Part shown: positions 1 through 64,000 of the stretch, in pieces
Layout of the letters: each line of letters opens with the position of its first letter
Position numbering within the stretch: position 1 is the stretch's first letter
DNA from: Paracoccaceae bacterium
GTDB taxonomy: Bacteria; Pseudomonadota; Alphaproteobacteria; Rhodobacterales; Rhodobacteraceae
DNA length: 64,000 nt
Direction of reading: 5' to 3'
Assembly (NCBI GenBank): GCA_902602765.1
Contig: CACKSH010000004.1
Coordinates: 62,001-126,000, forward strand
The notes under the pieces: generated by a model
What the model saw: only the letters and a program-made list of their open reading frames with translations
Told to the model about the DNA's origin: nothing
Database searches by the model: none
Program-made: the position numbers and the translations under genes

Positions 1-1
1 T

Positions 2-103
2 CAAGCATCCGAACGTGATGCTTACGAACGTTTGATGGTTTTACTTGGAGATAAGATAGTAGATGAACTATTAAGATCTGAGACTTTATACGATGAAACT
101 TAG
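2..103 (+). CDS. lptE: LPS-assembly lipoprotein LptE, C-terminal end (partial)
   Basis: An open frame enters from the left edge and stops at TAG 101-103, giving 33 residues that end in LLRSETLYDET. The stretch AYERLMVLLGDKIVDELL resembles the C-terminus of alphaproteobacterial LptE, the outer-membrane lipoprotein that plugs LptD during lipopolysaccharide insertion. In this group lptE commonly lies just upstream of holA, and here the frame overlaps the holA start by 11 nt, suggesting translational coupling. Only the tail is visible, so the name rests mainly on position and a short similarity recalled from the family. Confidence 0.6.
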   Translation, partial: QASERDAYERLMVLLGDKIVDELLRSETLYDET

Positions 104-1115
104 CCCAAAAGAAATTCCAAGATTTTTAGAAAATCCGGATCCAACCATAGCTGCAATTCTTTTTTACGGATCTGACACTATGCGCGTAGCATTGAAGCGC
201 CAAGAGTATTTAGAAAACTTGTTAGGGTCAAACGCAGAACAGGAAATGCGGTTGACAAAACTTACTGGAGATGACGTCCTTAAGGACCATACAGCTGCAT
301 TTGATGCAATTAAATCAGTAGGTTTTTTCCCCGGTCAACGCGCTGTTTTGATTGAAAACAGCTCAGACAGAGCATCAAAGATTATTTTTGACTGTATTGA
401 GGCGTGGAAACAACCAGATGCCCAAATTGTGGTTACCAGTGGACAGTTAAAGCCAACCTCCCAGTTAAGAAAAAGCTTTGAGACTTCTAAGAGTACTGTA
501 GCTGTACCAATTTACGATAATCCATTAACTGAGATGGAAATCAAAACAGAATTAACACGGGCAGGAATCCAAATAAACGATCCAAATATCATGACAGGCC
601 TTCATGGTCTTTCAGAAGAATTAGAACCTGGTGATTTTCGTAATACCTTGGAAAAGATTTATCTATATAAATTAAGTGATAAATCTCCATTGACCTCACA
701 GGACATAACTGTATGCAGTCCAATTTCTGCTGAAGCCAGTTTAGAAGACATAATTTATACGGTATCAGTTGGAGCAACTAGTAAAATTAGTCGTATTTTA
801 AACAGACTTGAGGCGCAAGGCGTTCAGCCTGTTACACTATGCCTTTCGTTTCAAAGGCATTTCAAACTATTGCTTAGGCTTAAAAGCCATGAAGGATCTC
901 CAGCCGACGCAATTTCAAATCAAAAACCTCCTATATTTGGTCCAAGGCGAAATGCTATTCTCAGTCAATTAAGTTTATGGAACATTGAAAATTTAAAAGT
1001 CGCATTGGCCTGCCTTGTTGAGCTCGATCTAAATTTAAGATCGGTGGCAAGCAATTACCCTACTTTAGCGATGACAGAGAGAATTTTGATTAGAGTTGCA
1101 ATGCTTGCAAAATAA
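93..1115 (+). CDS. holA: DNA polymerase III subunit delta
   Basis: This 340-residue protein matches the delta subunit of the clamp-loader complex, which opens the beta sliding clamp ring and loads it on primed DNA. The N-terminus (KLSPKEIPRFLENPDPTIAAILFYGSD) is the usual start of alphaproteobacterial HolA. As expected for delta, the AAA+-like N-terminal domain has no functional Walker A motif. Length is normal for the family. It overlaps the preceding lptE end by 11 nt and meets atpC tail to tail with only 5 nt between them, so there is no room for an ordinary terminator. Confidence 0.93.
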   Translation: MKLSPKEIPRFLENPDPTIAAILFYGSDTMRVALKRQEYLENLLGSNAEQEMRLTKLTGDDVLKDHTAAFDAIKSVGFFPGQRAVLIENSSDRASKIIFDCIEAWKQPDAQIVVTSGQLKPTSQLRKSFETSKSTVAVPIYDNPLTEMEIKTELTRAGIQINDPNIMTGLHGLSEELEPGDFRNTLEKIYLYKLSDKSPLTSQDITVCSPISAEASLEDIIYTVSVGATSKISRILNRLEAQGVQPVTLCLSFQRHFKLLLRLKSHEGSPADAISNQKPPIFGPRRNAILSQLSLWNIENLKVALACLVELDLNLRSVASNYPTLAMTERILIRVAMLAK

Positions 1116-1120
1116 TAAAA

Positions 1121-1519
1121 CTATTTAAACCCAAGGCTTTCACCCAGAATATTAAAATCCGACAAAAATTTTGCAGCCATATCAACTGCGTCGCCGGTCA
1201 TATTTGCCTTTGCAGCTTCCAAAGATTCCTCTGCCACTGCCACGAGTTCGTCAAACATTTTCTTATCAAAATCGGCTCTCAAAACGGCTTTTTCCGCCAA
1301 GACCGATACACCTTGACCCAATTCTGCGAAACCTCCAGTAACGACATACTCACTTGTATCTTTTTCTTGGACTACACGAAGAACACCGGGGCGAAGAGTG
1401 GTAATTAACGGGGCATGATTAGCCATCGCTGTCATATCTCCATCTGCACCTGGGATCTCAACAGATATTGCCTCCGAAGAGAACAAAAGTTTTTCTGGAC
1501 TAACTACATCAACTTGCAT
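1121..1519 (-). CDS. atpC: F1Fo ATP synthase epsilon subunit
   Basis: This 132-residue protein is the epsilon subunit of the F1 sector, part of the central stalk that couples rotor rotation to catalysis and can inhibit ATP hydrolysis. The N-terminal beta-sandwich signature is clear: MQVDVVSPEKLLFSSEA, then GDMTAMANHAPLITTLRPG. The C-terminal helical part is short, as in other alphaproteobacteria. It is the last gene of atpHAGDC and lies 26 nt after atpD. Confidence 0.96.
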   Translation of the reverse strand: MQVDVVSPEKLLFSSEAISVEIPGADGDMTAMANHAPLITTLRPGVLRVVQEKDTSEYVVTGGFAELGQGVSVLAEKAVLRADFDKKMFDELVAVAEESLEAAKANMTGDAVDMAAKFLSDFNILGESLGFK

Positions 1520-1545
1520 TGTTTTTCTAATTATTCCCTAAATAT

Positions 1546-3866
<2,321 letters not shown>

Positions 3867-3878
3867 AGCCGGATCCCC

Positions 3879-5417
3879 TTAAGCAAAATCTGTTGTGTAT
3901 TCATCCAATGCTGATCGGATTTTATCTTCAACTTCACCTTTAATCTTGGGGTCGTCATTTGTAATATGTTCTAACAGGCCTGCGTGCTTTCCACGAAGAT
4001 GCGCTAGCAACCCGTTTTCAAAAACGCCTACTTGATTAACGTCAACTTTATCTAAGTAACCGTTAGTACCAGCGTAGATTAAACAGACGATCTCGGCATT
4101 GGTTAGTGGAGAATATTGTGCTTGCTTCATAAGTTCAGTAAGCCGAGCACCACGATTCAGTAGCTGCTGAGTAGCTGCATCTAAGTCTGAGCCAAATTGC
4201 GCAAATGCTGCCATTTCACGATACTGCGCCAACGACAATTTGACGGGGCCAGCGACTGATTTCATTGCATTTGTTTGGGCAGATGATCCAACTCTAGATA
4301 CAGATAAACCGGTATTAACCGCGGGGCGGATCCCCTGATAAAATAACTCCGTTTCCAGGAAAATTTGACCGTCGGTGATAGAAATAACATTTGTTGGAAT
4401 AAACGCCGAAACGTCCCCACCTTGCGTTTCTATCACTGGTAAAGCTGTTAAAGATCCAGCTCCATTATCCTCATTCAACTTAGCGGATCTCTCCAGCAAA
4501 CGTGAGTGTAGGTAGAAAACATCGCCCGGATAGGCCTCTCGGCCTGGTGGACGTCTAAGCAAAAGTGACATTTGACGGTATGCGACTGCTTGCTTGGATA
4601 AATCATCATAAATTATGAGTGCATGTTTACCATTATCGCGAAAATATTCAGCCATCGAAGTAGCTGAATAAGGTGCTAGAAATTGCATAGGAGCTGGATC
4701 AGATGCAGTTGCAGCTACGACGATTGAATATTCAATCGCACCACTTTCCTCCAGCTTTTTAACAAGCTGCGCAACCGTAGATCTTTTTTGCCCTACCGCT
4801 ACGTATATGCAATACAATTTTTTACTCTCATCATCACCAGCGGCGTCGTTATAACTCTTTTGGTTGAGAATGGTGTCAAGAGCTACAGCGGTTTTACCAG
4901 TTTGACGATCTCCAATAATTAACTCTCGTTGTCCCCTACCGATGGGTATCATAGCATCAACTGATTTAAGTCCAGTCGCCATAGGTTCATGAACTGATTT
5001 ACGAGGAATAATACCAGGAGCCTTGACGTCTGCCACCCGACGTTCAACCCCCTTGATTGGTCCCTTTCCATCTATTGGGTTACCTAGGCCGTCTACGACA
5101 CGCCCTAAAAGAGCATCACCAGCAGGAACATCAACAATTGAATTAGTGCGTTTTACTACGTCACCCTCTTTGATATCCCTGTCAGACCCAAAAATAACGA
5201 CGCCAACATTGTCACTCTCTAAATTAAGGGCCATACCGCGAATTCCACCTGGAAATTCCACCATCTCACCAGCCTGCACATTATCTAGGCCATGAACCCT
5301 TGCGATACCGTCACCCACCGACAAAACTCGGCCAATTTCTGCAACCTCTGTCTCTTGCCCAAAATTCTTTATTTGATCTTTTAAAATTGCAGATATTTCT
5401 GCTGCTTGGATACCCAT
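3879..5417 (-). CDS. atpA: F1Fo ATP synthase alpha subunit
   Basis: This 512-residue protein is the alpha subunit, which forms the F1 hexamer with beta and binds non-catalytic nucleotide. The P-loop is [11 protein letters not shown] and the family signature [14 protein letters not shown] is present. Its ATG shares one base with the TAA of atpH (TAATG), which suggests translational coupling. Length and motifs are those of an active subunit. Confidence 0.98.
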
Positions 5418-5977
5418 TACCCGACCTCTTTCATAACAGTTTGAAGGGAATTCAATTTAGATCGAATTGAAGTGTCTATCATCTTCGATCCAACTTTTAT
5501 TACAATGCCACCAATGATTGCTTCATCAACCGATGCATTAATCTTAATTTCTTTTCCAACACGCTCTTTAATAGCTTTTGCTAATTTGTCAGATTGTCCC
5601 TGTGTTAAACTTTTTGCGCTCACAACAACAGCAGTAATCTCACCTTTGTGTTCAGCAATCAAAATTTTCAGCTGACGAAGAAATGAGTCCATTACAAACA
5701 GCCGTCGTTTCGAGGCCATAAGAGCTAACGTGTTAGTGAGATTAGCAAGCAACTTCATTTTAATACCGATAGCTACAATGGCTGCTTTTTGGTCATCCCG
5801 AGTGTATAATGGCGAGGCGATGAGATCTCTCAATTCCTGGCTATTACCTAGCGCTTCAGACAAACTTTCAACATTGGTCGCCAGCTCTGATACTTCGTCA
5901 GTCTCCAACACTAAGTCGAATATAGCTCTCGCATATCGCGAAGCCACACCCATTGAAATTGAAGCTATTTCAGACAC
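5417..5977 (-). CDS. atpH: F1Fo ATP synthase delta subunit
   Basis: This is the delta subunit (OSCP type, 186 residues), which joins the peripheral stalk to the top of F1. I chose the GTG at 5977 ([22 protein letters not shown]) because a GGAAGGA ribosome-binding site lies 6 nt upstream and the product then begins like other alphaproteobacterial AtpH. An in-frame ATG 30 nt further upstream would place that ribosome-binding site inside the gene. The C-terminal [22 protein letters not shown] is the family signature. It is the first gene of the F1 operon; Fo genes are not in this window. Confidence 0.94.
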
Positions 5978-6067
5978 GTTTTTCCTTCCGGCCCAACTAA
6001 ACGTCAACTATTTGTAAATTAACGCGGTTACTTTCAATCGCTCTCAGAATAAACTGAAATCGATGCG

Positions 6068-6096
6068 GTATTAGCAGAGCTAATCACTTCTAGCAA
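6068..6096 (-). promoter_or_regulatory. Candidate promoter of the atpHAGDC operon
   Basis: Read on the minus strand, TTGCTA is followed by a 17-nt spacer and TAATAC, a plausible housekeeping -35/-10 pair about 90 nt before the atpH GTG. It is the best pair I see in the gap upstream of the operon. No transcription start has been tested, and AT-rich gaps throw up such pairs by chance. Confidence 0.42.
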
Positions 6097-6218
6097 CATG
6101 GTAAAATGACTTAATTGGACTTAATTTCAATTATTTGGTTGGGTGATATTTTTTTTACAATTGCAAACCGAAAATATTCAAAGGTTTTCACCGATGATTT
6201 TCAAGAGAAAGCAGCAGC

Positions 6219-6956
6219 TTAGCCTATCGGTTTTGGCTCAACCAAACCTCCTAAAAGCCCCATAGCCTTTTCCTTTGCTGATTTTTTTATTTTGTGGACT
6301 GGCGGATAGCGTGTGCTTGCCTCTATGATGATTACTCCTCCCGCCAAAATAGGAAGGTATTTTCCAGATCCTTCAAAAAATTGACTGATTCTTTGCAAAC
6401 TTTTTCTATGAGATGGGATCTGATATAAAGCCATTCTGTGTCTTTCCGGTATAAATGACTGTGATCTCAACTGCGCTTCAAGTTGCCCAATGGAATATGG
6501 CCTTCCGTAGCCAAACGGCGTTTTGTCACTTCGACACCAAAAACCTGCGCGATTGGGAACAATAAATAAGGCTTTGCCACCAGGGCCCAATACTCGCAGT
6601 GCCTCGTCGAGCATCATTGATGGATATTCTGATGTCTCCAATCCATGCATAATTATCAGCCGATCTGCAAATCCGGTATCAATTGGCCACTGGTGTTCAT
6701 GTGTTAGAACTGATTGATTTTGCTGACCTAAAGGCCAGTGCAAAACTCCCTGTGGACCTGGCATAAGCGAAATAATTTTTCTCGAATGATCATAAAAATG
6801 CCGCAGGATAGGATTTGCAAAACCATAACCCATCATTTTGTAGCCAGATTGAACCGGCCACATTGTAAGAACTTGAGCACTAATTGCTTTTTGAGCTGCT
6901 CGACCCAATGCTGATCGATAATAAAAGTTTTTTAAGTCTTGAACATCGAGGTGCAT
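6219..6956 (-). CDS. Class I SAM-dependent methyltransferase-like protein
   Basis: This 245-residue protein resembles the class I methyltransferases (Methyltransf_11 type) that sit divergently from gloB in roseobacters. The segment MMLDEALRVLGPGGKALFIVPNRAGFW corresponds to the motif after the SAM-binding core. The usual N-terminal GxGxG loop is not clear: the region around residues 60-95 reads PGPQGVLHWPLGQQNQ instead, so SAM binding may be weakened or unusual. The substrate is unknown. The start MHLDVQDLKNFYYRSALGRAAQ matches the family start I recall. Its start codon is 61 nt from the gloB start, so the two probably share a divergent promoter region. Confidence 0.75.
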   Translation of the reverse strand: MHLDVQDLKNFYYRSALGRAAQKAISAQVLTMWPVQSGYKMMGYGFANPILRHFYDHSRKIISLMPGPQGVLHWPLGQQNQSVLTHEHQWPIDTGFADRLIIMHGLETSEYPSMMLDEALRVLGPGGKALFIVPNRAGFWCRSDKTPFGYGRPYSIGQLEAQLRSQSFIPERHRMALYQIPSHRKSLQRISQFFEGSGKYLPILAGGVIIIEASTRYPPVHKIKKSAKEKAMGLLGGLVEPKPIG

Positions 6957-7017
6957 TGCATAAAACTCTCAATTGGGACAGCATAGATGCACTGTAAACA
7001 TTTTTTGGTGAAACGTC

Positions 7018-7785
7018 ATGTCTTTTGAACTTTTAACAGTTCCTTGCTTATCGGATAATTATGCATTTTTGGCCCACGACGCTGATACAATGGTAACTTT
7101 GCTTGTTGATGCTCCCGAAGCTGAGCCTATTTTAGATAAACTTATGGAAAAAAGTTGGGTCTTAACTCATGTCTTATTGACGCATCATCATTGGGATCAT
7201 GTGGATGGATTATCTAAATTACTTGAATATTATTCACCTCAAATAATAGGGTCATCTTCAGATATCGAACGCCTACCCCCAATACACTTGCCCGTTCGCG
7301 AGAATGATGAGATTAAAATAGGGAATAATGTTGGCAAGGTCTTTGAGGTTCCAGGACATACAATTGGGCACATCGCGATCTATTTTGAAGAAAGTAACTT
7401 ACTTTTTAGTGCCGATAGTTTAATGGCTCTGGGCTGTGGTAGATTATTTGAAGGGACTGCCGGACAAATGTGGCATTCACTTCAAAAATTATCAACATTA
7501 GCGAATGACACGATCGTATGTTCAGGTCATGAATACACCGAAACAAATTCGAATTTTGCACTCACAATTGACCCTAAAAATCAAGATTTAATAAATAGGC
7601 ACAAAAATATTAAGAAACTTAGATCAGAAGGTATTCCAACTGTTCCCAGTACTATGAATGAAGAGAAAAATACTAATCCATTCTTACGTCCCTGGTGTAA
7701 GGAAATTCGAGCCAACCTAGATATGATCGAAGCAACTGACGAGGAAGTTTTTACGAAAATTAGAGCGCTTAAAGATGCGTATTAG
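7018..7785 (+). CDS. gloB: Hydroxyacylglutathione hydrolase (glyoxalase II)
   Basis: This 255-residue metallo-beta-lactamase-fold protein hydrolyses S-D-lactoylglutathione to D-lactate and glutathione, the second step of methylglyoxal detoxification in the cytosol. The metal site THHHWDHVDG, the later GHTIGHIAIYF, the LFSADSLMALGCGRLFEG segment and CSGHEYTETN are all glyoxalase II signatures. The C-terminal NPFLRPW is also typical. It is followed after 130 nt by clpA, an order often seen in Rhodobacterales. Confidence 0.96.
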   Translation: MSFELLTVPCLSDNYAFLAHDADTMVTLLVDAPEAEPILDKLMEKSWVLTHVLLTHHHWDHVDGLSKLLEYYSPQIIGSSSDIERLPPIHLPVRENDEIKIGNNVGKVFEVPGHTIGHIAIYFEESNLLFSADSLMALGCGRLFEGTAGQMWHSLQKLSTLANDTIVCSGHEYTETNSNFALTIDPKNQDLINRHKNIKKLRSEGIPTVPSTMNEEKNTNPFLRPWCKEIRANLDMIEATDEEVFTKIRALKDAY

Positions 7786-7805
7786 GTAAAATTTGCAAAT
7801 TTTAC
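7786..7805. repeat. Perfect 20-bp palindrome between gloB and clpA
   Basis: GTAAAATTTGCAAATTTTAC is its own reverse complement and begins at the base after the gloB TAG stop. It could fold into an AT-rich stem at the end of the gloB transcript or be a protein-binding site. It has no T run after it, so it is not a classical terminator. Confidence 0.6.
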
Positions 7806-7851
7806 GTGGATAAGTAAAAATTTTGGCACATAAATGGCATTATTGACTTGA

Positions 7852-7877
7852 ATAGTGTGAATTCCCACCCACACTAT
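7852..7877. repeat. Inverted repeat upstream of clpA
   Basis: Arms ATAGTGTG (7852-7859) and CACACTAT (7870-7877) flank a 10-nt centre, ending 38 nt before the clpA ATG. CTTGAA at 7847-7852 recalls the -35 element of heat-shock (RpoH) promoters, and the right arm ends in CTATAG where a -10 might lie. The spacing is longer than the usual 17-18 nt, so an RpoH promoter is only a possibility. The dyad might be an operator or a 5' leader hairpin. Confidence 0.45.
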
Positions 7878-7915
7878 AGAGTATATGTAAAGTAAACGCC
7901 GAAAAGGATTACAAA

Positions 7916-10243
7916 ATGCCCTCTTTTACAACAACCCTAGAGCATTCAATCCACGCCGCACTCGCTTTGGCAAATTCTAAGTCACACGAGTTCGCCACTT
8001 TGGAGCATTTACTTTTAACATTAATCGACGAGCCCGATGCGCAACGTGTGCTTAAGGCATGCGATGTTGATTTAGAAACTATCCGAGAAGCCCTAGTAAA
8101 TTTTATAGATGACGAATTGACATCAATGGCTAAAGAAGACGAAACTTTAGAGGCAACTCCAACAGCCGCCTTTCAAAGGGTAATTCAACGGGCCGCAATC
8201 CACGTCCAGTCGTCTGGAAGGAGCGAAGTTACTGGCGCTAATGTGTTAGTTGCAATTTTTGCTGAAAGAGAGTCGAATGCAGCTTATTTTCTCCAAGAAC
8301 AAGAAATGACACGTTATGATGCGGTAAACTTTATTGCTCATGGTGTGGCTAAAAACCCTGCCTTTGGAGAACAAAGGTCTGTACAAGGCTCTGATGAAGA
8401 TGGTGATGATTTTGCTACATCTGGTGCTGAAGCGGAAGCAGATAAAAAAGAGAGTGCACTATCTAAGTATTGCGTTGATCTCAACGCCAAAGCTTCAAAT
8501 GGTGATATTGACCCCTTAATTGGAAGAGATTTTGAGGTAGAGCGGTGTGTTCAGGTTTTGTGCCGCAGACGAAAAAACAACCCATTGCTTGTAGGAGACC
8601 CCGGGGTTGGTAAAACAGCAATTGCTGAGGGATTAGCGCGAAAAATTGTTTCAAATGACACTCCAGACGTTTTAAGCAAAACGACAATTTTTTCACTCGA
8701 CATGGGTGCGTTGCTAGCCGGTACGCGTTACAGAGGCGACTTTGAAGAAAGATTAAAAGCTGTTGTAACAGAACTGGAGGCACACCCCGACTCGGTATTG
8801 TTCATTGACGAGATCCACACAGTAATAGGAGCTGGGGCCACTTCTGGAGGCGCAATGGACGCATCGAATCTCCTCAAACCAGCATTGCAAGGGGGCAAGC
8901 TGCGGACGATGGGTTCCACTACATACAAAGAATTCCGGCAGCATTTTGAAAAAGATAGAGCCTTGAGTAGACGGTTTCAAAAAATTGATGTCAACGAGCC
9001 ATCCGTTCCTGACACAATCAAAATACTTAGAGGAATAAAAAGCTATTTTGAGGATCACCACAACTTAAAATATACTGCAGACGCGATTAAAACAGCAGTC
9101 GAATTGTCTGACCGCTACATTACCGATAGAAAGTTGCCAGACAAAGCAATCGATGTAATAGATGAGGCTGGAGCGGCTCAGCATTTACAAAACACCAAGC
9201 GGCGGAAAACTATCGGCGTCAAAGAGATCGAAGAAGTGGTTGCAAAAATAGCAAGGATACCACCTAAGAATGTCTCGAAGGACGATACACTTGTGTTGAA
9301 AGACTTAGAAAAAAATTTAAACCGCGTAGTGTTTGGACAGCATGAGGCTATAGAGGCTTTATCCAGTGCAATTAAATTAGCGCGGGCTGGTTTACGGGAG
9401 CCAGACAAACCCATTGGAAATTACTTATTTGCTGGCCCAACTGGAGTTGGTAAGACAGAAGTAGCAAAGCAATTAGCTGACACCTTGGGCATAGAATTGC
9501 ACAGGTTTGATATGTCCGAGTATATGGAAAAGCACGCAGTTAGTAGGCTAATCGGTGCACCTCCAGGCTATGTCGGCTTTGATCAAGGTGGTTTGCTAAC
9601 AGATACAGTAGACCAACATCCACACTGTGTTTTGCTTTTGGATGAAATTGAAAAAGCACACCCAGATGTTTTCAATATTCTGCTCCAAGTCATGGACCAC
9701 GGTACCCTAACCGACCATAACGGCCGATCAGTCGATTTTAGAAATGTCATTCTTATAATGACCTCCAACGCTGGTGCAACTGAACAAGCTAAAGCGGCCA
9801 TTGGATTTGGACGTGACCGCAGAGAAGGAGAGGATACTGCTGCGATTGAGCGTACTTTCACACCAGAATTTAGAAATCGATTAGATGCCACAATCAGCTT
9901 TGGGCCACTACCAAAGAAAGTTATCCTTCAGGTTGTAGAAAAGTTTGTACTGCAATTGGAAGTGCAACTCATGGATCGAAACGTTTCAATAGAATTGTCT
10001 AAGGCAGCAGCTGAATGGTTGGCTAATAAAGGCTATGATGACAAGATGGGGGCTCGGCCACTAGCTCGAGTAATACAAGAACATATCAAAAAGCCGCTGG
10101 CCGAAGAGCTTCTTTTTGGGAAATTATCTAAGGGTGGGATTGTTAAGGTCGGAATTAAAGACGACAAAATAGACCTTGAGCTTAAACCACCTCAAAAAGC
10201 CCGAATTACAAAAACTAAGCCAAGATTGCTACCAGCTAATTGA
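7916..10243 (+). CDS. clpA: ATP-dependent Clp protease, ATP-binding subunit ClpA
   Basis: This 775-residue AAA+ unfoldase delivers substrates to the ClpP peptidase. It has a Clp N-domain (about 1-145), a first AAA+ module with Walker A GDPGVGKT at 227-234, a second with GPTGVGKT at 507-514, and an IGFGR tripeptide-loop region that docks on ClpP. There is no ClpB-type middle coiled coil, which separates it from ClpB. The C-terminal tail is basic and extended (KARITKTKPRLLPAN). Neither clpS nor clpP is in the window. A dyad symmetry lies in the upstream region. Confidence 0.96.
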   Translation: MPSFTTTLEHSIHAALALANSKSHEFATLEHLLLTLIDEPDAQRVLKACDVDLETIREALVNFIDDELTSMAKEDETLEATPTAAFQRVIQRAAIHVQSSGRSEVTGANVLVAIFAERESNAAYFLQEQEMTRYDAVNFIAHGVAKNPAFGEQRSVQGSDEDGDDFATSGAEAEADKKESALSKYCVDLNAKASNGDIDPLIGRDFEVERCVQVLCRRRKNNPLLVGDPGVGKTAIAEGLARKIVSNDTPDVLSKTTIFSLDMGALLAGTRYRGDFEERLKAVVTELEAHPDSVLFIDEIHTVIGAGATSGGAMDASNLLKPALQGGKLRTMGSTTYKEFRQHFEKDRALSRRFQKIDVNEPSVPDTIKILRGIKSYFEDHHNLKYTADAIKTAVELSDRYITDRKLPDKAIDVIDEAGAAQHLQNTKRRKTIGVKEIEEVVAKIARIPPKNVSKDDTLVLKDLEKNLNRVVFGQHEAIEALSSAIKLARAGLREPDKPIGNYLFAGPTGVGKTEVAKQLADTLGIELHRFDMSEYMEKHAVSRLIGAPPGYVGFDQGGLLTDTVDQHPHCVLLLDEIEKAHPDVFNILLQVMDHGTLTDHNGRSVDFRNVILIMTSNAGATEQAKAAIGFGRDRREGEDTAAIERTFTPEFRNRLDATISFGPLPKKVILQVVEKFVLQLEVQLMDRNVSIELSKAAAEWLANKGYDDKMGARPLARVIQEHIKKPLAEELLFGKLSKGGIVKVGIKDDKIDLELKPPQKARITKTKPRLLPAN

Positions 10244-10267
10244 TCTTTAGGTTATTTTATTTCTAAA

Positions 10268-12544
10268 TTATTTTTCTGTTAGTTTAATTTCGATCCTTCG
10301 GTTTTGAGCCAATTCTGATGCAGAAGAGCCAGATGCAACTGGCTGAAATTCGCCAAAACCAGTTGCGGCCAATCGATCTTTTGGAAATCCAAGGTCAGAA
10401 ATCATAAAACGCACTACGGAAAGAGCCCTTGCTTGACTTAGTTCCCAATTATCTTTGAATTCTGCACCCTGAACCATAGCTGTACTATCAGTGTGGCCAT
10501 CAACTCTTATTATCCAATTTAAATTTTTGGGAATTTCTTGAACCACTTGATTTAAAATGACCGCAACTTTTTGGATTTCTAACTTACCAAGCATAGACAA
10601 ATCAGCCTTCCCAACATCAAATAAGACTTCCGAAGAGAAAACAAACCTATCTCCTACAATTTTGACTCCATCCTTTCCCTCCACTAATTCTCTTATTCTT
10701 CCGAAGAAATTAGATTTATATCGTTCTAATTCTGACGCCTGGGACCTGAGAAGCTCACGCTCTGCTTGCAATCTATTATACTCAGCGACTTCAAGCTTAA
10801 TTCGCTTGTCTTCTTCAACTTGAGCTTTTGTTTCTGCCCGTTCCAGTTCTACCTCCGACGCAATCAATTTTGAATTGAGGATCGTTATCTCATTTAATTT
10901 GGCCTCTATTTCCAGCCTCAAACTTTGTTCCAGTTGCCTTTTCTTTCTTTCCTCCGACGCAACGCGGGCCAGTGCAGCGTTAAGCCTGTTGCCCAAGTTT
11001 TGAAGCTGAATTTCGTCTTCCCTATCTTTTTCCTCAGATAAAGCTAAAATCGATTGAAGGGAACTCAGCTGACGACGGAGTTCTAAAACTTGCTGGTTAA
11101 GAAGTGCCGTCTCTCGCTGGCTTTTTAACAGGCCATCAGAAGTTTCTGATAATTCCTTAGATTTTTCTTGCAACTGTGCTTGGGCCATTTGTAACAAAAT
11201 CTCTTTTTCGTTCAAATCTGAGATATTTTCTTCATTTAGCCTATCAGAAATAAGCTTGGCTGCGAGAACATCTTTAAGATTATCCAGCGCTTCCTTTTGC
11301 GACTGAACAGCGGCCCATCTAACGGCTAGCGCATCAGCCAATTTTGAACGAAGATCTTTAATATCCTGATTTCTTTTATCTTCTAACGTTTGGCGGCTAA
11401 TTTTTTGCTGCTCTAAAGTTAATAATGCGCCAGCCAAATCACCCTCGGCAATTGATAATTTTTCGCTATAATCTTCTACTGTAGCCGTTTTCTTTTTAAT
11501 ATTTTGATTTAAATCTGACAGTTCCAACTCTAGTCGTTGCTGTCTTGCCAACGAAGCAGCAAGAGCAATTTTTATCTCCTCTAACTCTGTATCAGTATTT
11601 TGAATATTCTCCTTTAGAGATTTAAGTTCGGTTTCATTGCTGCCAAGTTTTACATTGGCTGCCTCCAAAGCGATAACAGTTTGCCGCAAATCATCTTCTA
11701 TCTCCAATTTTACTGCGTCAGCAGCTGCTAAAAGGGTGAGGGTTTCCTGAGCCCGTTTTCGCTCTTCTTCCAGGGTTAATGTCATTGCTGTCAGCTCAGC
11801 GTCAGCTTCCTTTAGTCTCTTCCTAAGTTCAGCAGCAGCAGCGGCTTCAATTAGTCTCGCAGCAGCTTCATCATCAAGTGCTACTTTTAAATCCTGAATT
11901 TCGCTTGCCTGCCCCTCAATAGTTTTCTTTGCTTCACTTTTTTCCGTCTCTAGTGACGTTATTAAAAGCTCCAACGCTTCTCTCTCAGCAGCTTTCAATC
12001 TTGCTTCTTGCTCAGCCAAATCAATTTCATCGCGCGCTTGAGCTAACGTCAAAGCCAGGGCCTCTTGCTGATCTAGTAAAGACCTACGTTGAGTTTGAAG
12101 TTGATCGATTTGCGTTCTTGAGGCTGCCTGCGCTGCCAATAAATTTGCTACTTGGGTCTCAAACTGTGTGATCTGAGTTAACGCTTTGTCAAGAGCTGCT
12201 TGGTTTTCTTTATTCTGAAACCTCAAACTTTCTATTAATAGGCTTTGCTTCTCATTTATTACTTCTCTGTCGCTCAGTGTGCTGGTTAAAATTCCTAAAT
12301 CACTTTCAAGCTCAACTACCTTAGCCTTTTCAAGACCCAGAGCTTCTGAAATCGCAACAATTTCTGCCGCAAGGGCATCAAGTTCACTTTCTTGACCGGT
12401 AATAGTTTCTCTTAAGACAAATTGGATCACCATGAAAATGGTCAGTACAAACATCAACACTAACAATAAACCAGTCATTGCGTCTACAAAACCAGGCCAG
12501 ATGGATGCCTGAAATCGTTGACCTGTACGTCTCGATAGAGCCAT
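10268..12544 (-). CDS. MotB/OmpA-like protein with very long coiled coil
   Basis: This 758-residue protein has one N-terminal membrane segment (about 20-45) preceded by WPGFVDAMTG, placing Asp21 where MotB has its proton-carrying aspartate. Residues about 48-610 are dense heptad-like sequence rich in E, A, L, K and Q, almost certainly a long coiled coil. The last 130 residues are an OmpA/MotB peptidoglycan-binding domain (DGHTDSTAM, then NWELSQARALSVVRFMI). The likely topology is inner-membrane anchor, long periplasmic stalk, wall-binding tip. It starts 2 nt after the MotA/ExbB-like gene, so the two should form one stator-like complex. It is not flagellar: no flagellar genes are near. The role is unknown; related pairs are common in alphaproteobacteria but I know of no assigned function. 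Confidence 0.85.
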   Translation of the reverse strand: MALSRRTGQRFQASIWPGFVDAMTGLLLVLMFVLTIFMVIQFVLRETITGQESELDALAAEIVAISEALGLEKAKVVELESDLGILTSTLSDREVINEKQSLLIESLRFQNKENQAALDKALTQITQFETQVANLLAAQAASRTQIDQLQTQRRSLLDQQEALALTLAQARDEIDLAEQEARLKAAEREALELLITSLETEKSEAKKTIEGQASEIQDLKVALDDEAAARLIEAAAAAELRKRLKEADAELTAMTLTLEEERKRAQETLTLLAAADAVKLEIEDDLRQTVIALEAANVKLGSNETELKSLKENIQNTDTELEEIKIALAASLARQQRLELELSDLNQNIKKKTATVEDYSEKLSIAEGDLAGALLTLEQQKISRQTLEDKRNQDIKDLRSKLADALAVRWAAVQSQKEALDNLKDVLAAKLISDRLNEENISDLNEKEILLQMAQAQLQEKSKELSETSDGLLKSQRETALLNQQVLELRRQLSSLQSILALSEEKDREDEIQLQNLGNRLNAALARVASEERKKRQLEQSLRLEIEAKLNEITILNSKLIASEVELERAETKAQVEEDKRIKLEVAEYNRLQAERELLRSQASELERYKSNFFGRIRELVEGKDGVKIVGDRFVFSSEVLFDVGKADLSMLGKLEIQKVAVILNQVVQEIPKNLNWIIRVDGHTDSTAMVQGAEFKDNWELSQARALSVVRFMISDLGFPKDRLAATGFGEFQPVASGSSASELAQNRRIEIKLTEK

Positions 12545-12546
12545 AT

Positions 12547-13719
12547 TTATCTTTTCCGATCAGAACTCTGTGCGCTATTTGACTGCAAACTTTTCGCTAA
12601 ATTGGCTACCTCTTCTCTAATAGCTTTTATAGCTTCCTGCCTTCCAACGGCTATTTCCTCTGAAATATGAAGCATTTGAACATCGATTGATCTAAGCCTC
12701 ATTCTACTTTCAGCATCAATACCACCTTCGGTCATCTCTTTTGACTTTAAAAAGCCTAATAATTGTTTCTGTGATTTATTAAAATTTTCGAGCAAGCCCT
12801 CCATATTAGACCTGTTCTCTTCAAAAACTTTAATAAATTTATCCTGGATAACTGCAAGCTCTTGATCATTTTTACCTATCCGTCCTTGATCTTTATTTAG
12901 GATACGCTCCATCAATTCTATTTGATCCCCTAAGCGTTTCAAAACACCCATGAGCGCAGTGTTTTCTGTCGAAGAACTGTGCTCATCTACAGTGAGATTG
13001 AAGCTAGTGATCGTGGACAACCACTCTTCAAGTTCACGATAAAATCTATTCTGTGCTTGACCAGCGAATAATTCTAACAATCCAACTACCAAGGATCCTG
13101 CAAGCCCAATTAGCGACGATGCAAAAGCGACACCCATTCCACTCAATTGACCTTCAAGTCCACTCATCAATCTAGTAAAAACTTCAAAGCCTGTCTCACC
13201 TTCTTTTGGCGCGAGTGATCTAATCGTTTCTACAAGTGCTGGCACCGTTGTTGCTAAGCCATAAAATGTCCCTAACAGCCCTAAAAAAATCAATAAATTG
13301 ACAATGTAACGAGTTATTTCTCGTGCTTCTTCAACCCTCGTGGAAACAGACTCTAAAATTGACTGAGATGAGGAGCTCGATATTTGTATGCTTGCACCAC
13401 GTGACCTTAATAAAGCGGCTAACGGAGCTAACAACTGAGGGGCTTTTACACTACCTTTATCTGGCGTATTTATAAATTTTTCTATCCAGCGGACTGACTT
13501 AATTAATTGAAAAACTTGAACAAAACAGCTAATTAATCCTACCAAGAAAACAAAAAGTATAAAGCCGTTCAACCACAAATTGGCTGTAAACACCGCCATT
13601 ACTCGTGGCGCTGCGACAACTGTTCCTACGCTCGTAAGAGCCAAAACGCTGAGCATTAGTACAACCTGGCGTAATGGCTGAGAAAAATGCAGCTCGACCT
13701 CTTGTTCTAATTTCACCAT
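12547..13719 (-). CDS. MotA/ExbB-like proton-channel family protein
   Basis: This 390-residue membrane protein has predicted membrane segments near 20-42 and 50-75, then a pair near 140-165 (NLLIFLGLLGTFYGLATTVPAL) and 190-220 (GMGVAFASSLIGLAGSLVVGLLELF). The latter pair is the signature of the MotA/TolQ/ExbB family. The C-terminal 150 residues are cytoplasmic and helical (IELMERILNKDQGRIGKNDQELAVIQDKF), longer than in ExbB. It probably assembles as a pentamer around two copies of the downstream MotB/OmpA-like partner and conducts protons. TolR/ExbD-type partners and TonB are absent nearby. Confidence 0.85.
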   Translation of the reverse strand: MVKLEQEVELHFSQPLRQVVLMLSVLALTSVGTVVAAPRVMAVFTANLWLNGFILFVFLVGLISCFVQVFQLIKSVRWIEKFINTPDKGSVKAPQLLAPLAALLRSRGASIQISSSSSQSILESVSTRVEEAREITRYIVNLLIFLGLLGTFYGLATTVPALVETIRSLAPKEGETGFEVFTRLMSGLEGQLSGMGVAFASSLIGLAGSLVVGLLELFAGQAQNRFYRELEEWLSTITSFNLTVDEHSSSTENTALMGVLKRLGDQIELMERILNKDQGRIGKNDQELAVIQDKFIKVFEENRSNMEGLLENFNKSQKQLLGFLKSKEMTEGGIDAESRMRLRSIDVQMLHISEEIAVGRQEAIKAIREEVANLAKSLQSNSAQSSDRKR

Positions 13720-13775
13720 AAAATAGAGCCCGTTTTTATTTTATCCTAACGCTCCAGGCGTCAAAGGGAAAGGTA

Positions 13776-14300
13776 TTAGCTCTTATTTTTCCTAACCTGT
13801 TGCACCAAATAGCGCATATCTGACGAAATGATACCGAGCTCCGTCAGTTTTTTTTCGGTATTAAACAAATATGCATCATTACGACCTCGCCCTCCTTCCG
13901 CCTGGGCAATAACTCGTGCTTGTTCATCGAGCGTTAATTGGCAATACTGATCATGATCTTTCTTGATAACAAACGTGATTGCATTTACCAACCTTTTAGA
14001 CTTGGCCAATTCAATCTCCACCTCAATTTCTTCGTAAGCAGATGAAACTAATTCCCTGTCTCTCAGATAACTCAAAACTTGCAACGAGTGTTTAGAGCTA
14101 ACTTCAAAGGCTATCCCTTTGCATTTTTCGTTTGGAGACTTTTCCAATGCCAAAACCAAGCCAGGCTTATTAATAGTTCCTCTATGGTGAATCGACCACA
14201 TCGAGAAACTCCGTTTGTAATTTTTTATTTCTGCAAGCTCACTCGCTTCAAATTCAAAACCTGGGTCCCAAATTAACGAACCATAGCCAAAAACATACAT
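13776..14300 (-). CDS. ChaC-like gamma-glutamylcyclotransferase
   Basis: This 174-residue protein begins MYVFGYGSLIWDPGF, with the YGSL motif that binds the gamma-glutamyl group in the cyclotransferase fold. It continues with YKRSFSMWSIHHRGT, typical of ChaC. Family members cleave glutathione to 5-oxoproline and Cys-Gly in the cytosol. The E in AQAEGGRGRNDAYL lies in the conserved C-terminal block, but I cannot fix the catalytic glutamate by eye. It is divergent from the DUF2125 gene. Confidence 0.85.
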   Translation of the reverse strand: MYVFGYGSLIWDPGFEFEASELAEIKNYKRSFSMWSIHHRGTINKPGLVLALEKSPNEKCKGIAFEVSSKHSLQVLSYLRDRELVSSAYEEIEVEIELAKSKRLVNAITFVIKKDHDQYCQLTLDEQARVIAQAEGGRGRNDAYLFNTEKKLTELGIISSDMRYLVQQVRKNKS

Positions 14301-14370
14301 TCTTCACCCCTAGTAATTGGTGTTGACTCGCTTTAGAACAGAACTTCTTTATCTATACTAGGAGAGAATT

Positions 14371-15102
14371 TTGTCTCGCGCATTAGTTCCAATACTGCTG
14401 GCCGCTATAGTATGGAGTAGTTACTGGTTTTGGGGTGCACAAAGTAATCTAGAAAGCATCACTAAAGGTCTTGAACGCCCTGCTGGTGGTTCAACAGAAA
14501 TCAAGTATGGGTTAGTTAGTCAAGTTGGTTTTCCAAATAGATATGACGTGACGGTCAATAACCTCTCAATTGAAAATCCGATTGGTGAAAAAATAGTAAC
14601 TCTACCATTTATTCAAGTTTTAAGGTTAATTTATAAAAGCAATCACAAAATAATAATCTTTCCAGATTCATTATCTATCTACGATTTTAATATCAAATGG
14701 GAAAATGCAAAGGCTTCTATAGTCGAAGATACTCTCGAAGACAGAATCATACTTGAAGCACATAACTTAATTGTTAGTGAGGGGAAAAGATTGGGTTTTA
14801 AAGCAGAAAGACTCCAAGTATCTATGCTGTATGAAAAATTTGGCACAATCAAACCCGCGATCATCATAAATTTTGCAGGAATTGAAACTGAGAATAAACA
14901 GACTAAATTACAACTTCATTTTAGGGCTAATTTTAATCTTAAAATTTCACCTGCTCTGGATTTATCCAATTTTGTAAATATAATAATAGAACCAAATACT
15001 TGGGTCGAGTTTAGCGAAGAAAATTATAAAACTAGTAATAGCTTCCTCCTAGGAAATCAAAAGTTTCTCTTATCAAATTCTTCCTTTAAATTATTCAAAT
15101 AA
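14371..15102 (+). CDS. DUF2125-like exported or membrane-anchored protein
   Basis: This 243-residue protein is of unknown function. The start is TTG at 14371, preceded by AGGAGAG at good spacing. An N-terminal hydrophobic stretch (LVPILLAAIVWSSYWFWGA, about 4-22) looks like a signal anchor, and the remainder should face the periplasm. The segment LVSQVGFPNRYDVTVNNLSI resembles the DUF2125 family, which is largely alphaproteobacterial. Members I recall are usually longer (about 300 residues or more), so this copy is short. No enzyme motif is visible. Confidence 0.62.
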   Translation: MSRALVPILLAAIVWSSYWFWGAQSNLESITKGLERPAGGSTEIKYGLVSQVGFPNRYDVTVNNLSIENPIGEKIVTLPFIQVLRLIYKSNHKIIIFPDSLSIYDFNIKWENAKASIVEDTLEDRIILEAHNLIVSEGKRLGFKAERLQVSMLYEKFGTIKPAIIINFAGIETENKQTKLQLHFRANFNLKISPALDLSNFVNIIIEPNTWVEFSEENYKTSNSFLLGNQKFLLSNSSFKLFK

Positions 15103-15137
15103 AAGTCGGATGCTAAGTTAGTATATAGGGAAAGTTT

Positions 15138-15152
15138 TGAAGCACTGCTTCA
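15138..15152. promoter_or_regulatory. Candidate operator: 15-nt palindrome upstream of transport operon
   Basis: TGAAGCA-C-TGCTTCA is a perfect 7-bp dyad about 88 nt before the start of the family-5 binding-protein gene. Its size and placement suit a dimeric repressor or activator of the seven-gene operon, but no regulator gene lies alongside and no binding has been shown. Confidence 0.4.
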
Positions 15153-15239
15153 GTAAGCCTCATCTCATTAATAAAATTTTTAGAGTTTTTTTGATTTTTG
15201 ACGATATACTGGACCCATGGGCGAAAAAGGGAGACTAAA

Positions 15240-16727
15240 ATGAAGTATCATTTCAAATTATTGCTATCCGCTGGCATTTTGGCAGCATCAATGGGTATTC
15301 AAACCGTACAAGCTGCTAAAACTAGTATTACAATTGCGTTACAGCTCGAACCCCCTCATTTGGATCCAACGAGTGCGGCGGCCGGCGCTATAGATAGCGT
15401 GCTCTACTCAAATGTATTCGAGGGTTTAACTCGATTTGCTTCTGACGGAGCGGTGATCCCAGGGTTAGCAAAATCGTGGGAAATATCCGGTGACGGAAAA
15501 GAATATATATTTCATTTAAACTCTTCCGTGACTTTCCATGATGGTTCAACAATGGATGCGAGCGATGTTAAGTTTTCACTAGATAGAGCAAGAGCAGAAG
15601 ACAGCACAAATGCTCAAAAGGCTCTATTTTCCGGTATCGAAAATGTTGAAGTTCTATCGAGCGATAAAGTTAAAGTAACCTTGGCTTCTCCTAATGGTAG
15701 CTTTCTATTTAACATGGCATGGGGAGATGCAGTCATTGTTGCACCCGAAACCATAGGCGAAATAAAAACTAATCCAATAGGAACTGGTGCATTCAAATTT
15801 TCCAACTGGGTTCAAGGCGATAAAATTGAGCTACTTCGCAACGATCAATATTGGGGTACGCCCGCTCATTTGACGAGCGCAACCTTCAAATTCATCTCAG
15901 ATCCCAGTGCTGCCTTCTCCGCAATGATGGCACAGGATATTGACGCCTTTGCAGGATTTCCAGCTCCTGAAAATTTAGTACAGTTTGAAGCGGACAACCG
16001 GTTTCAGGTCTTGGTTGGAAATACAGAAGGGGAAACAATACTGTCTACGAATAACAAAATGCCCCCTTTGGATAACGTAAAAGTTAGAAAAGCTATTGCA
16101 CACGCTATAGACCGGCAGGCAATTATAGATGGAGCGATGTTTGGTTACGGGACCCCGATTGGAACCCATTTTGCCCCACATCATCCAGACTATGTCGACT
16201 TAAAAGCGAACTCAAATTATGATCCTGAGCTATCTAAAAAGCTTTTATCGGAGGCCGGATTTAGCGAGGGCTTCACCACAACTTTGAAATTACCGCCCCC
16301 TTCTTATGCTAGACGCGGTGGAGAAATAATCGCATCTCAATTGAGAGCCGTTGGTATTGAGACCGAAATATCAAATTTAGAGTGGGCTCAATGGTTAGAA
16401 GAAGTTTTCAGAGGCAAAGACTATGGCTTAACAATTGTTAGCCATACGGAACCAATGGATATAGGGATATACGCACGGCCAGAGTACTATTTTCAATATG
16501 ATAGCTCCGAATTCCAAGCAGTGATAGATGCTCTCAATGTTGAAAGTAATACCCAGAAACGAAGTAATCTTCTTAAAAAGGCCCAGCGAATTATTTCAGA
16601 GGATTATGTCAATGGCTATCTTTTTGAATTGGCTTTTCCAACAGTAGCAAATGCCAAAATTACTGGGCTTTGGGAAAATGCTCCAACCCAATCAACGGAT
16701 CTAACAGACGTTAAATGGACTGACTAG
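15240..16727 (+). CDS. ABC transporter substrate-binding protein, family 5
   Basis: This 495-residue periplasmic binding protein is of the dipeptide/oligopeptide (SBP_bac_5) family. I start at ATG 15240 because GGGAGA precedes it and it gives a clean signal peptide (MKYHFKLLLSAGILAASMGIQTVQA, cleavage before AKTS). An in-frame ATG 42 nt upstream would spoil that. Motifs include LEPPHLDPTSAAAGAIDSVLYSNVFEGL and FHLNSSVTFHDGSTMDASDVKFSLDRA. It should deliver its ligand to the two permeases downstream. The ligand is unknown; the hydrolase and dehydrogenases in the same operon suggest an amide- or peptide-like compound. Confidence 0.93.
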   Translation: MKYHFKLLLSAGILAASMGIQTVQAAKTSITIALQLEPPHLDPTSAAAGAIDSVLYSNVFEGLTRFASDGAVIPGLAKSWEISGDGKEYIFHLNSSVTFHDGSTMDASDVKFSLDRARAEDSTNAQKALFSGIENVEVLSSDKVKVTLASPNGSFLFNMAWGDAVIVAPETIGEIKTNPIGTGAFKFSNWVQGDKIELLRNDQYWGTPAHLTSATFKFISDPSAAFSAMMAQDIDAFAGFPAPENLVQFEADNRFQVLVGNTEGETILSTNNKMPPLDNVKVRKAIAHAIDRQAIIDGAMFGYGTPIGTHFAPHHPDYVDLKANSNYDPELSKKLLSEAGFSEGFTTTLKLPPPSYARRGGEIIASQLRAVGIETEISNLEWAQWLEEVFRGKDYGLTIVSHTEPMDIGIYARPEYYFQYDSSEFQAVIDALNVESNTQKRSNLLKKAQRIISEDYVNGYLFELAFPTVANAKITGLWENAPTQSTDLTDVKWTD

Positions 16728-16740
16728 ATTTTGAACTCTA

Positions 16741-16762
16741 TGTCCCCCATTTGTGGGGGGCA
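16741..16762 (+). promoter_or_regulatory. Intercistronic hairpin after the binding-protein gene
   Basis: A strong stem (CCCCCA pairing with TGGGGG around a TTTG loop, extendable to 9 pairs with one wobble) lies 13 nt after the binding-protein stop and 19 nt before the first permease. No T run follows. In many ABC operons such a stem protects or partly terminates the upstream message so that binding protein outnumbers the membrane parts; that role is inferred here. Confidence 0.6.
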
Positions 16763-16781
16763 TAATTAAACTGGCATATTT

Positions 16782-17732
16782 ATGATTAATTATTTTTTCA
16801 GACGCCTTTTTACATTTGTATTAAGTCTTGCCTTAGCGTCGATTGTTATTTTTTCCCTTGTCGAGATTGCTCCGGGGGACCCCGCAAGCTTCATGCTTGG
16901 TATCAACGCCCAAGCGGATACTATAGCAGCTCTTCGTGCCGAACTGGGACTAGACCAACCAAAACTAAGTAGATATTTAGCCTGGATAAGCGGAATGCTT
17001 ACAGGCGATTTTGGTATATCCTATACATATAGAACAAACGTAACAGAAATGGTGGGAGACCGTTTATGGGTTTCACTTCCATTAGCAATATATGCACTTT
17101 TTTTATCTACCGTCATTGCCATACCCACGGGCGTATATGCAGCTGCAAAAAGAGGAAAAACTGGAGATTTTACTGTCATTAGTGCAACGCAAATTGGAAT
17201 AGCAATTCCAAATTTCTGGTTTGCAATAATTTTAGTAGGAATATTCGCCATTAAACTACAGTGGTTTTCTGCAGGGGGGTTCTCAGGATGGCAGAATGGC
17301 ATGCTCAACGGAATTACCTCACTAACGCTGCCAGCACTTGCTCTTGCACTGCCTCAAGCTGCCATATTGTCTCGTATTATGCGAAGTGCCTTAATTGAAA
17401 CACTTGGGGAAGATTACATTCGCACAGCTCGCGCTAAAGGCTTAAGTTCATGGCAAACGATCTGGGGACACGCACTCCGCAATGCCTTAATTCCAGTCCT
17501 GACTATAATTGGGCTTCAATTCTCTTTTTTGCTGGCGGGGGCAATCATTATTGAGCAAGTGTTTTACCTCCCAGGATTAGGACGTCTCGTATTTCAAGCG
17601 ATAACCCAGCGAGATTTAATTGTGGTGGAAAGTGTTGTTATGCTTCTTGTTTTTGCTGTAATACTAGTCAATTTTATCGTAGATATCGCTTATATGCTGG
17701 TCGACCCAAGATTGCGACAGGACAGTATATGA
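16782..17732 (+). CDS. ABC transporter permease, DppB/OppB type
   Basis: This 316-residue inner-membrane permease has six predicted helices. It starts with the DppB-like MINYFFRRLFTFVLSLALASIVIFSLVEIAPGDPASFMLG. The EAA loop that contacts the ATPase is EDYIRTARAKGLSSWQTIWGHALRNALIPV. Its TGA overlaps the ATG of the next permease by 4 nt (ATGA). Confidence 0.94.
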   Translation: MINYFFRRLFTFVLSLALASIVIFSLVEIAPGDPASFMLGINAQADTIAALRAELGLDQPKLSRYLAWISGMLTGDFGISYTYRTNVTEMVGDRLWVSLPLAIYALFLSTVIAIPTGVYAAAKRGKTGDFTVISATQIGIAIPNFWFAIILVGIFAIKLQWFSAGGFSGWQNGMLNGITSLTLPALALALPQAAILSRIMRSALIETLGEDYIRTARAKGLSSWQTIWGHALRNALIPVLTIIGLQFSFLLAGAIIIEQVFYLPGLGRLVFQAITQRDLIVVESVVMLLVFAVILVNFIVDIAYMLVDPRLRQDSI

Positions 17733-18556
17733 TAAAACCAAACACAAGCTTACAATTTGGTATTTTGTTCTGCTTGGCACCACTCGCTATGGCTACTATT
17801 TCTTTTTTTTGGCAGCCATTCGATATAACGGAACTAAATATATCAAACCGTTTAAAGTCTGTAAGCTTAACGCACCCATTCGGTACAGATCACTTTGGCC
17901 GGGATATGCTTACTATGATCATGGTAGGGGCTCGAACATCAATTGCTGTTGCATTTGTAGCAGTAGGGATCGGGGTTCTCATTGGTGTCCCATTAGGATT
18001 ATTCGCTGCAACCTGCAGGGGCAGTATCATAGACGACGGCGTCATGCGATTTAACGATTTGGTGTTTGCATTTCCAAGCTTAGTAATTGCAATCCTCATC
18101 ACTGCGATAGCTGGACCAAGTGCATTTAATGCCATAATTGCAATAGGAATTTTCAATATTCCAGTTTTTGCCCGTATTTCCAGGGGGGCCGCTCTATCTT
18201 TATGGCAACGTGATTTTATTTTATCCGCGCAGGTTGCGGGAAAAACTGGTTTTCGAATTTCGATAGAACACATCCTGCCCAACCTAATGCATATACTAAT
18301 AGTACAAGCGACTATTCAATTTTCGCTTGGTATTCTTGCCGAGGCTGGGCTGAGTTACATAGGGTTGGGTGCGCAGCCTCCTACGCCGAGTTGGGGAAGA
18401 ATGTTAGCAGATGCACAAACGATGGTTTCTTTATCACCCAGGTTAGCAATTGTCCCAGGAATAGCGATTATTTTTACAGTTTTAGGATTGAATCTTTTGG
18501 GAGATGGCCTGCGTGACGCCCTCGATCCCAGACTAAGAGGAAGCATAAAAAAATGA
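17729..18556 (+). CDS. ABC transporter permease, DppC/OppC type
   Basis: This 275-residue permease is the partner of the preceding one. It has THPFGTDHFGRDMLTMIMVGARTS near the N-terminus, the DppC hallmark, and an EAA-like loop (LSAQVAGKTGFRISIEHILPNLMHIL). The end (LGDGLRDALDPRLRG) is the standard C-terminus. It is coupled by ATGA overlaps to both neighbours. Confidence 0.94.
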   Translation: MIKPNTSLQFGILFCLAPLAMATISFFWQPFDITELNISNRLKSVSLTHPFGTDHFGRDMLTMIMVGARTSIAVAFVAVGIGVLIGVPLGLFAATCRGSIIDDGVMRFNDLVFAFPSLVIAILITAIAGPSAFNAIIAIGIFNIPVFARISRGAALSLWQRDFILSAQVAGKTGFRISIEHILPNLMHILIVQATIQFSLGILAEAGLSYIGLGAQPPTPSWGRMLADAQTMVSLSPRLAIVPGIAIIFTVLGLNLLGDGLRDALDPRLRGSIKK

Positions 18557-20136
18557 CGCTTCTTTCCGTAAAAGATCTTTCTGTCTCTATTCATGAGCAA
18601 CCAATAATTAAAAATATTTCTTTCAATCTTGGGGCTGGTGAGATTCTTGCTCTGACTGGAGAAAGTGGCTCTGGAAAATCAATTTCCGCTTTAGCTCTAA
18701 TGGGTCTCTTACCGCACGGGTCAAAAAAAGAGGGTATAATTAACTTTGAGGGAACGGACCTTAATAAAATATCAGAACCTAATTTTTGCAAGCTGAGGGG
18801 TAAAAAGATAAGTATGGTTTTTCAGGAACCAATGACAGCTCTAAATCCTGTTCAAAGCATAGGAAAACAAATTTCTGAGACATTGGTCCAACATAAAGCC
18901 TGTGCCCCGAACGAATTAAAAAATCGTGTTCGTAAAACGATGGACCGGGTTGGATTGAGAGACATAGATCCTTCGCGTTTCCCCCATCAATTATCGGGAG
19001 GCCAACGCCAGCGTGTTGTCATTGCTATGGCCATTTGCTTGGAACCGAGCATTTTAATAGCAGATGAACCAACAACTGCTTTAGATGTGACAACACAATC
19101 AAAAATCCTAAAACTGATACAGGAGTTTGCTGAAAAAGATGGTATAAGCATCATCCTCATTACCCACGATTTGGCCATTGTTGCAAATATTTCTAATTAC
19201 TTACTCCTCATGAAAGAGGGTATTTTAGTTGATCAAGGGCAGCCAAAAAGGGTTTTCAGAGACCTTTCTCACCCATACACAAAAAAATTATTTTCAGCAT
19301 CCAGCGAACAATTTAGTTTTAAAGAGAATAATCTTAGTAAAGAAAAACTGCTAGAAGTACGTTCTGTATCGGTCAACTATGGGTCTCATGAAAGAGGAAT
19401 TTTTTCAAAAGGTAAATCTGTAGAAGCGGTCAGTAATGTCTCTCTCGACATCAGAAAAGGAGAACGCTTAGGGTTGGTTGGGGAGTCTGGCTGCGGAAAA
19501 TCAACTTTGACGCGAACCATTCTAGGATTGCAATCAGCCAGCTCCGGCTACATTAAATTTGACGGTAAGGAAGTCTCCAAATACGACAATAATTTTAAAA
19601 AAAATATACAAGTGGTTTTTCAAGACCCCTACGGATCTTTTAACCCCCGGCAAAAAATTGGACGTTTGATAACAGAACCTTTTTTTACATTAGGGAGGGA
19701 AGCTCCATCCGAAACTGAACAAAGAATTATTGCAAAAAAAATGCTTAAAGAAGTTGGTCTGTCGTCAGAAAGCATAGAAAAGTATATTCATGAATTCTCA
19801 GGCGGTCAGAGACAGCGCATAGCAATAGCCCGAGCACTAGTAATTCAACCCAAACTTATAATTTTTGACGAGGCCGTCTCTGCCCTCGATGTATCAATCA
19901 GAAGCCAAATTTTAAAACTAATTTCAGATTTAACTGAACGCTATGGACTGTCATATTTGTTTATAAGTCATGATCTCACTGTAATCGAAAATATCACCGA
20001 GAACTGCCTAGTTATGAAGAATGGAAAAATTGTTGAAAGAGGACAAACTAAGCATATTTTGCGTGATCCAAAAAATGAGTATACTCTATCGCTTATTAAT
20101 GCTGCACCAAAATTTCCTAATTTTTTGCATGCTTAA
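18553..20136 (+). CDS. ABC transporter double ATPase (DppD-DppF fusion type)
   Basis: This 527-residue cytoplasmic protein contains two complete nucleotide-binding domains. Domain 1 has Walker A GESGSGKS and signature LSGGQRQRV; domain 2 has Walker A GESGCGKS and signature FSGGQRQRI with LIIFDEAVSALDVS. It powers import through the two permeases. A fused DppD/DppF is common in alphaproteobacterial family-5 systems (GsiA-like). It starts within an ATGA overlap. Confidence 0.95.
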   Translation: MTLLSVKDLSVSIHEQPIIKNISFNLGAGEILALTGESGSGKSISALALMGLLPHGSKKEGIINFEGTDLNKISEPNFCKLRGKKISMVFQEPMTALNPVQSIGKQISETLVQHKACAPNELKNRVRKTMDRVGLRDIDPSRFPHQLSGGQRQRVVIAMAICLEPSILIADEPTTALDVTTQSKILKLIQEFAEKDGISIILITHDLAIVANISNYLLLMKEGILVDQGQPKRVFRDLSHPYTKKLFSASSEQFSFKENNLSKEKLLEVRSVSVNYGSHERGIFSKGKSVEAVSNVSLDIRKGERLGLVGESGCGKSTLTRTILGLQSASSGYIKFDGKEVSKYDNNFKKNIQVVFQDPYGSFNPRQKIGRLITEPFFTLGREAPSETEQRIIAKKMLKEVGLSSESIEKYIHEFSGGQRQRIAIARALVIQPKLIIFDEAVSALDVSIRSQILKLISDLTERYGLSYLFISHDLTVIENITENCLVMKNGKIVERGQTKHILRDPKNEYTLSLINAAPKFPNFLHA

Positions 20137-20151
20137 TAAAAGGGATAAATT

Positions 20152-21588
20152 ATGACTATAGATTTTCCAAATAAACACTTCTTAATAAATGGGGAGTGGG
20201 TCTGCTCCGATGTGGAACTAGATCTTATTAATCCATCAACTGGAGATGTCATTGGACAAGTGTCTGCAGCAGGTGATGATCATATAAATGACGCAGTCAG
20301 AGTAGCCAGAGATACTCTCGAGAACACTTGGAACAATATAACTGCTCGGGAACGAAGTACTATTTTAACCAAACTTGGGCGTTTAATCGAGGAAAATATT
20401 GACGTGCTTGCACGCTTGGAAGCCACTGATGTTGGCAAGCCACTTAAGCAAGCTAGAGCAGACGTTAAGGCCTTAGCTCGTTATATGGAATTTTACGCTG
20501 GTGCGGCGGATAAACTTCATGGTGATACGATACCATACCTTCAAGATTATACAGTTTACACTTTACGAGAGCCCCATGGGGTATGCGCGCATATAATTCC
20601 ATGGAACTACCCAATGCAAATCATTGGACGATCTGTGGGAGCAGCCCTTGCAACCGGGAATACATGCATTCTAAAACCCGCTGAAGAAGCCTGCCTTACT
20701 GCACTTGCCTTTGGGGCTTTAACAAGAGAAGCTGGTCTCCCCGATGGGGTTTTAAATATTGTAACGGGTTCAGGAGATACAGGCGCATACCTTAGCCAAC
20801 ACAGCGGTATAGATCATATAAGCTTCACTGGATCAGTATCTACCGGTATTAAGATTCAACAATCGGCTGCAAAAAATGTTGTTCCAGTAACTTTAGAACT
20901 TGGAGGGAAATCTCCCCAAATTGTATTTAATGATGCAGACCTAGATGCAGCATTGCCGTTCTTAGTTAATGCAGGGATCCAAAACGCGGGACAAACCTGT
21001 TCAGCTTCAAGCCGCATACTAGTACAGCGAGACAAGTATGCAAAAGTCGTATCTATGATGACTGAAAAATATAAAATGCTTCTGGTTGGAGCAGCAATGG
21101 ATGATTTAGATATTGGGCCTCTGATTTCAAAAAAACAGCATGAGATCGTTTCAGACTATATAGAACAAGGCAAAGACTTAGAATTGGCAGCCAAAGGCAA
21201 ATTCAATGCGGAAATAAATAATGATGGCTTTTACTGTTTACCACATCTCTTTGTAGACGTCCCTCCCGATCACAGTTTGGCCCAAAATGAAATATTTGGG
21301 CCAGTCCAGATTATTATACCTTTCGAGGATGAAGATCATGCAATTGAGATTGCAAATGGCACTGGCTTTGGCTTAGTCGCTTCAGTTTGGACACAAGATG
21401 GATCACGACAAATGAGAATGGCTCAACGATTAAGATCTGGTCAAGTTTTCATTAATAACTATGGCGCCGGAGGAGGTGTCGAACTTCCATTCGGCGGACG
21501 CGGCTTATCAGGTCATGGACGTGAAAAGGGGTTCGAGGCGATGTTTGGATTTACAACACTAAAAACCGTAGCGCATTACCATGGTTAG
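20152..21588 (+). CDS. NAD(P)-dependent aldehyde dehydrogenase
   Basis: This 478-residue enzyme of the ALDH superfamily oxidises an aldehyde to a carboxylate. The catalytic Cys283 lies in GQTCSASSR and Glu249 in LELGGK, with cofactor-site residues in IIPWNYPM and FTGSVSTG. It resembles betaine-aldehyde or gamma-aminobutyraldehyde dehydrogenases in general shape, but the substrate cannot be read from sequence. It lies 15 nt after the ATPase and 9 nt before the SDR, so it is probably co-transcribed. Its likely partner is the SDR, which would supply the aldehyde or use a related product. Confidence 0.93.
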   Translation: MTIDFPNKHFLINGEWVCSDVELDLINPSTGDVIGQVSAAGDDHINDAVRVARDTLENTWNNITARERSTILTKLGRLIEENIDVLARLEATDVGKPLKQARADVKALARYMEFYAGAADKLHGDTIPYLQDYTVYTLREPHGVCAHIIPWNYPMQIIGRSVGAALATGNTCILKPAEEACLTALAFGALTREAGLPDGVLNIVTGSGDTGAYLSQHSGIDHISFTGSVSTGIKIQQSAAKNVVPVTLELGGKSPQIVFNDADLDAALPFLVNAGIQNAGQTCSASSRILVQRDKYAKVVSMMTEKYKMLLVGAAMDDLDIGPLISKKQHEIVSDYIEQGKDLELAAKGKFNAEINNDGFYCLPHLFVDVPPDHSLAQNEIFGPVQIIIPFEDEDHAIEIANGTGFGLVASVWTQDGSRQMRMAQRLRSGQVFINNYGAGGGVELPFGGRGLSGHGREKGFEAMFGFTTLKTVAHYHG

Positions 21589-21597
21589 GAAATTTAG

Positions 21598-22344
21598 ATG
21601 AGGTTAGAAAACAAAAAAGCAATAATCACTGGAGCTGCCTCTGGATTTGGCGCCGGCATTGCAAAAAAATTTATACAAGAGGGCGCTGAGGTAATTGTTG
21701 CAGACATCAATGAAAAAATGGCGCATAAAACAGCTATAGATCTTGGTGAGCACGCTCATTCATTTCCAGTCGACGTCTCAAAGAGTGAGTCCGTAACTAA
21801 GTTGAAAGATTTTTCTCTATCGCATTTTGGTATACCCGACATCATTATAAATAACGCAGGAATTACCCATACCCCTGATACCTTAGAAAATATTGAAGAG
21901 GACGATTTCGACAGGGTATTTTTAGTGAATTGTAAATCTGTTTACCTAATGGCCCGCTCGTTTGTTCCAGATATGAAAAAGAAAAAGTCTGGTGTTTTTT
22001 TAAATGTTGCTTCCACCGCAGGCGTTTCACCTCGACCGAACTTAAATTGGTATAATGCGTCTAAAGGGTGGATGAATACAGCAACAAAAACCATGGCTAT
22101 TGAGTTAGCTCCTCATGGCATTAGGGTAAATGCAATTAACCCTGTGGCAGGCGAGACCCCACTTTTAGCTACCTTCATGGGTGAAGATACTCCCATTATG
22201 CGATCTAAATTTCTGGCAACTATACCAATTGGAAGATTTTCAACCCCTGAGGATATGGGAAATGCCGCCTGTTTTCTTTGCTCTAGTGAAGCATCAATGA
22301 TAACTGGCGTTTGCCTAGAGGTTGATGGAGGACGCTGCATATGA
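21598..22344 (+). CDS. SDR-family oxidoreductase
   Basis: This 248-residue short-chain dehydrogenase has the classical TGAASGFGAGIA cofactor loop, NNAG at the end of beta-4, and the catalytic Ser-Tyr-Lys set (NVASTAG, then YNASKGW). The D in VADIN after beta-2 favours NAD(H). It probably interconverts an alcohol and a carbonyl in the pathway served by the adjacent transporter and aldehyde dehydrogenase. Its TGA overlaps the ATG of the hydrolase by 4 nt. Confidence 0.93.
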   Translation: MRLENKKAIITGAASGFGAGIAKKFIQEGAEVIVADINEKMAHKTAIDLGEHAHSFPVDVSKSESVTKLKDFSLSHFGIPDIIINNAGITHTPDTLENIEEDDFDRVFLVNCKSVYLMARSFVPDMKKKKSGVFLNVASTAGVSPRPNLNWYNASKGWMNTATKTMAIELAPHGIRVNAINPVAGETPLLATFMGEDTPIMRSKFLATIPIGRFSTPEDMGNAACFLCSSEASMITGVCLEVDGGRCI

Positions 22345-23354
22345 CCTTGAAATCAGGTCCCAGAAACTTAATCACCGATGTGCCAGGATTACTTGTTGGA
22401 AATTCAGAGGAGCATATTCTTAAATCAGGTGTAAGTATTTTGACGAGCTCAAGCCCAATGACAGCATCATATTGCGTGATGGGAGGTGCACCAGGCACTA
22501 GAGAGACAGATTTGCTCGAACCAGACAAAACAGTGCATGGGATTAATGCTGTTGTCCTTTCAGGAGGATCTACCTTTGGCTTGGACGCGACTAACGGTGT
22601 AATGGAATATTTACGCGAAAGAGGCGAAGGCTTTGCTATGGGGCCCATCAATGTACCGATAGCTCCTACCGCAATTATCTTTGATTTACGCAACGGCGGA
22701 AATAAAAACTGGGTTGAAAACCCATATCCGAAATTAGGCAGAAAAGCGATTGAAAATGCAGCAGAGAATTTTCATTTAGGGAGCTCTGGAGCAGGCTTTG
22801 GAGCCACAACCGGCCAGTTGAAAGGTGGATTAGGGTCGGCGTCCACAATATTAAGTAACGGAACAATAGTTGGCGCTTTAGTCGTGGTTAATGCAATGGG
22901 AAATGTGGTTGACCCAATCTCAGGAAAATTTTGGGCCGCTCCTTTTGAACTTGAAAATGAGTTTGGTGGATATGGAACTCCTGTGAATGCCATCCCAGGT
23001 TCTATGCTTCAATACAGTAAGGTAAACTCGATTAAAGAGGGGGCTAACTCAACAATAGGTATTGTTGCCACTAATGCTAGGATTACCAAGTCTGAAGCAA
23101 AGCGTATTGCAACCTCAGCACATGACGGTTTTTCTAGAGCAATACTGCCATCCCACTTACCGTATGACGGAGATCTGATCTTTGCTGTCAGCACGGACGA
23201 AATAGAAACAGCTCATTCCAATGAGGATTTTGCTGAGCTTTGTCATTTATCTAGTGTTACAATGTCTAGAGCGATAGCTCGTGCAATATACCATGCTTCT
23301 TCAAATGCGAAAGATACCTTGAACTGTTTCCAAGATAAGTTCAAAAAAAGTTAG
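22341..23354 (+). CDS. P1/DmpA-NylC family amidohydrolase (N-terminal nucleophile)
   Basis: This 337-residue protein belongs to the P1 (S58) peptidase family, which includes DmpA, the beta-aminopeptidase BapA and the nylon-oligomer hydrolase NylC. Family marks are VLSGGSTFGLDATNGVMEYL, GAGFGATTG and GIVATNARITKSEA. The precursor is expected to cut itself at Asn236-Ser237 (GANSTIGIV), making Ser237 the catalytic N-terminus; NylC uses Thr in the same setting. No signal peptide is visible, so it acts in the cytosol on imported amides. It closes the transport operon and overlaps uvrC tail to tail by 4 nt. Confidence 0.9.
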   Translation: MTLKSGPRNLITDVPGLLVGNSEEHILKSGVSILTSSSPMTASYCVMGGAPGTRETDLLEPDKTVHGINAVVLSGGSTFGLDATNGVMEYLRERGEGFAMGPINVPIAPTAIIFDLRNGGNKNWVENPYPKLGRKAIENAAENFHLGSSGAGFGATTGQLKGGLGSASTILSNGTIVGALVVVNAMGNVVDPISGKFWAAPFELENEFGGYGTPVNAIPGSMLQYSKVNSIKEGANSTIGIVATNARITKSEAKRIATSAHDGFSRAILPSHLPYDGDLIFAVSTDEIETAHSNEDFAELCHLSSVTMSRAIARAIYHASSNAKDTLNCFQDKFKKS

Positions 23355-25210
23355 CTTTCGTTAAAATAATTGTAAATACGTTCCGCCAAAGCAGATGAGA
23401 TACCGTCGACTGACTTTAAATCAGATAAATGCGCGCGTTTTACACCTTTGGCTGATCCAAAATGCACTAGAAGTGATCTTTTACGAGATGACCCAACTCC
23501 TGGGATCTCATCCAACGGGGAAGCAGAAATAGCTTTAGAACGCTTAGCCCTATGTGTGCCAATCGCAAAGCGGTGTGCTTCATCACGCAAGCGTTGCACA
23601 AAATATAACACTGGGTCATTTTTTCTGAGTGCAAAAGGACGCCGCCCAACGATATGAAATTGTTCTTTTCCATGATTCCTGTCTGCACCTTTTGCAACGC
23701 CAACCATCGCAATATCTTCTATTCCAAAATCCTTCATAATCTCAGAAACAGCCGAGACATGACCAGCGCCACCGTCAATCAACAGCAGATCTGGCCATTG
23801 CTCTTCTGTCCTGTCAGGGTCTTCTTTCAACAAACGCTTGAAACGTCGAGAAAGAACTTCTTTCATCATTCCAAAGTCATCACCCCGCGTTAGGTTTTCG
23901 CCAATTATATTAAATTTTCGATAACTGTTTTTCATCAAACCCTCGGGTCCAGACACAATCATTGCGCCTACAGCAAATTCACCCTGAATATGGGAATTAT
24001 CATAAACCTCAATTCTTTTTGGTGGAATTGCCAAGCTGAAAGCTGTGGCTAATCCGTTTAACAGTTTCTGCTGAGAAACTGTATTTGCCAATTTTCGTGC
24101 TAAGCTTTCTTTAGCATTTCGCAAAGCACTGACCATCAAATCGAAGCGTTCACCCCGTTGCGGTACGGCTATCTCCACCTTACGGCCTAATTTTTTACTT
24201 AGCATGTCTTTCATAAGATTAAGATTTTCCATGTCGTGGGATAGAATAATTAGTCTAGCCGGATCTTTCGTTGAATAAAATTGGCCCATGAATGCTTCGA
24301 GAACCTCATCATGAGACATATCCGAGCTTACGCGGGGATAAAAATCGACATTACCCCAATTTTGATTCGCGCGGATGAAGAAAACTTGAACACAAGCTTG
24401 ACCTGCATCAAGATGGAGTGAAATTACATCCGCCTCTGAAACTGTCCTTGGATTTATACCTTGATTGCTCTGTACTTGCGCTAGCGCACGAATACGGTCA
24501 CGTAACGAAGCCGCAAGTTCAAATTCCATTTCCTCAGAGGCCTGCTTCATTTGTAGTGAGAGCGTTTCCTGAACCTTGTTAGATTTACCCGTTAAAAAAT
24601 CATCTGCAGCGTTTACCAGTAGCTTGTAATCTTCTTTACTAATTTTTTTGCCACATGGACCTGAGCAACGCTTTAAGTGGTAGTTCAAGCATGGTCTATC
24701 ACCAGCTTCAACTTCTTTGTCACTACAAGAACGTAGCAAAAAAACCTTTTGTAAAGTATTTAAGGTTCTGTTAACTGCTCCAGCGCTCGCAAATGGGCCA
24801 TAGTAACGACCAGTTTTATTTTTTGCGCCGCGGTGCTTTTCTAGTCTTGGAAATTCATGTTCGTTAGACATGAAAATATATGGAAACGATTTATCATCCC
24901 TAAGCAAAACATTGTATTTAGGTTTCAATTGTTTAATCAGATTTTGTTCAAGCAGAAGTGCTTCAGTTTCTGTAATGGTCGTTAAAAACATCATAGACCT
25001 AGTCTCGGAAATCATTCGAGTAATTCTAGATGAGTGACTAGGCGAATAACGCGAATAGTTCGAGACTCTATTCTTTAGATTTCTAGCCTTCCCAACATAA
25101 AGAACCCTCTTTTGATCATCAAGCATACGATAAACACCTGAAGAACTATCTAAAGTTTTTAAGTAAGAGTGTATTAACTCATAGCCAGAAATTCGTTTCG
25201 AAAGATTCAT
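23351..25210 (-). CDS. uvrC: Excinuclease ABC subunit C
   Basis: This 619-residue protein makes both incisions in nucleotide-excision repair. It has the GIY-YIG nuclease domain (GVYRMLDDQKRVLYVGKARNL), a cysteine cluster (CSDKEVEAGDRPCLNYHLKRCSGPC) that fits the reported iron-sulfur site, a UVR motif that binds UvrB, the RNase-H-like domain (RIEVYDNSHIQGEFAVG), and C-terminal helix-hairpin-helix repeats (EIPGVGSSRKRSLL). Length is normal. It lies 312 nt downstream of the SDR gene, with a palindrome in the gap. Confidence 0.97.
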   Translation of the reverse strand: MNLSKRISGYELIHSYLKTLDSSSGVYRMLDDQKRVLYVGKARNLKNRVSNYSRYSPSHSSRITRMISETRSMMFLTTITETEALLLEQNLIKQLKPKYNVLLRDDKSFPYIFMSNEHEFPRLEKHRGAKNKTGRYYGPFASAGAVNRTLNTLQKVFLLRSCSDKEVEAGDRPCLNYHLKRCSGPCGKKISKEDYKLLVNAADDFLTGKSNKVQETLSLQMKQASEEMEFELAASLRDRIRALAQVQSNQGINPRTVSEADVISLHLDAGQACVQVFFIRANQNWGNVDFYPRVSSDMSHDEVLEAFMGQFYSTKDPARLIILSHDMENLNLMKDMLSKKLGRKVEIAVPQRGERFDLMVSALRNAKESLARKLANTVSQQKLLNGLATAFSLAIPPKRIEVYDNSHIQGEFAVGAMIVSGPEGLMKNSYRKFNIIGENLTRGDDFGMMKEVLSRRFKRLLKEDPDRTEEQWPDLLLIDGGAGHVSAVSEIMKDFGIEDIAMVGVAKGADRNHGKEQFHIVGRRPFALRKNDPVLYFVQRLRDEAHRFAIGTHRAKRSKAISASPLDEIPGVGSSRKRSLLVHFGSAKGVKRAHLSDLKSVDGISSALAERIYNYFNES

Positions 25211-25522
25211 TTTTGGTAGATTTTTAATTAGTAGGATTGATTCTCTAATGGCTGCAATGATAACACCAAATATTCAAGAGGAAACATTTCCACTACTCCT
25301 GTGGATAAACCTGAAGATAACTTTTCTAAAATAAGAATTTTTTGTTATATTTTGGGTGCTTCGCTGGTTTGCCTAAAATTTAGGCAAAATATTAACCTAT
25401 TGATTTTATTTGATTTATTTTTTACCCCTTAAACAAACAACTGAAATTATTACATTTTTGCCGGAGAGTACTCTGTTTTAATCGCCACAGTGTAAAACTA
25501 TCAGCCTTAATCAAGTTATAAA
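25211..25522. other. 312-nt gene-free region with palindrome and DnaA-box match
   Basis: No open frame or RNA gene is recognisable. Two elements stand out. At 25300-25308 TGTGGATAA is an exact reverse complement of the DnaA box TTATCCACA. At 25368-25388 lies a perfect dyad (TTTGCCTAAA, one A, TTTAGGCAAA). The surroundings are very AT-rich. The region separates the SDR gene from uvrC on the minus strand and probably carries the uvrC promoter. Confidence 0.55.
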
Positions 25523-26299
25523 CTACTCAACACCTTGAATATCCGGCGTTTTCCAGCCTAGGTGCTGACCACCATCAACGCATAAAAGCTGCCCAGTAAC
25601 GCTTCTAGCATCAATGAAATAACCGACAGCAGAAGTTATATCTTCTGGATTAGCCCCCCGCTCTAAAACAGTATTTTTTCTTTGTCCATCAAAGTGATAC
25701 TCTTTTTGACGTGCACCGATCAAAGTAGGACCAGGACCAATTGCATTAACCCTAATATTAGGAGCAAGGGCCCTGGCAGCAGTTTGAGTCATGGCCCATA
25801 AGCCCATCTTTGCAATTGTATAGGTTGCAAAATCTGGTGTTAACTTCTTAACCCTCTGATCGATCATATTAAGTACTAACCCTTGTGAGATTGGCTCATT
25901 TTTTTTGTCCAAAATTGGACTAGGAGATTGCTTGGAGAATGCCTGTGTCAGTACAAACGGAGCTCTTAAGTTACTCTCCATGTGACGATCCCAACTAGCA
26001 CGGGTAGCATCATCAAAACTGTCATGTTCAAATATTGAGGCATTATTGACCAGCATTGAGATTGGACCACCAAGAGCCTCAGATGCCAACGGCACTAAAG
26101 CCTTTACCTGATCTTCAATTAGTAAATCGCATTTCAAACACTCAGACAAACGGCCTTGGCTATTTATTTCCGTAGCCACATCAAGCGCCTCATTTTCGGA
26201 ACTATTATAGTGTACAGCCACATCATATCCACGATTTGCAAGATAGACTGAGATCTCACGACCTAACCTTTTAGCTCCACCAGTAACTAGTGCCCTCAT
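25523..26299 (-). CDS. SDR-family oxidoreductase, pteridine-reductase-like
   Basis: This 258-residue short-chain dehydrogenase starts MRALVTGGAKRLGREI. The TGGAKRLG loop matches the TGxxxRxG variant of pteridine reductases and FolM, which favours NADPH. Catalytic residues are in YTIAKMGLW. Such enzymes reduce dihydrobiopterin-type or dihydromonapterin substrates, but the assignment is only at subfamily level. It lies 15 nt after the antiporter gene on the same strand. Its neighbourhood beside uvrC recurs in roseobacters as I recall. Confidence 0.85.
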   Translation of the reverse strand: MRALVTGGAKRLGREISVYLANRGYDVAVHYNSSENEALDVATEINSQGRLSECLKCDLLIEDQVKALVPLASEALGGPISMLVNNASIFEHDSFDDATRASWDRHMESNLRAPFVLTQAFSKQSPSPILDKKNEPISQGLVLNMIDQRVKKLTPDFATYTIAKMGLWAMTQTAARALAPNIRVNAIGPGPTLIGARQKEYHFDGQRKNTVLERGANPEDITSAVGYFIDARSVTGQLLCVDGGQHLGWKTPDIQGVE

Positions 26300-26314
26300 T
26301 GAAATATATCACTT

Positions 26315-27250
26315 TCATTGAATTGTTAAATAAAGATAGCTCGCATATGAGAGGGTCAAGAAGGCTCCCCAAAGCCGCGTAATGTTCACTCGCATATATA
26401 CAAATGGAAACAACACGATGCCTGCTCCAAACATTATCCAAAAATCAAAATTATAAAATGAAGCTGCAATCGGAAGATTTCCAAACATCGTTGTTATTCC
26501 AACAATAGCAAGTATATTAAATATGTTTGAGCCAATAACATTACCAAGTGCAACGTCAGCTTGCCGTCGAAGTGCGGCCATCAGTGTTGTCGCTAACTCT
26601 GGTAGAGAAGTACCCAAAGCAATAAGTGTTAAACCAATTATCTCATCAGGGAGCCCATAGGATTTAGCTATCAATGAAGCATTTTCAATTAATATGTCCG
26701 CACCAACCGGCAGGCCTATTAACCCCAAAGAAAGAAAAAGAATTATTTTCCAAAAAGCTAACTTTGGATCCGCATTTTCCACTTCAGAGGAGGGTATTTC
26801 CTTCTGCATCTTTAGGGTGTCTCTAGCAGTAACAAATAGAAATACGGCCAAAAGAAATAGGAGTGCAAATCCATGAGATGGTGAAAAATTACCTGAAAAT
26901 GCTAAAGATAGAAAAACAATCGTTGCGGCCATCATAAACAAGTAATTTTTTCCCGTATTATAATTACTAGTATTTATTCCAGCAATTAAAGCAGGAATTC
27001 CTAGGACAAGAAAAACATTTGCGATATTTGAACCAACTACGTTCCCAAGTGCGATTCCTGGAGCGTCATCAAGGGTAGCTCTAATTGCAACCAATAATTC
27101 GGGAGCTGACGTACCTAATGCAACTACAGTCAACGAAACAATAAAGGCCGGAATTTTGATCTTTAAACTAAAATTTACCGCACCCCGGACAAGGATATCT
27201 CCAGCAACTAAGAGAACGATAAGTCCGAGTAGTGCTTGAAGCCAGACCAT
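26315..27250 (-). CDS. Calcium/sodium antiporter, CaCA family (YrbG-like)
   Basis: This membrane protein of about 311 residues has the two inverted alpha repeats of the CaCA family: GTSAPELLVAI with GNVVGSNIANVFLVLG, and GTSLPELATTL with GNVIGSNIFNILAIVG. Ten or so hydrophobic helices are expected. It exchanges Ca2+ (or another cation) for Na+ or H+ across the inner membrane. I prefer the ATG at 27250 (MVWLQALLGLIVLLVAGDILVRG) because family members start there and the preceding small gene ends 8 nt upstream. In-frame ATGs at 27286 and 27280 would overlap that gene. Confidence 0.9.
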   Translation of the reverse strand: MVWLQALLGLIVLLVAGDILVRGAVNFSLKIKIPAFIVSLTVVALGTSAPELLVAIRATLDDAPGIALGNVVGSNIANVFLVLGIPALIAGINTSNYNTGKNYLFMMAATIVFLSLAFSGNFSPSHGFALLFLLAVFLFVTARDTLKMQKEIPSSEVENADPKLAFWKIILFLSLGLIGLPVGADILIENASLIAKSYGLPDEIIGLTLIALGTSLPELATTLMAALRRQADVALGNVIGSNIFNILAIVGITTMFGNLPIAASFYNFDFWIMFGAGIVLFPFVYMRVNITRLWGAFLTLSYASYLYLTIQ

Positions 27251-27258
27251 AGCTGCAG

Positions 27259-27423
27259 CTATCCAGATTTTTTTGAGCATTGGCAATCTTTGCCAATTTT
27301 AAATTTTCCACACTTATTACATCTTTTAGAATTTAAGCGCTTTAATTTTGGTATTCGCAATTTGCCAAACATGGCCATCACACCCATAAAAATTAAAAAA
27401 AGAACTACAATTTTTAATATCAT
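27259..27423 (-). CDS. 54-residue membrane protein with CxxC/CxC cysteine motif
   Basis: This short frame has an ATG at 27423 and a TAG at 27259-27261. The N-terminal half is a hydrophobic helix (ILKIVVLFLIFMGVMAMFG), followed by a basic linker (KLRIPKLKRLNSKR) and a four-cysteine tail (CNKCGKFKIGKDCQC) that could bind zinc. It starts 3 nt after the S49 peptidase stop and ends 8 nt before the antiporter start, so it fits exactly between two genes of the same strand. I recall similar short proteins in Rhodobacterales. The function is unknown; a membrane-anchored zinc ribbon is the best description. Confidence 0.72.
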   Translation of the reverse strand: MILKIVVLFLIFMGVMAMFGKLRIPKLKRLNSKRCNKCGKFKIGKDCQCSKKSG

Positions 27424-27426
27424 ATT

Positions 27427-28239
27427 TTAAAGCCCATATTTTGCAAATTCTGCCTTTTCCTCAACTAGGCTGATGGCATCCTTCGCAATACTAACTCCAA
27501 ATCTCTGTGATAAAGATTTTTTTTGACTGTATTCCTTAAAGCGAGTTTTCTCACCAAACCGCTCTTTCAAGACTGGAACAACATGGCCTATACCGTCTAT
27601 CAAACCAAGTTCTTTTGCTTGTGCCGCTAACCAAACTTCTCCTGTAAACAAATCGTGTTCAGTAGATAATTTTCCGGCACGAGCTCCATTTACGTGATCT
27701 ATAAAGACTTCATGTAGTTGCGATAGAATACCCTTTAACCTTTTAACATCTTCCGCTTTTTCTTTTTTGAAAGGATCAAGCATAGACTTAGATTTACCCG
27801 CTGTATAAACTCTGCGTTCAACTCCATATCGCGCAAGCAACTCCTGTAACCCAAATCCCGAGGATATCACGCCAATTGAGCCTACAATGGAGGCGTGGTC
27901 TGCATAAATTTCATTCGCTGCTGATGCTATCCAATAACCACCAGATGCTGCCACATCCTCGACAAACGCGATAGTAGGGACTTCAGTCTCTTCAGATAAG
28001 CGTTTAATTCTATCACCAACAAGAGAAGACTGGACAGGAGATCCACCGGGTGAATTTATAATAAAGGCGACAGCGCTAGGATTTCCTTTCCGAAAGGCTT
28101 TCTCGAATATTGGGGCAAGCGCACTATCAGAAATACCACCACGCGCCCCTGATGCAATAAGACCATTAAGACGAACAACTGATACAGTCTTTCGGTTATT
28201 CAATTTATTTAAAAAGGGTATCCTCATCGTGAGTATCAT
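27427..28239 (-). CDS. S49-family serine peptidase (SppA/SohB-like)
   Basis: This 270-residue protein is a Ser-Lys peptidase of the signal-peptide-peptidase A family. The nucleophile is Ser99 in VAASGGYWIAS, and the general-base lysine lies in AGKSKSMLDPF (149 or 151). INSPGG at 61-66 is the conserved oxyanion-loop block. It lacks an obvious N-terminal membrane helix, so it resembles the short cytosolic or peripheral form. The in-frame ATG at 28227 (MRIPFLNKL) may be the true start, as homologues begin close to it. It heads a run with the small cysteine-rich gene and the antiporter. Confidence 0.9.
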   Translation of the reverse strand: MILTMRIPFLNKLNNRKTVSVVRLNGLIASGARGGISDSALAPIFEKAFRKGNPSAVAFIINSPGGSPVQSSLVGDRIKRLSEETEVPTIAFVEDVAASGGYWIASAANEIYADHASIVGSIGVISSGFGLQELLARYGVERRVYTAGKSKSMLDPFKKEKAEDVKRLKGILSQLHEVFIDHVNGARAGKLSTEHDLFTGEVWLAAQAKELGLIDGIGHVVPVLKERFGEKTRFKEYSQKKSLSQRFGVSIAKDAISLVEEKAEFAKYGL

Positions 28240-28254
28240 TTAGGCAGGCTAATC

Positions 28255-28278
28255 GGTTACTTCAACATGGAAGTGACC
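28255..28278. repeat. Near-perfect inverted repeat upstream of the S49 peptidase gene
   Basis: GGTTACTTC (28255-28263) and GAAGTGACC (28270-28278) form 9-bp arms with one mismatch around a 6-nt centre. It lies 16 nt upstream of the first possible peptidase start and downstream of the ABC exporter genes. It may be an operator; no T run makes it a terminator on either strand. Confidence 0.4.
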
Positions 28279-28324
28279 TTAATCTGATATTAGCGACATT
28301 TATCCAACACAAGTTTTAACAGTG

Positions 28325-29086
28325 CTATGGCCTTAGTCGCCATCCAGTTTTAAAAATTATGAAAATAATAAATATGCAAAAACCTGTGAACAATATTATT
28401 GCTAGCAAGCTTGTGAATATTGATACATCGGAATGATCATAAAAAGCCCACCTAAATCCAGAAATCAAATAAACCACCGGATTAAATAGACTTACAACTT
28501 GCCAAAATTTTGGAAGCATAGATATGGAGTAGAAAGACCCACCTAAGAACACCAGTGGGGTGATTATCAATAAAGGTACTAATTGCAATTGTTCAAAATT
28601 ATTTGCCCAAACTCCTAAAATAAAACCAAGCAAGGAAAATGAAATGCAGGTAAATACCAAAAATAAAATCATAATGATGGGATGAATAATTTCTATATCG
28701 ACAAAAAATAATGAAGTAGCCAAAATAACCAAACCAATGAATAGCGCTTTAGACGCAGCAGCACCTACATATCCTACAACAATTTCCAAAAAGTTTATTG
28801 GAGCAGATAGGACTTCATAAATAGTTCCAATAAACTTTGGAAAATAAATACCAAACGATGCATTGGAAACCGCTTGCGTCATTACACTGAGCATAATCAA
28901 TCCAGGCACTATGAATGCAATATAGTTAACACCCTCAACAGCATCTATACGGCCACCAATTGCAGCTCCAAAAACTACAAAATACAAACACGTTGAAATT
29001 ACGGGAGAAACAAAACTCTGCAATAATGTTCTAAAAAATCTCGTCATTTCGAAAACATATATTGCTTGGATAGATCGAAAATTCAT
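28325..29086 (-). CDS. ABC-2 type exporter permease
   Basis: This 253-residue inner-membrane protein has about six hydrophobic helices and the ABC-2 family features: an N-terminal RSIQAIYVFEMTRFFRTLLQSFVSPVIS and a central PLVFLGGSFYSISMLP block before the last helices, as in NodJ/YadH-type exporters. It pairs with the ATPase gene 11 nt upstream. The exported substrate is unknown. Confidence 0.92.
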   Translation of the reverse strand: MNFRSIQAIYVFEMTRFFRTLLQSFVSPVISTCLYFVVFGAAIGGRIDAVEGVNYIAFIVPGLIMLSVMTQAVSNASFGIYFPKFIGTIYEVLSAPINFLEIVVGYVGAAASKALFIGLVILATSLFFVDIEIIHPIIMILFLVFTCISFSLLGFILGVWANNFEQLQLVPLLIITPLVFLGGSFYSISMLPKFWQVVSLFNPVVYLISGFRWAFYDHSDVSIFTSLLAIILFTGFCIFIIFIIFKTGWRLRP

Positions 29087-29097
29087 TCGGAGGGCTC

Positions 29098-30012
29098 CTA
29101 AATTAGCGAAACAAATATCTCTTCGAGAGAGGACTGTGAAGTTTGCAAATCACTTATTTGCAAATCTGCATTCGAAATTTCATTTAACAATTTGGTAATT
29201 TCATTTGTGGAACCTTTGGTATCATACATATAGTTGATACTCATACCATCGTCTGACAGGAATAATTGAAAATGTTGAAGTTGTGCGGGGATAGCGGCAA
29301 TTGGCGAATGGAGCGATATCTCTAATTTCTTTTGGCCCATTCGCTTGATTAAAGCTTTTTTTTCTTCCAGCAAAATTAATTTACCCTTCGATATTACTCC
29401 AACCCGATCAGCGATAGCCTCCGCCTCTTCGATGTAATGAGTGGTCAAAATTATGGTAACACCTTGAGACTTTAACTCAGAAACAAGTTTCCACATTTCC
29501 CTTCTTAACTCTACATCTACGCCTGCAGAGGGTTCGTCTAGGAATAAGACTCGAGGCTCATGTGCCAAAGCCTTGGCAATAAGAACACGTCTTTTCATAC
29601 CGCCTGATAGCTGCATGATTTTAGAATTTTTCTTATCCCATAAGGACAGCTGGCGAAGAACTATTTCCAAGTAATTATCGTTAGGGTTCTTTCCAAACAA
29701 ACCTCTTGAAAAACGCACTGTATTGATCACTTTTTCAAACGGTTCTAGTGATATCTCTTGCGGCACTAAACCAATAAGAGAACGTGCTGACCTATAGTTT
29801 GATTTCGTGTCAAACCCTCCTACCTTTATATGACCCTCTGATGGGACGACTAAACCACAAACCGCAGAAATAAGAGTTGTTTTTCCTGCTCCATTTGGCC
29901 CAAGCAGTGCAAGAATTTCACCTTCCTTTACATCAAGAGAGACATTTTCAAGCGCAACTTGGCCATCGTTATATCTTTTTGAAAGTCCAGTTATGGACAA
30001 CATATCTGTCAT
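29098..30012 (-). CDS. ABC exporter ATP-binding protein
   Basis: This 304-residue ATPase has Walker A GPNGAGKTT, signature LSGGMKRR, and Walker B RVLFLDEPSAGVD, with the H-loop in LTTHYIEEAE. LSGGMKRR is typical of the ABC-2/DrrA/NodI/YadG group. The C-terminal 80 residues form a regulatory extension seen in that group. It energises the permease encoded just downstream, and hemE lies 31 nt upstream on the same strand. Confidence 0.94.
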   Translation of the reverse strand: MTDMLSITGLSKRYNDGQVALENVSLDVKEGEILALLGPNGAGKTTLISAVCGLVVPSEGHIKVGGFDTKSNYRSARSLIGLVPQEISLEPFEKVINTVRFSRGLFGKNPNDNYLEIVLRQLSLWDKKNSKIMQLSGGMKRRVLIAKALAHEPRVLFLDEPSAGVDVELRREMWKLVSELKSQGVTIILTTHYIEEAEAIADRVGVISKGKLILLEEKKALIKRMGQKKLEISLHSPIAAIPAQLQHFQLFLSDDGMSINYMYDTKGSTNEITKLLNEISNADLQISDLQTSQSSLEEIFVSLI

Positions 30013-30043
30013 ATTAAAATATTCATTTTGAAAGCTTCAAAAA

Positions 30044-31087
30044 CTAATAACGCTTAAAGTTTCTTATTGTTTCAATCATTAATGCTACGTTTTCTGGATT
30101 AGCATCAGGAGTAATGCCATGACCCAAGTTAAATATATGGGGACCTTGAGATAAATCTGAAACGATAGTGTTGATTTCATCAATCATATCTTGTCCGCCT
30201 GAAACCATGTGCGATGACTTCAAGTTTCCCTGAATGCAGCCATCCATATGTAAATATTTAGCAGCCCACGCCGAACCTATCCCATCATCAATCGCTAGAC
30301 AGTCGGCACCTGTAGATTTTAAAAAACCTTTGTAGGCATCTCCCGCCTGTCTGGGAAAAGTTATTATTGGCACCATAGGGTATTTGGCTTTTAGCTCCGC
30401 TACTATCGTTTTTGTTGGCTCAAGAGCATATTTAATGAAATCATCTCCTTTTAAAGAGCCAGCCCAGCTATCAAATATTTTTACTACTTCCGCACCAGCA
30501 TCGATTTGTGCCGACAGATATTCGATGGTCGCTTTGGTCAAAATCTCGATTAGGGTTTCAAAAGCAAATGCATTATTATCCTTTAAATCGTGCGCCGGCT
30601 TTTGATCAGGCGTGCCCCGTCCAGCAATCATATATGTGGCTACGGTCCAAGGGGCTCCCGCAAAACCAATAAGTGTTGTCTCTTTCGGCAATTCTTTTGA
30701 AAGTATTCGCACAGTCTCATAAATTGGATGCAAAACGTCGTGAATTTCACTTATTGGTTTAAGTGATTTTAGTTCTTCGGTCCCATTAATCGTGGACAAC
30801 CTAGGACCCTCACCAGTTACAAACCACAAATCTGCCCCTAGTGCTTGGGGTAGGAGCAATATATCGGCAAATAAAATTGCTGCATCAAATCCATATCGTC
30901 TTATGGGTTGCAAGGTCACTTCTGCTGCCAGTTCACTGTTGTAGCACAATGATAGAAAGTCACCTGCTTGAGCTCTAGTCTCTCTGTACTCTGGCAAGTA
31001 ACGACCAGCTTGACGCATCATCCAAATTGGTGGTGTGTCTTGTACCTCGCCAGCAAGAGCCTTTAAAATTTTTTTATCAGTGGTCAT
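30044..31087 (-). CDS. hemE: Uroporphyrinogen decarboxylase
   Basis: This 347-residue cytosolic enzyme removes four acetate carboxyls from uroporphyrinogen III to give coproporphyrinogen III in haem and chlorophyll synthesis. [21 protein letters not shown] is the N-terminal signature, and [13 protein letters not shown] the second. It is divergent from hemC across 96 nt, so two consecutive-pathway genes may share control. A TTGACA hexamer faces each way in that gap, but no convincing -10 goes with either. Confidence 0.97.
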
Positions 31088-31183
31088 TATTACGCCTTTC
31101 TCATTGTACTTGGTTCACCTTCTTTAAATAAATGTCAAGCTTGGTATCTTGCTTTGACACAAAACACCGCTTAAACCGTACTC

Positions 31184-32122
31184 ATGAAGATGACTTTACC
31201 AGATCCAAAATCACCGTTGCGCATCGGAACCAGAGGTTCGCCCCTAGCATTGGCGCAAGCATACGAAACACGAGAAAGACTTAGCGGAGCATTTAACTTG
31301 CCACTGGGTTCATTTGAAATCGTTGTGATTAAAACAGCTGGTGATAAAGTCGTTAATCGCCCTCTAAAAGAAATTGGGGGCAAAGGGCTTTTTACAAAAG
31401 AAATAGAGGAAGCATTACTGGAAGAAAGCATAGATATTGCTGTTCACTCAATGAAAGATATGCCGGTATATCAACCAAAAGGCTTAGTTTTGGACACATT
31501 CTTACCAAGAGAAGATGTTCGCGATGCATTTATTTCACGAGTTCACAATAGTTTGGCAGATATTCCTCAAGGTGCAACAGTGGGCACTTCGTCGCTGAGA
31601 AGAAAAGCTCAGCTTATGTCAAAGCGCCCCGATCTAAAAATTGTAGAATTTCGCGGAAACGTACAAACAAGGTTGAAAAAGTTGGACGATGGCGTAGCTG
31701 AGTGTACCTTCTTAGCAGTCGCTGGTTTAAATCGTCTTAAGATGGAAGATATAATAACCACAGCCATTTCAACTGAAGAGATGCTACCAGCTGTTGCACA
31801 GGGTGCTATTGGCATTGAGCGCCGCGAAAATGATATTAGGATTGCGACCATGTTAGAAGCTATTCACAATTCTAAAACGGGGTTGCTTTTATCTGCTGAA
31901 AGGGCTTTCCTGGAGGCTTTGGATGGATCATGTGAAACCCCAATTGCTGGTTTAGCAGAATTAAGCAACGGCAACCTGAGATTTAGGGGCGAAATTCTAA
32001 AACCGGATGGTTCTGAGGTTTTTAGTGACGAGCAAGTGGCTCCAAAAGAAGATTCAACACTTATGGGTGTCGAAATGGCACAGAAGCTTTTAAGTAAAGC
32101 AGGTAGTGACTTCTTCTTATAA
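31184..32122 (+). CDS. hemC: Porphobilinogen deaminase (hydroxymethylbilane synthase)
   Basis: This 312-residue enzyme joins four porphobilinogen units into hydroxymethylbilane. It has LRIGTRGSPLALAQA at the N-terminus, HSMKDMP, and the dipyrromethane-cofactor cysteine at about residue 250 in DGSCETPI. The ATG at 31190 (MTLPDPKSP) may be the true start; neither ATG has a clear ribosome-binding site. It ends 7 nt from the convergent fmt gene. Confidence 0.97.
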   Translation: MKMTLPDPKSPLRIGTRGSPLALAQAYETRERLSGAFNLPLGSFEIVVIKTAGDKVVNRPLKEIGGKGLFTKEIEEALLEESIDIAVHSMKDMPVYQPKGLVLDTFLPREDVRDAFISRVHNSLADIPQGATVGTSSLRRKAQLMSKRPDLKIVEFRGNVQTRLKKLDDGVAECTFLAVAGLNRLKMEDIITTAISTEEMLPAVAQGAIGIERRENDIRIATMLEAIHNSKTGLLLSAERAFLEALDGSCETPIAGLAELSNGNLRFRGEILKPDGSEVFSDEQVAPKEDSTLMGVEMAQKLLSKAGSDFFL

Positions 32123-32129
32123 TCAGGCA

Positions 32130-33050
32130 CTATTCAAAAGTACTACCTATTTGAATTGGAAAGCCGCGTAAAAAGTCCTCTGCAGTCTGTACGGATTTTC
32201 CAGGTCTTTGGAGTGATACAACTTCAAGCGCCCCGCCCTCACAAGCAATTACCAAAGGTTCTCCAATAACAGTACCAGGTGCTACTTTGTCATTTCCTTT
32301 TGAACTATTTGTTCTTACATTCAAAAATTTAATTCGCTCACCATTATAAAATGCCCAGGCACCTGGAAACTGTGAAAGGCCTCTGATTTGCAGCTCTATT
32401 TCCCAAAAAAACAGTGACCAATCAATCTTTGCCTCTTTTTTATCTATTTTTTTGGCATACGAAATTTCCTCGGTTGACTGAGGTTCGGGAACTAATCGAT
32501 CAAGTCTTCTTATTGATTCAATAAGTAAATTTGCCCCTAAATCAGCTAAGCGATTGCTCAAGGAACTAGTTGTGTCATCAGGCTCAATTGGCGTGATTTT
32601 AGTTGAAACAACCGGCCCCGTATCCAAGCCTGCATCCATTTTCATTATACAGACTCCAGTTTCACTATCACCAGACATTATGGATCGATGAATGGGGGCT
32701 GCCCCTCGCCATTTTGGTAAAATAGACGCATGAATATTCAAACTACCATTCTTTGGAGCCTCAATAATCTCTGATGGCAAAATCAAGCCATAGGCTACTA
32801 CAACCGCCAAATCAGCATTGAGGTCAAAAAATAAAGATTTATCTGCTTCTAATTTAAAATTTTCAGGAGTTCTAACTGGTATTTCAAACTTCAAAGCCAT
32901 TTCATGCACAGGAGTTAGATTAACTCTTTTGCCCCTTCCTGAACGCCTCGGCGGCTGACTGTATATACAGGCGATTTCATGACCGGCTTCGATTAATTTT
33001 AATAACGTTGGAACAGAGAAATCTGCTGAACCCAAAAATACTATTTTCAT
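32130..33050 (-). CDS. fmt: Methionyl-tRNA formyltransferase
   Basis: This 306-residue enzyme formylates initiator Met-tRNA using 10-formyltetrahydrofolate. It has FLGSADFSVPTL at the N-terminus and the catalytic block LNIHASILPKWRGAAPIHRSI with GLDTGPV. A C-terminal OB-like domain follows. It overlaps the deformylase-like gene by 4 nt, forming a def, def-like, fmt run on the minus strand that handles N-terminal formylation and deformylation. Confidence 0.97.
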   Translation of the reverse strand: MKIVFLGSADFSVPTLLKLIEAGHEIACIYSQPPRRSGRGKRVNLTPVHEMALKFEIPVRTPENFKLEADKSLFFDLNADLAVVVAYGLILPSEIIEAPKNGSLNIHASILPKWRGAAPIHRSIMSGDSETGVCIMKMDAGLDTGPVVSTKITPIEPDDTTSSLSNRLADLGANLLIESIRRLDRLVPEPQSTEEISYAKKIDKKEAKIDWSLFFWEIELQIRGLSQFPGAWAFYNGERIKFLNVRTNSSKGNDKVAPGTVIGEPLVIACEGGALEVVSLQRPGKSVQTAEDFLRGFPIQIGSTFE

Positions 33051-33541
33051 TTTATTTTTTTAGCCCTTCGAAGTAATATATCACGCTTCAAAGCCGAAAG
33101 CCTATCAAAATACATTACCCCATTTAAATGATCAATTTGATGCTGAACAGAGGTAGCCCATAGACCTTCAAAGTCACTTCTCACTATCATACCTTCTTTG
33201 TCTAAATATCTAACCGTTATTTTTCTTGGTCTTTTTATTTTTGCTGAAACACCTGGAAGGTTCGGACTAGCTTCAGTATGCTCATTCATTTCTTTGGATA
33301 CTTGTAAAATTTTTGGGTTTGCCATCAGTACGGCTTGTCCTCGGCTCGTCGATGCATCAACCACAGCTAAACTGAATTTTATACCAACCTGATTACAAGC
33401 GAGACCAATACATGACTTGGCTTCCATAGTGTCAGTTAAATCTACCCAGATTTTTTCTATTTTTTCGTTAATTTTCTCTACAGGCTGCACTTTTTGCAAA
33501 AGTCTTATATCTGGCCACATCAGCAGTTTCCTTACAGCCAT
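33047..33541 (-). CDS. Peptide-deformylase-like protein, catalytic residues replaced
   Basis: This 164-residue protein has the deformylase fold sequence but altered active-site motifs. Motif 1 reads GLACNQ (46-51) instead of GLAAPQ. The EGCLS motif aligns with EASPN (90-94), so the metal-ligand cysteine is Ser92. HExxH is HQIDH (134-138), so the catalytic Glu is Gln135. Both histidines remain. It is therefore unlikely to be a normal deformylase, though metal binding is not excluded. It starts at the base after the true def gene ends and overlaps fmt by 4 nt, so it is kept under coupled translation. It may regulate or bind nascent chains; that is speculation. Confidence 0.88.
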   Translation of the reverse strand: MAVRKLLMWPDIRLLQKVQPVEKINEKIEKIWVDLTDTMEAKSCIGLACNQVGIKFSLAVVDASTSRGQAVLMANPKILQVSKEMNEHTEASPNLPGVSAKIKRPRKITVRYLDKEGMIVRSDFEGLWATSVQHQIDHLNGVMYFDRLSALKRDILLRRAKKIK

Positions 33542-34075
33542 CTATTTTTCTTCTCGTGCCATCTCACGTTTAAATTTTTGCATTTTCCTCGTAATTAGCT
33601 GTCTCTTTATTGTGCTAAGGTAGTCTATAAATAGTTTCCCATCTAAATGGTCAATCTCATGCTGCACACATGTAGACCATAAACCATGAAACTCTTGCTC
33701 TTGCTCGGTTCCATTGGTATCCACCCATCTGACTTGAACAGAAGTTGGGCGCTTAATCTCTGCGAACTGCTCTGGAATGGACAAGCACCCCTCTTCATAA
33801 GTACTTTCTTCATCTGAACTAAAAACTATCTCAGGATTTATCATGACAATTGGCTTACGGTTATCAGCTTCGTCCTTTTCACAATCCATAACTATAATTC
33901 GATTTAAAACACCGATTTGAGGTGCAGCTAAACCAATGCCTGGTGCATGATACATAGTTTCTAACATATCATCTGACAATTCAATAAGTGCATCATCAAT
34001 CTCTAAGACTGGTTCACAGACTTTTTTTAACTTAGGATTTGGATGTATTAAAATAGGTCTCAGCATAGGCTTCAT
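33542..34075 (-). CDS. def: Peptide deformylase
   Basis: This 177-residue metalloenzyme removes the formyl group from nascent proteins. All three motifs are intact: GIGLAAPQ (46-53), EGCLS with Cys97, and HEIDH with His139, Glu140 and His143. It is the first gene of the def, def-like, fmt operon. The start could also be the ATG at codon 4 (MLRPILIHPN). A gap of 114 nt separates it from the divergent aminotransferase gene. Confidence 0.97.
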   Translation of the reverse strand: MKPMLRPILIHPNPKLKKVCEPVLEIDDALIELSDDMLETMYHAPGIGLAAPQIGVLNRIIVMDCEKDEADNRKPIVMINPEIVFSSDEESTYEEGCLSIPEQFAEIKRPTSVQVRWVDTNGTEQEQEFHGLWSTCVQHEIDHLDGKLFIDYLSTIKRQLITRKMQKFKREMAREEK

Positions 34076-34189
34076 TTAGGTTAAAAAGTAATTACATGCA
34101 ACTTACAAGGGTTTTAGTCCTCAATATGGCGCTTGTCTTACACCTACCGTTAGCTTAGTTGTAGGACTTCATAATAATTTGGCCAAATC

Positions 34190-35362
34190 ATGGATTTTGA
34201 CGAAGTAATAGACCGCCGAGGAACACACTCTAGCAAGTGGGATACTATGGAAGAACTTTATGGTGTATCTCCTGATAATGGTCTTTCTATGTGGGTTGCT
34301 GATATGGATTTTCGCGCTCCAGAAGTTATCCAACGAAAACTACGGTCAATTAGTTCTCACGGCATCTACGGATATTATGGAGATCAGGAAGAATATAAGA
34401 ATTCGATTAAGTGGTGGATGAAAAATAGACACGATTGGAAAATTGATACATCGTGGATTTTTACAACGCATGGCTTAGTAAATGGAACAGCTTTGTGCAT
34501 AGATGCATTCACAGATCGTGGAGACGGTGTAATTCTTTTTACCCCAGTTTATTATCAATTTTCTAACATAATCGAAGCCTCCGAAAGAAAAATTGTAGAG
34601 TGCCCACTTAAATTAATCGATAATCAATACCAATTTGACTTCAACGCATATGAAAGAAAACTTTCAGGTGATGAAAAGATGGTTATTTTAAGCTCTCCAC
34701 ACAACCCCGGTGGACGTGTATGGACAAGAAAAGAATTACAAGAAGTCGCTAAATTTGCAATGAAACACGATCTAATATTAGTATCTGACGAAATCCATCA
34801 CGATCTGGTCTATCCAAACAAAAACCACACTGTAATGCCACTTGCCGAGCCAGCAGTTTGCGATCGTTTAGTAATGATGACTGCCACAACAAAAACTTTT
34901 AATATTGCAGGTGCTCATACAGGAAATGTGATTATTTCCAATCCAACTTTAAAACAAAAATTTTCAAAAAGAATTACAGCCCTTGGGATCAGCCCAAATA
35001 GCTTTGGTTTATTTATGGCAACAACGGCATATTCATCAGAGGGGGCCAAGTGGCTCGATGAGCTTATTAAATACATCGACGGCAATCGCAATCTTTTTGA
35101 TAGAGCAATTGATACGATCCCCGGCCTAAAGTCTATGCCGCTGGAAGGAACATACTTAGCTTGGGTTGATTTTTCTGGTACTGGAATGGAGGAAAAGGAA
35201 TTTATTTACAGGGTTCAAGATAAAGCTAATATTGCAGTAAATCATGGAAGCACCTTTGGAGCCGGTGGCGAAAACTTTTTACGCTTTAATTTAGCTACTC
35301 CGCGCACGTTGATTGTTGAAGCAACTAAACGATTAGAGAAAGCATTTTCAGATCTTCAATGA
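34190..35362 (+). CDS. PatB/MalY-family PLP-dependent C-S lyase or aminotransferase
   Basis: This 390-residue fold-type I PLP enzyme begins MDFDEVIDRRGTHSSKWDTM and has WVADMDFRAPEVI, both typical of the MalY/PatB group (cystathionine beta-lyase type). The PLP lysine is in TATTKTFNIAGAH, with SSPHNPGGRVW and SDEIHHDLVY upstream. Members split cystathionine or other cysteine conjugates to a thiol, pyruvate and ammonia. Only 1 nt separates it from the convergent small gene. Confidence 0.92.
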   Translation: MDFDEVIDRRGTHSSKWDTMEELYGVSPDNGLSMWVADMDFRAPEVIQRKLRSISSHGIYGYYGDQEEYKNSIKWWMKNRHDWKIDTSWIFTTHGLVNGTALCIDAFTDRGDGVILFTPVYYQFSNIIEASERKIVECPLKLIDNQYQFDFNAYERKLSGDEKMVILSSPHNPGGRVWTRKELQEVAKFAMKHDLILVSDEIHHDLVYPNKNHTVMPLAEPAVCDRLVMMTATTKTFNIAGAHTGNVIISNPTLKQKFSKRITALGISPNSFGLFMATTAYSSEGAKWLDELIKYIDGNRNLFDRAIDTIPGLKSMPLEGTYLAWVDFSGTGMEEKEFIYRVQDKANIAVNHGSTFGAGGENFLRFNLATPRTLIVEATKRLEKAFSDLQ

Positions 35363-35363
35363 G

Positions 35364-35708
35364 TTAATTTAACAACGCCACCGGCTTATTTTTAGGTAGT
35401 ACGAAATCTAAAGCTGGAGTATCTGTGACATCAGTACTTCGTTTAAATTCAAAATGAATTTCACCATTTTCTTCTGTTGATGCTATAATGAGACACTGGG
35501 ATAAGTGACGAGATCCATCGAAAATATCCACCAAACCCCGCAACTGGGGAGCATGCTCAATATCCATAGAAAAACCATTATCCCAAAGCTTCAATACTGG
35601 AACATGGGCTCCATTAAACCCAACCCTAAGCCTACTTTTTTTCAACTTTTTATTTTTTTGGGCTCTGGTTAAGTCGGCATGCAGTTCTTTTGACAGAAAC
35701 GTAGTCAT
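35364..35708 (-). CDS. Conserved hypothetical protein
   Basis: This 114-residue protein has no recognised domain. It starts with a basic helix (LHADLTRAQKNKKLKKSRLRV), continues with beta-strand-like sequence (HVPVLKLWDNGFSMDIEHAPQLRGLVDIFDGSRHLSQCLIIAS), and ends KNKPVALLN. There is no signal peptide or membrane segment. I recall similar short proteins near smc in roseobacters. The central DIFDGSRHLSQCLI could fit a PilZ-like beta barrel, but the PilZ RxxxR and D/NxSxxG motifs are not clear, so I leave the function open. Confidence 0.75.
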   Translation of the reverse strand: MTTFLSKELHADLTRAQKNKKLKKSRLRVGFNGAHVPVLKLWDNGFSMDIEHAPQLRGLVDIFDGSRHLSQCLIIASTEENGEIHFEFKRSTDVTDTPALDFVLPKNKPVALLN

Positions 35709-36111
35709 AGATTCTCCTTAATATGGGTATTGTACTGGCAACAAGGAAAATCAAGTATTTTATTTTCTCAAGAAATTTCTGCCCTAAGACATAAATCTTT
35801 AAAACAGAAGAATTCCAAATCAATCATAAATATTTTTGTAGACAGCAGTATATTTGCGCGTACTCATACCCCCACGTACTAGATATTGAGTCCTGTGCCT
35901 ACTTTGAAAACCCGAGCGGTATGACACAAATGCAACGGAATAACCATTTAAATCAAAAGCAAGAAAGATATACTACAAAAAAAGCAAGATAAATTGGGTG
36001 TTATGCGTGGACAGTGTAGAAGACAGAATCAAAAAAGCTAAACCGTTCCCAAGTTAGATAACACTGAAATCAACTTGAATGCATAAAGTGAAACGAAGTG
36101 CTCATGATTAA
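35709..36111. other. 403-nt gene-free region between two minus-strand genes
   Basis: I see no convincing open frame, tRNA, known small RNA or strong hairpin here. Only very short frames occur, such as a 23-codon plus-strand one starting at the ATG at 35921 with no family resemblance. The region lies downstream of smc and upstream of the 114-residue hypothetical gene, so it holds that gene's promoter and possibly an untranslated RNA. Confidence 0.5.
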
Positions 36112-39100
36112 TTAAGCTACAAGCTGTTCAGCCTTTTTAAGATCAACCGAAACAAGCTGACTTACACCCTTTTCCTGCATTGTTACACCAAATAGCCGAT
36201 CCATTCTCGCCATTGTAACAGCATGATGCGTAATTATCATGAAGCGTGTGTCAGTCCGACGGCACATTTCATCCAACATATCACAAAACCGTGAAACATT
36301 TGCATCATCTAATGGGGCATCTACTTCATCTAAAACACAAATTGGCGCTGGATTTGCCAAAAAAACAGCGAAAATTAGGGCTAATGCTGTTAAAGTTTGC
36401 TCTCCACCGGATAAAAGTGACAAAGTGGACAACTTTTTCCCAGGTGGCTGGCACATAATTTCAAGCCCTGCTTCTAAAGGATCCTCACTTTCGACCATAA
36501 CCAAGTTAGCCTCTCCCCCACCAAATAAATGCTTAAATAGTGTTGAGAAATTACTGTTGACTTGCTCGAATGCAGTTAAAAGTCTTTCACGACCTTCTCG
36601 GTTTAAAGAGGCTATACCATTTCGGAGTGATCCGATAGCTTGTAGAAGGTCTGTTTTCTCACTTTCTAAGTCATCATGCTCAGATTGAACTTCCTGCATA
36701 TCTTCTTCAGCCCGCAAGTTAACAGCGCCAAGTGAGTCGCGTTGCCTTTTCAACCTGTTAACCTCAATCTCAAGTTTTTCTGAATTTGGTAATTTTTCTG
36801 GGTCTTTGCCTAACTTTTTCAATAGCTGACCAGGACTTACTTGCATTTCTTCACCGATACGCTCAGCAGCTTTATTTACACTCTCTTGTGCCGCTTCACT
36901 CATCGCTTGGGCGCGTGCTCTGGATTCTCTCAGACTTGATGCTAAACGCTCAGCATCTCGTTCTTCTTCAACAAAATTACGCAAAACTTTCTCCGCTTCC
37001 AGAAGATCATTTTGAGCTTCGATTTTGTTTCTGGTTGCATCCGTTATGGATATTAAAATTTCATCGCGTCTTCTGGATAACTTTTCCGGTTCAGCAAGAG
37101 CGTCTTGCAACTGTTCTTGATTTTCTTCTTGCCTTTGAAATAGTTCTGAATTGCGTTTTTCTGCTGTTTCTAATCGATACTTCCAGCCACTAAGCTCCTT
37201 CGAAACTTCTTGCATTCTTTTTGTACGCTCATCACCTTCTCGGCGCACCGCATCATGTAAAGCTCTTTTCGAAAACATTGATGCTCGGTGCAATTCAACA
37301 CTATTTTTCGCTTCCTCAACCTCGGCTTTTACATCCTCTAGGTTAGCAAGCTCATCTAATACCTTTTTGGCCTCCACCATTTGCATTTCAGTAACCTCAA
37401 GATCTTTTTTATGTCGAGAAAGAGCCATAGATGACGTCTCAAGAAGATTTACCGCCAGGTTTAGCTCCGCCTCAGCTCGATTTTGGGACCTTTGAGCTTC
37501 AGATAAGTTTCTATCTGCGTCTTTTATTCGATCTCTAGCAGTCCTATCGCTTTGAGTGTCATCAGCAAGTCTTTTCGTCAAAGTCTCATGTGCTGCTTTT
37601 GCAGCCTCTAATTGCACGTTCGCTCTTTCGTTAAGCTGCTTTAATTCCTCTAATCTATTCAATTGCTCCAAACGCAATGAAGTTGCAGTGGGTGCATCTT
37701 CCGACCACGCCCTAAAACCGTCCCAACGCCAAAGATCACCTTCTGTCGAAACAAGCCTTTGGCCAGGTTTGAGCAAGCGTTGCAATTTGGGTCCATCGTC
37801 TGACTCAACCAGACCGATTTGGGATATGCGCCGATTTAAAACCTCTGGAACAGACACGTGATGGGTTAATGGGGTAACGCCAGCAGGTAAATCCTGCTCA
37901 ACTGGAAGTTCATCTAGAGAGATCCAACCTGATGGGCCATCTTCCTGTACTTGCGGCGATCTCAAATCATCAGCTAATGCTGCACCAAGAGCTTTTTCAA
38001 AACCGTGTTCTACTTGAAGTCTGTCAATTACCTGCCCCCCCTCCATAGTATCCCGCTCTAAGATTTTCGCTAGCGCAGAGACTTCAGCATTTATGGCATT
38101 GGCTTCACCTTCGGCAGAAGACAATGCAGCTCTAGAATCTACTTCAAGTGCCTGTGTTTGATTTCTCGTCTCTTCTGCTTTAATTAAACTTTCGTCAGCA
38201 TCCTTACTTTGCAACACAGCCGCCTGATAGAATTTTTCCGCCAGACTTAGATCAGTTTTCGTTTTTTCTCGCGCTTTTAGAGCCTCTGATCTCGATGCTT
38301 CAGAAGCTAGCACCTCTGATTTATACCTGCTAATTAACAACTCAATCTCTTGCGAGTACCTTTCTGCAGATTGATAGCGCGCGGCTAGACGAGCCACATC
38401 TTCTGTTATTTGAGAAAGTTTGGCTTCTTCATCTCGCAAATTATTTGCTGCTTCATTCGCCTCTTCTGCAGCTTTCTTTAGTTTCGTATCATGACCTTTA
38501 GAAGCTTTCTCCAGTTGACCTGCTTCCCACTCAAGACTTTTGATTTTTCCCACAGCATCACTATTTAATTCTGCTTCGCGATCCAAATCCAAAATTAATT
38601 GGCTTAGACGGGTATTTATCGTTTCTATTCTACCTTTTGCATCGACCTCTTTTGCGCTCAAAGTATCTCGTTCGACTTCCAACCTTTGAAGTAATGAAGA
38701 AGCAATAGCTTGTTTTTCTCTCAAAGGAGGAATTTTTTCCTCAGCAGCGGTGCGCAGGGAAGAAAGCTCTTTAACAGTGTGCTCGCTTTTGGAAGCCTTG
38801 ATTGTATAGTCCTGTAACTCTTTTTGAGATTTTAACCTTGTTTCGTCAGCCTCTTTCCAACGACGATAAAGCAAGACACCCTCTACCTCGATTAATTCCT
38901 GCATAATCTCGCGGTATCGCGTGGCTTGCTTTGCTTGACGTGAGAGTTGATGAAGTTGGGTTGCGAGTTGCTCCAAGACGTCATCAACTCTTACAAGATT
39001 GGTCTCGGCTCCTTTAAGCTTTAACTCAGCCTCATGCCGGCGCTGGTAAAGCCCAGATATCCCCGCAGCTTCTTCTAGAATCCGCCTCCTATTTTGAGGT

Positions 39101-39567
39101 CTGGCATTAATCAGCTCAGCAATTTGTCCTTGGCGGACTAATGCAGGCGAATGGGCACCCGTCGAAGCATCAGCAAAAAGCATTTGAACATCGCGAGCAC
39201 GGATATCCTTGCCAGAAGCTTTAAATGCACTGCCGATATCACGGGTAATTCGTCGAGCAATCTCAATAATGTCATTATCATTGAACGCTTTGGGAGCCAG
39301 TCTTTCGCTATTGTCTAGTATCAAGGATACCTCAGCAAAATTTTTAGCAGAACGCGTTGCTGCTCCTGCAAAAATAACATCTTCCATGCCCCCGCCACGC
39401 ATTGCTGTCGGCCTATTTTCCCCCATTACCCAGCGAATAGCCTCCAAGAGATTAGACTTGCCACAACCATTTGGACCTACAATTCCTGTCAATCCATCTT
39501 GAATAATTAATTCAGTCTGATCTACAAAGCTTTTAAAACCTGTCAAACGCAGTTTGGAAAAATGCAA
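36112..39567 (-). CDS. smc: Chromosome segregation ATPase SMC
   Basis: This 1151-residue SMC protein compacts and segregates the chromosome with ScpA and ScpB. It has the N-terminal Walker A (GPNGCGKSNLLEAIRWVMGE), long coiled coils on both sides of a hinge near residues 500-640, the ABC signature LSGGEQTLTALAL, and Walker B CVLDEVDAPLDDANV. The start is TTG at 39567 (MHFSKLRLTGFKSFVDQ); a stop codon directly precedes it in frame, so no other start upstream is possible. Length is normal for alphaproteobacterial SMC. ScpAB are not in the window. Confidence 0.97.
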   Translation of the reverse strand: MHFSKLRLTGFKSFVDQTELIIQDGLTGIVGPNGCGKSNLLEAIRWVMGENRPTAMRGGGMEDVIFAGAATRSAKNFAEVSLILDNSERLAPKAFNDNDIIEIARRITRDIGSAFKASGKDIRARDVQMLFADASTGAHSPALVRQGQIAELINARPQNRRRILEEAAGISGLYQRRHEAELKLKGAETNLVRVDDVLEQLATQLHQLSRQAKQATRYREIMQELIEVEGVLLYRRWKEADETRLKSQKELQDYTIKASKSEHTVKELSSLRTAAEEKIPPLREKQAIASSLLQRLEVERDTLSAKEVDAKGRIETINTRLSQLILDLDREAELNSDAVGKIKSLEWEAGQLEKASKGHDTKLKKAAEEANEAANNLRDEEAKLSQITEDVARLAARYQSAERYSQEIELLISRYKSEVLASEASRSEALKAREKTKTDLSLAEKFYQAAVLQSKDADESLIKAEETRNQTQALEVDSRAALSSAEGEANAINAEVSALAKILERDTMEGGQVIDRLQVEHGFEKALGAALADDLRSPQVQEDGPSGWISLDELPVEQDLPAGVTPLTHHVSVPEVLNRRISQIGLVESDDGPKLQRLLKPGQRLVSTEGDLWRWDGFRAWSEDAPTATSLRLEQLNRLEELKQLNERANVQLEAAKAAHETLTKRLADDTQSDRTARDRIKDADRNLSEAQRSQNRAEAELNLAVNLLETSSMALSRHKKDLEVTEMQMVEAKKVLDELANLEDVKAEVEEAKNSVELHRASMFSKRALHDAVRREGDERTKRMQEVSKELSGWKYRLETAEKRNSELFQRQEENQEQLQDALAEPEKLSRRRDEILISITDATRNKIEAQNDLLEAEKVLRNFVEEERDAERLASSLRESRARAQAMSEAAQESVNKAAERIGEEMQVSPGQLLKKLGKDPEKLPNSEKLEIEVNRLKRQRDSLGAVNLRAEEDMQEVQSEHDDLESEKTDLLQAIGSLRNGIASLNREGRERLLTAFEQVNSNFSTLFKHLFGGGEANLVMVESEDPLEAGLEIMCQPPGKKLSTLSLLSGGEQTLTALALIFAVFLANPAPICVLDEVDAPLDDANVSRFCDMLDEMCRRTDTRFMIITHHAVTMARMDRLFGVTMQEKGVSQLVSVDLKKAEQLVA

Positions 39568-39665
39568 TTATATACCCATAATTTTTGATTCCGTTTCTTA
39601 ATGGATGAAGGTCAATTAAGTTTAAGTCAACCAATCCTATACCGCATATGGAAGAAAATAAACAA

Positions 39666-39674
39666 TTATCCACA
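39666..39674 (+). promoter_or_regulatory. Exact DnaA-box match
   Basis: TTATCCACA, the consensus DnaA box, lies in the gap upstream of smc and of the divergent acetyltransferase gene. A second exact match is at 25300-25308. Two in 64 kb of AT-rich DNA is only slightly above chance, but both fall outside genes. It could be a DnaA regulatory site for smc; it is not a clustered origin. Confidence 0.35.
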
Positions 39675-39737
39675 ATATATCGTACATATCATGTAAGCTA
39701 TCAGTAAAACCAGAAAATACCGTTTGGAAAACCATTA

Positions 39738-40196
39738 ATGTATCAAATAGACTATGCAGATCCAAGGCATCCGCAAATAATTGAACTTTTGAGAAAAAGT
39801 CACAGGTTAATGGATGAATGTTTTCCAAGTGAGGCTAATAGCTATCTAGAATTAGAAAGTCTTCTAGATGACAAGGTACATTTTTTTGCCGCAAAGGATA
39901 AAAATAGTCATTACGTTGGCTGTGGGGCATTTGTACTTTTTAATGATTATGCTGAAATTAAATCAATGTTCGTAGATCCAGACTATCGCGGTCAGAGTAT
40001 TGGAGATGCTATTTTAACACATATGATAGGCTCTATGGCCAAAAAATCAGTGTCTCTAGTAAAGTTGGAAACAGGAACACTACTAGAAAGCGCTCTGGCT
40101 TTGTATACGAAGCATGGTTTTAAATATTGCGATGCCTTTGCTAACTATACTGAGAATAATTATTCTCTTTTTATGGAAAAAAAATTGATAATTTAA
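39738..40196 (+). CDS. GNAT-family N-acetyltransferase
   Basis: This 152-residue protein has the GNAT fold. The acetyl-CoA loop is in FVDPDYRGQSIGDAILTHM (motif A), followed by LETGTLLESALALYTKHGFKY (motif B). The order resembles the small PaiA/YhhY-like amino-group acetyltransferases. The substrate is not predictable. It stands alone, divergent from smc and convergent with the hydrolase gene. Confidence 0.9.
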   Translation: MYQIDYADPRHPQIIELLRKSHRLMDECFPSEANSYLELESLLDDKVHFFAAKDKNSHYVGCGAFVLFNDYAEIKSMFVDPDYRGQSIGDAILTHMIGSMAKKSVSLVKLETGTLLESALALYTKHGFKYCDAFANYTENNYSLFMEKKLII

Positions 40197-40211
40197 CAAG
40201 AGCTAACTTAT

Positions 40212-41015
40212 CTAATTTTGAAATAAATATTTACACATTTTTGATCTTGGATCTAAAAGCTCGTCTATTATATCAAAGTGATGGGCACTAGGCTGAATTA
40301 TCAATCCGCATTGCCATTTTTTTGATAGCATTTCAGCTTGTTGTAAGAAAGCTGGCCGTTCATCTTCTCCTACCCAAACCCTTGTATTTACGTCGATTGG
40401 TTTATAAAGAATTGGACTTTCCAAAATTGCAGTTTCTACCGATAGGTTTAAATCTAAATTCAAATCTGTAAACATTAGTGGTTGTAAGTCAGCAAGTGGC
40501 GAAATTGGTGCAACGCACGCCAGACGATCAGAAACGTTTTTAGGTAATACATTTTCACATAACATTCTGGATACAAGATGCCCACCAGCTGAGTGGCCTG
40601 CAAGGACTACAGGACCCACATTCAGTCTATGAGCTAGCTCAATGATACATTGAGCAATATCTAATGTTATTTGAGCAATGCTTACCTCTGGACATAATCG
40701 ATAGCTAGGTATTACCGCAGCAAACCCATTCTCCAATGCGCCTAACGATAAATGTGACCAGCTCGACTTATCAAAAGCCCTCCAATAGCCTCCATGTATA
40801 AAAACAAAAACGCCGATGAATTTTTTTTCTGGATAAAAAATATCCATTTTTTCTCGATCAGAGGGCCCATAAGGAATATCTAACTCGACATCGGAAAACA
40901 AAGCTTTTTCATTTCTGAAGTTATTAGCTTGCTGCTGCCATTTTTCTGGAAAAGATTCTGCATTACTTATGTATTTTGAATTTGCGTAATCATCACTTAA
41001 GTCAACTTCAGACAA
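40212..41015 (-). CDS. Alpha/beta hydrolase, kynurenine-formamidase-like
   Basis: This 267-residue hydrolase has the oxyanion motif HGGYWRAFDKSSW and the nucleophile in GHSAGGHL, the combination seen in KFA-type arylformamidases and related esterases. The likely acid and base lie in WVGEDERPAF and SAHHFDIID. Arylformamidases convert N-formylkynurenine to kynurenine. No other kynurenine gene is nearby, so a general esterase role is equally possible. Confidence 0.83.
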   Translation of the reverse strand: MSEVDLSDDYANSKYISNAESFPEKWQQQANNFRNEKALFSDVELDIPYGPSDREKMDIFYPEKKFIGVFVFIHGGYWRAFDKSSWSHLSLGALENGFAAVIPSYRLCPEVSIAQITLDIAQCIIELAHRLNVGPVVLAGHSAGGHLVSRMLCENVLPKNVSDRLACVAPISPLADLQPLMFTDLNLDLNLSVETAILESPILYKPIDVNTRVWVGEDERPAFLQQAEMLSKKWQCGLIIQPSAHHFDIIDELLDPRSKMCKYLFQN

Positions 41016-41090
41016 ATTTTTTCTTTCTATAACTTAAAAAACACAATACCTCTTGTATTGCTGTTTATAACATCTACTCGGAGGAAGCGA

Positions 41091-42569
41091 ATGTCTACCA
41101 AAACTACAAACCTTAAAAATTTGTTAAGTGATCCATCTCTTCTGGAGACAAGAGGATACTTGGCAGGCAATTGGGTGAGTGGAGATAAAAACCAATCTTT
41201 TGATGTAATAAATCCAGCAAGAGGAGATACTGTTGCTCAGGTAGCAAATCTTAGTCGTGAACAAATCTCAGCCGCGATTGACATTGCTTACGAAGCACAA
41301 AAAGAATGGGCCAAGAATACTGGTAAGGAAAGAGCAACTATCTTAAGGCGTTGGTTTGACTTAATGATGGAAAATTCGGAAGATCTTGCTAAAATTTTAA
41401 CTGCCGAGCAAGGAAAGCCACTAAGCGAGTCTAAAGGCGAGATTGCTTATGGTGCTTCATTTATAGAATTTTTTGCAGAAGAAGCCAAAAGGGTGTACGG
41501 AGAAATAATCCCCGGACATCAAAAAGATAAACGTATTATGGTTTTTAAACAGCCAATTGGCGTGGCAGCATCAATTACTCCTTGGAATTTCCCTAACGCA
41601 ATGATTACAAGGAAAGCCGGTCCGGCACTAGCTGCTGGATGCGCGTTCGTGGCCAGGCCAGCAACAGAAACTCCTCTGTCGGCGTTAGCACTTGGGGTCT
41701 TGGCTGAAAGAGCAAAACTGCCAAAAGGTATTTTTTCAATTTTACCATCAACCGACGCATCTGGCACGGGAAAGGAATTCTGTGAAAATAAGAAGGTTCG
41801 AAAACTTACTTTCACAGGCTCAACAGAAGTGGGCCGCATTTTATTAGGGCAAGCCGCGGATAATGTTTTAAAATGTTCCATGGAGCTGGGTGGCAATGCC
41901 CCGTTTATTGTATTTGACGATGCCGACTTGGATGCAGCCGTTGAGGGAGCAATTATGTGTAAATTCAGAAATAATGGTCAAACATGCGTTTGTGCAAATA
42001 GGATTTACGTACAAACCGGTGTGTACAAAGAATTTGCAACAAAGCTGCAGATGGCGGTTGGTAAACTAAAAATGGGGGACGGTTTTGATCCTAATACTAC
42101 ATTAGGCCCACTAATTGGTTTGGATGCGGTTAAAAAAGTAAATTCACATATAGAAGACGCAATATCAAAAGGCGCTGAAAGTATCTACTGTGGGAATGGC
42201 GAAAAGATAGATGGAAACTTCATTAATCCAACTATTTTAACAGGTGTGAAAAAAAATATGAGGGTAGCCACTGAAGAGACATTTGGACCACTTGCTCCAC
42301 TGTTCGAGTTTTCAACGGTTCAAGAGGTTATTGAGTTAGCCAATGACACCATATTTGGACTTGCTTCGTATTTTTATGCAAAAGACTTGAGCCGCGTTTA
42401 TGAGGTCGCTGAAGCGCTCGAATATGGCATGGTCGGCGTGAATACAGGTATAATCTCCACAGAATTGGCACCTTTCGGAGGCGTAAAACAGTCTGGTCTG
42501 GGCCGTGAAGGCAGTCACCACGGGATAGATGATTTCATGGAAATGAAATATGTTTGTTTGAGTGTTTGA
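41091..42569 (+). CDS. Succinate-semialdehyde dehydrogenase-like ALDH
   Basis: This 492-residue aldehyde dehydrogenase resembles the GabD group, which oxidises succinate semialdehyde (or glutarate semialdehyde) to the diacid. Catalytic Cys299 lies in GQTCVCANR and Glu265 in MELGGNAPF; the QTCVCANR run with two cysteines is typical of GabD/DavD. I start at ATG 41091 because GGAGGAAG lies 5 nt upstream; an ATG 33 nt earlier lacks a site. It stands alone, divergent from the hydrolase gene. A glutarate-semialdehyde role in lysine breakdown is possible given the saccharopine genes later in the window. Confidence 0.88.
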   Translation: MSTKTTNLKNLLSDPSLLETRGYLAGNWVSGDKNQSFDVINPARGDTVAQVANLSREQISAAIDIAYEAQKEWAKNTGKERATILRRWFDLMMENSEDLAKILTAEQGKPLSESKGEIAYGASFIEFFAEEAKRVYGEIIPGHQKDKRIMVFKQPIGVAASITPWNFPNAMITRKAGPALAAGCAFVARPATETPLSALALGVLAERAKLPKGIFSILPSTDASGTGKEFCENKKVRKLTFTGSTEVGRILLGQAADNVLKCSMELGGNAPFIVFDDADLDAAVEGAIMCKFRNNGQTCVCANRIYVQTGVYKEFATKLQMAVGKLKMGDGFDPNTTLGPLIGLDAVKKVNSHIEDAISKGAESIYCGNGEKIDGNFINPTILTGVKKNMRVATEETFGPLAPLFEFSTVQEVIELANDTIFGLASYFYAKDLSRVYEVAEALEYGMVGVNTGIISTELAPFGGVKQSGLGREGSHHGIDDFMEMKYVCLSV

Positions 42570-42657
42570 TCTCGAGAGGAAACTAATATCATAACTTACT
42601 ATTATCAAACATAGAGATAGATGAAACTGGACAAAATTACGACATCTTGGTGCAAAA

Positions 42658-43605
42658 GTGGGTAATTCAAAAGCGGGAAACAATATCAATGGCTGGATCA
42701 TAGTAGACAAGCCAACTGGAATAACTTCTACCGCTGTAGTAAATAAAATAAAGAGGGCATTCGGCGCTAGGAAAGCTGGGCATGCTGGGACATTAGACCC
42801 AAGCGCAACAGGAGTTTTGGCAATAGCTCTGGGTGAAGCAACAAAAACAATCCCATATGTTACAAACCGAGAAAAATCGTATATTTTTGAGGTCAAATTC
42901 GGTGAAGCAACCGATACTGATGATTCAGAAGGCAAAATTATACGCAGATCTAAAATGCGACCATCTGAACAAGATATACTAGCAGCAATACCACTTTTTC
43001 AGGGCGAAATAAAACAAACGCCTCCCCTATTTTCAGCAGTAAAAATAAATGGAGAAAGGGCTTATTCACTTGCAAGGAGAGGCGAAAATTTTGATATCGC
43101 ACCCAGATCCTTACTTGTGAGTAGCCTTAAATTAGAAAAATATATCAGCAAGAGCAATGCTATTCTGGCATTGGAGTGTGGGAAAGGTGGGTATGTTAGA
43201 GCTATTGCCAGAGATCTTGGACTAAAACTAGCATGTTATGGCCATGTTAAGTGGTTGAGAAGAATTTCGTCAGGTTCTTTCAATTTATCCATGGCGAATT
43301 CATTAGACGAAATACTTAAAGTGAGTAAATTGCCAGAAATCTCTAAATTTATTTACCCCCTGCAATTAGGCCTCGACACATTGAAACATGGAACTTGCAG
43401 TATGACGGCGGCTGATAAAATTAAGGATGGTAATTGTACACCCATCCTTTGCACAGGAGCAAAATCTGGAGACGAGATCTGGGTGAGCTATTGCGAAATT
43501 CCAATCGCAATAGGGAAGTATCAATCTGGATTATTTTTCCCAAAAAAAGTTTTTAACTTAGCAAAAAGTAAAGCTCATGATAACCAAACAATTTCTGAAA
43601 GATGA
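42658..43605 (+). CDS. truB: tRNA pseudouridine(55) synthase
   Basis: This 315-residue enzyme converts U55 of tRNAs to pseudouridine. It has the N-terminal GWIIVDKPTGITS and the catalytic Asp47 in GHAGTLDPSATGVL. The start is GTG at 42658; there is no strong ribosome-binding site, and the ATG at 42621 is out of frame. It overlaps the DUF1643 gene by 29 nt. rbfA, often upstream in other bacteria, is absent here. Confidence 0.96.
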   Translation: MGNSKAGNNINGWIIVDKPTGITSTAVVNKIKRAFGARKAGHAGTLDPSATGVLAIALGEATKTIPYVTNREKSYIFEVKFGEATDTDDSEGKIIRRSKMRPSEQDILAAIPLFQGEIKQTPPLFSAVKINGERAYSLARRGENFDIAPRSLLVSSLKLEKYISKSNAILALECGKGGYVRAIARDLGLKLACYGHVKWLRRISSGSFNLSMANSLDEILKVSKLPEISKFIYPLQLGLDTLKHGTCSMTAADKIKDGNCTPILCTGAKSGDEIWVSYCEIPIAIGKYQSGLFFPKKVFNLAKSKAHDNQTISER

Positions 43606-44101
43606 TGCCTTTTCAGAAGCAATTTATTCAGAGTGCAAAAAATATAGATATTGCCTGTCCAGGGAGTGGGATGTAACAAAAAAAAGAGCACATTTTATAA
43701 TGCTTAATCCCTCAACCGCAACAGAGTATCAGAATGATCCTACTGTTGAACGCTGTGAAAGGCGTGCGCGCTCACTTGGGTATGGTGCATTTTCTGTTAC
43801 TAACATTTTCGCTTGGCGGGAGACAAATCCGAAGAAGATGGAAAAAGTTAGTGACCCAATAGGCCCCCAGAATGATATTATCATTCTGGAAACATGCAAA
43901 AATTCAAACATTAATATCGCTGCATGGGGTGCTCATGGGAGCCATCGTGACAGAGGCACAGCAGTAAGAGAGATTTTTATTAAGGCAAGATTAAGAATAT
44001 TCAGTTTAGGGATCACAAAGATGGGGCACCCAAAGCATCCACTCTACATAAGCTATCAGGTAAAACCGCAAATATGGCTAAATGGTGATAATGGTGTTTA
44101 A
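43577..44101 (+). CDS. DUF1643 domain protein
   Basis: This 174-residue protein is a DUF1643 member. The marks are YRYCLSREWD, FIMLNPSTATEYQNDPTVERCERRARSLGYG and NIFAWRETNP. The family occurs widely and has no settled function; some members accompany RNA or DNA modification genes. It sits between truB and rpsO, a placement I recall from Rhodobacterales, and overlaps truB by 29 nt. No membrane segment or signal peptide is seen. Confidence 0.88.
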   Translation: MITKQFLKDDAFSEAIYSECKKYRYCLSREWDVTKKRAHFIMLNPSTATEYQNDPTVERCERRARSLGYGAFSVTNIFAWRETNPKKMEKVSDPIGPQNDIIILETCKNSNINIAAWGAHGSHRDRGTAVREIFIKARLRIFSLGITKMGHPKHPLYISYQVKPQIWLNGDNGV

Positions 44102-44264
44102 ATTTTCAGTTATATTTACACCGATTCTAAAATTTGTCTAAAATTAAAGCACTTCACTTTCTGGAGAGATTAACATAAAAGCCTCTTCGTGAGCGATTCA
44201 CATGATTATAAAAGTCTTGCTGGACGACATCCCGGCTTGTACCCAAAATATAAAGGATAGTACG

Positions 44265-44534
44265 TTGTCGATTACTGCAGAAGAAAAAGCAAAAGTTTTA
44301 AAAGAGTTTGCAACAAAAGATGGAGATACTGGATCTCCAGAAGTTCAGGTTGCAATACTCACATCTAGAATAAATACACTAACTGAGCATTTTAAAACAC
44401 ATAAGAAAGATAACCACTCCCGAAGAGGCTTGTTAAAGATGGTGGCTCAGAGACGTAAACTTCTTGATTTTTTAAAAAATAAGGAAGAACAGCGTTATAA
44501 GAATCTTATAAGTCGTCTCAGTATAAGAAGATAG
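44265..44534 (+). CDS. rpsO: 30S ribosomal protein S15
   Basis: This 89-residue protein binds 16S rRNA early in 30S assembly. It reads [15 protein letters not shown], then [16 protein letters not shown] and the C-terminal [19 protein letters not shown]. The start is TTG at 44265 preceded by AAGGA at 8 nt; an in-frame ATG 63 nt earlier would add a non-family extension. The 163-nt leader may hold the usual S15 autoregulatory fold, but I did not resolve one. Confidence 0.96.
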
Positions 44535-44659
44535 TTTGAATTAAAACATTTAAGCAATTCCCAAGGCACGGTCTGTAGGGTAACCTGAGGGCTTTAGATA
44601 CTTAGTTTTCATCGCTTTAAATTCTTTTCTTCGTGCTATATATGCCTTTTGTCTAGGTA

Positions 44660-44736
44660 CCGGACTAGTGACCGTAGTTCGGAAAAACTGATTTGGTCAG
44701 GGGGAATACGCCCCCTATTGGAATGGCTTTTTAGCC
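44660..44736 (+). promoter_or_regulatory. Structured pnp leader with successive hairpins
   Basis: Three stems occur just before pnp. CCGGACTA (44660-44667) pairs with TAGTTCGG (44675-44682) with one wobble; AGGGGG (44699-44704) pairs with CCCCCT (44711-44716); GGCT (44725-44728) pairs with AGCC (44733-44736). None is followed by a proper T run. In E. coli the pnp leader hairpin is cut by RNase III and then used by PNPase to repress itself; a similar loop is inferred here. Confidence 0.5.
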
Positions 44737-44752
44737 TTATTAGGAAATATAG

Positions 44753-46885
44753 ATGTTTGATGTAACAAAAAAATCAATAGATTGGGGTGAGGAAACTCTC
44801 ACATTAGAAACTGGAAAAGTAGCACGGCAAGCCGATGGTACTGTTATTGCCACACTTGGTGAAACCTCTGTAATGGCGAATGTAACATTCGCAAGAGCAA
44901 TGAAAGAAGGACAAGATTTCTTTCCACTAACTGTCCACTACCAAGAGAAATATTACGCTGCTGGGAAAATCCCAGGAGGTTTCTTTAAGCGAGAAGCGCG
45001 CCCCTCCGAAGCAGAAACATTAACCGCTCGGTTAATCGATCGACCAATAAGACCACTCTTTGTCGAAGGTTTTAAGCACGAAGTTTTGGTGATGTGCACC
45101 GTTCTCTCTCATGATTTAGTCAACTCGCCAGATGTGGTAGCTATGATAGCTGCATCCGCAGCTCTTACGCTTTCGGGCGTCCCTTTTATGGGCCCAATTG
45201 CAGCTGCTCGAGTCGGTTTTGAAAATGGAGGTTATATCCTTAACCCAACAGTTGATGACATGCAGGGCCTCAAAAACAACCCAGATCAACGCTTGGATTT
45301 GGTGGTCGCAGGAACCAAAGATGCCGTTATGATGGTAGAGTCAGAAGCATACGAACTATCCGAAGAAGAGATGCTCGGAGCAGTAACTTTTGCCCACAAG
45401 CAAATTCAACCGGTAATTGACCTAATAATCGATCTAGCAGAAGACTGTGCAAAAGAACCATTTAGCTTTGAAGCTCCAGATTTTTCCAAGCTACTCAAAA
45501 ATGTTAAAAAGATCGGTGAGAAAAAAATGCGATCGTCATTTGCAATTACTGACAAACAAGAACGGCAACTGGCGGTAGCTGAAACGCGTGAATATATAAA
45601 ATCAAAACTTTCAGATGAAGAATTAGAAGATCCTAATCTCGGTTCGGCAATGAAAAAACTCGAAGCCGGTATATTACGAGGAGATGTCGTCAAAGGAGGT
45701 AAACGTATAGACGGGCGAGCAACTACAGATATTCGCCAAATAGTTTCTGAAACCGGTTTGTTGCCAAGAACGCATGGTTCTGCCTTGTTCACACGTGGTG
45801 AAACTCAAGCTCTTGTAGTTACAACGCTTGGCACAGGCGATGATGAACAAATTATAGATGCTCTGCACGGTAATTTTAGATCTAATTTCCTGCTACATTA
45901 TAATTTCCCTCCATATTCTGTTGGAGAAGTTGGAAGGGTTGGCGCAACGGGCAGAAGAGAAATTGGCCACGGCAAGTTGGCATGGCGAGCACTCCAAGCA
46001 GTGCTGCCGGCAGCAACCGATTTTCCTTATACAATTCGTATTGTCTCAGAAATTACTGAGTCTAACGGATCATCTTCAATGGCCTCTGTTTGTGGAGGCT
46101 CACTGGCAATGATGGACGCTGGGGTTCCACTTAAAAGTCCAGTTGCCGGAGTAGCTATGGGTTTAATTCTTGAAGAGGATGGTTCCTATGCCGTTTTAAC
46201 AGACATACTTGGCGATGAAGATCACCTTGGAGATATGGATTTTAAAGTTGCAGGCACAGAAAATGGGATCACGTCCCTTCAGATGGATATTAAAGTTGCA
46301 GGAATAACTCCAGAAATAATGGAGCAAGCACTATCTCAGGCTAAAGATGGACGCATGCACATACTTAAAGAAATGTCCAAAGCAATTTCTGAAGCTGGAG
46401 AGTTCAGTGTGCACGCACCAAGGATTGAAACTATGAAAGTAGCCACTGATAAAATTCGGGAGGTAATTGGATCAGGCGGTAAAGTTATTCGCGAAATAGT
46501 CGAAACATCTGGAGCAAAAGTAGATATAAGCGATGACGGGACAATTAAAATTGCTTCTCCAGATGGAGCATCGATCCAAAAAGCATATGATATGATCCAC
46601 TCTATTGTTGCTGAACCCGAAGTTGGTAGCATATACACTGGCACCGTTGTAAAGTTAGTTGATTTTGGGGCTTTCGTGAACTTTTTTGGGAAGCGAGACG
46701 GCCTGGTGCACGTAAGCCAAATTGAAAACCGTCGACTAAACCACCCATCAGATGTGTTGAAAGAAGGGCAGGAGGTTAAGGTTAAACTCATGGGCTTTGA
46801 CGACAGGGGTAAAGTTCGATTGTCAATGAAGGTTGTTGATCAGGACACAGGAGAAGAAATCAATGAGGATAAAAAAGAAGGCTGA
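44753..46885 (+). CDS. pnp: Polyribonucleotide nucleotidyltransferase (PNPase)
   Basis: This 710-residue 3'-5' phosphorolytic exoribonuclease has two RNase PH domains, an intervening helical domain, a KH domain ([17 protein letters not shown]) and an S1 domain ([22 protein letters not shown]). The active-site segments [26 protein letters not shown] and [23 protein letters not shown] are intact. It forms a trimer and degrades mRNA. It follows rpsO, as in most proteobacteria, with a structured leader between. Confidence 0.98.
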
Positions 46886-46896
46886 TAATTAGTTTG

Positions 46897-46931
46897 GAGA
46901 ACACCAACCGATAAAGGTGTTCTCTATTCTT
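46897..46931 (+). terminator. Likely intrinsic terminator after pnp
   Basis: GAGAACACC (46897-46905) and GGTGTTCTC (46916-46924) form a perfect 9-bp stem with a 10-nt loop, followed by TATTCTT. It begins 11 nt after the pnp stop and lies between pnp and the convergent MttB gene, so it may serve both. The T run is weak. Confidence 0.65.
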
Positions 46932-46963
46932 AGAATTTTCAAACGGAAACTTATGTTCAGAAG

Positions 46964-48490
46964 CTAGTACCATGCCTCCGGTATTTCTCTTTTTCTTCGC
47001 GCTACATATTCAAGTAGCTCTTCTTTAATGGAAACATCTATCTCTGGAGCGCTGTAATTATCTAACATATTATTCCAGCGCTCATATGCGCGTTTACGCA
47101 TATCTTGACTTCCAGTCTCTTCCCAACGTTCAACATTTTCGCTGTCAGATAATTTAGGCTCGTAAAATGCTTCTTTATAATTTTGCATTGTATGATCTGA
47201 ACCTAAAAAATGGCCGCCTGGCTTTACCTCTTTATACGCATCGTGAGCGAGAGAATTCTTATCTGTCACAAGGCCGCAATGCAGTAATTTTTGATAACTG
47301 CCAAGCCTATCAGCATCCATAATTAGCTTTTCAAAACCAGTTACCAAACCACCTTCAAGCCATCCTGCGGCATGTAGCGTAAAATTAGATCCCGCTATCA
47401 TAGTTGAATGCATTGAGTCGGCAGATTCATATGCTGCCTGCGCATCCTCAATTTTAGAAGCAGTTAATGAGCCTCCACACCTCAAAGGCAAACCGACCCG
47501 TCGAGCAAGCTGGCCAATTACATAGTTAGATAAAACCGGTTCCGGCATTCCAAAAGTGGGGGCACCCGACTTCAATGACATTGATGATAAAAAGCTGCCC
47601 ATTACAAAAGGCGAGCCCTTGCGTACTAACTGAGCAAATGCACAACAAACCATTACTTCAGCCATTGCTTGAGCAATTGCTGCTGTAGTACTTACTGGAC
47701 CCATTGCACCAGATAGAATAAAAGGAGTTACAACCATAGCTTGGCCACGGCCAGAATACACTTGGATAGCCTCTGAGGCTACTTTATCGATAAGTAAGGG
47801 TGAGTTTGTATTTACGTTGGCCATAATACAGACATCGCTCTTCATCTTATCAGACCCAAAAATAATTTCCACCATATCAATAGTATCTTGAGCGCGGCTT
47901 TTTTCTGTTATTGCTCCTAAATGCGGTTTGTCAGAAAGAGTCATGTGGGCCAATAACATATCTAAATGGCGTTGGCTTACAGGGACATCTGTTGGCTCTG
48001 CAATTACAAAGGATCCGTGATGAAGATTTGGATGCATAAATGTTAATTTCACCAAACTCTTAAAGTCATTTAATTTAGCATATCTACGACCATCTTTCAT
48101 ATCGCGTACAAAAGGTGCACCGTAGATTGGCGCAAAGACTTGATTTACCCCCCCAATGGTTACTGAACGTTTCGGATTTCTGGCATGTTGAGTAAACTCG
48201 CTAGGTGCATTACAACAAAGTTGCCGGATCCAATTTGCATCAGCGCGAATAAGATCTTGATACTCGCCGCAAGGTTTGACCCCCGCCCTTTGCCAGATAC
48301 TTAAAGCAGCGGGATCATCGCGGAAAGCTATGCCTATATTTTCAATAAGCCAGTCCACCTGGCCTTCGATTATTTCTAACTTATCCTCGTCAAGTATATC
48401 AAAAAAGGGGATGCTACGTTTAATATGAGGAGATGCACCTCCAAAAATTTCTTTGTCTTTCCTTCGATCAGACCGCCTGCGCCTATTCAT
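46964..48490 (-). CDS. MttB-family methyltransferase (non-pyrrolysine)
   Basis: This 508-residue protein belongs to the trimethylamine methyltransferase (MttB) superfamily. The frame runs without an in-frame amber codon, so it is the non-pyrrolysine type, which includes glycine-betaine methyltransferases. Family features include the N-terminal ILDEDKLEIIEGQVDWLIENIGIAF and the barrel strands GAPFVRDMKDGR and GAMGPVSTTAAIAQAMAEV. These enzymes pass a methyl group to a corrinoid protein; none is encoded here. It lies 72 nt downstream of the flavoprotein gene on the same strand. The actual methyl donor is unknown. Confidence 0.88.
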   Translation of the reverse strand: MNRRRRSDRRKDKEIFGGASPHIKRSIPFFDILDEDKLEIIEGQVDWLIENIGIAFRDDPAALSIWQRAGVKPCGEYQDLIRADANWIRQLCCNAPSEFTQHARNPKRSVTIGGVNQVFAPIYGAPFVRDMKDGRRYAKLNDFKSLVKLTFMHPNLHHGSFVIAEPTDVPVSQRHLDMLLAHMTLSDKPHLGAITEKSRAQDTIDMVEIIFGSDKMKSDVCIMANVNTNSPLLIDKVASEAIQVYSGRGQAMVVTPFILSGAMGPVSTTAAIAQAMAEVMVCCAFAQLVRKGSPFVMGSFLSSMSLKSGAPTFGMPEPVLSNYVIGQLARRVGLPLRCGGSLTASKIEDAQAAYESADSMHSTMIAGSNFTLHAAGWLEGGLVTGFEKLIMDADRLGSYQKLLHCGLVTDKNSLAHDAYKEVKPGGHFLGSDHTMQNYKEAFYEPKLSDSENVERWEETGSQDMRKRAYERWNNMLDNYSAPEIDVSIKEELLEYVARRKREIPEAWY

Positions 48491-48562
48491 AAATATGCTC
48501 CATCTGATCTGATTAGTCCAATCGTTTAAATAGAATTTTTTATTTTTAATTAAAGTTAATCA

Positions 48563-51064
48563 TCAACTTCGAAGTTTTTCATTTTTGGGATCATAAGGGC
48601 TATCAGAAGTTACAACAGCGTTCCATAAGGTATTCTGAATTTTAACCTTCAGCTTTTGACCCTCAACTGCAAAAATTGGATTTACATAGCCCATAGCTAC
48701 TGATTTCTCAAATACAACAGAATAACCGCCAGAAGTTAATCTTCCAATCCGTTTGGTTCCATCTTCAGCATAAAGTGCCTCGCGACCCCATGGATCTGTG
48801 TCCTCTGGCCCATCGATAAGTAGAGTAACACATTTTGACCTTATACCTATCTTTTCCATTTGCGCCTTACCATTGAAATCCTTAGACATATCCACAAATC
48901 GTGGAAGATCCGCCTCTAAGGGCGTCGCATCCCTGCCTAATTCTGTTCCAAATGCTCGATATGACTTTTCTTGACGCAACCAATTTTGAGCTCTAGCCCC
49001 AACCCATTTCAAATCATATTTCTCTCCAGCACTATGTAAGAGATCAAACAGATAATTTTGCATTTCTATTGGATGATGTAATTCCCACCCTAATTCTCCA
49101 GTGTATGAAACTCTTATTGCATTAACCGAACACATACCTAACTCAACTCTTTTACAACTAAGCCAAGGGAACCGTTCATTGGATAATGCTGTCTCTTGGT
49201 CTTCGTCCCTGACAAGTTGGGATAAAAAATCACGGGATTTTGGCCCAGCTACAGCAAAAACACCCCATTGCGATGTTACATCATGTATTTCAATATAACC
49301 AAATTCAGGAGATTTATCTTCAGCAGATTTACGTAAGTAGTCCGCATCGTAGTCCGTCCAAGCACCCGCCGAGACAAGATAAAACTCGTCTTGCTTCAAC
49401 CTAACTATCGTATATTCAGTCCGCGTTGTACCTGCATTTGTTAAAGCATAAGTTAAATTTATACGACCAACTTTTGGTAGTTTGTTACAAGTAAACCAAT
49501 CCAAAAAGCGTACTGCCCCCGGACCTTTAACAAGGTGTTTAGTAAACGCAGTTGCATCAATAATCCCAACGTTATTTCTGATTGCGCTTGCTTCTGCAAT
49601 AGCATATTCCCACCACGCACCTCGACGAAAACTCCTTGCTTCATGGTCAAAATTTTCATCTGCATTATGTGGGCCAAAATAATTTGGACGCTCCCAACCA
49701 TTTACTTGACCAAATTGCGCACCCAGTTTTTTCTGGCGTTCATAAGAGGGAGAGGTTCGTAGAGGCCTGCATGCTTGTCGCTCCTCATCAGGATGGTGCA
49801 AAATATAAACATGCTCATAACATTCTTCATTTTTTCTAGCTGCATATTCAGTAGTCATCCATTTGCCATACCGCTTGGGATCTAGCGATGCCATGTCAAT
49901 TTCAGCCTCACCCTCGATCATCATCTGAGCTAGATAATGGCCTGTTCCACCAGCCGCTGTGATACCAAAACTAAATCCTTCAGCGAGCCAAAGGTTTCGC
50001 AGGCCAGGTGCTGGACCAACAAGAGGATTTCCATCAGGCGTGTAACATATTGGTCCATTAAAATCGTCCTTTAGACCAACGTTTTCAGTAGATGGTATTC
50101 TATGGATCATTGACAAATATTCTTGCTCAATGCGGTCCAAGTCCAACGGAAATAGATCTGCTCTAAAACTATCCGGTACCCCATACTCAAAACGAGCAGG
50201 TGCATTTTTTTCGTAGGGTCCCAGTATCCAGCCACCTCGCTCCTCACGCACATACCATTTTGCGTCAGCATCCCGCAGCACTGGGTGTTCTGAATTACCT
50301 AGTTCCCTAAATTTAACTAGTTCTTTGTCAGGCTCTGTAACAATGAACTGATGCTCAACTGGTATTGCTGGAATTTTAATTCCTAGTAAAGCTGCAGTCC
50401 TTTGGGCATGATTTCCCGTGGCAGTAACCACATGCTCTGAAGTGAGAGTAATTTTTTCATTACTCGCTAATAGGTTACCGCCCTTTTCAACCATTTTACT
50501 GCATATAATTTCCCACTCGGACCCTTTCCAACGATAAGAGTCGACCTGAAGTTTACGCTCAATTGATACCCCTCTTTGCCTAGCGCCCTTTGCCATGGCC
50601 ATTGTAACATCGGCAGGATTTATGTAACCATCGGTTGGGTGGTATATAGCTCCAACTAAATCTTCTGTTCTTACTAACGGCCAACGATTTTTGATTTGGT
50701 TTGGGGTCATCCATTCAAATGGGACACCACAAGTTTCAGCTGTCGAAGCGTATAACATATACTCGTCCATTCGCTCCTGACCTTGAGCCATGCGAAGATT
50801 CCCAACCACAGAGAACCCTGCGTTTAATCCAGTTTCAGCTTCAAGCGTCTTGTAGAACTCTACAGAATATTGATGAATGTGAGTTGTTGCATAAGACATA
50901 TTAAATAGAGGTAGGAGACCTGCGGCATGCCATGTTGACCCAGATGTTAATTCATCGCGTTCCAACAACACGACATCCTTCCAGCCCCCTTTGGCCAAAT
51001 GATAGGCAATTGATGTTCCAACTGCACCACCACCTACTATAACTGCTTTAAAATGGGTCTTCAT
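48563..51064 (-). CDS. Dimethylglycine/sarcosine dehydrogenase-like flavoprotein
   Basis: This 833-residue protein has an N-terminal FAD-binding DAO domain (GGGAVG at 11-16), an FAO_M middle segment and a C-terminal GcvT-like folate domain. GSTWHAAG places His46 where DMGDH and sarcosine dehydrogenase attach FAD covalently. Such enzymes demethylate an N-methylated glycine and transfer the one-carbon unit to tetrahydrofolate. Substrate (dimethylglycine, sarcosine or another) cannot be fixed by eye. It is co-oriented with the MttB-family gene, suggesting one pathway for methylated amines such as glycine betaine. Confidence 0.9.
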   Translation of the reverse strand: MKTHFKAVIVGGGAVGTSIAYHLAKGGWKDVVLLERDELTSGSTWHAAGLLPLFNMSYATTHIHQYSVEFYKTLEAETGLNAGFSVVGNLRMAQGQERMDEYMLYASTAETCGVPFEWMTPNQIKNRWPLVRTEDLVGAIYHPTDGYINPADVTMAMAKGARQRGVSIERKLQVDSYRWKGSEWEIICSKMVEKGGNLLASNEKITLTSEHVVTATGNHAQRTAALLGIKIPAIPVEHQFIVTEPDKELVKFRELGNSEHPVLRDADAKWYVREERGGWILGPYEKNAPARFEYGVPDSFRADLFPLDLDRIEQEYLSMIHRIPSTENVGLKDDFNGPICYTPDGNPLVGPAPGLRNLWLAEGFSFGITAAGGTGHYLAQMMIEGEAEIDMASLDPKRYGKWMTTEYAARKNEECYEHVYILHHPDEERQACRPLRTSPSYERQKKLGAQFGQVNGWERPNYFGPHNADENFDHEARSFRRGAWWEYAIAEASAIRNNVGIIDATAFTKHLVKGPGAVRFLDWFTCNKLPKVGRINLTYALTNAGTTRTEYTIVRLKQDEFYLVSAGAWTDYDADYLRKSAEDKSPEFGYIEIHDVTSQWGVFAVAGPKSRDFLSQLVRDEDQETALSNERFPWLSCKRVELGMCSVNAIRVSYTGELGWELHHPIEMQNYLFDLLHSAGEKYDLKWVGARAQNWLRQEKSYRAFGTELGRDATPLEADLPRFVDMSKDFNGKAQMEKIGIRSKCVTLLIDGPEDTDPWGREALYAEDGTKRIGRLTSGGYSVVFEKSVAMGYVNPIFAVEGQKLKVKIQNTLWNAVVTSDSPYDPKNEKLRS

Positions 51065-51171
51065 TATTTTCTCCTACCGATAATATTTTTTCATCATTAT
51101 CTTAGGCTAACACCGAGCCCAGCCGACATTAAAAATCAAAAACACGACGTTTTACCTTTTATTTTTAAATG

Positions 51172-51220
51172 TCCAATTATTATTAACTACTTATTTATAT
51201 CCAATAATATTAATTACTTA
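51172..51220. repeat. Imperfect direct repeat in the divergent promoter region
   Basis: Two copies of TCCAAT-ATTAA-TACTTA-like sequence (51172-51193 and 51200-51220) lie 28 nt apart in the 287-nt gap between the flavoprotein gene and mreB. They differ at a few bases. The gap is extremely AT-rich, so low complexity explains part of the match; a regulator site is possible. Confidence 0.35.
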
Positions 51221-51336
51221 CAGAGATACAAAATAATCTGCTTGGTAGTAGAATAACCTTTATCTAAATGCAGTTGAGGCGTATAAGCTTACTGCTAAGA
51301 ACTACAATAGAATCATACAATATTTAATTTTATTAA

Positions 51337-52398
<1,062 letters not shown>

Positions 52399-52416
52399 AT
52401 AGAGTAAATTCATCTT

Positions 52417-53343
52417 TTGAATAATGATCGACAGACGCAGGCTGACTACTTTGCTCCTCTTCGCAGGTTAATAACCGTTGTCTTACTTTTAATTCTCTTT
52501 GGGCTTTTTGTAGTATGGAGGATTGATAATCCCAGAGTTGAAAAATTTAGAGCTCTAGTAATTGATACGTTCGTACCTAATTTTGAATGGATATTGCGCC
52601 CGATGACGTCTGTCGTAAAACTTGCACAGGATTACCGAAGTTATGAAAAACTTTTAGAACAAAATAAAGAATTAAGACGAGAACTTCAGCAAATGAAAAG
52701 CTGGAAAGAAGCAGCTTTGCAATTAGAACAAGAAAATGCTCGTTTATTGGATCTTAACCAGCTGAGACTTGATAGCAAATTAACTCATGTTAGTGGCATA
52801 GTTATAGCAGACAGCGGGTCTCCTTTTCGTCAGTCAGTTTTATTAAACATTGGCTCTCGAGATGGTATACAAGATGGATGGGCTGCGATGGATGGTTTAG
52901 GGTTAGTCGGCCGAATTTCGGGAGTAGGTTCTTCAACAAGTCGCGTTATCTTACTGACCGACAACGCAAGTCAAATACCTGTTATCGTTCAGCCTTCTGG
53001 ACAGCGCGCAATACTTATGGGCGACAATTCATTTGCTCCTCCAGTAGAATTTATCGAAAATGTTGACCTAGTTAGGCCTGGCGATAGAGTTGTTACATCT
53101 GGCGGAGGTGGTGTGCTACCAGCAGGACTGCTAGTTGGAACACTCGCCATGGACCCGAATGGTAGACTGAGAGCCAGATTAGTAGCTGACTACGAACGAT
53201 TAGAGTTCCTGAAAGTGTTGCGCGATTATGGAACAGAAAAAATTGAAAGCTTTGGAAGTTTAATAAAATCGAAAGAAACGTCACCTGATGTATCTAACAC
53301 TAAAGAGCCCTCTGAAACAGTAAATGAGGGGTCCAGTGAGTAA
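52417..53343 (+). CDS. mreC: Rod-shape-determining protein MreC
   Basis: This 308-residue protein links MreB to the periplasmic wall enzymes. It has one N-terminal membrane helix (LITVVLLLILFGLFVVWRI), a short coiled coil (about 80-115) and the MreC beta barrels (VLLNIGSRDGIQDGWAAMDGLGLVGRI). The start is TTG at 52417 (MNNDRQTQADYFAPLRRL); an in-frame stop 12 nt before it limits choice, and the nearby ATG is out of frame. The C-terminal 40 residues are variable and acidic. Confidence 0.95.
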   Translation: MNNDRQTQADYFAPLRRLITVVLLLILFGLFVVWRIDNPRVEKFRALVIDTFVPNFEWILRPMTSVVKLAQDYRSYEKLLEQNKELRRELQQMKSWKEAALQLEQENARLLDLNQLRLDSKLTHVSGIVIADSGSPFRQSVLLNIGSRDGIQDGWAAMDGLGLVGRISGVGSSTSRVILLTDNASQIPVIVQPSGQRAILMGDNSFAPPVEFIENVDLVRPGDRVVTSGGGGVLPAGLLVGTLAMDPNGRLRARLVADYERLEFLKVLRDYGTEKIESFGSLIKSKETSPDVSNTKEPSETVNEGSSE

Positions 53344-53866
53344 CATTCCAAGCGAACGTATATGGATTTACCGCATTATATTTAGCGCAGTCGCTATTTT
53401 TTTAATTTTGGCTAATCTGATGCCACTGCAAACGACACCTCAACGCTGGCCTTGGCCAAATATTCTGTTGCTCGTAATATTCTGCTGGTCACTGAGAGAG
53501 CCAAATTTTGTGCCAGTTCCACTAATTATAGCTTTTCTCCTTTTGCAAGATTTTTTGCTGCATCGCCCACCAGGATTATTTTCAGGAATAAGTGTTATGA
53601 TATTAATTTGGATAAAGGCGATAACAGCTAGCTCCGACGACAAATCATTTCTGGCTGAGTGGGTTCGGGTATCATTAGCCTTTGCAGCTATTTCATTAAT
53701 CTACCATTTGGTACTTACATTATCACTTGTAAATACATCACAACTCAGAATTAGCTTAATCCAAACAATATTTAATATATCTATATATCCGTTTATTGTT
53801 CTTGTTTCTCATTATATATTTCGTGTTAAAAGACCGTACTTCACCCGGAGTGGACGTGTAATCTAG
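53336..53866 (+). CDS. mreD: Rod-shape-determining protein MreD
   Basis: This inner-membrane protein of about 176 residues has four to five hydrophobic helices. It joins MreC in the elongasome. I prefer GTG at 53336 (VSNIPSERIWIYR), which has GAGGGG just upstream and overlaps mreC by 8 nt; an in-frame ATG at 53324 lacks a ribosome-binding site. The PLQTTPQRWPWPNILLLVIFCWSLREPNFVPVP segment fits roseobacter MreD. Confidence 0.9.
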   Translation: MSNIPSERIWIYRIIFSAVAIFLILANLMPLQTTPQRWPWPNILLLVIFCWSLREPNFVPVPLIIAFLLLQDFLLHRPPGLFSGISVMILIWIKAITASSDDKSFLAEWVRVSLAFAAISLIYHLVLTLSLVNTSQLRISLIQTIFNISIYPFIVLVSHYIFRVKRPYFTRSGRVI

Positions 53867-53876
53867 AGATCTAAAC

Positions 53877-55817
53877 ATGTGGCAGAAGTCAAATATCGTT
53901 TCATATCGACATTTTCGTACAGCAAGGCGTGGTTTATTAGTTGGTGGTATTCAGCTTGGCTTTTGTGGATTATTAGCTTGGCGTATGCACCATCTTCAAG
54001 TTGAGAAAGCAGAAAGCTTTAGACTAGTTGCAGATGAAAATAGGATAAATCTAAGACTAATCCCAAACCAAAGAGGCGAAATATATGATAGGAATGGAGT
54101 TAAATTAGCAGGAAACGAGGCAAGTTATAGTGTTACGATGGTTGCAGAAGATGCAGGCGATATAGATTTAATTTTAGAACGTCTGTCAAAACTAATAAAT
54201 TTATCACCTGAAGATATAGAGCGATCTAAGGCAGAGCTCGAACAAAGCGCAAAATTTTTACCTGTAACAATCTTGGATAGACTAGAAAGAGACGATATTG
54301 AAAAAATTGCATTCAACGCCCCAATGCTGCCAGGCATCAACCCAGAAATAGCCTTTTCAAGAACTTATCCTTTGGGTGAAATTTTTGCGCATGTTGTCGG
54401 ATACGTTGGCCCGGTTAGTACCCGTGATTTAGAATTAAGAAAAGACCCTGATCCACTCTTGAGAATACCTAGATTTCAAATTGGTAAAGTAGGAATAGAG
54501 AGAGAATTAGAGACCACTCTTCGCGGTAAAGCAGGAACTAAAAAAGTAGAGGTAAATGCACTTGGTCGGGTGATGCGAGAAATAGAGCGAAAAGAAGGTT
54601 CTAAAGGGGCCAATTTAAAACTCACTTTGGATACGAATTTACAAGCATATGTGCGGGCAAGATTGGGGAATGAGAGTGCATCAGTGGTTGTTATGGATTG
54701 TAACAGTGGGGAAATTTTGGCGATTTGCTCTTCACCTGCTTATGATCCAAATAAATTTGTACGCGGCATATCTTTTAATGATTACGGTATATTACGAGAT
54801 GACAATCATAGACCTCTAGCGTCAAAGACTGTGCAAGATGCATATCCACCTGGATCTACATTCAAAATGGTAACAATCCTTGCAGCGCTTGAGGCAGGAA
54901 TTATAAATCATCGAGAAAAAATTAGATGTAATGGACATGTAGAAGTATCAAACAGAAAATTTCATTGTTGGAAACGTGACGGCCACGGCAACGTAGACTT
55001 AATAAAATCTCTTAGAGAAAGTTGTGACGTTTACTATTACGAGTTAGCTCAGCAAGTAGGCATCGAAAAAATTGCCGAAGTTGCCCGTATCTTAGGTCTA
55101 GGCCAATCGTTTGACATTGAAATGTCTGCCGTAACATCAGGTATTGTACCGGACAAACTTTGGAAGCTGAGTGCACGATCAAGAGAGTGGGTTGTTGGTG
55201 ATACTGTCAACTCATCAATAGGCCAGGGATATGTGCTAGCATCGCCTTTACAGCTTGCAGTCATGATTGCACGCATCGCAACAGGCAACGAAATTTTACC
55301 AAGACTGATTGAGTCCATAAATGGGGTTAAGGCTGATGAAGAAACAAGCAAGTTAAAGTTAAACAAAAATAACTTAAATCTTGTACGAAAAGCCCTTTTT
55401 GAGGTTACGAATGATAAAAGAGGCACGGCATATGACTCACGAGTTTTAAATAAGAAAAGTCAAATTATAGGAAAATCTGGTACATCACAGGTTAGAAACA
55501 TTTCTGCAGTTGAAAGGACACTAGGTGTTTTGGAAAACAAAGATCTGCCCTGGGAACAACGTGACCATGCTTTGTTTGTAAATTATGCACCATACGATGA
55601 TCCAAAAATTGCAGTTTCAGTTGTCGTAGAACATGGTGGAAGTGGATCAACTGTCGCAGCACCCATTGCGAGGGATATTACACTTCAAGCCATCTATCAG
55701 GGTACTCCCCCAATAACTGCATACCCTGTAGAAGATCGAGCCAAAATTTATAATCAGCAACGTGAATTGAAGAAATTGATGCCAAGAACGACAAAGTCAT
55801 CGAAAGTCCAAGCATGA
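53877..55817 (+). CDS. mrdA: Penicillin-binding protein 2
   Basis: This 646-residue class B transpeptidase cross-links lateral-wall peptidoglycan. It has an N-terminal membrane helix, a dimerisation domain (LRLIPNQRGEIYDRNG), and the transpeptidase motifs: nucleophile Ser327 in PPGSTFKMV, the SCDVYYYE block, and KSGT at 533-536. It works with RodA, whose gene overlaps it by 4 nt. Confidence 0.97.
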   Translation: MWQKSNIVSYRHFRTARRGLLVGGIQLGFCGLLAWRMHHLQVEKAESFRLVADENRINLRLIPNQRGEIYDRNGVKLAGNEASYSVTMVAEDAGDIDLILERLSKLINLSPEDIERSKAELEQSAKFLPVTILDRLERDDIEKIAFNAPMLPGINPEIAFSRTYPLGEIFAHVVGYVGPVSTRDLELRKDPDPLLRIPRFQIGKVGIERELETTLRGKAGTKKVEVNALGRVMREIERKEGSKGANLKLTLDTNLQAYVRARLGNESASVVVMDCNSGEILAICSSPAYDPNKFVRGISFNDYGILRDDNHRPLASKTVQDAYPPGSTFKMVTILAALEAGIINHREKIRCNGHVEVSNRKFHCWKRDGHGNVDLIKSLRESCDVYYYELAQQVGIEKIAEVARILGLGQSFDIEMSAVTSGIVPDKLWKLSARSREWVVGDTVNSSIGQGYVLASPLQLAVMIARIATGNEILPRLIESINGVKADEETSKLKLNKNNLNLVRKALFEVTNDKRGTAYDSRVLNKKSQIIGKSGTSQVRNISAVERTLGVLENKDLPWEQRDHALFVNYAPYDDPKIAVSVVVEHGGSGSTVAAPIARDITLQAIYQGTPPITAYPVEDRAKIYNQQRELKKLMPRTTKSSKVQA

Positions 55818-56962
55818 GCTACCTTGAATATCGAGTTAAAACGATACCAGTAGGCTGGAGAAAAATTTTATTCATGAATTGGGGCTTGACTGCTTTAATA
55901 ATTGGTGCCGCTTTTTCCGGGTTTGCAATGCTTATCTCAGTTGCAGGCGGGAATATTGAACCATGGGCGTTATCTCAAATGCAAAGATTTTCGATTGGCT
56001 TGTTAACAATGTTTATTATTGCAATGACGCCTATTTGGATTTGGCGGAATGTTTCAGTTCCAATTTATATGCTTTCTATTGTGTTACTTTTACTAGTCGA
56101 ATTTTTAGGAAGTACTGGAATGGGTGCGAAAAGATGGATAAACTTAGGGTTTATCAATTTACAACCATCCGAAGTAGCAAAAATAGCTTTAATAATGCTA
56201 CTGGCAGCTTACTATGACTGGCTTCCTGCTGATAAAGTGTCAAAACCAATTTGGGTCATAGTTCCAATAGCTTTCATATCTTTACCTGTTTTGCTCGTTC
56301 TTCAACAACCTGATCTCGGCACTTCATTACTGTTACTTCTCTCAGGTGCAACAGTAATTTTTCTTGCAGGTGTCCACTGGGTTTATTTTGGAACGGTAAT
56401 CGCATTTACAGTTGGCTTTGTGATAGCTCTTTTCAAAAGCAGAGGAACAGAATGGCAGTTGTTTCAAGACTACCAGTTTTCAAGGATTGATACATTTTTA
56501 AATCCCGACAGTGATCCTTTGGGCGCAGGATATCATATTAGTCAATCGAAAATTGCTTTAGGCTCAGGGGGCTGGACGGGTAGGGGATACATGGAAGGAA
56601 CACAATCTCGCTTAAATTTTCTACCTGAGAAACACACAGATTTTATATTCACGACTATTGCCGAAGAGCTTGGATTCATTGGGACCATCTCGATTCTGGC
56701 AATTTATGTAGGAATTATGATTTTTTGTCTGCACTCTGCATTGAGACACAGAGAGAGATTTTCATCGCTTTTAACCCTTGGCCTAACAATGACCTTTTTC
56801 TTATTTTTTGCAGTAAATATGTCGATGGTAATGGGCCTGGCGCCAGTTGTGGGTGTACCATTACCTCTAATTAGTTATGGGGGATCTGCTATGCTTGTTC
56901 TTATGGGTGCTTTTGGCTTAATTCAATCAGCTCACGTCCACCGACCTAGGGGTAGCACATGA
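55814..56962 (+). CDS. rodA: Rod-shape SEDS glycosyltransferase RodA
   Basis: This 382-residue polytopic protein polymerises lipid II into glycan strands. SEDS marks include GMGAKRWINLGFINLQPSEVAKIALIM, LLVLQQPDLGTSLLLL (with the functional aspartate) and LPEKHTDFIFTTIAEELGFIG, then GVPLPLISYGGSAML. About ten helices are expected. It is coupled by ATGA overlaps to the PBP2 and reductase genes. Confidence 0.97.
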   Translation: MSYLEYRVKTIPVGWRKILFMNWGLTALIIGAAFSGFAMLISVAGGNIEPWALSQMQRFSIGLLTMFIIAMTPIWIWRNVSVPIYMLSIVLLLLVEFLGSTGMGAKRWINLGFINLQPSEVAKIALIMLLAAYYDWLPADKVSKPIWVIVPIAFISLPVLLVLQQPDLGTSLLLLLSGATVIFLAGVHWVYFGTVIAFTVGFVIALFKSRGTEWQLFQDYQFSRIDTFLNPDSDPLGAGYHISQSKIALGSGGWTGRGYMEGTQSRLNFLPEKHTDFIFTTIAEELGFIGTISILAIYVGIMIFCLHSALRHRERFSSLLTLGLTMTFFLFFAVNMSMVMGLAPVVGVPLPLISYGGSAMLVLMGAFGLIQSAHVHRPRGST

Positions 56963-57891
56963 CACTGAAAATTTTATTTTCAGCAAGCAAAAAAAATTGG
57001 AGCGAGTATAAAGCACCATTAGAGGAGGCGTTTGCTTCGGTATCCCTCGATTATGATTTGAGAACAAGTTTTGCACCAAGCGAAGTGGATTACATCATCT
57101 ACGCCCCAAGCAGCTCACTTCAGGATTTTTCACCATACACATCCCTCAAAGCAGTTTTGAACTTATGGGCTGGAGTGGAAGGGGTAGCATTCAATAAAAC
57201 ACTTAAAGTACCACTAGCTCGAATGGTCGACTCAGGTTTAACCAGTGGAATGGTGGAATGGGTTACCGGTCACACCTTACGTCACCACCTTGGGATCGAT
57301 AAACATATTCATGGGCAAGATGGTGTATGGCGTTCATATGTGCCCCCATTAGCAAAAGACCGTGTTGTAACGATATTAGGACTTGGTACCCTAGGAACTG
57401 CATGCGGGACAGCTCTGAGAAGTCTTGGCTTCAATGTTCGCGGGTGGTCAAGAAGAAAAAAATCCATAGATGGTATTTCATGCTTTTATGGTAATGATCA
57501 GATCGACTTTTCTCTGATGGATGCTGACATAGTAATTCTTTTACTCCCAGACACACCACTGACCCAAAATATTTTAAATCATCATACACTTAATCTCACG
57601 AAAAAAGGTGCTTTTGTACTAAACCCTGGTAGAGGTCCTCTTATTGATGATGACGCCTTGATAACCGCATTAGACAGCGGTCAACTTGAACACGCCACCT
57701 TAGATGTGTTCAGGATTGAACCACTACCTGAAAATCACAGATATTGGTCTCACAAAAAAGTAACAGTCGTCCCTCATAAAGCATCCGAAACGAGACCAAA
57801 AACATCTTCCCAAGTCATTGCGATGAACATAAAAAGAGCCGAAAATGGTAGTGAGTTACTACACTTAGTAGATAAAGAGAACGGTTATTAA
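56959..57891 (+). CDS. ghrA: Glyoxylate/hydroxypyruvate reductase A-like dehydrogenase
   Basis: This 310-residue D-2-hydroxyacid dehydrogenase has the cofactor loop GLGTLGTACG and the catalytic Arg-Glu-His set in NPGRGPLID, DVFRIEPLPENH and VVPHKASETRP. GhrA-type enzymes reduce glyoxylate and hydroxypyruvate with NADPH. Its ATGA overlap with rodA ties it to the cell-shape operon, an arrangement I recall in other Rhodobacterales although no functional link is obvious. Confidence 0.92.
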   Translation: MTLKILFSASKKNWSEYKAPLEEAFASVSLDYDLRTSFAPSEVDYIIYAPSSSLQDFSPYTSLKAVLNLWAGVEGVAFNKTLKVPLARMVDSGLTSGMVEWVTGHTLRHHLGIDKHIHGQDGVWRSYVPPLAKDRVVTILGLGTLGTACGTALRSLGFNVRGWSRRKKSIDGISCFYGNDQIDFSLMDADIVILLLPDTPLTQNILNHHTLNLTKKGAFVLNPGRGPLIDDDALITALDSGQLEHATLDVFRIEPLPENHRYWSHKKVTVVPHKASETRPKTSSQVIAMNIKRAENGSELLHLVDKENGY

Positions 57892-58011
57892 ATGTGGGAA
57901 AATATCACGATATGGTTGCCAAAGTAGTCTTAATGTTGTTGTGTATTCGCTTTAAAGCTTAATACAAACTTTACAAATATCATTCTATAAAAATTTAGAA
58001 GAGCATTTTAA

Positions 58012-58671
58012 ATGGTTCGAATTTTCTTAATACGCCATGGACAGGCAAACTCAGAAGCTAAAGATGAAGTATCGTATGACAGGCTAAGCGCCTTAGGTAA
58101 AATACAAGCTGGCTGGCTTGGACAGTATTTTAAGAATAATGAATTCAACTTCGATGCTTGCTTTAGTGGCACACTTTTTCGTCAAAGAGATACTGCGAAT
58201 TTGTTAGAGATACATAATGACAAAGAAATAATAAGAGATCCGAGGTTAAATGAGATACAATACTACACCCTATCCACACTTATAGAGCAACAATTTGACA
58301 AAAAGCCACCGAAATCTGGCCTAGATTTTGAAGAGCACTTTGAATTCATTATGTCAAAATGGAAGGCCAACGAGATACAAAATACCCCTGAATCTTACGT
58401 TAATTTTGTAGAAAGGGTATCCGAGGTTTTTGACATCCTTAAAAATAGTGGAGAGTCTATATTGGTTGTCACTTCTGGGGGAATTATAGCAAAAGCACTT
58501 CAAAATTTCTTAGGTTTAAGTGATAAAGTGATGATAAAATTCCTATTAGCTTCAATGAATACGGGCGTAACAATTCTTAATTACTCAAATGGTCAATTTA
58601 ACGTAGAACAAGTAAACGCTCTACCGCATTTGGATCACTCAAGCAGAATTAAATCCCGAACATATTTCTGA
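58012..58671 (+). CDS. Histidine-phosphatase family protein, altered second motif
   Basis: This 219-residue protein starts MVRIFLIRHGQANSE, with the RHG motif (His9) of the phosphoglycerate-mutase-like superfamily. The second motif, usually VSHGG, reads VTSGG at about 153-157, so Ser155 stands in for the second catalytic histidine. A subfamily with TSGG is known to me from other proteobacteria. Activity is therefore uncertain. It has its own 120-nt upstream gap and lies 23 nt before the saccharopine gene. Confidence 0.85.
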   Translation: MVRIFLIRHGQANSEAKDEVSYDRLSALGKIQAGWLGQYFKNNEFNFDACFSGTLFRQRDTANLLEIHNDKEIIRDPRLNEIQYYTLSTLIEQQFDKKPPKSGLDFEEHFEFIMSKWKANEIQNTPESYVNFVERVSEVFDILKNSGESILVVTSGGIIAKALQNFLGLSDKVMIKFLLASMNTGVTILNYSNGQFNVEQVNALPHLDHSSRIKSRTYF

Positions 58672-58694
58672 TACTCCAAGAAACGAGCTTCTAA

Positions 58695-59750
58695 ATGACA
58701 CATATTTTGGTAAGAGCAGAATGCAGAGACAATGAAAAACGAGTTGGTATTACACCATTAGAAGCTAAAAAACTTTTAAAAATGGGAATTAAAGTTTCAA
58801 TCGAGGAGAGTAATTCACGAATTATTCCTATTTCAGAATATCGTGATGTTGGGTGCGAAATTGTCAAAGAAAATAGTTGGCCAAATACACCTTTGGAAAC
58901 AATAATATTTGGTTTAAAGGAATTACCTGAGAATCCTTTTCCACTAAAACATCGACATATTATGTTTGGTCACGCCTATAAGGGTCAACCAACAGCTCAA
59001 AATTTGCTAAACAGATTCAAAGTTGGTGGTGGTGCTCTTTATGACATTGAATATTTAGTCAGCCATACTGGCAAAAGGGTAGCTGCATTTGGCTACTGGG
59101 CTGGATATGCTGGCGCAGCCGTAACCATATCATGCTGGGTTTCTCAAAAAACAAATAAACGTCCAAGAATTTTTACAACACATCAAGATAAAGATAGCTT
59201 GGACAAACAAATAAAAGGTGAATTGGACAATAGCAAACTCTTACCAAGAAATGCGATCGTTATAGGCTCCCTTGGCCGAGTGGGTAGCGGTGTTATAGAC
59301 TTGTGTGAAAAGATGAATATCGAGACAACAAAGTGGGATATTAAAGAGACTACTTCGAAGGAAAATTTCTCAGAAATATTAAATCATGATATGTTCTTCA
59401 ATTGCGTAGTTTCAAATAAAGAAACTCCAACCTTCATTTCAAAAGAAACAATTCAAAACGGCCAAAACCTTAGTATAATTGGAGATATAGCATGTGATCC
59501 AGGTAGTATGAACAATCCAGTCGCCGTATATAAAGATGTTACGACCTGGTCAGAGCCAGTAACTCGCGTGAGTGGAAATCCTATTTTAGACGTGATGGCA
59601 ATCGATAACCTACCTTCACTTCTACCCCTAGAAAGCTCGATAGATTTTGCATCTCAACTTTTGCCAAGTTTAATGGAAATAGACAAAATAAACGAAAGCG
59701 TGTGGCATCGAGCACATCAAACTTATTTGAATAATATGGAGCCAATATAA
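58695..59750 (+). CDS. Saccharopine dehydrogenase, lysine-forming type
   Basis: This 351-residue protein resembles NAD+-dependent saccharopine dehydrogenase (LYS1, lysine-forming) and the lysine-ketoglutarate reductase domain of bifunctional LKR/SDH. It has VRAECRDNEKRVGITPLEAK at the N-terminus, the catalytic IMFGHAYKGQ block and a nucleotide-binding GSLGRVGSGVIDL. In the degradative direction it would join lysine and 2-oxoglutarate to form saccharopine. It lies 1 nt from the next saccharopine gene, so the pair should be co-translated. Confidence 0.92.
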   Translation: MTHILVRAECRDNEKRVGITPLEAKKLLKMGIKVSIEESNSRIIPISEYRDVGCEIVKENSWPNTPLETIIFGLKELPENPFPLKHRHIMFGHAYKGQPTAQNLLNRFKVGGGALYDIEYLVSHTGKRVAAFGYWAGYAGAAVTISCWVSQKTNKRPRIFTTHQDKDSLDKQIKGELDNSKLLPRNAIVIGSLGRVGSGVIDLCEKMNIETTKWDIKETTSKENFSEILNHDMFFNCVVSNKETPTFISKETIQNGQNLSIIGDIACDPGSMNNPVAVYKDVTTWSEPVTRVSGNPILDVMAIDNLPSLLPLESSIDFASQLLPSLMEIDKINESVWHRAHQTYLNNMEPI

Positions 59751-59751
59751 A

Positions 59752-60891
59752 ATGACAGTTCATTGGTGTGGGGCAGGCCTATCAGCAATTCCGGGTCTAC
59801 GCAGACTTATAAAAGATGGATACGATGTAGTTGTTTGGAATAGAACTCCTGAAAAGGCTATTGAAGCCGTTGGTGACATTACAAATAGCATTAGAGTATT
59901 TGACAAAGACTCACTTCAAGACTGTCTCAAAGAAAATGACATTATAGTATCGATGCTCCCCGCAGATTGGCATGTGCCTTTAGCCTTGGTGGCGTTATCA
60001 AAAAAGGCACATTTTGTGAGCTCTTCCTACATAGCGCCTGAGATGCGGATACTTGACAGTAAATTTAAAAAAGCAAATCTAGTTTGTATTAATGAGGTAG
60101 GATTAGATCCTGGAATTGATCATTTAATGGCTCATAAACTGGTTACCGATTATCGCCAGTCTAAACATTATCACATTGAGAATGAACTGAGCTTTCTATC
60201 ATATTGTGGTGGTATTCCAAAATTTGAAAATGATTTTAAATACAAATTTAGCTGGTCTCCATTAGGAGTACTTAAAGCCCTTAAATCACCCTCTAAATCA
60301 TTACGTAATTTTAAAGAGTTTAATGTAGACCGCCCGTGGGACGCAATTTCCTCTTATCAAGCACCATTAGAAAAAGCTGAAACATTTGAAGTATATCCAA
60401 ATCGAGACAGCCTACCTTTCATGGAGGACTATAAATTTGATCCCACTTGGATAGTAAAAGATTTCGTGCGCGGAACGCTCCGCCTGAATGGGTGGAGCTT
60501 GGCGTGGCAAGATATTTTCAAGGAACTAGAGAGATTAACCGGAAAAGCTGGTGATAATCGCTTAAAGGAAATGTCAGATCAATTCTGGAGTGAGAATGCT
60601 TACGAAAAGGATGAACCAGATAGAGTGGTTTTATGTGTGTCACTTAAAGCAGAAATGAAAAACTCAATTGAATGGCATAAGACATTTGTTATGGATGCAT
60701 GGGGAAACGGTGAGAGCAGTGCCATGTCGAGGCTGGTATCACAGCCGGTATCTCTTGCAGTTGAAGCCGTGTTGCATAAAAAACTAGAAGCAGGAGTTCA
60801 AGCTGCTCCAAGCAACATGGCAATAGTCGATGATTGGTTGTCAAAAATTGACAACTTGGCCCAATATCTCAAAGTCATTCAGCATAACTGA
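59752..60891 (+). CDS. Saccharopine dehydrogenase, glutamate-forming type
   Basis: This 379-residue protein resembles LYS9/SDH. It has an N-terminal Rossmann start (VHWCGAGLSAIPGLRRLIKDGYDVVVWNRTPEKA) and the signature NEVGLDPGIDHLMAHKLV. It would split saccharopine to glutamate and 2-aminoadipate semialdehyde. Together with the preceding gene it forms a split version of the eukaryotic LKR/SDH. Glycines in the N-terminal loop are CGAGLSA rather than the usual GxGxxG, so cofactor preference may differ. Confidence 0.9.
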   Translation: MTVHWCGAGLSAIPGLRRLIKDGYDVVVWNRTPEKAIEAVGDITNSIRVFDKDSLQDCLKENDIIVSMLPADWHVPLALVALSKKAHFVSSSYIAPEMRILDSKFKKANLVCINEVGLDPGIDHLMAHKLVTDYRQSKHYHIENELSFLSYCGGIPKFENDFKYKFSWSPLGVLKALKSPSKSLRNFKEFNVDRPWDAISSYQAPLEKAETFEVYPNRDSLPFMEDYKFDPTWIVKDFVRGTLRLNGWSLAWQDIFKELERLTGKAGDNRLKEMSDQFWSENAYEKDEPDRVVLCVSLKAEMKNSIEWHKTFVMDAWGNGESSAMSRLVSQPVSLAVEAVLHKKLEAGVQAAPSNMAIVDDWLSKIDNLAQYLKVIQHN

Positions 60892-60915
60892 TACAAATCT
60901 ATAAATAGCTTTCGC

Positions 60916-61650
60916 TTAACTGAAAATTTTAAAATATAACCAGTCTGGAAAATTTTTTATAATTTTACTTATTACAGAAAATACGCGCGGAAATGATGAC
61001 TGGAAACGATTGGATTTCATATGCATCACAGAAAATTGTGCAGCTCTTTCTGGTGTCATAACATAGATTTTTTTATAGGGGTTTTTATCCGTTAGCCTAG
61101 TTTTAATATATCCAGGGTTCAAAAGCTGAACATCTATATTGGCTTTGGCTAGATCTATTTTTAGTGTTTCTGCAAGAGACATCAGCCCTGCTTTTGAAGC
61201 ACAATAGCCCACTGAACCAGGCAAGCCACGATAACCAGCAATACTTCCAGTTAATACGATATGTCCAAATCCTTGACTTGTAAATTTAGGAACCAAATGG
61301 CCTAAACACCTCATTGCTCCAACAAGATTTACATCGACCATTTCCTCTGCTTTTTCTATATCCCATGAAGAAGCGTTAATATGCCAGTAAACACCTGATA
61401 AAAATACAAACCCATCTAAAGTTTTGGGTAGTTTACTAAACGCTTTCCGAACGCTAGATTCGTCTGATACATCCATAGGTAAAACCGATGAATTCAATCC
61501 AATTTCCTCGGCTAATTCGAGTAGCCGTTCTTCATTTCTTGCAGAAAGAATTACTTGTGCACCTATCTTAGCTAGTTGTAATGCAAGAGCTCTACCCAAG
61601 CCTTCGCTTGCACCAACTATCCAATAAGTCTTATTCTGGAAGTCACGCAT
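60916..61650 (-). CDS. SDR-family oxidoreductase
   Basis: This 244-residue short-chain dehydrogenase has the cofactor loop GASEGLGRALA and the catalytic set LTGSIAG and YCASKAGLM. RNEE after beta-2 favours NADPH. I start at ATG 61650 (MRDFQNKTYWIVGAS), which overlaps the MFS gene by 8 nt; an in-frame ATG at 61668 is less likely. The C-terminal tail (FSVISKIIKNFPDWLYFKIFS) is hydrophobic and may touch the membrane. It is last in a coupled run with DUF1365 and MFS genes. Confidence 0.9.
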   Translation of the reverse strand: MRDFQNKTYWIVGASEGLGRALALQLAKIGAQVILSARNEERLLELAEEIGLNSSVLPMDVSDESSVRKAFSKLPKTLDGFVFLSGVYWHINASSWDIEKAEEMVDVNLVGAMRCLGHLVPKFTSQGFGHIVLTGSIAGYRGLPGSVGYCASKAGLMSLAETLKIDLAKANIDVQLLNPGYIKTRLTDKNPYKKIYVMTPERAAQFSVMHMKSNRFQSSFPRVFSVISKIIKNFPDWLYFKIFS

Positions 61651-62884
61651 GAGAAATTTGCACCTCATCGCGCATAATTTTAAAAAGTAAAAAAATTGAT
61701 ATGCATTTCAATATGCAAGGTAAAACTGCATAACCGAAAGTAAGCGCAAGTAAAGCATTTTTAGAATTTGGCCCACTCGAATTAAAACCAACGAGCTCTA
61801 GTAATGGGAGAGAAATAACTGCAGCAAAGGCTAATGTTGCCTTTGACACAAAGTTCCAAAGACTAAATCCAAGATCTGGTACTATACTACTGTTTTCTAT
61901 CTGGCGAGCAAATAATACCGGCAATAGCGCAAGATCGGCGCCAACAGTTGCACCACTTAATAAACAGATGGCAGAAAAAATTAATCCATCACCCTCTGCT
62001 AAGAACGTGGCTCCAAAAAATGAAATGATTGATAAGAGCATAGATATTTTTAAAATTTTAAAGACACCATGAGCATCCGCCAATTTTGTCCAGAAGGGGG
62101 TAGCTATTGCAGCAGCCAAGAAAAATAATATTAGAAAAATTCCTGCCCAGTCAGGGGCGTTTAAACGGCTTTCAACAAAGAACAAAAATAGAGTGGAGCT
62201 GAAAGCAACAGGGCTTGAATTTATCAATGCAAGAAATAGCAAATTTCTGATCTGTAAGTTTCTGGTTGCAGTTAGCAAGCTTGAAAAGGAGTTCTGACTC
62301 GCCTGAAAGGAATTAGAAGCAGGAAATTGAGACCAAACATGTACAAGTGCTAGGATAGCTATTATACAGAAGATTATTGCGAACAATGAATACCCATAAG
62401 CTGAAACTAATAGTAGAGTAGTGGGTAAAATTGCTGCAACACAAATCCCTAAAGTTGTTCCAACTTCCCGCCACCGCGCTAACCGAATTTGATCTTTTGC
62501 TCCCAAATTTATTAAGCCCTGAGCATAAGAGCGAATATAGGCAAAGCTAAAACCTGAAAATACAAGAAAAAGCGAAATAGAAAACCACAGTGATGGCAAT
62601 ACAGGGCTTTGTATTGCGAATAACATTATCATTCCAACACACATTGCAACTACTGATAATGCGATTGGTAGCGCACCAAAGCGGGTAGTTTTTGAAGCAA
62701 TAATCCCTAGGATTGGATCCTGGAAAACATCAACAAGACGCAAAAAAAATATTATAACCCCCATCGTTACTAAACTTATTCCGTAAACATCTACGAAATA
62801 CTTAGGTGCATGTATGTATACAGGTAGCCCCGCCATACCAATAACGAAAGCAAGGCTTGAAAAGCGATGTTGGGCCTGTTTCAT
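61643..62884 (-). CDS. MFS transporter, sugar/cation symporter-like (MFS_2)
   Basis: This 413-residue polytopic protein has about 12 hydrophobic helices. FLRLVDVFQDPILGIIASKT between helices 2 and 3 matches the GPH/MFS_2 motif (RxxDxxxDPxxG). The substrate is unknown; lipids or fatty-acid derivatives are conceivable because the neighbours relate to membrane lipids. It overlaps DUF1365 by 4 nt and the SDR gene by 8 nt. Confidence 0.9.
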   Translation of the reverse strand: MKQAQHRFSSLAFVIGMAGLPVYIHAPKYFVDVYGISLVTMGVIIFFLRLVDVFQDPILGIIASKTTRFGALPIALSVVAMCVGMIMLFAIQSPVLPSLWFSISLFLVFSGFSFAYIRSYAQGLINLGAKDQIRLARWREVGTTLGICVAAILPTTLLLVSAYGYSLFAIIFCIIAILALVHVWSQFPASNSFQASQNSFSSLLTATRNLQIRNLLFLALINSSPVAFSSTLFLFFVESRLNAPDWAGIFLILFFLAAAIATPFWTKLADAHGVFKILKISMLLSIISFFGATFLAEGDGLIFSAICLLSGATVGADLALLPVLFARQIENSSIVPDLGFSLWNFVSKATLAFAAVISLPLLELVGFNSSGPNSKNALLALTFGYAVLPCILKCISIFLLFKIMRDEVQISHA

Positions 62885-63636
62885 TGACTGACATCTATTT
62901 TAGGAGGTTCTGGCCGAGTTCGGTAACGTGCTCCTTTAAACCATAGCTTGAGGGCTTGCCAATGTATCAAGCCAAGGACTCGCCTAGAACCAAGAGGCCG
63001 AGAAATTATCGACTTTATAATCTCCAGATTGGTTAATTTACTTCTACTCCCGATGAGATTAGTTTTGATCCCTCCATTTCGGTAGTTAAGATCTATCCAA
63101 ATACCAATTTTATCTTTTTTTATGTCGAACCTAAATTCATATTGACCGTCAATTGGCTGAAATGGAGAAACATGAAAAATCTTCTTTGCTTTCAAACGAT
63201 TTTTAGGCAAAATTTCAGACTGATCATTGTTATATGAGATATACCAATGTCTATCACCAAAGGTATTCGTAACTTCAGAAATTACCGCTAACAAACTGTC
63301 GTTTTTTTTATAACAAAGCCAGAAGCTTACCGGATTAAATATGTGACCAAACACTCTAGGTTGCGCAAGTAGTAATATTTTATCGACATCTTTGAGGCCG
63401 TGATCGGCTACCACTTCTCTTACCCACTGACTACTTCTGCCAGCGCCTGGGTGGCCACCATAGTCACTGTCCAAAACACCAAAAAACTTTCCTGACGTTC
63501 TAGAAAACAAAGCTGGGCTTTCCATATTATTGTCGAGATCCAGCAATACAAAACTAACTTTATACTTGAAGGCGTTTTCTAGATTGCCCTCTCGGCCATG
63601 CCAGGTGTATGCATCAACATACTCTACCTTACTCAT
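62881..63636 (-). CDS. DUF1365 domain protein
   Basis: This 251-residue protein is a DUF1365 member. Marks are the early VSFVLLDLDN, FGVLDSDYGGHPGAGRSSQWVREVVADHGL and RVFGHIFNPVSFWLCYKKND. The family typically sits beside an amine-oxidase-like flavoprotein and a cyclopropane-fatty-acid-synthase-like methyltransferase. The biochemical role is not settled as far as I know; a link to modified or furan fatty acids is suggested by context. It is coupled by 4-nt overlaps on both sides. Confidence 0.92.
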   Translation of the reverse strand: MSKVEYVDAYTWHGREGNLENAFKYKVSFVLLDLDNNMESPALFSRTSGKFFGVLDSDYGGHPGAGRSSQWVREVVADHGLKDVDKILLLAQPRVFGHIFNPVSFWLCYKKNDSLLAVISEVTNTFGDRHWYISYNNDQSEILPKNRLKAKKIFHVSPFQPIDGQYEFRFDIKKDKIGIWIDLNYRNGGIKTNLIGSRSKLTNLEIIKSIISRPLGSRRVLGLIHWQALKLWFKGARYRTRPEPPKIDVSQ

Positions 63637-64000
63637 TGTGCCGCAATCTTTATTGATATTTTATCTGAAAATTTAGCCACGACATCTATCGCTGAAGCCA
63701 ATCCATCTTCATGAAATCCATTTTTCATCCATGCGCCACAAAACCATGTGTTTTTCTTACCATTATTTTCTGCAAGATCTTTCTGAGCTTTTAATGCAGG
63801 TAGGTCATAAACCGGATGCATAAAAGTTGCTTCATCATAAATCTTGTAAGGATCAATTTTGTTTTTTGAATTTAAAGTAACGAACATCGGATCCGACTCA
63901 GGAATTGGCTGAAGAGAATTCATCCAGTAAGTTAACCCTATTGGGTTATGTGATGTTGTCTTATCCTCCGTGTACACCCAACTTGCCCAACAATTTCTAT
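63633..64000 (-). CDS. Amine-oxidase-like FAD flavoprotein, C-terminal part (partial)
   Basis: The frame runs off the right edge. The visible residues start RNCWASWVYTEDKTTSHNPIGLTYWMNSLQ and end with NTWFCGAWMKNGFHEDGLASAIDVVAKF, the FAD-binding C-terminal block of the COG2907-type NAD(P)/FAD proteins. A GTG at 63977 is internal, not the start, because homology continues before it. It overlaps DUF1365 by 4 nt. The full protein probably has about 430 residues, with the N-terminal GxGxxG outside the window. Confidence 0.85.
   Translation of the reverse strand, partial: RNCWASWVYTEDKTTSHNPIGLTYWMNSLQPIPESDPMFVTLNSKNKIDPYKIYDEATFMHPVYDLPALKAQKDLAENNGKKNTWFCGAWMKNGFHEDGLASAIDVVAKFSDKISIKIAAQ

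Follow-up and report, generated by a model that had tools for sequence, protein, structure and literature searches.

A stator-like gene pair of Alphaproteobacteria whose long coiled-coil shaft varies in length by heptad steps

Could a stator-like gene pair that stands among housekeeping genes, and whose MotB-like subunit carries an exceptionally long coiled coil, form a motor of its own kind? The question is raised by a locus on the reverse strand of a 64,000-nucleotide stretch of DNA (the window). The gene of the A subunit (positions 12,547 to 13,719, reverse strand, 390 aa) lies upstream of that of the MotB-like B subunit (10,268 to 12,544, reverse strand, 758 aa), with 2 bp between the frames in the open reading frame listing. 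By Pfam, the pair is flanked by ClpA and ChaC, the ChaC-like gene (13,776 to 14,300, reverse strand) being directly upstream of A on the same strand, a position that it also has at three of the four loci fetched from the window's family (by eye at L069, by Pfam at L070 and L071). We scanned 46 of the 54 window reading frames of at least 150 aa with Pfam (seven at E ≤ 1e-3, 39 at E ≤ 1e-10), while the other eight were judged by eye or position: four belong to ABC transporters of the oligopeptide type, two encode subunits of ATP synthase and two are frames that overlap other genes. The neighbours with Pfam matches are housekeeping genes, and neither a defence gene adjoining the pair nor a rotor partner was recognised among them; mreB, mreC, PBP2-like and RodA-like genes lie about 40 kb away (Pfam). 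Besides B itself, the 46 scanned proteins include no flagellar, Tol, Pal or Ton family (none of tolQ, tolR, tolA, tolB or pal), which agrees with the lack of flagellar or Tol/Ton context described in the initial annotation.

The B subunit consists of a membrane helix, a coiled-coil shaft and an OmpA domain, and the gene coordinates, Asp21 and C-terminal OmpA domain are as first annotated. The helix, assigned by eye to residues 15 to 45 or so (12,410 to 12,502, reverse strand), contains the motif WPGFVDA and Asp21 (codon 12,482 to 12,484), and this membrane Asp, proposed earlier as the mark of a stator-like pair, is indeed kept in 69 of 70 pairs. The OmpA domain (residues 641 to 749; 10,298 to 10,624, reverse strand; PF00691, 2.9e-16) carries GHTD and the Arg of the peptidoglycan-binding motif, whose meaning we take to be that given in the OmpA/Pal literature; GHxD is present in 164 of 164 B proteins, and the wall-binding motif is intact. 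B scores 638.3 bits against NCBIfam NF006542 (PRK09039; cut-off 388) and matches the four sister models, up to NF006546, below their cut-offs.

Between these two domains, the shaft extends over residues 48 to 621 or thereabouts (about 570 residues; 10,682 to 12,403, reverse strand). Residues 48 to 610, previously read as a very long coiled coil, contain no proline, and their hydrophobic power at a period of 3.5 reaches 14.7, whereas the highest value among 20,000 shuffles is 9.8, which bears out that reading; this whole-length analysis alone is decisive, a short-window heptad test being weak (8–10% of windows above the shuffles' 95th percentile). At 1.485 Å per residue the shaft would measure about 84 nm, close to the earlier estimate of 80 nm. 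AlphaFold2, given an alignment of the window protein and four relatives 85–98% identical, predicts a helix over residues 16 to 621 that is briefly interrupted at four points, its confidence being low to moderate (mean pLDDT 56). The likeliest register stutters lie near residues 392 and 541, with a third, less certain jump near 576, and the computed jumps (+4, +4, +1) exceed the length class of the protein by one residue. Internal DNA tandem repeats were rejected as the source of its length, since none was found at score 30.

The A subunit has four membrane helices, judged by eye (residues 19–41, 48–70, 135–157 and 192–218, approximately), followed by a C-terminal cytoplasmic helical tail of 170 residues. 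Within the core formed by the third and fourth helices (residues 135 to 218; 13,066 to 13,317, reverse strand), G147, L148, G150, T151, G154 and G205 are the same in all 70 A proteins aligned. The window protein has no Pfam match, its score of 15.8 bits against PF01618 in the genome search falling below the cut-off; of 42 A proteins, 30 reach E ≤ 0.01 with PF01618, the best at 6.6e-6, and the PADLOC ZorA models match all 42 (alignment A3; best 5.1e-16) and the ZorB3 model matches B at 2.2e-20. In a tree of 34 sequences A lies outside the flagellar branch, five MotA, taken as the flagellar form by length (289 aa) and score, making up a branch of their own. Judged by sequence, A appears to be a divergent relative of MotA, TolQ and ExbB, distinct from the sequences of TolQ, ExbB, flagellar MotA and the Zorya III type with which it was compared. 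An AlphaFold2 model of A, built on the window protein and four relatives of 85–98% identity, reached a pLDDT of 38, and the best 60 of 83 matches in a PDB profile search with A held only chance coiled-coil matches in the tail.

The pair is widespread. The survey of Alphaproteobacteria proposed at the outset found A in 74 of 115 genomes at E ≤ 3e-24, with B within 154 bp downstream in 74 of 84 A matches; at five A loci (L075, L076, L084, L124 and L131) no B-like gene lies downstream. Each of the 77 matching genomes of the class search has one A. In one family, 192 of 198 genomes have a B at ortholog level, and all 12 small genomes of a set chosen for having B retain the pair. Complete genomes of several families yielded no pair, which is therefore not universally needed. 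Near-copies of the window (L031–L034) were left out of the conservation counts. Conserved neighbours elsewhere include EF-P, and in 48 of 76 loci (leaving out L116, L137, L138, L139 and L031–L034) the gene just upstream of A encodes an exported protein, C, with an export signal judged by eye, in most cases a long Pro-rich stretch, and an OmpA-like domain that lacks GHTD (0 of 33). L137 and L139 also have a C-like match near A. At the window locus C is not encoded upstream of A, and among seven genomes of the window's family six gave no match to C at E ≤ 1e-6 and one gave only generic OmpA matches (best 5.5e-8).

The length of the shaft was compared across the family. We measured the distance from the membrane Asp to the OmpA domain in 164 distinct B proteins (198 less 34 duplicates), a set that leans to high-scoring matches, with long shafts favoured in the window's family, whose loci were the best matches to a 758-aa B; the set was picked by its membrane-helix motif and so is no test of Asp conservation, for which the 70-pair count serves. 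The distance ranges from 169 to 781, a more than 4-fold variation that corresponds to shafts of about 17 to 108 nm; the B of locus L066, from Sinorhizobium meliloti, is among those with a short shaft. Taken modulo 7, it falls into a single class (class 4) in 101 of 164 proteins, and other moduli are roughly flat. When nearest relatives of different length are compared (n = 64), 31 pairs differ by multiples of 7 (9 expected), 27 by 3 or 4 modulo 7 (18 expected) and six otherwise (chi-square p 1e-17). Shared ancestry alone is rejected as the cause, since the stepping persists in these pairs, is found outside the window's family, where the same class holds 91 of 130, and is absent from the control distances. 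The latter are the A tail in 49 proteins (21 of 70 without Gly at both landmarks being left out) and the C linker in 20 of 33 proteins, for two of which the motif search clearly chose a wrong position. The new observation is that the shaft, despite its wide range of lengths, changes almost only by whole or half heptads.

The register of the coil fits these steps in most proteins. Its phase at the N-terminal end is fixed in every length class, and at the C-terminal end in classes 0, 1 and 4, i.e. 143 of 164 proteins. No register jump is needed in 91 of 101 class-4 proteins, and one jump accounts for 18 of 22 class-1 and 11 of 20 class-0 proteins. Class 5 (13 proteins, the window's among them) has a weaker lock (0.81), while class 2 (six proteins) has none at the C-terminal end (R 0.17), the model finding no jump in three of the six though their length calls for one. 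Because both ends are conserved in sequence, a lock at each end follows from homology alone, and it is the stepwise change in length of the shaft's middle part that carries the argument. The linkers contain eight prolines in 45,467 residues, and their d positions are rich in Leu and their a positions in Leu, Ile or Val. With its register preserved next to the membrane and, in most proteins, next to the OmpA domain as well, the shaft has the look of a single uninterrupted coiled coil. Folding back or bundling, suggested earlier as a way of fitting it into the periplasm, is disfavoured, odd and even heptad counts being equally common (21 even and 19 odd unique lengths), on which ground a hairpin shaft is rejected, and the register being kept at both ends in most proteins. 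The shaft looks too long to stand upright in the periplasm of most species, and we infer that it runs on as a continuous coil that is tilted or lies laterally.

The initial annotation had supposed the pair to be undescribed, which in the strict sense is not so. NCBIfam holds the B family as NF006542–NF006546 ('peptidoglycan-binding protein'), under names that give no motor role, partner or shaft length. Among the papers listed in literature searches on the family, the shaft or stepped coiled-coil lengths, only those on Komagataeibacter hansenii were judged to treat a probable member. Its motA and motB form a non-flagellar pair of 348 and 321 aa, A having four membrane helices and B a single one with an OmpA domain (PMC6570709, PMC6315621); the pair is polar and its overexpression gives long, chained cells, as reported from overexpression strains (PMC6570709). 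Judged by the sizes, order and topology of the two proteins and by the BLAST table of the paper, this is probably a homologous pair, and its shaft would be short.

With flagellar MotA/MotB the pair shares four membrane helices in A, an Asp in the helix of B and the OmpA anchor. MotB has a flexible plug-linker; A differs in having a longer C-terminal tail, falls outside the flagellar MotA branch and, in the window, has no flagellar context. Of 12 small genomes with A, 11 have no other PF01618 frame of flagellar MotA length, and the remaining one, G317, has one possible frame of 287 aa. A has the GLxGT motif of the inner helices of TolQ and ExbB and probably belongs to their superfamily; TolQ/TolR and ExbB/ExbD have three membrane helices and a short second subunit without an OmpA domain.

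We consider it probable, at roughly 60%, that A and B form a proton-driven, wall-anchored rotary motor of the 5:2 type with an in-register shaft, on a separate, mainly alphaproteobacterial branch of the MotA/TolQ/ExbB superfamily. In its favour, cryo-EM of ZorAB shows a 5:2 complex in which ZorB binds the wall and has an essential Asp (PMC11890865). Five A subunits would encircle two B membrane helices, with Asp21 carrying protons. From there B would extend as a single unbroken coiled coil of two strands, probably parallel, with peptidoglycan-binding OmpA domains at its end. The cell wall would therefore keep B in place while the A ring turned against it, acting through its cytoplasmic tail on some partner, probably in envelope growth or division. 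Continuity and register of the shaft would be needed and its length would be free; where longer than the periplasm is wide, it would be tilted or run sideways.

The same freedom of length, more than 4-fold with continuity kept, could also be expected of a structural tether or spacer that does not rotate, in which A and B would form a closed or leaky channel and the coil would link the inner membrane to the wall or spread load. That no rotor partner was recognised among the neighbours fits such a tether, but a passive one would not need the near-invariant membrane core of A and the Asp of B, and we think this unlikely. An auxiliary Tol-like system, in which a partner in the outer membrane (C in many lineages) would be driven or held by B, would be consistent with the frequent position and the make-up of C and with the long, chained cells of K. 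hansenii (PMC6570709). We regard it as quite improbable, however, since C is missing from the window's family and a separate TolQ/ExbB-type gene lies elsewhere in four of five close relatives searched, the fifth having a short partial match only. Loss of Tol in the window's clade is rejected, since these four relatives have clear TolQ/ExbB-type genes and the window assembly, which has no PF01618 match at E ≤ 1e-3, is 82% complete.

Defence against phages of the Zorya kind, with the long coil on B instead of A, has the sequence likeness in its favour. The resemblance to ZorA/ZorB noted at the start is real at this level, ZorA profiles being the best matches to A among those tried, and ZorAB likewise has a wall-anchored second subunit. 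Among the relatives that follow next in the profile search, six fetched loci combine a long-tailed A with an adjoining MotB-like gene, and three of the four upstream genes tested there contain DUF3348, the domain of ZorF. In Zorya the long coil is on ZorA inside the cell, effectors are adjacent and component sizes are conserved per family (PMC11890865), whereas the window pair has a tail of about 170 residues on A and housekeeping neighbours in place of ZorC/D or ZorE. In type III, DUF3348 and DUF2894 genes flank ZorAB (PMC8565338), in contrast to the window's ClpA and ChaC. Against a role in defence also speak the neighbours elsewhere, such as EF-P, the presence of B in nearly all genomes of one family, the single A per genome and the retention of the pair in all 12 small genomes. 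Defence genes are usually patchy in distribution. We hold this reading to be very improbable.

Returning to the rotary motor, one could also speculate, though we find it unlikely, that the shaft works as a stiff lever. It would emerge from the side of the motor and take hold of the wall at a distance of tens of nanometres, acting as a torque-reaction arm or, if B turns, as a periplasmic crank. We know of no torque-reaction arm design in bacterial stators. Under a lever, length would be free to drift and breaks of the coil would be selected against, both as seen. With a motor torque of about 40 pN nm (PMC9389320), the force felt by a wall anchor at the end of an 80 nm arm would be reduced to about 0.5 pN; were B rather than A to turn, the crank would sweep the periplasmic space along the wall. 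At the level of the class, about two thirds of the genomes sampled have a stator-like motor in addition to Tol, Ton and flagella, and its shaft raises the question of how a rod of 40–100 nm fits the periplasm and what it holds or turns. The shaft is a natural experiment, in which evolution has tried lengths of about 17–108 nm with the coiled-coil register mostly kept.

In the window, the MotA/TolQ/ExbB-like subunit A (12547-13719, minus strand, 390 aa) and the MotB-like subunit B (10268-12544, minus strand, 758 aa) are separated by 2 bp, and B carries an OmpA domain at its C-terminal end (residues 641-749, PF00691). B exceeds the cut-off of the NCBIfam family NF006542, 'peptidoglycan -binding protein' (638 bits, cut-off 388), and the Pfam and NCBIfam scans gave no match for the A of the window. 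Among 42 aligned A proteins, 30 weakly match PF01618 (best 6.6e-6), whereas PADLOC ZorA models recognise every one of them (best 5.1e-16). To judge by record names, the host lineage within Rhodobacteraceae is marine; in four named relatives B is 85-98% identical and 758 aa long in every one.

The linker of this B, the long coiled coil of the initial annotation, is free of proline, and its hydrophobic pattern has a power of 14.7 at period 3.5, compared with a maximum of 9.8 in 20,000 shuffles. As a measure of the shaft we took, for 198 B frames of which 164 are distinct, the distance in residues between the membrane Asp and the first-strand Phe of the OmpA domain. Among the distinct proteins this distance ranges from 169 to 781 residues, and modulo 7 it is distributed over classes 0-6 as 20, 22, 6, 1, 101, 13 and 1, while moduli 2-6 and 8-12 are about flat. 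When each length is counted once, the 88 values fall as 17, 15, 5, 1, 40, 9 and 1 (chi-square p 6e-17), and class 4 holds 91 of the 130 B proteins from outside the window's family. To lessen the effect of shared ancestry, we matched every protein to its closest relative not yet paired, giving 82 pairs, 18 of them equal in length. The 64 unequal pairs differ modulo 7 by 0 in 31 cases, by 3 or 4 in 27, by 1 or 6 in 3 and by 2 or 5 in 3, where 9, 18, 18 and 18 were expected (p 1e-17). A coiled coil accepts steps of 7 (a whole heptad) and of 3 or 4 (a stammer or stutter). Like measurements found no heptad-type steps in the tail of A (49 proteins), nor in the Pro-rich linker of C, a protein encoded upstream of A in many loci (20 proteins, two misplaced).

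The heptad phase at the membrane end is identical across length classes (resultant 0.90-0.99). At the OmpA end it is identical in classes 0, 1 and 4, which comprise 143 of the 164 proteins (resultant 0.98-0.99). The 13 proteins of class 5, to which the window belongs, show a looser lock (0.81), and in the six of class 2 it is lost (0.17); a single protein falls in each of classes 3 and 6. Since the shaft ends are conserved in sequence, a phase lock at either end alone is expected from homology; the telling point is that the middle, though variable, connects both ends in register. A register model required no jump in 91 of 101 class-4 proteins, placed a single, correctly sized jump in 18 of 22 class-1 and 11 of 20 class-0 proteins, and detected none in three of six class-2 proteins. 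Applied to the B of the window, it puts one +4 stutter near residue 392 and another near 541; AlphaFold2 breaks the helix at four places, two of which (382-392 and 528-534) are near these stutters. The model also adds a jump at 576, not needed to account for the length class. The core has Leu at d and Leu, Ile or Val at a, as in parallel dimers, and only 8 prolines occur among 45,467 linker residues. A shaft folded back as a hairpin is disfavoured, since shafts with odd and with even numbers of heptads occur equally often.

At 1.485 A per residue, the 164 shafts would span 16.6-107.5 nm (median 36.8), with 118 above 25 nm and 12 above 80 nm; that of the window would reach about 84 nm. The median distance is 579.5 residues in the window's family (34 proteins, chosen for likeness to this long B) and 263 outside it (130 proteins). 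If upright, such shafts would exceed the usual periplasm width, so they would have to be tilted or lie sideways.

B lies at most 154 bp downstream of A in 74 of 84 A matches. In two of the other ten the contig ends before a complete B (L093, L134), five have no B-like gene downstream (L075, L076, L084, L124, L131), where B has possibly been lost or moved, and three are odd (L116, L137, L138). The Asp-bearing membrane motif occurs in 69 of 70 distinct pairs (the exception being L139), and G147, L148, G150, T151, G154 and G205 of A in all 70. A FastTree of 34 sequences separates the A family from TolQ/ExbB, flagellar-type MotA and Zorya-III-type sequences with a support of 0.97, many inner branches being weak; the supported branch also includes L138, one long-tailed A adjoining a TolC-like gene. 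At L138 (5625-11255) the relative of A, with an A-like frame of 1499 aa, has neighbours resembling type I secretion genes (judged TolC-like by eye), as does one on an Arcobacter plasmid (L068, TolC and HlyD annotated); these two may be SiiAB-like. L137 (5032-5769) encodes a B-like protein with a membrane helix and coiled coil, in which no OmpA domain was seen.

Searching 115 alphaproteobacterial genomes with A gave matches in 77, of which 74 were at E<=3e-24. The A profile (threshold 1e-10) matched 77 genomes in a set of 299 from the phylum: 59 belong to the class and 18 do not. Among these 18, five match at E<=1e-98 (G641, G700, G714, G733, G834), and B adjoins A in each of the three fetched; the remaining 13 give weaker matches. 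From this weaker group, six fetched loci (L287-L292) combine a long A-like frame of 675-1074 aa with an adjoining MotB-like frame, which measures 213-227 aa except in L290, where it is called at 444 aa. DUF3348 occurs in three of the four upstream genes scanned and DUF802 in both of the long A-like proteins scanned, so these loci are similar to Zorya type III as described in PMC8565338. All 198 genomes of the window's family were matched by B, although in six the match went no further than that of any OmpA domain; A was not matched in some complete genomes searched, among them G407 of this family. All 12 small genomes (0.7-1.4 Mb), selected for already having B, keep A and have a second PF01618 protein of the TolQ/ExbB kind.

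C precedes A in 48 of the 76 loci (among L073-L147, e.g. L088:4882-5874), at most 124 bp away in 47 and 1369 bp in L086. It appears exported by eye, is mostly Pro-rich with a degenerate OmpA-like domain, and measures 79-1125 aa as called, some copies being truncated at contig ends. The GHTD of the wall-binding motif is present in none of 33 C proteins, the wall-motif Asp position holding Asp in 4 and another residue in 23, and being unplaceable by pattern in 6. By eye, the mature N-terminus has a motif resembling VxVDxxxLDxLG. In the window's family, the search for C found no match in six of seven genomes and, in the seventh, nothing beyond generic OmpA matches. A is preceded by a ChaC gene in the window, as it is at three of the four loci fetched from its family, and by an inositol monophosphatase gene in Sinorhizobium meliloti; in 29 of 69 loci an upstream gene belongs to one sequence cluster, represented by elongation factor P (Pfam). 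In two relatives an M23-type peptidase gene lies between B and clpA, at L069:9389-10357 (Pfam) and L072:10338-11300 (by eye). Elsewhere in the window, two peptide deformylase genes adjoin (33047-34075).

Most likely, A and B form a wall-anchored 5:2 motor, with five A subunits around two B membrane helices. Protons would pass through Asp21 of B, peptidoglycan would hold B in place (GHxD is present in 164 of 164 B OmpA domains), and the A ring would turn and work via its own cytoplasmic tail. The studied relative best matched by profile, ZorAB, has the same wall-anchored 5:2 layout according to the available text of PMC11890865, whose authors describe Zorya component sizes as well conserved within each family, in contrast to the variable length of B.

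The initial annotation had raised an undescribed envelope motor; the pair is no categorically new machine, since its protein family already has a name and a probable member has been studied. In the open-licence literature, judged mostly from listings, we found no report of a stepped shaft length, two-end register, the third gene C or the class-wide distribution. A 2025 MotAB survey mentions non-flagellar pairs of unknown function (PMC12505986); the pair is not mentioned in the accessible parts of that survey, PMC12204202 or PMC9389320, nor treated in those of PMC7327166, on S. meliloti Tol-Pal and Rgs proteins, or PMC10246785, apart from one 235-aa MotA/TolQ/ExbB protein listed in the last. 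The non-flagellar motA/motB of K. hansenii (348 and 321 aa) is probably homologous to A/B, likened by published description; in the available portions of PMC6570709 and PMC6315621, fusions are polar and overexpression gives longer, chained cells. By analogy, these phenotypes may offer a hint, the only one, of what the pair does.
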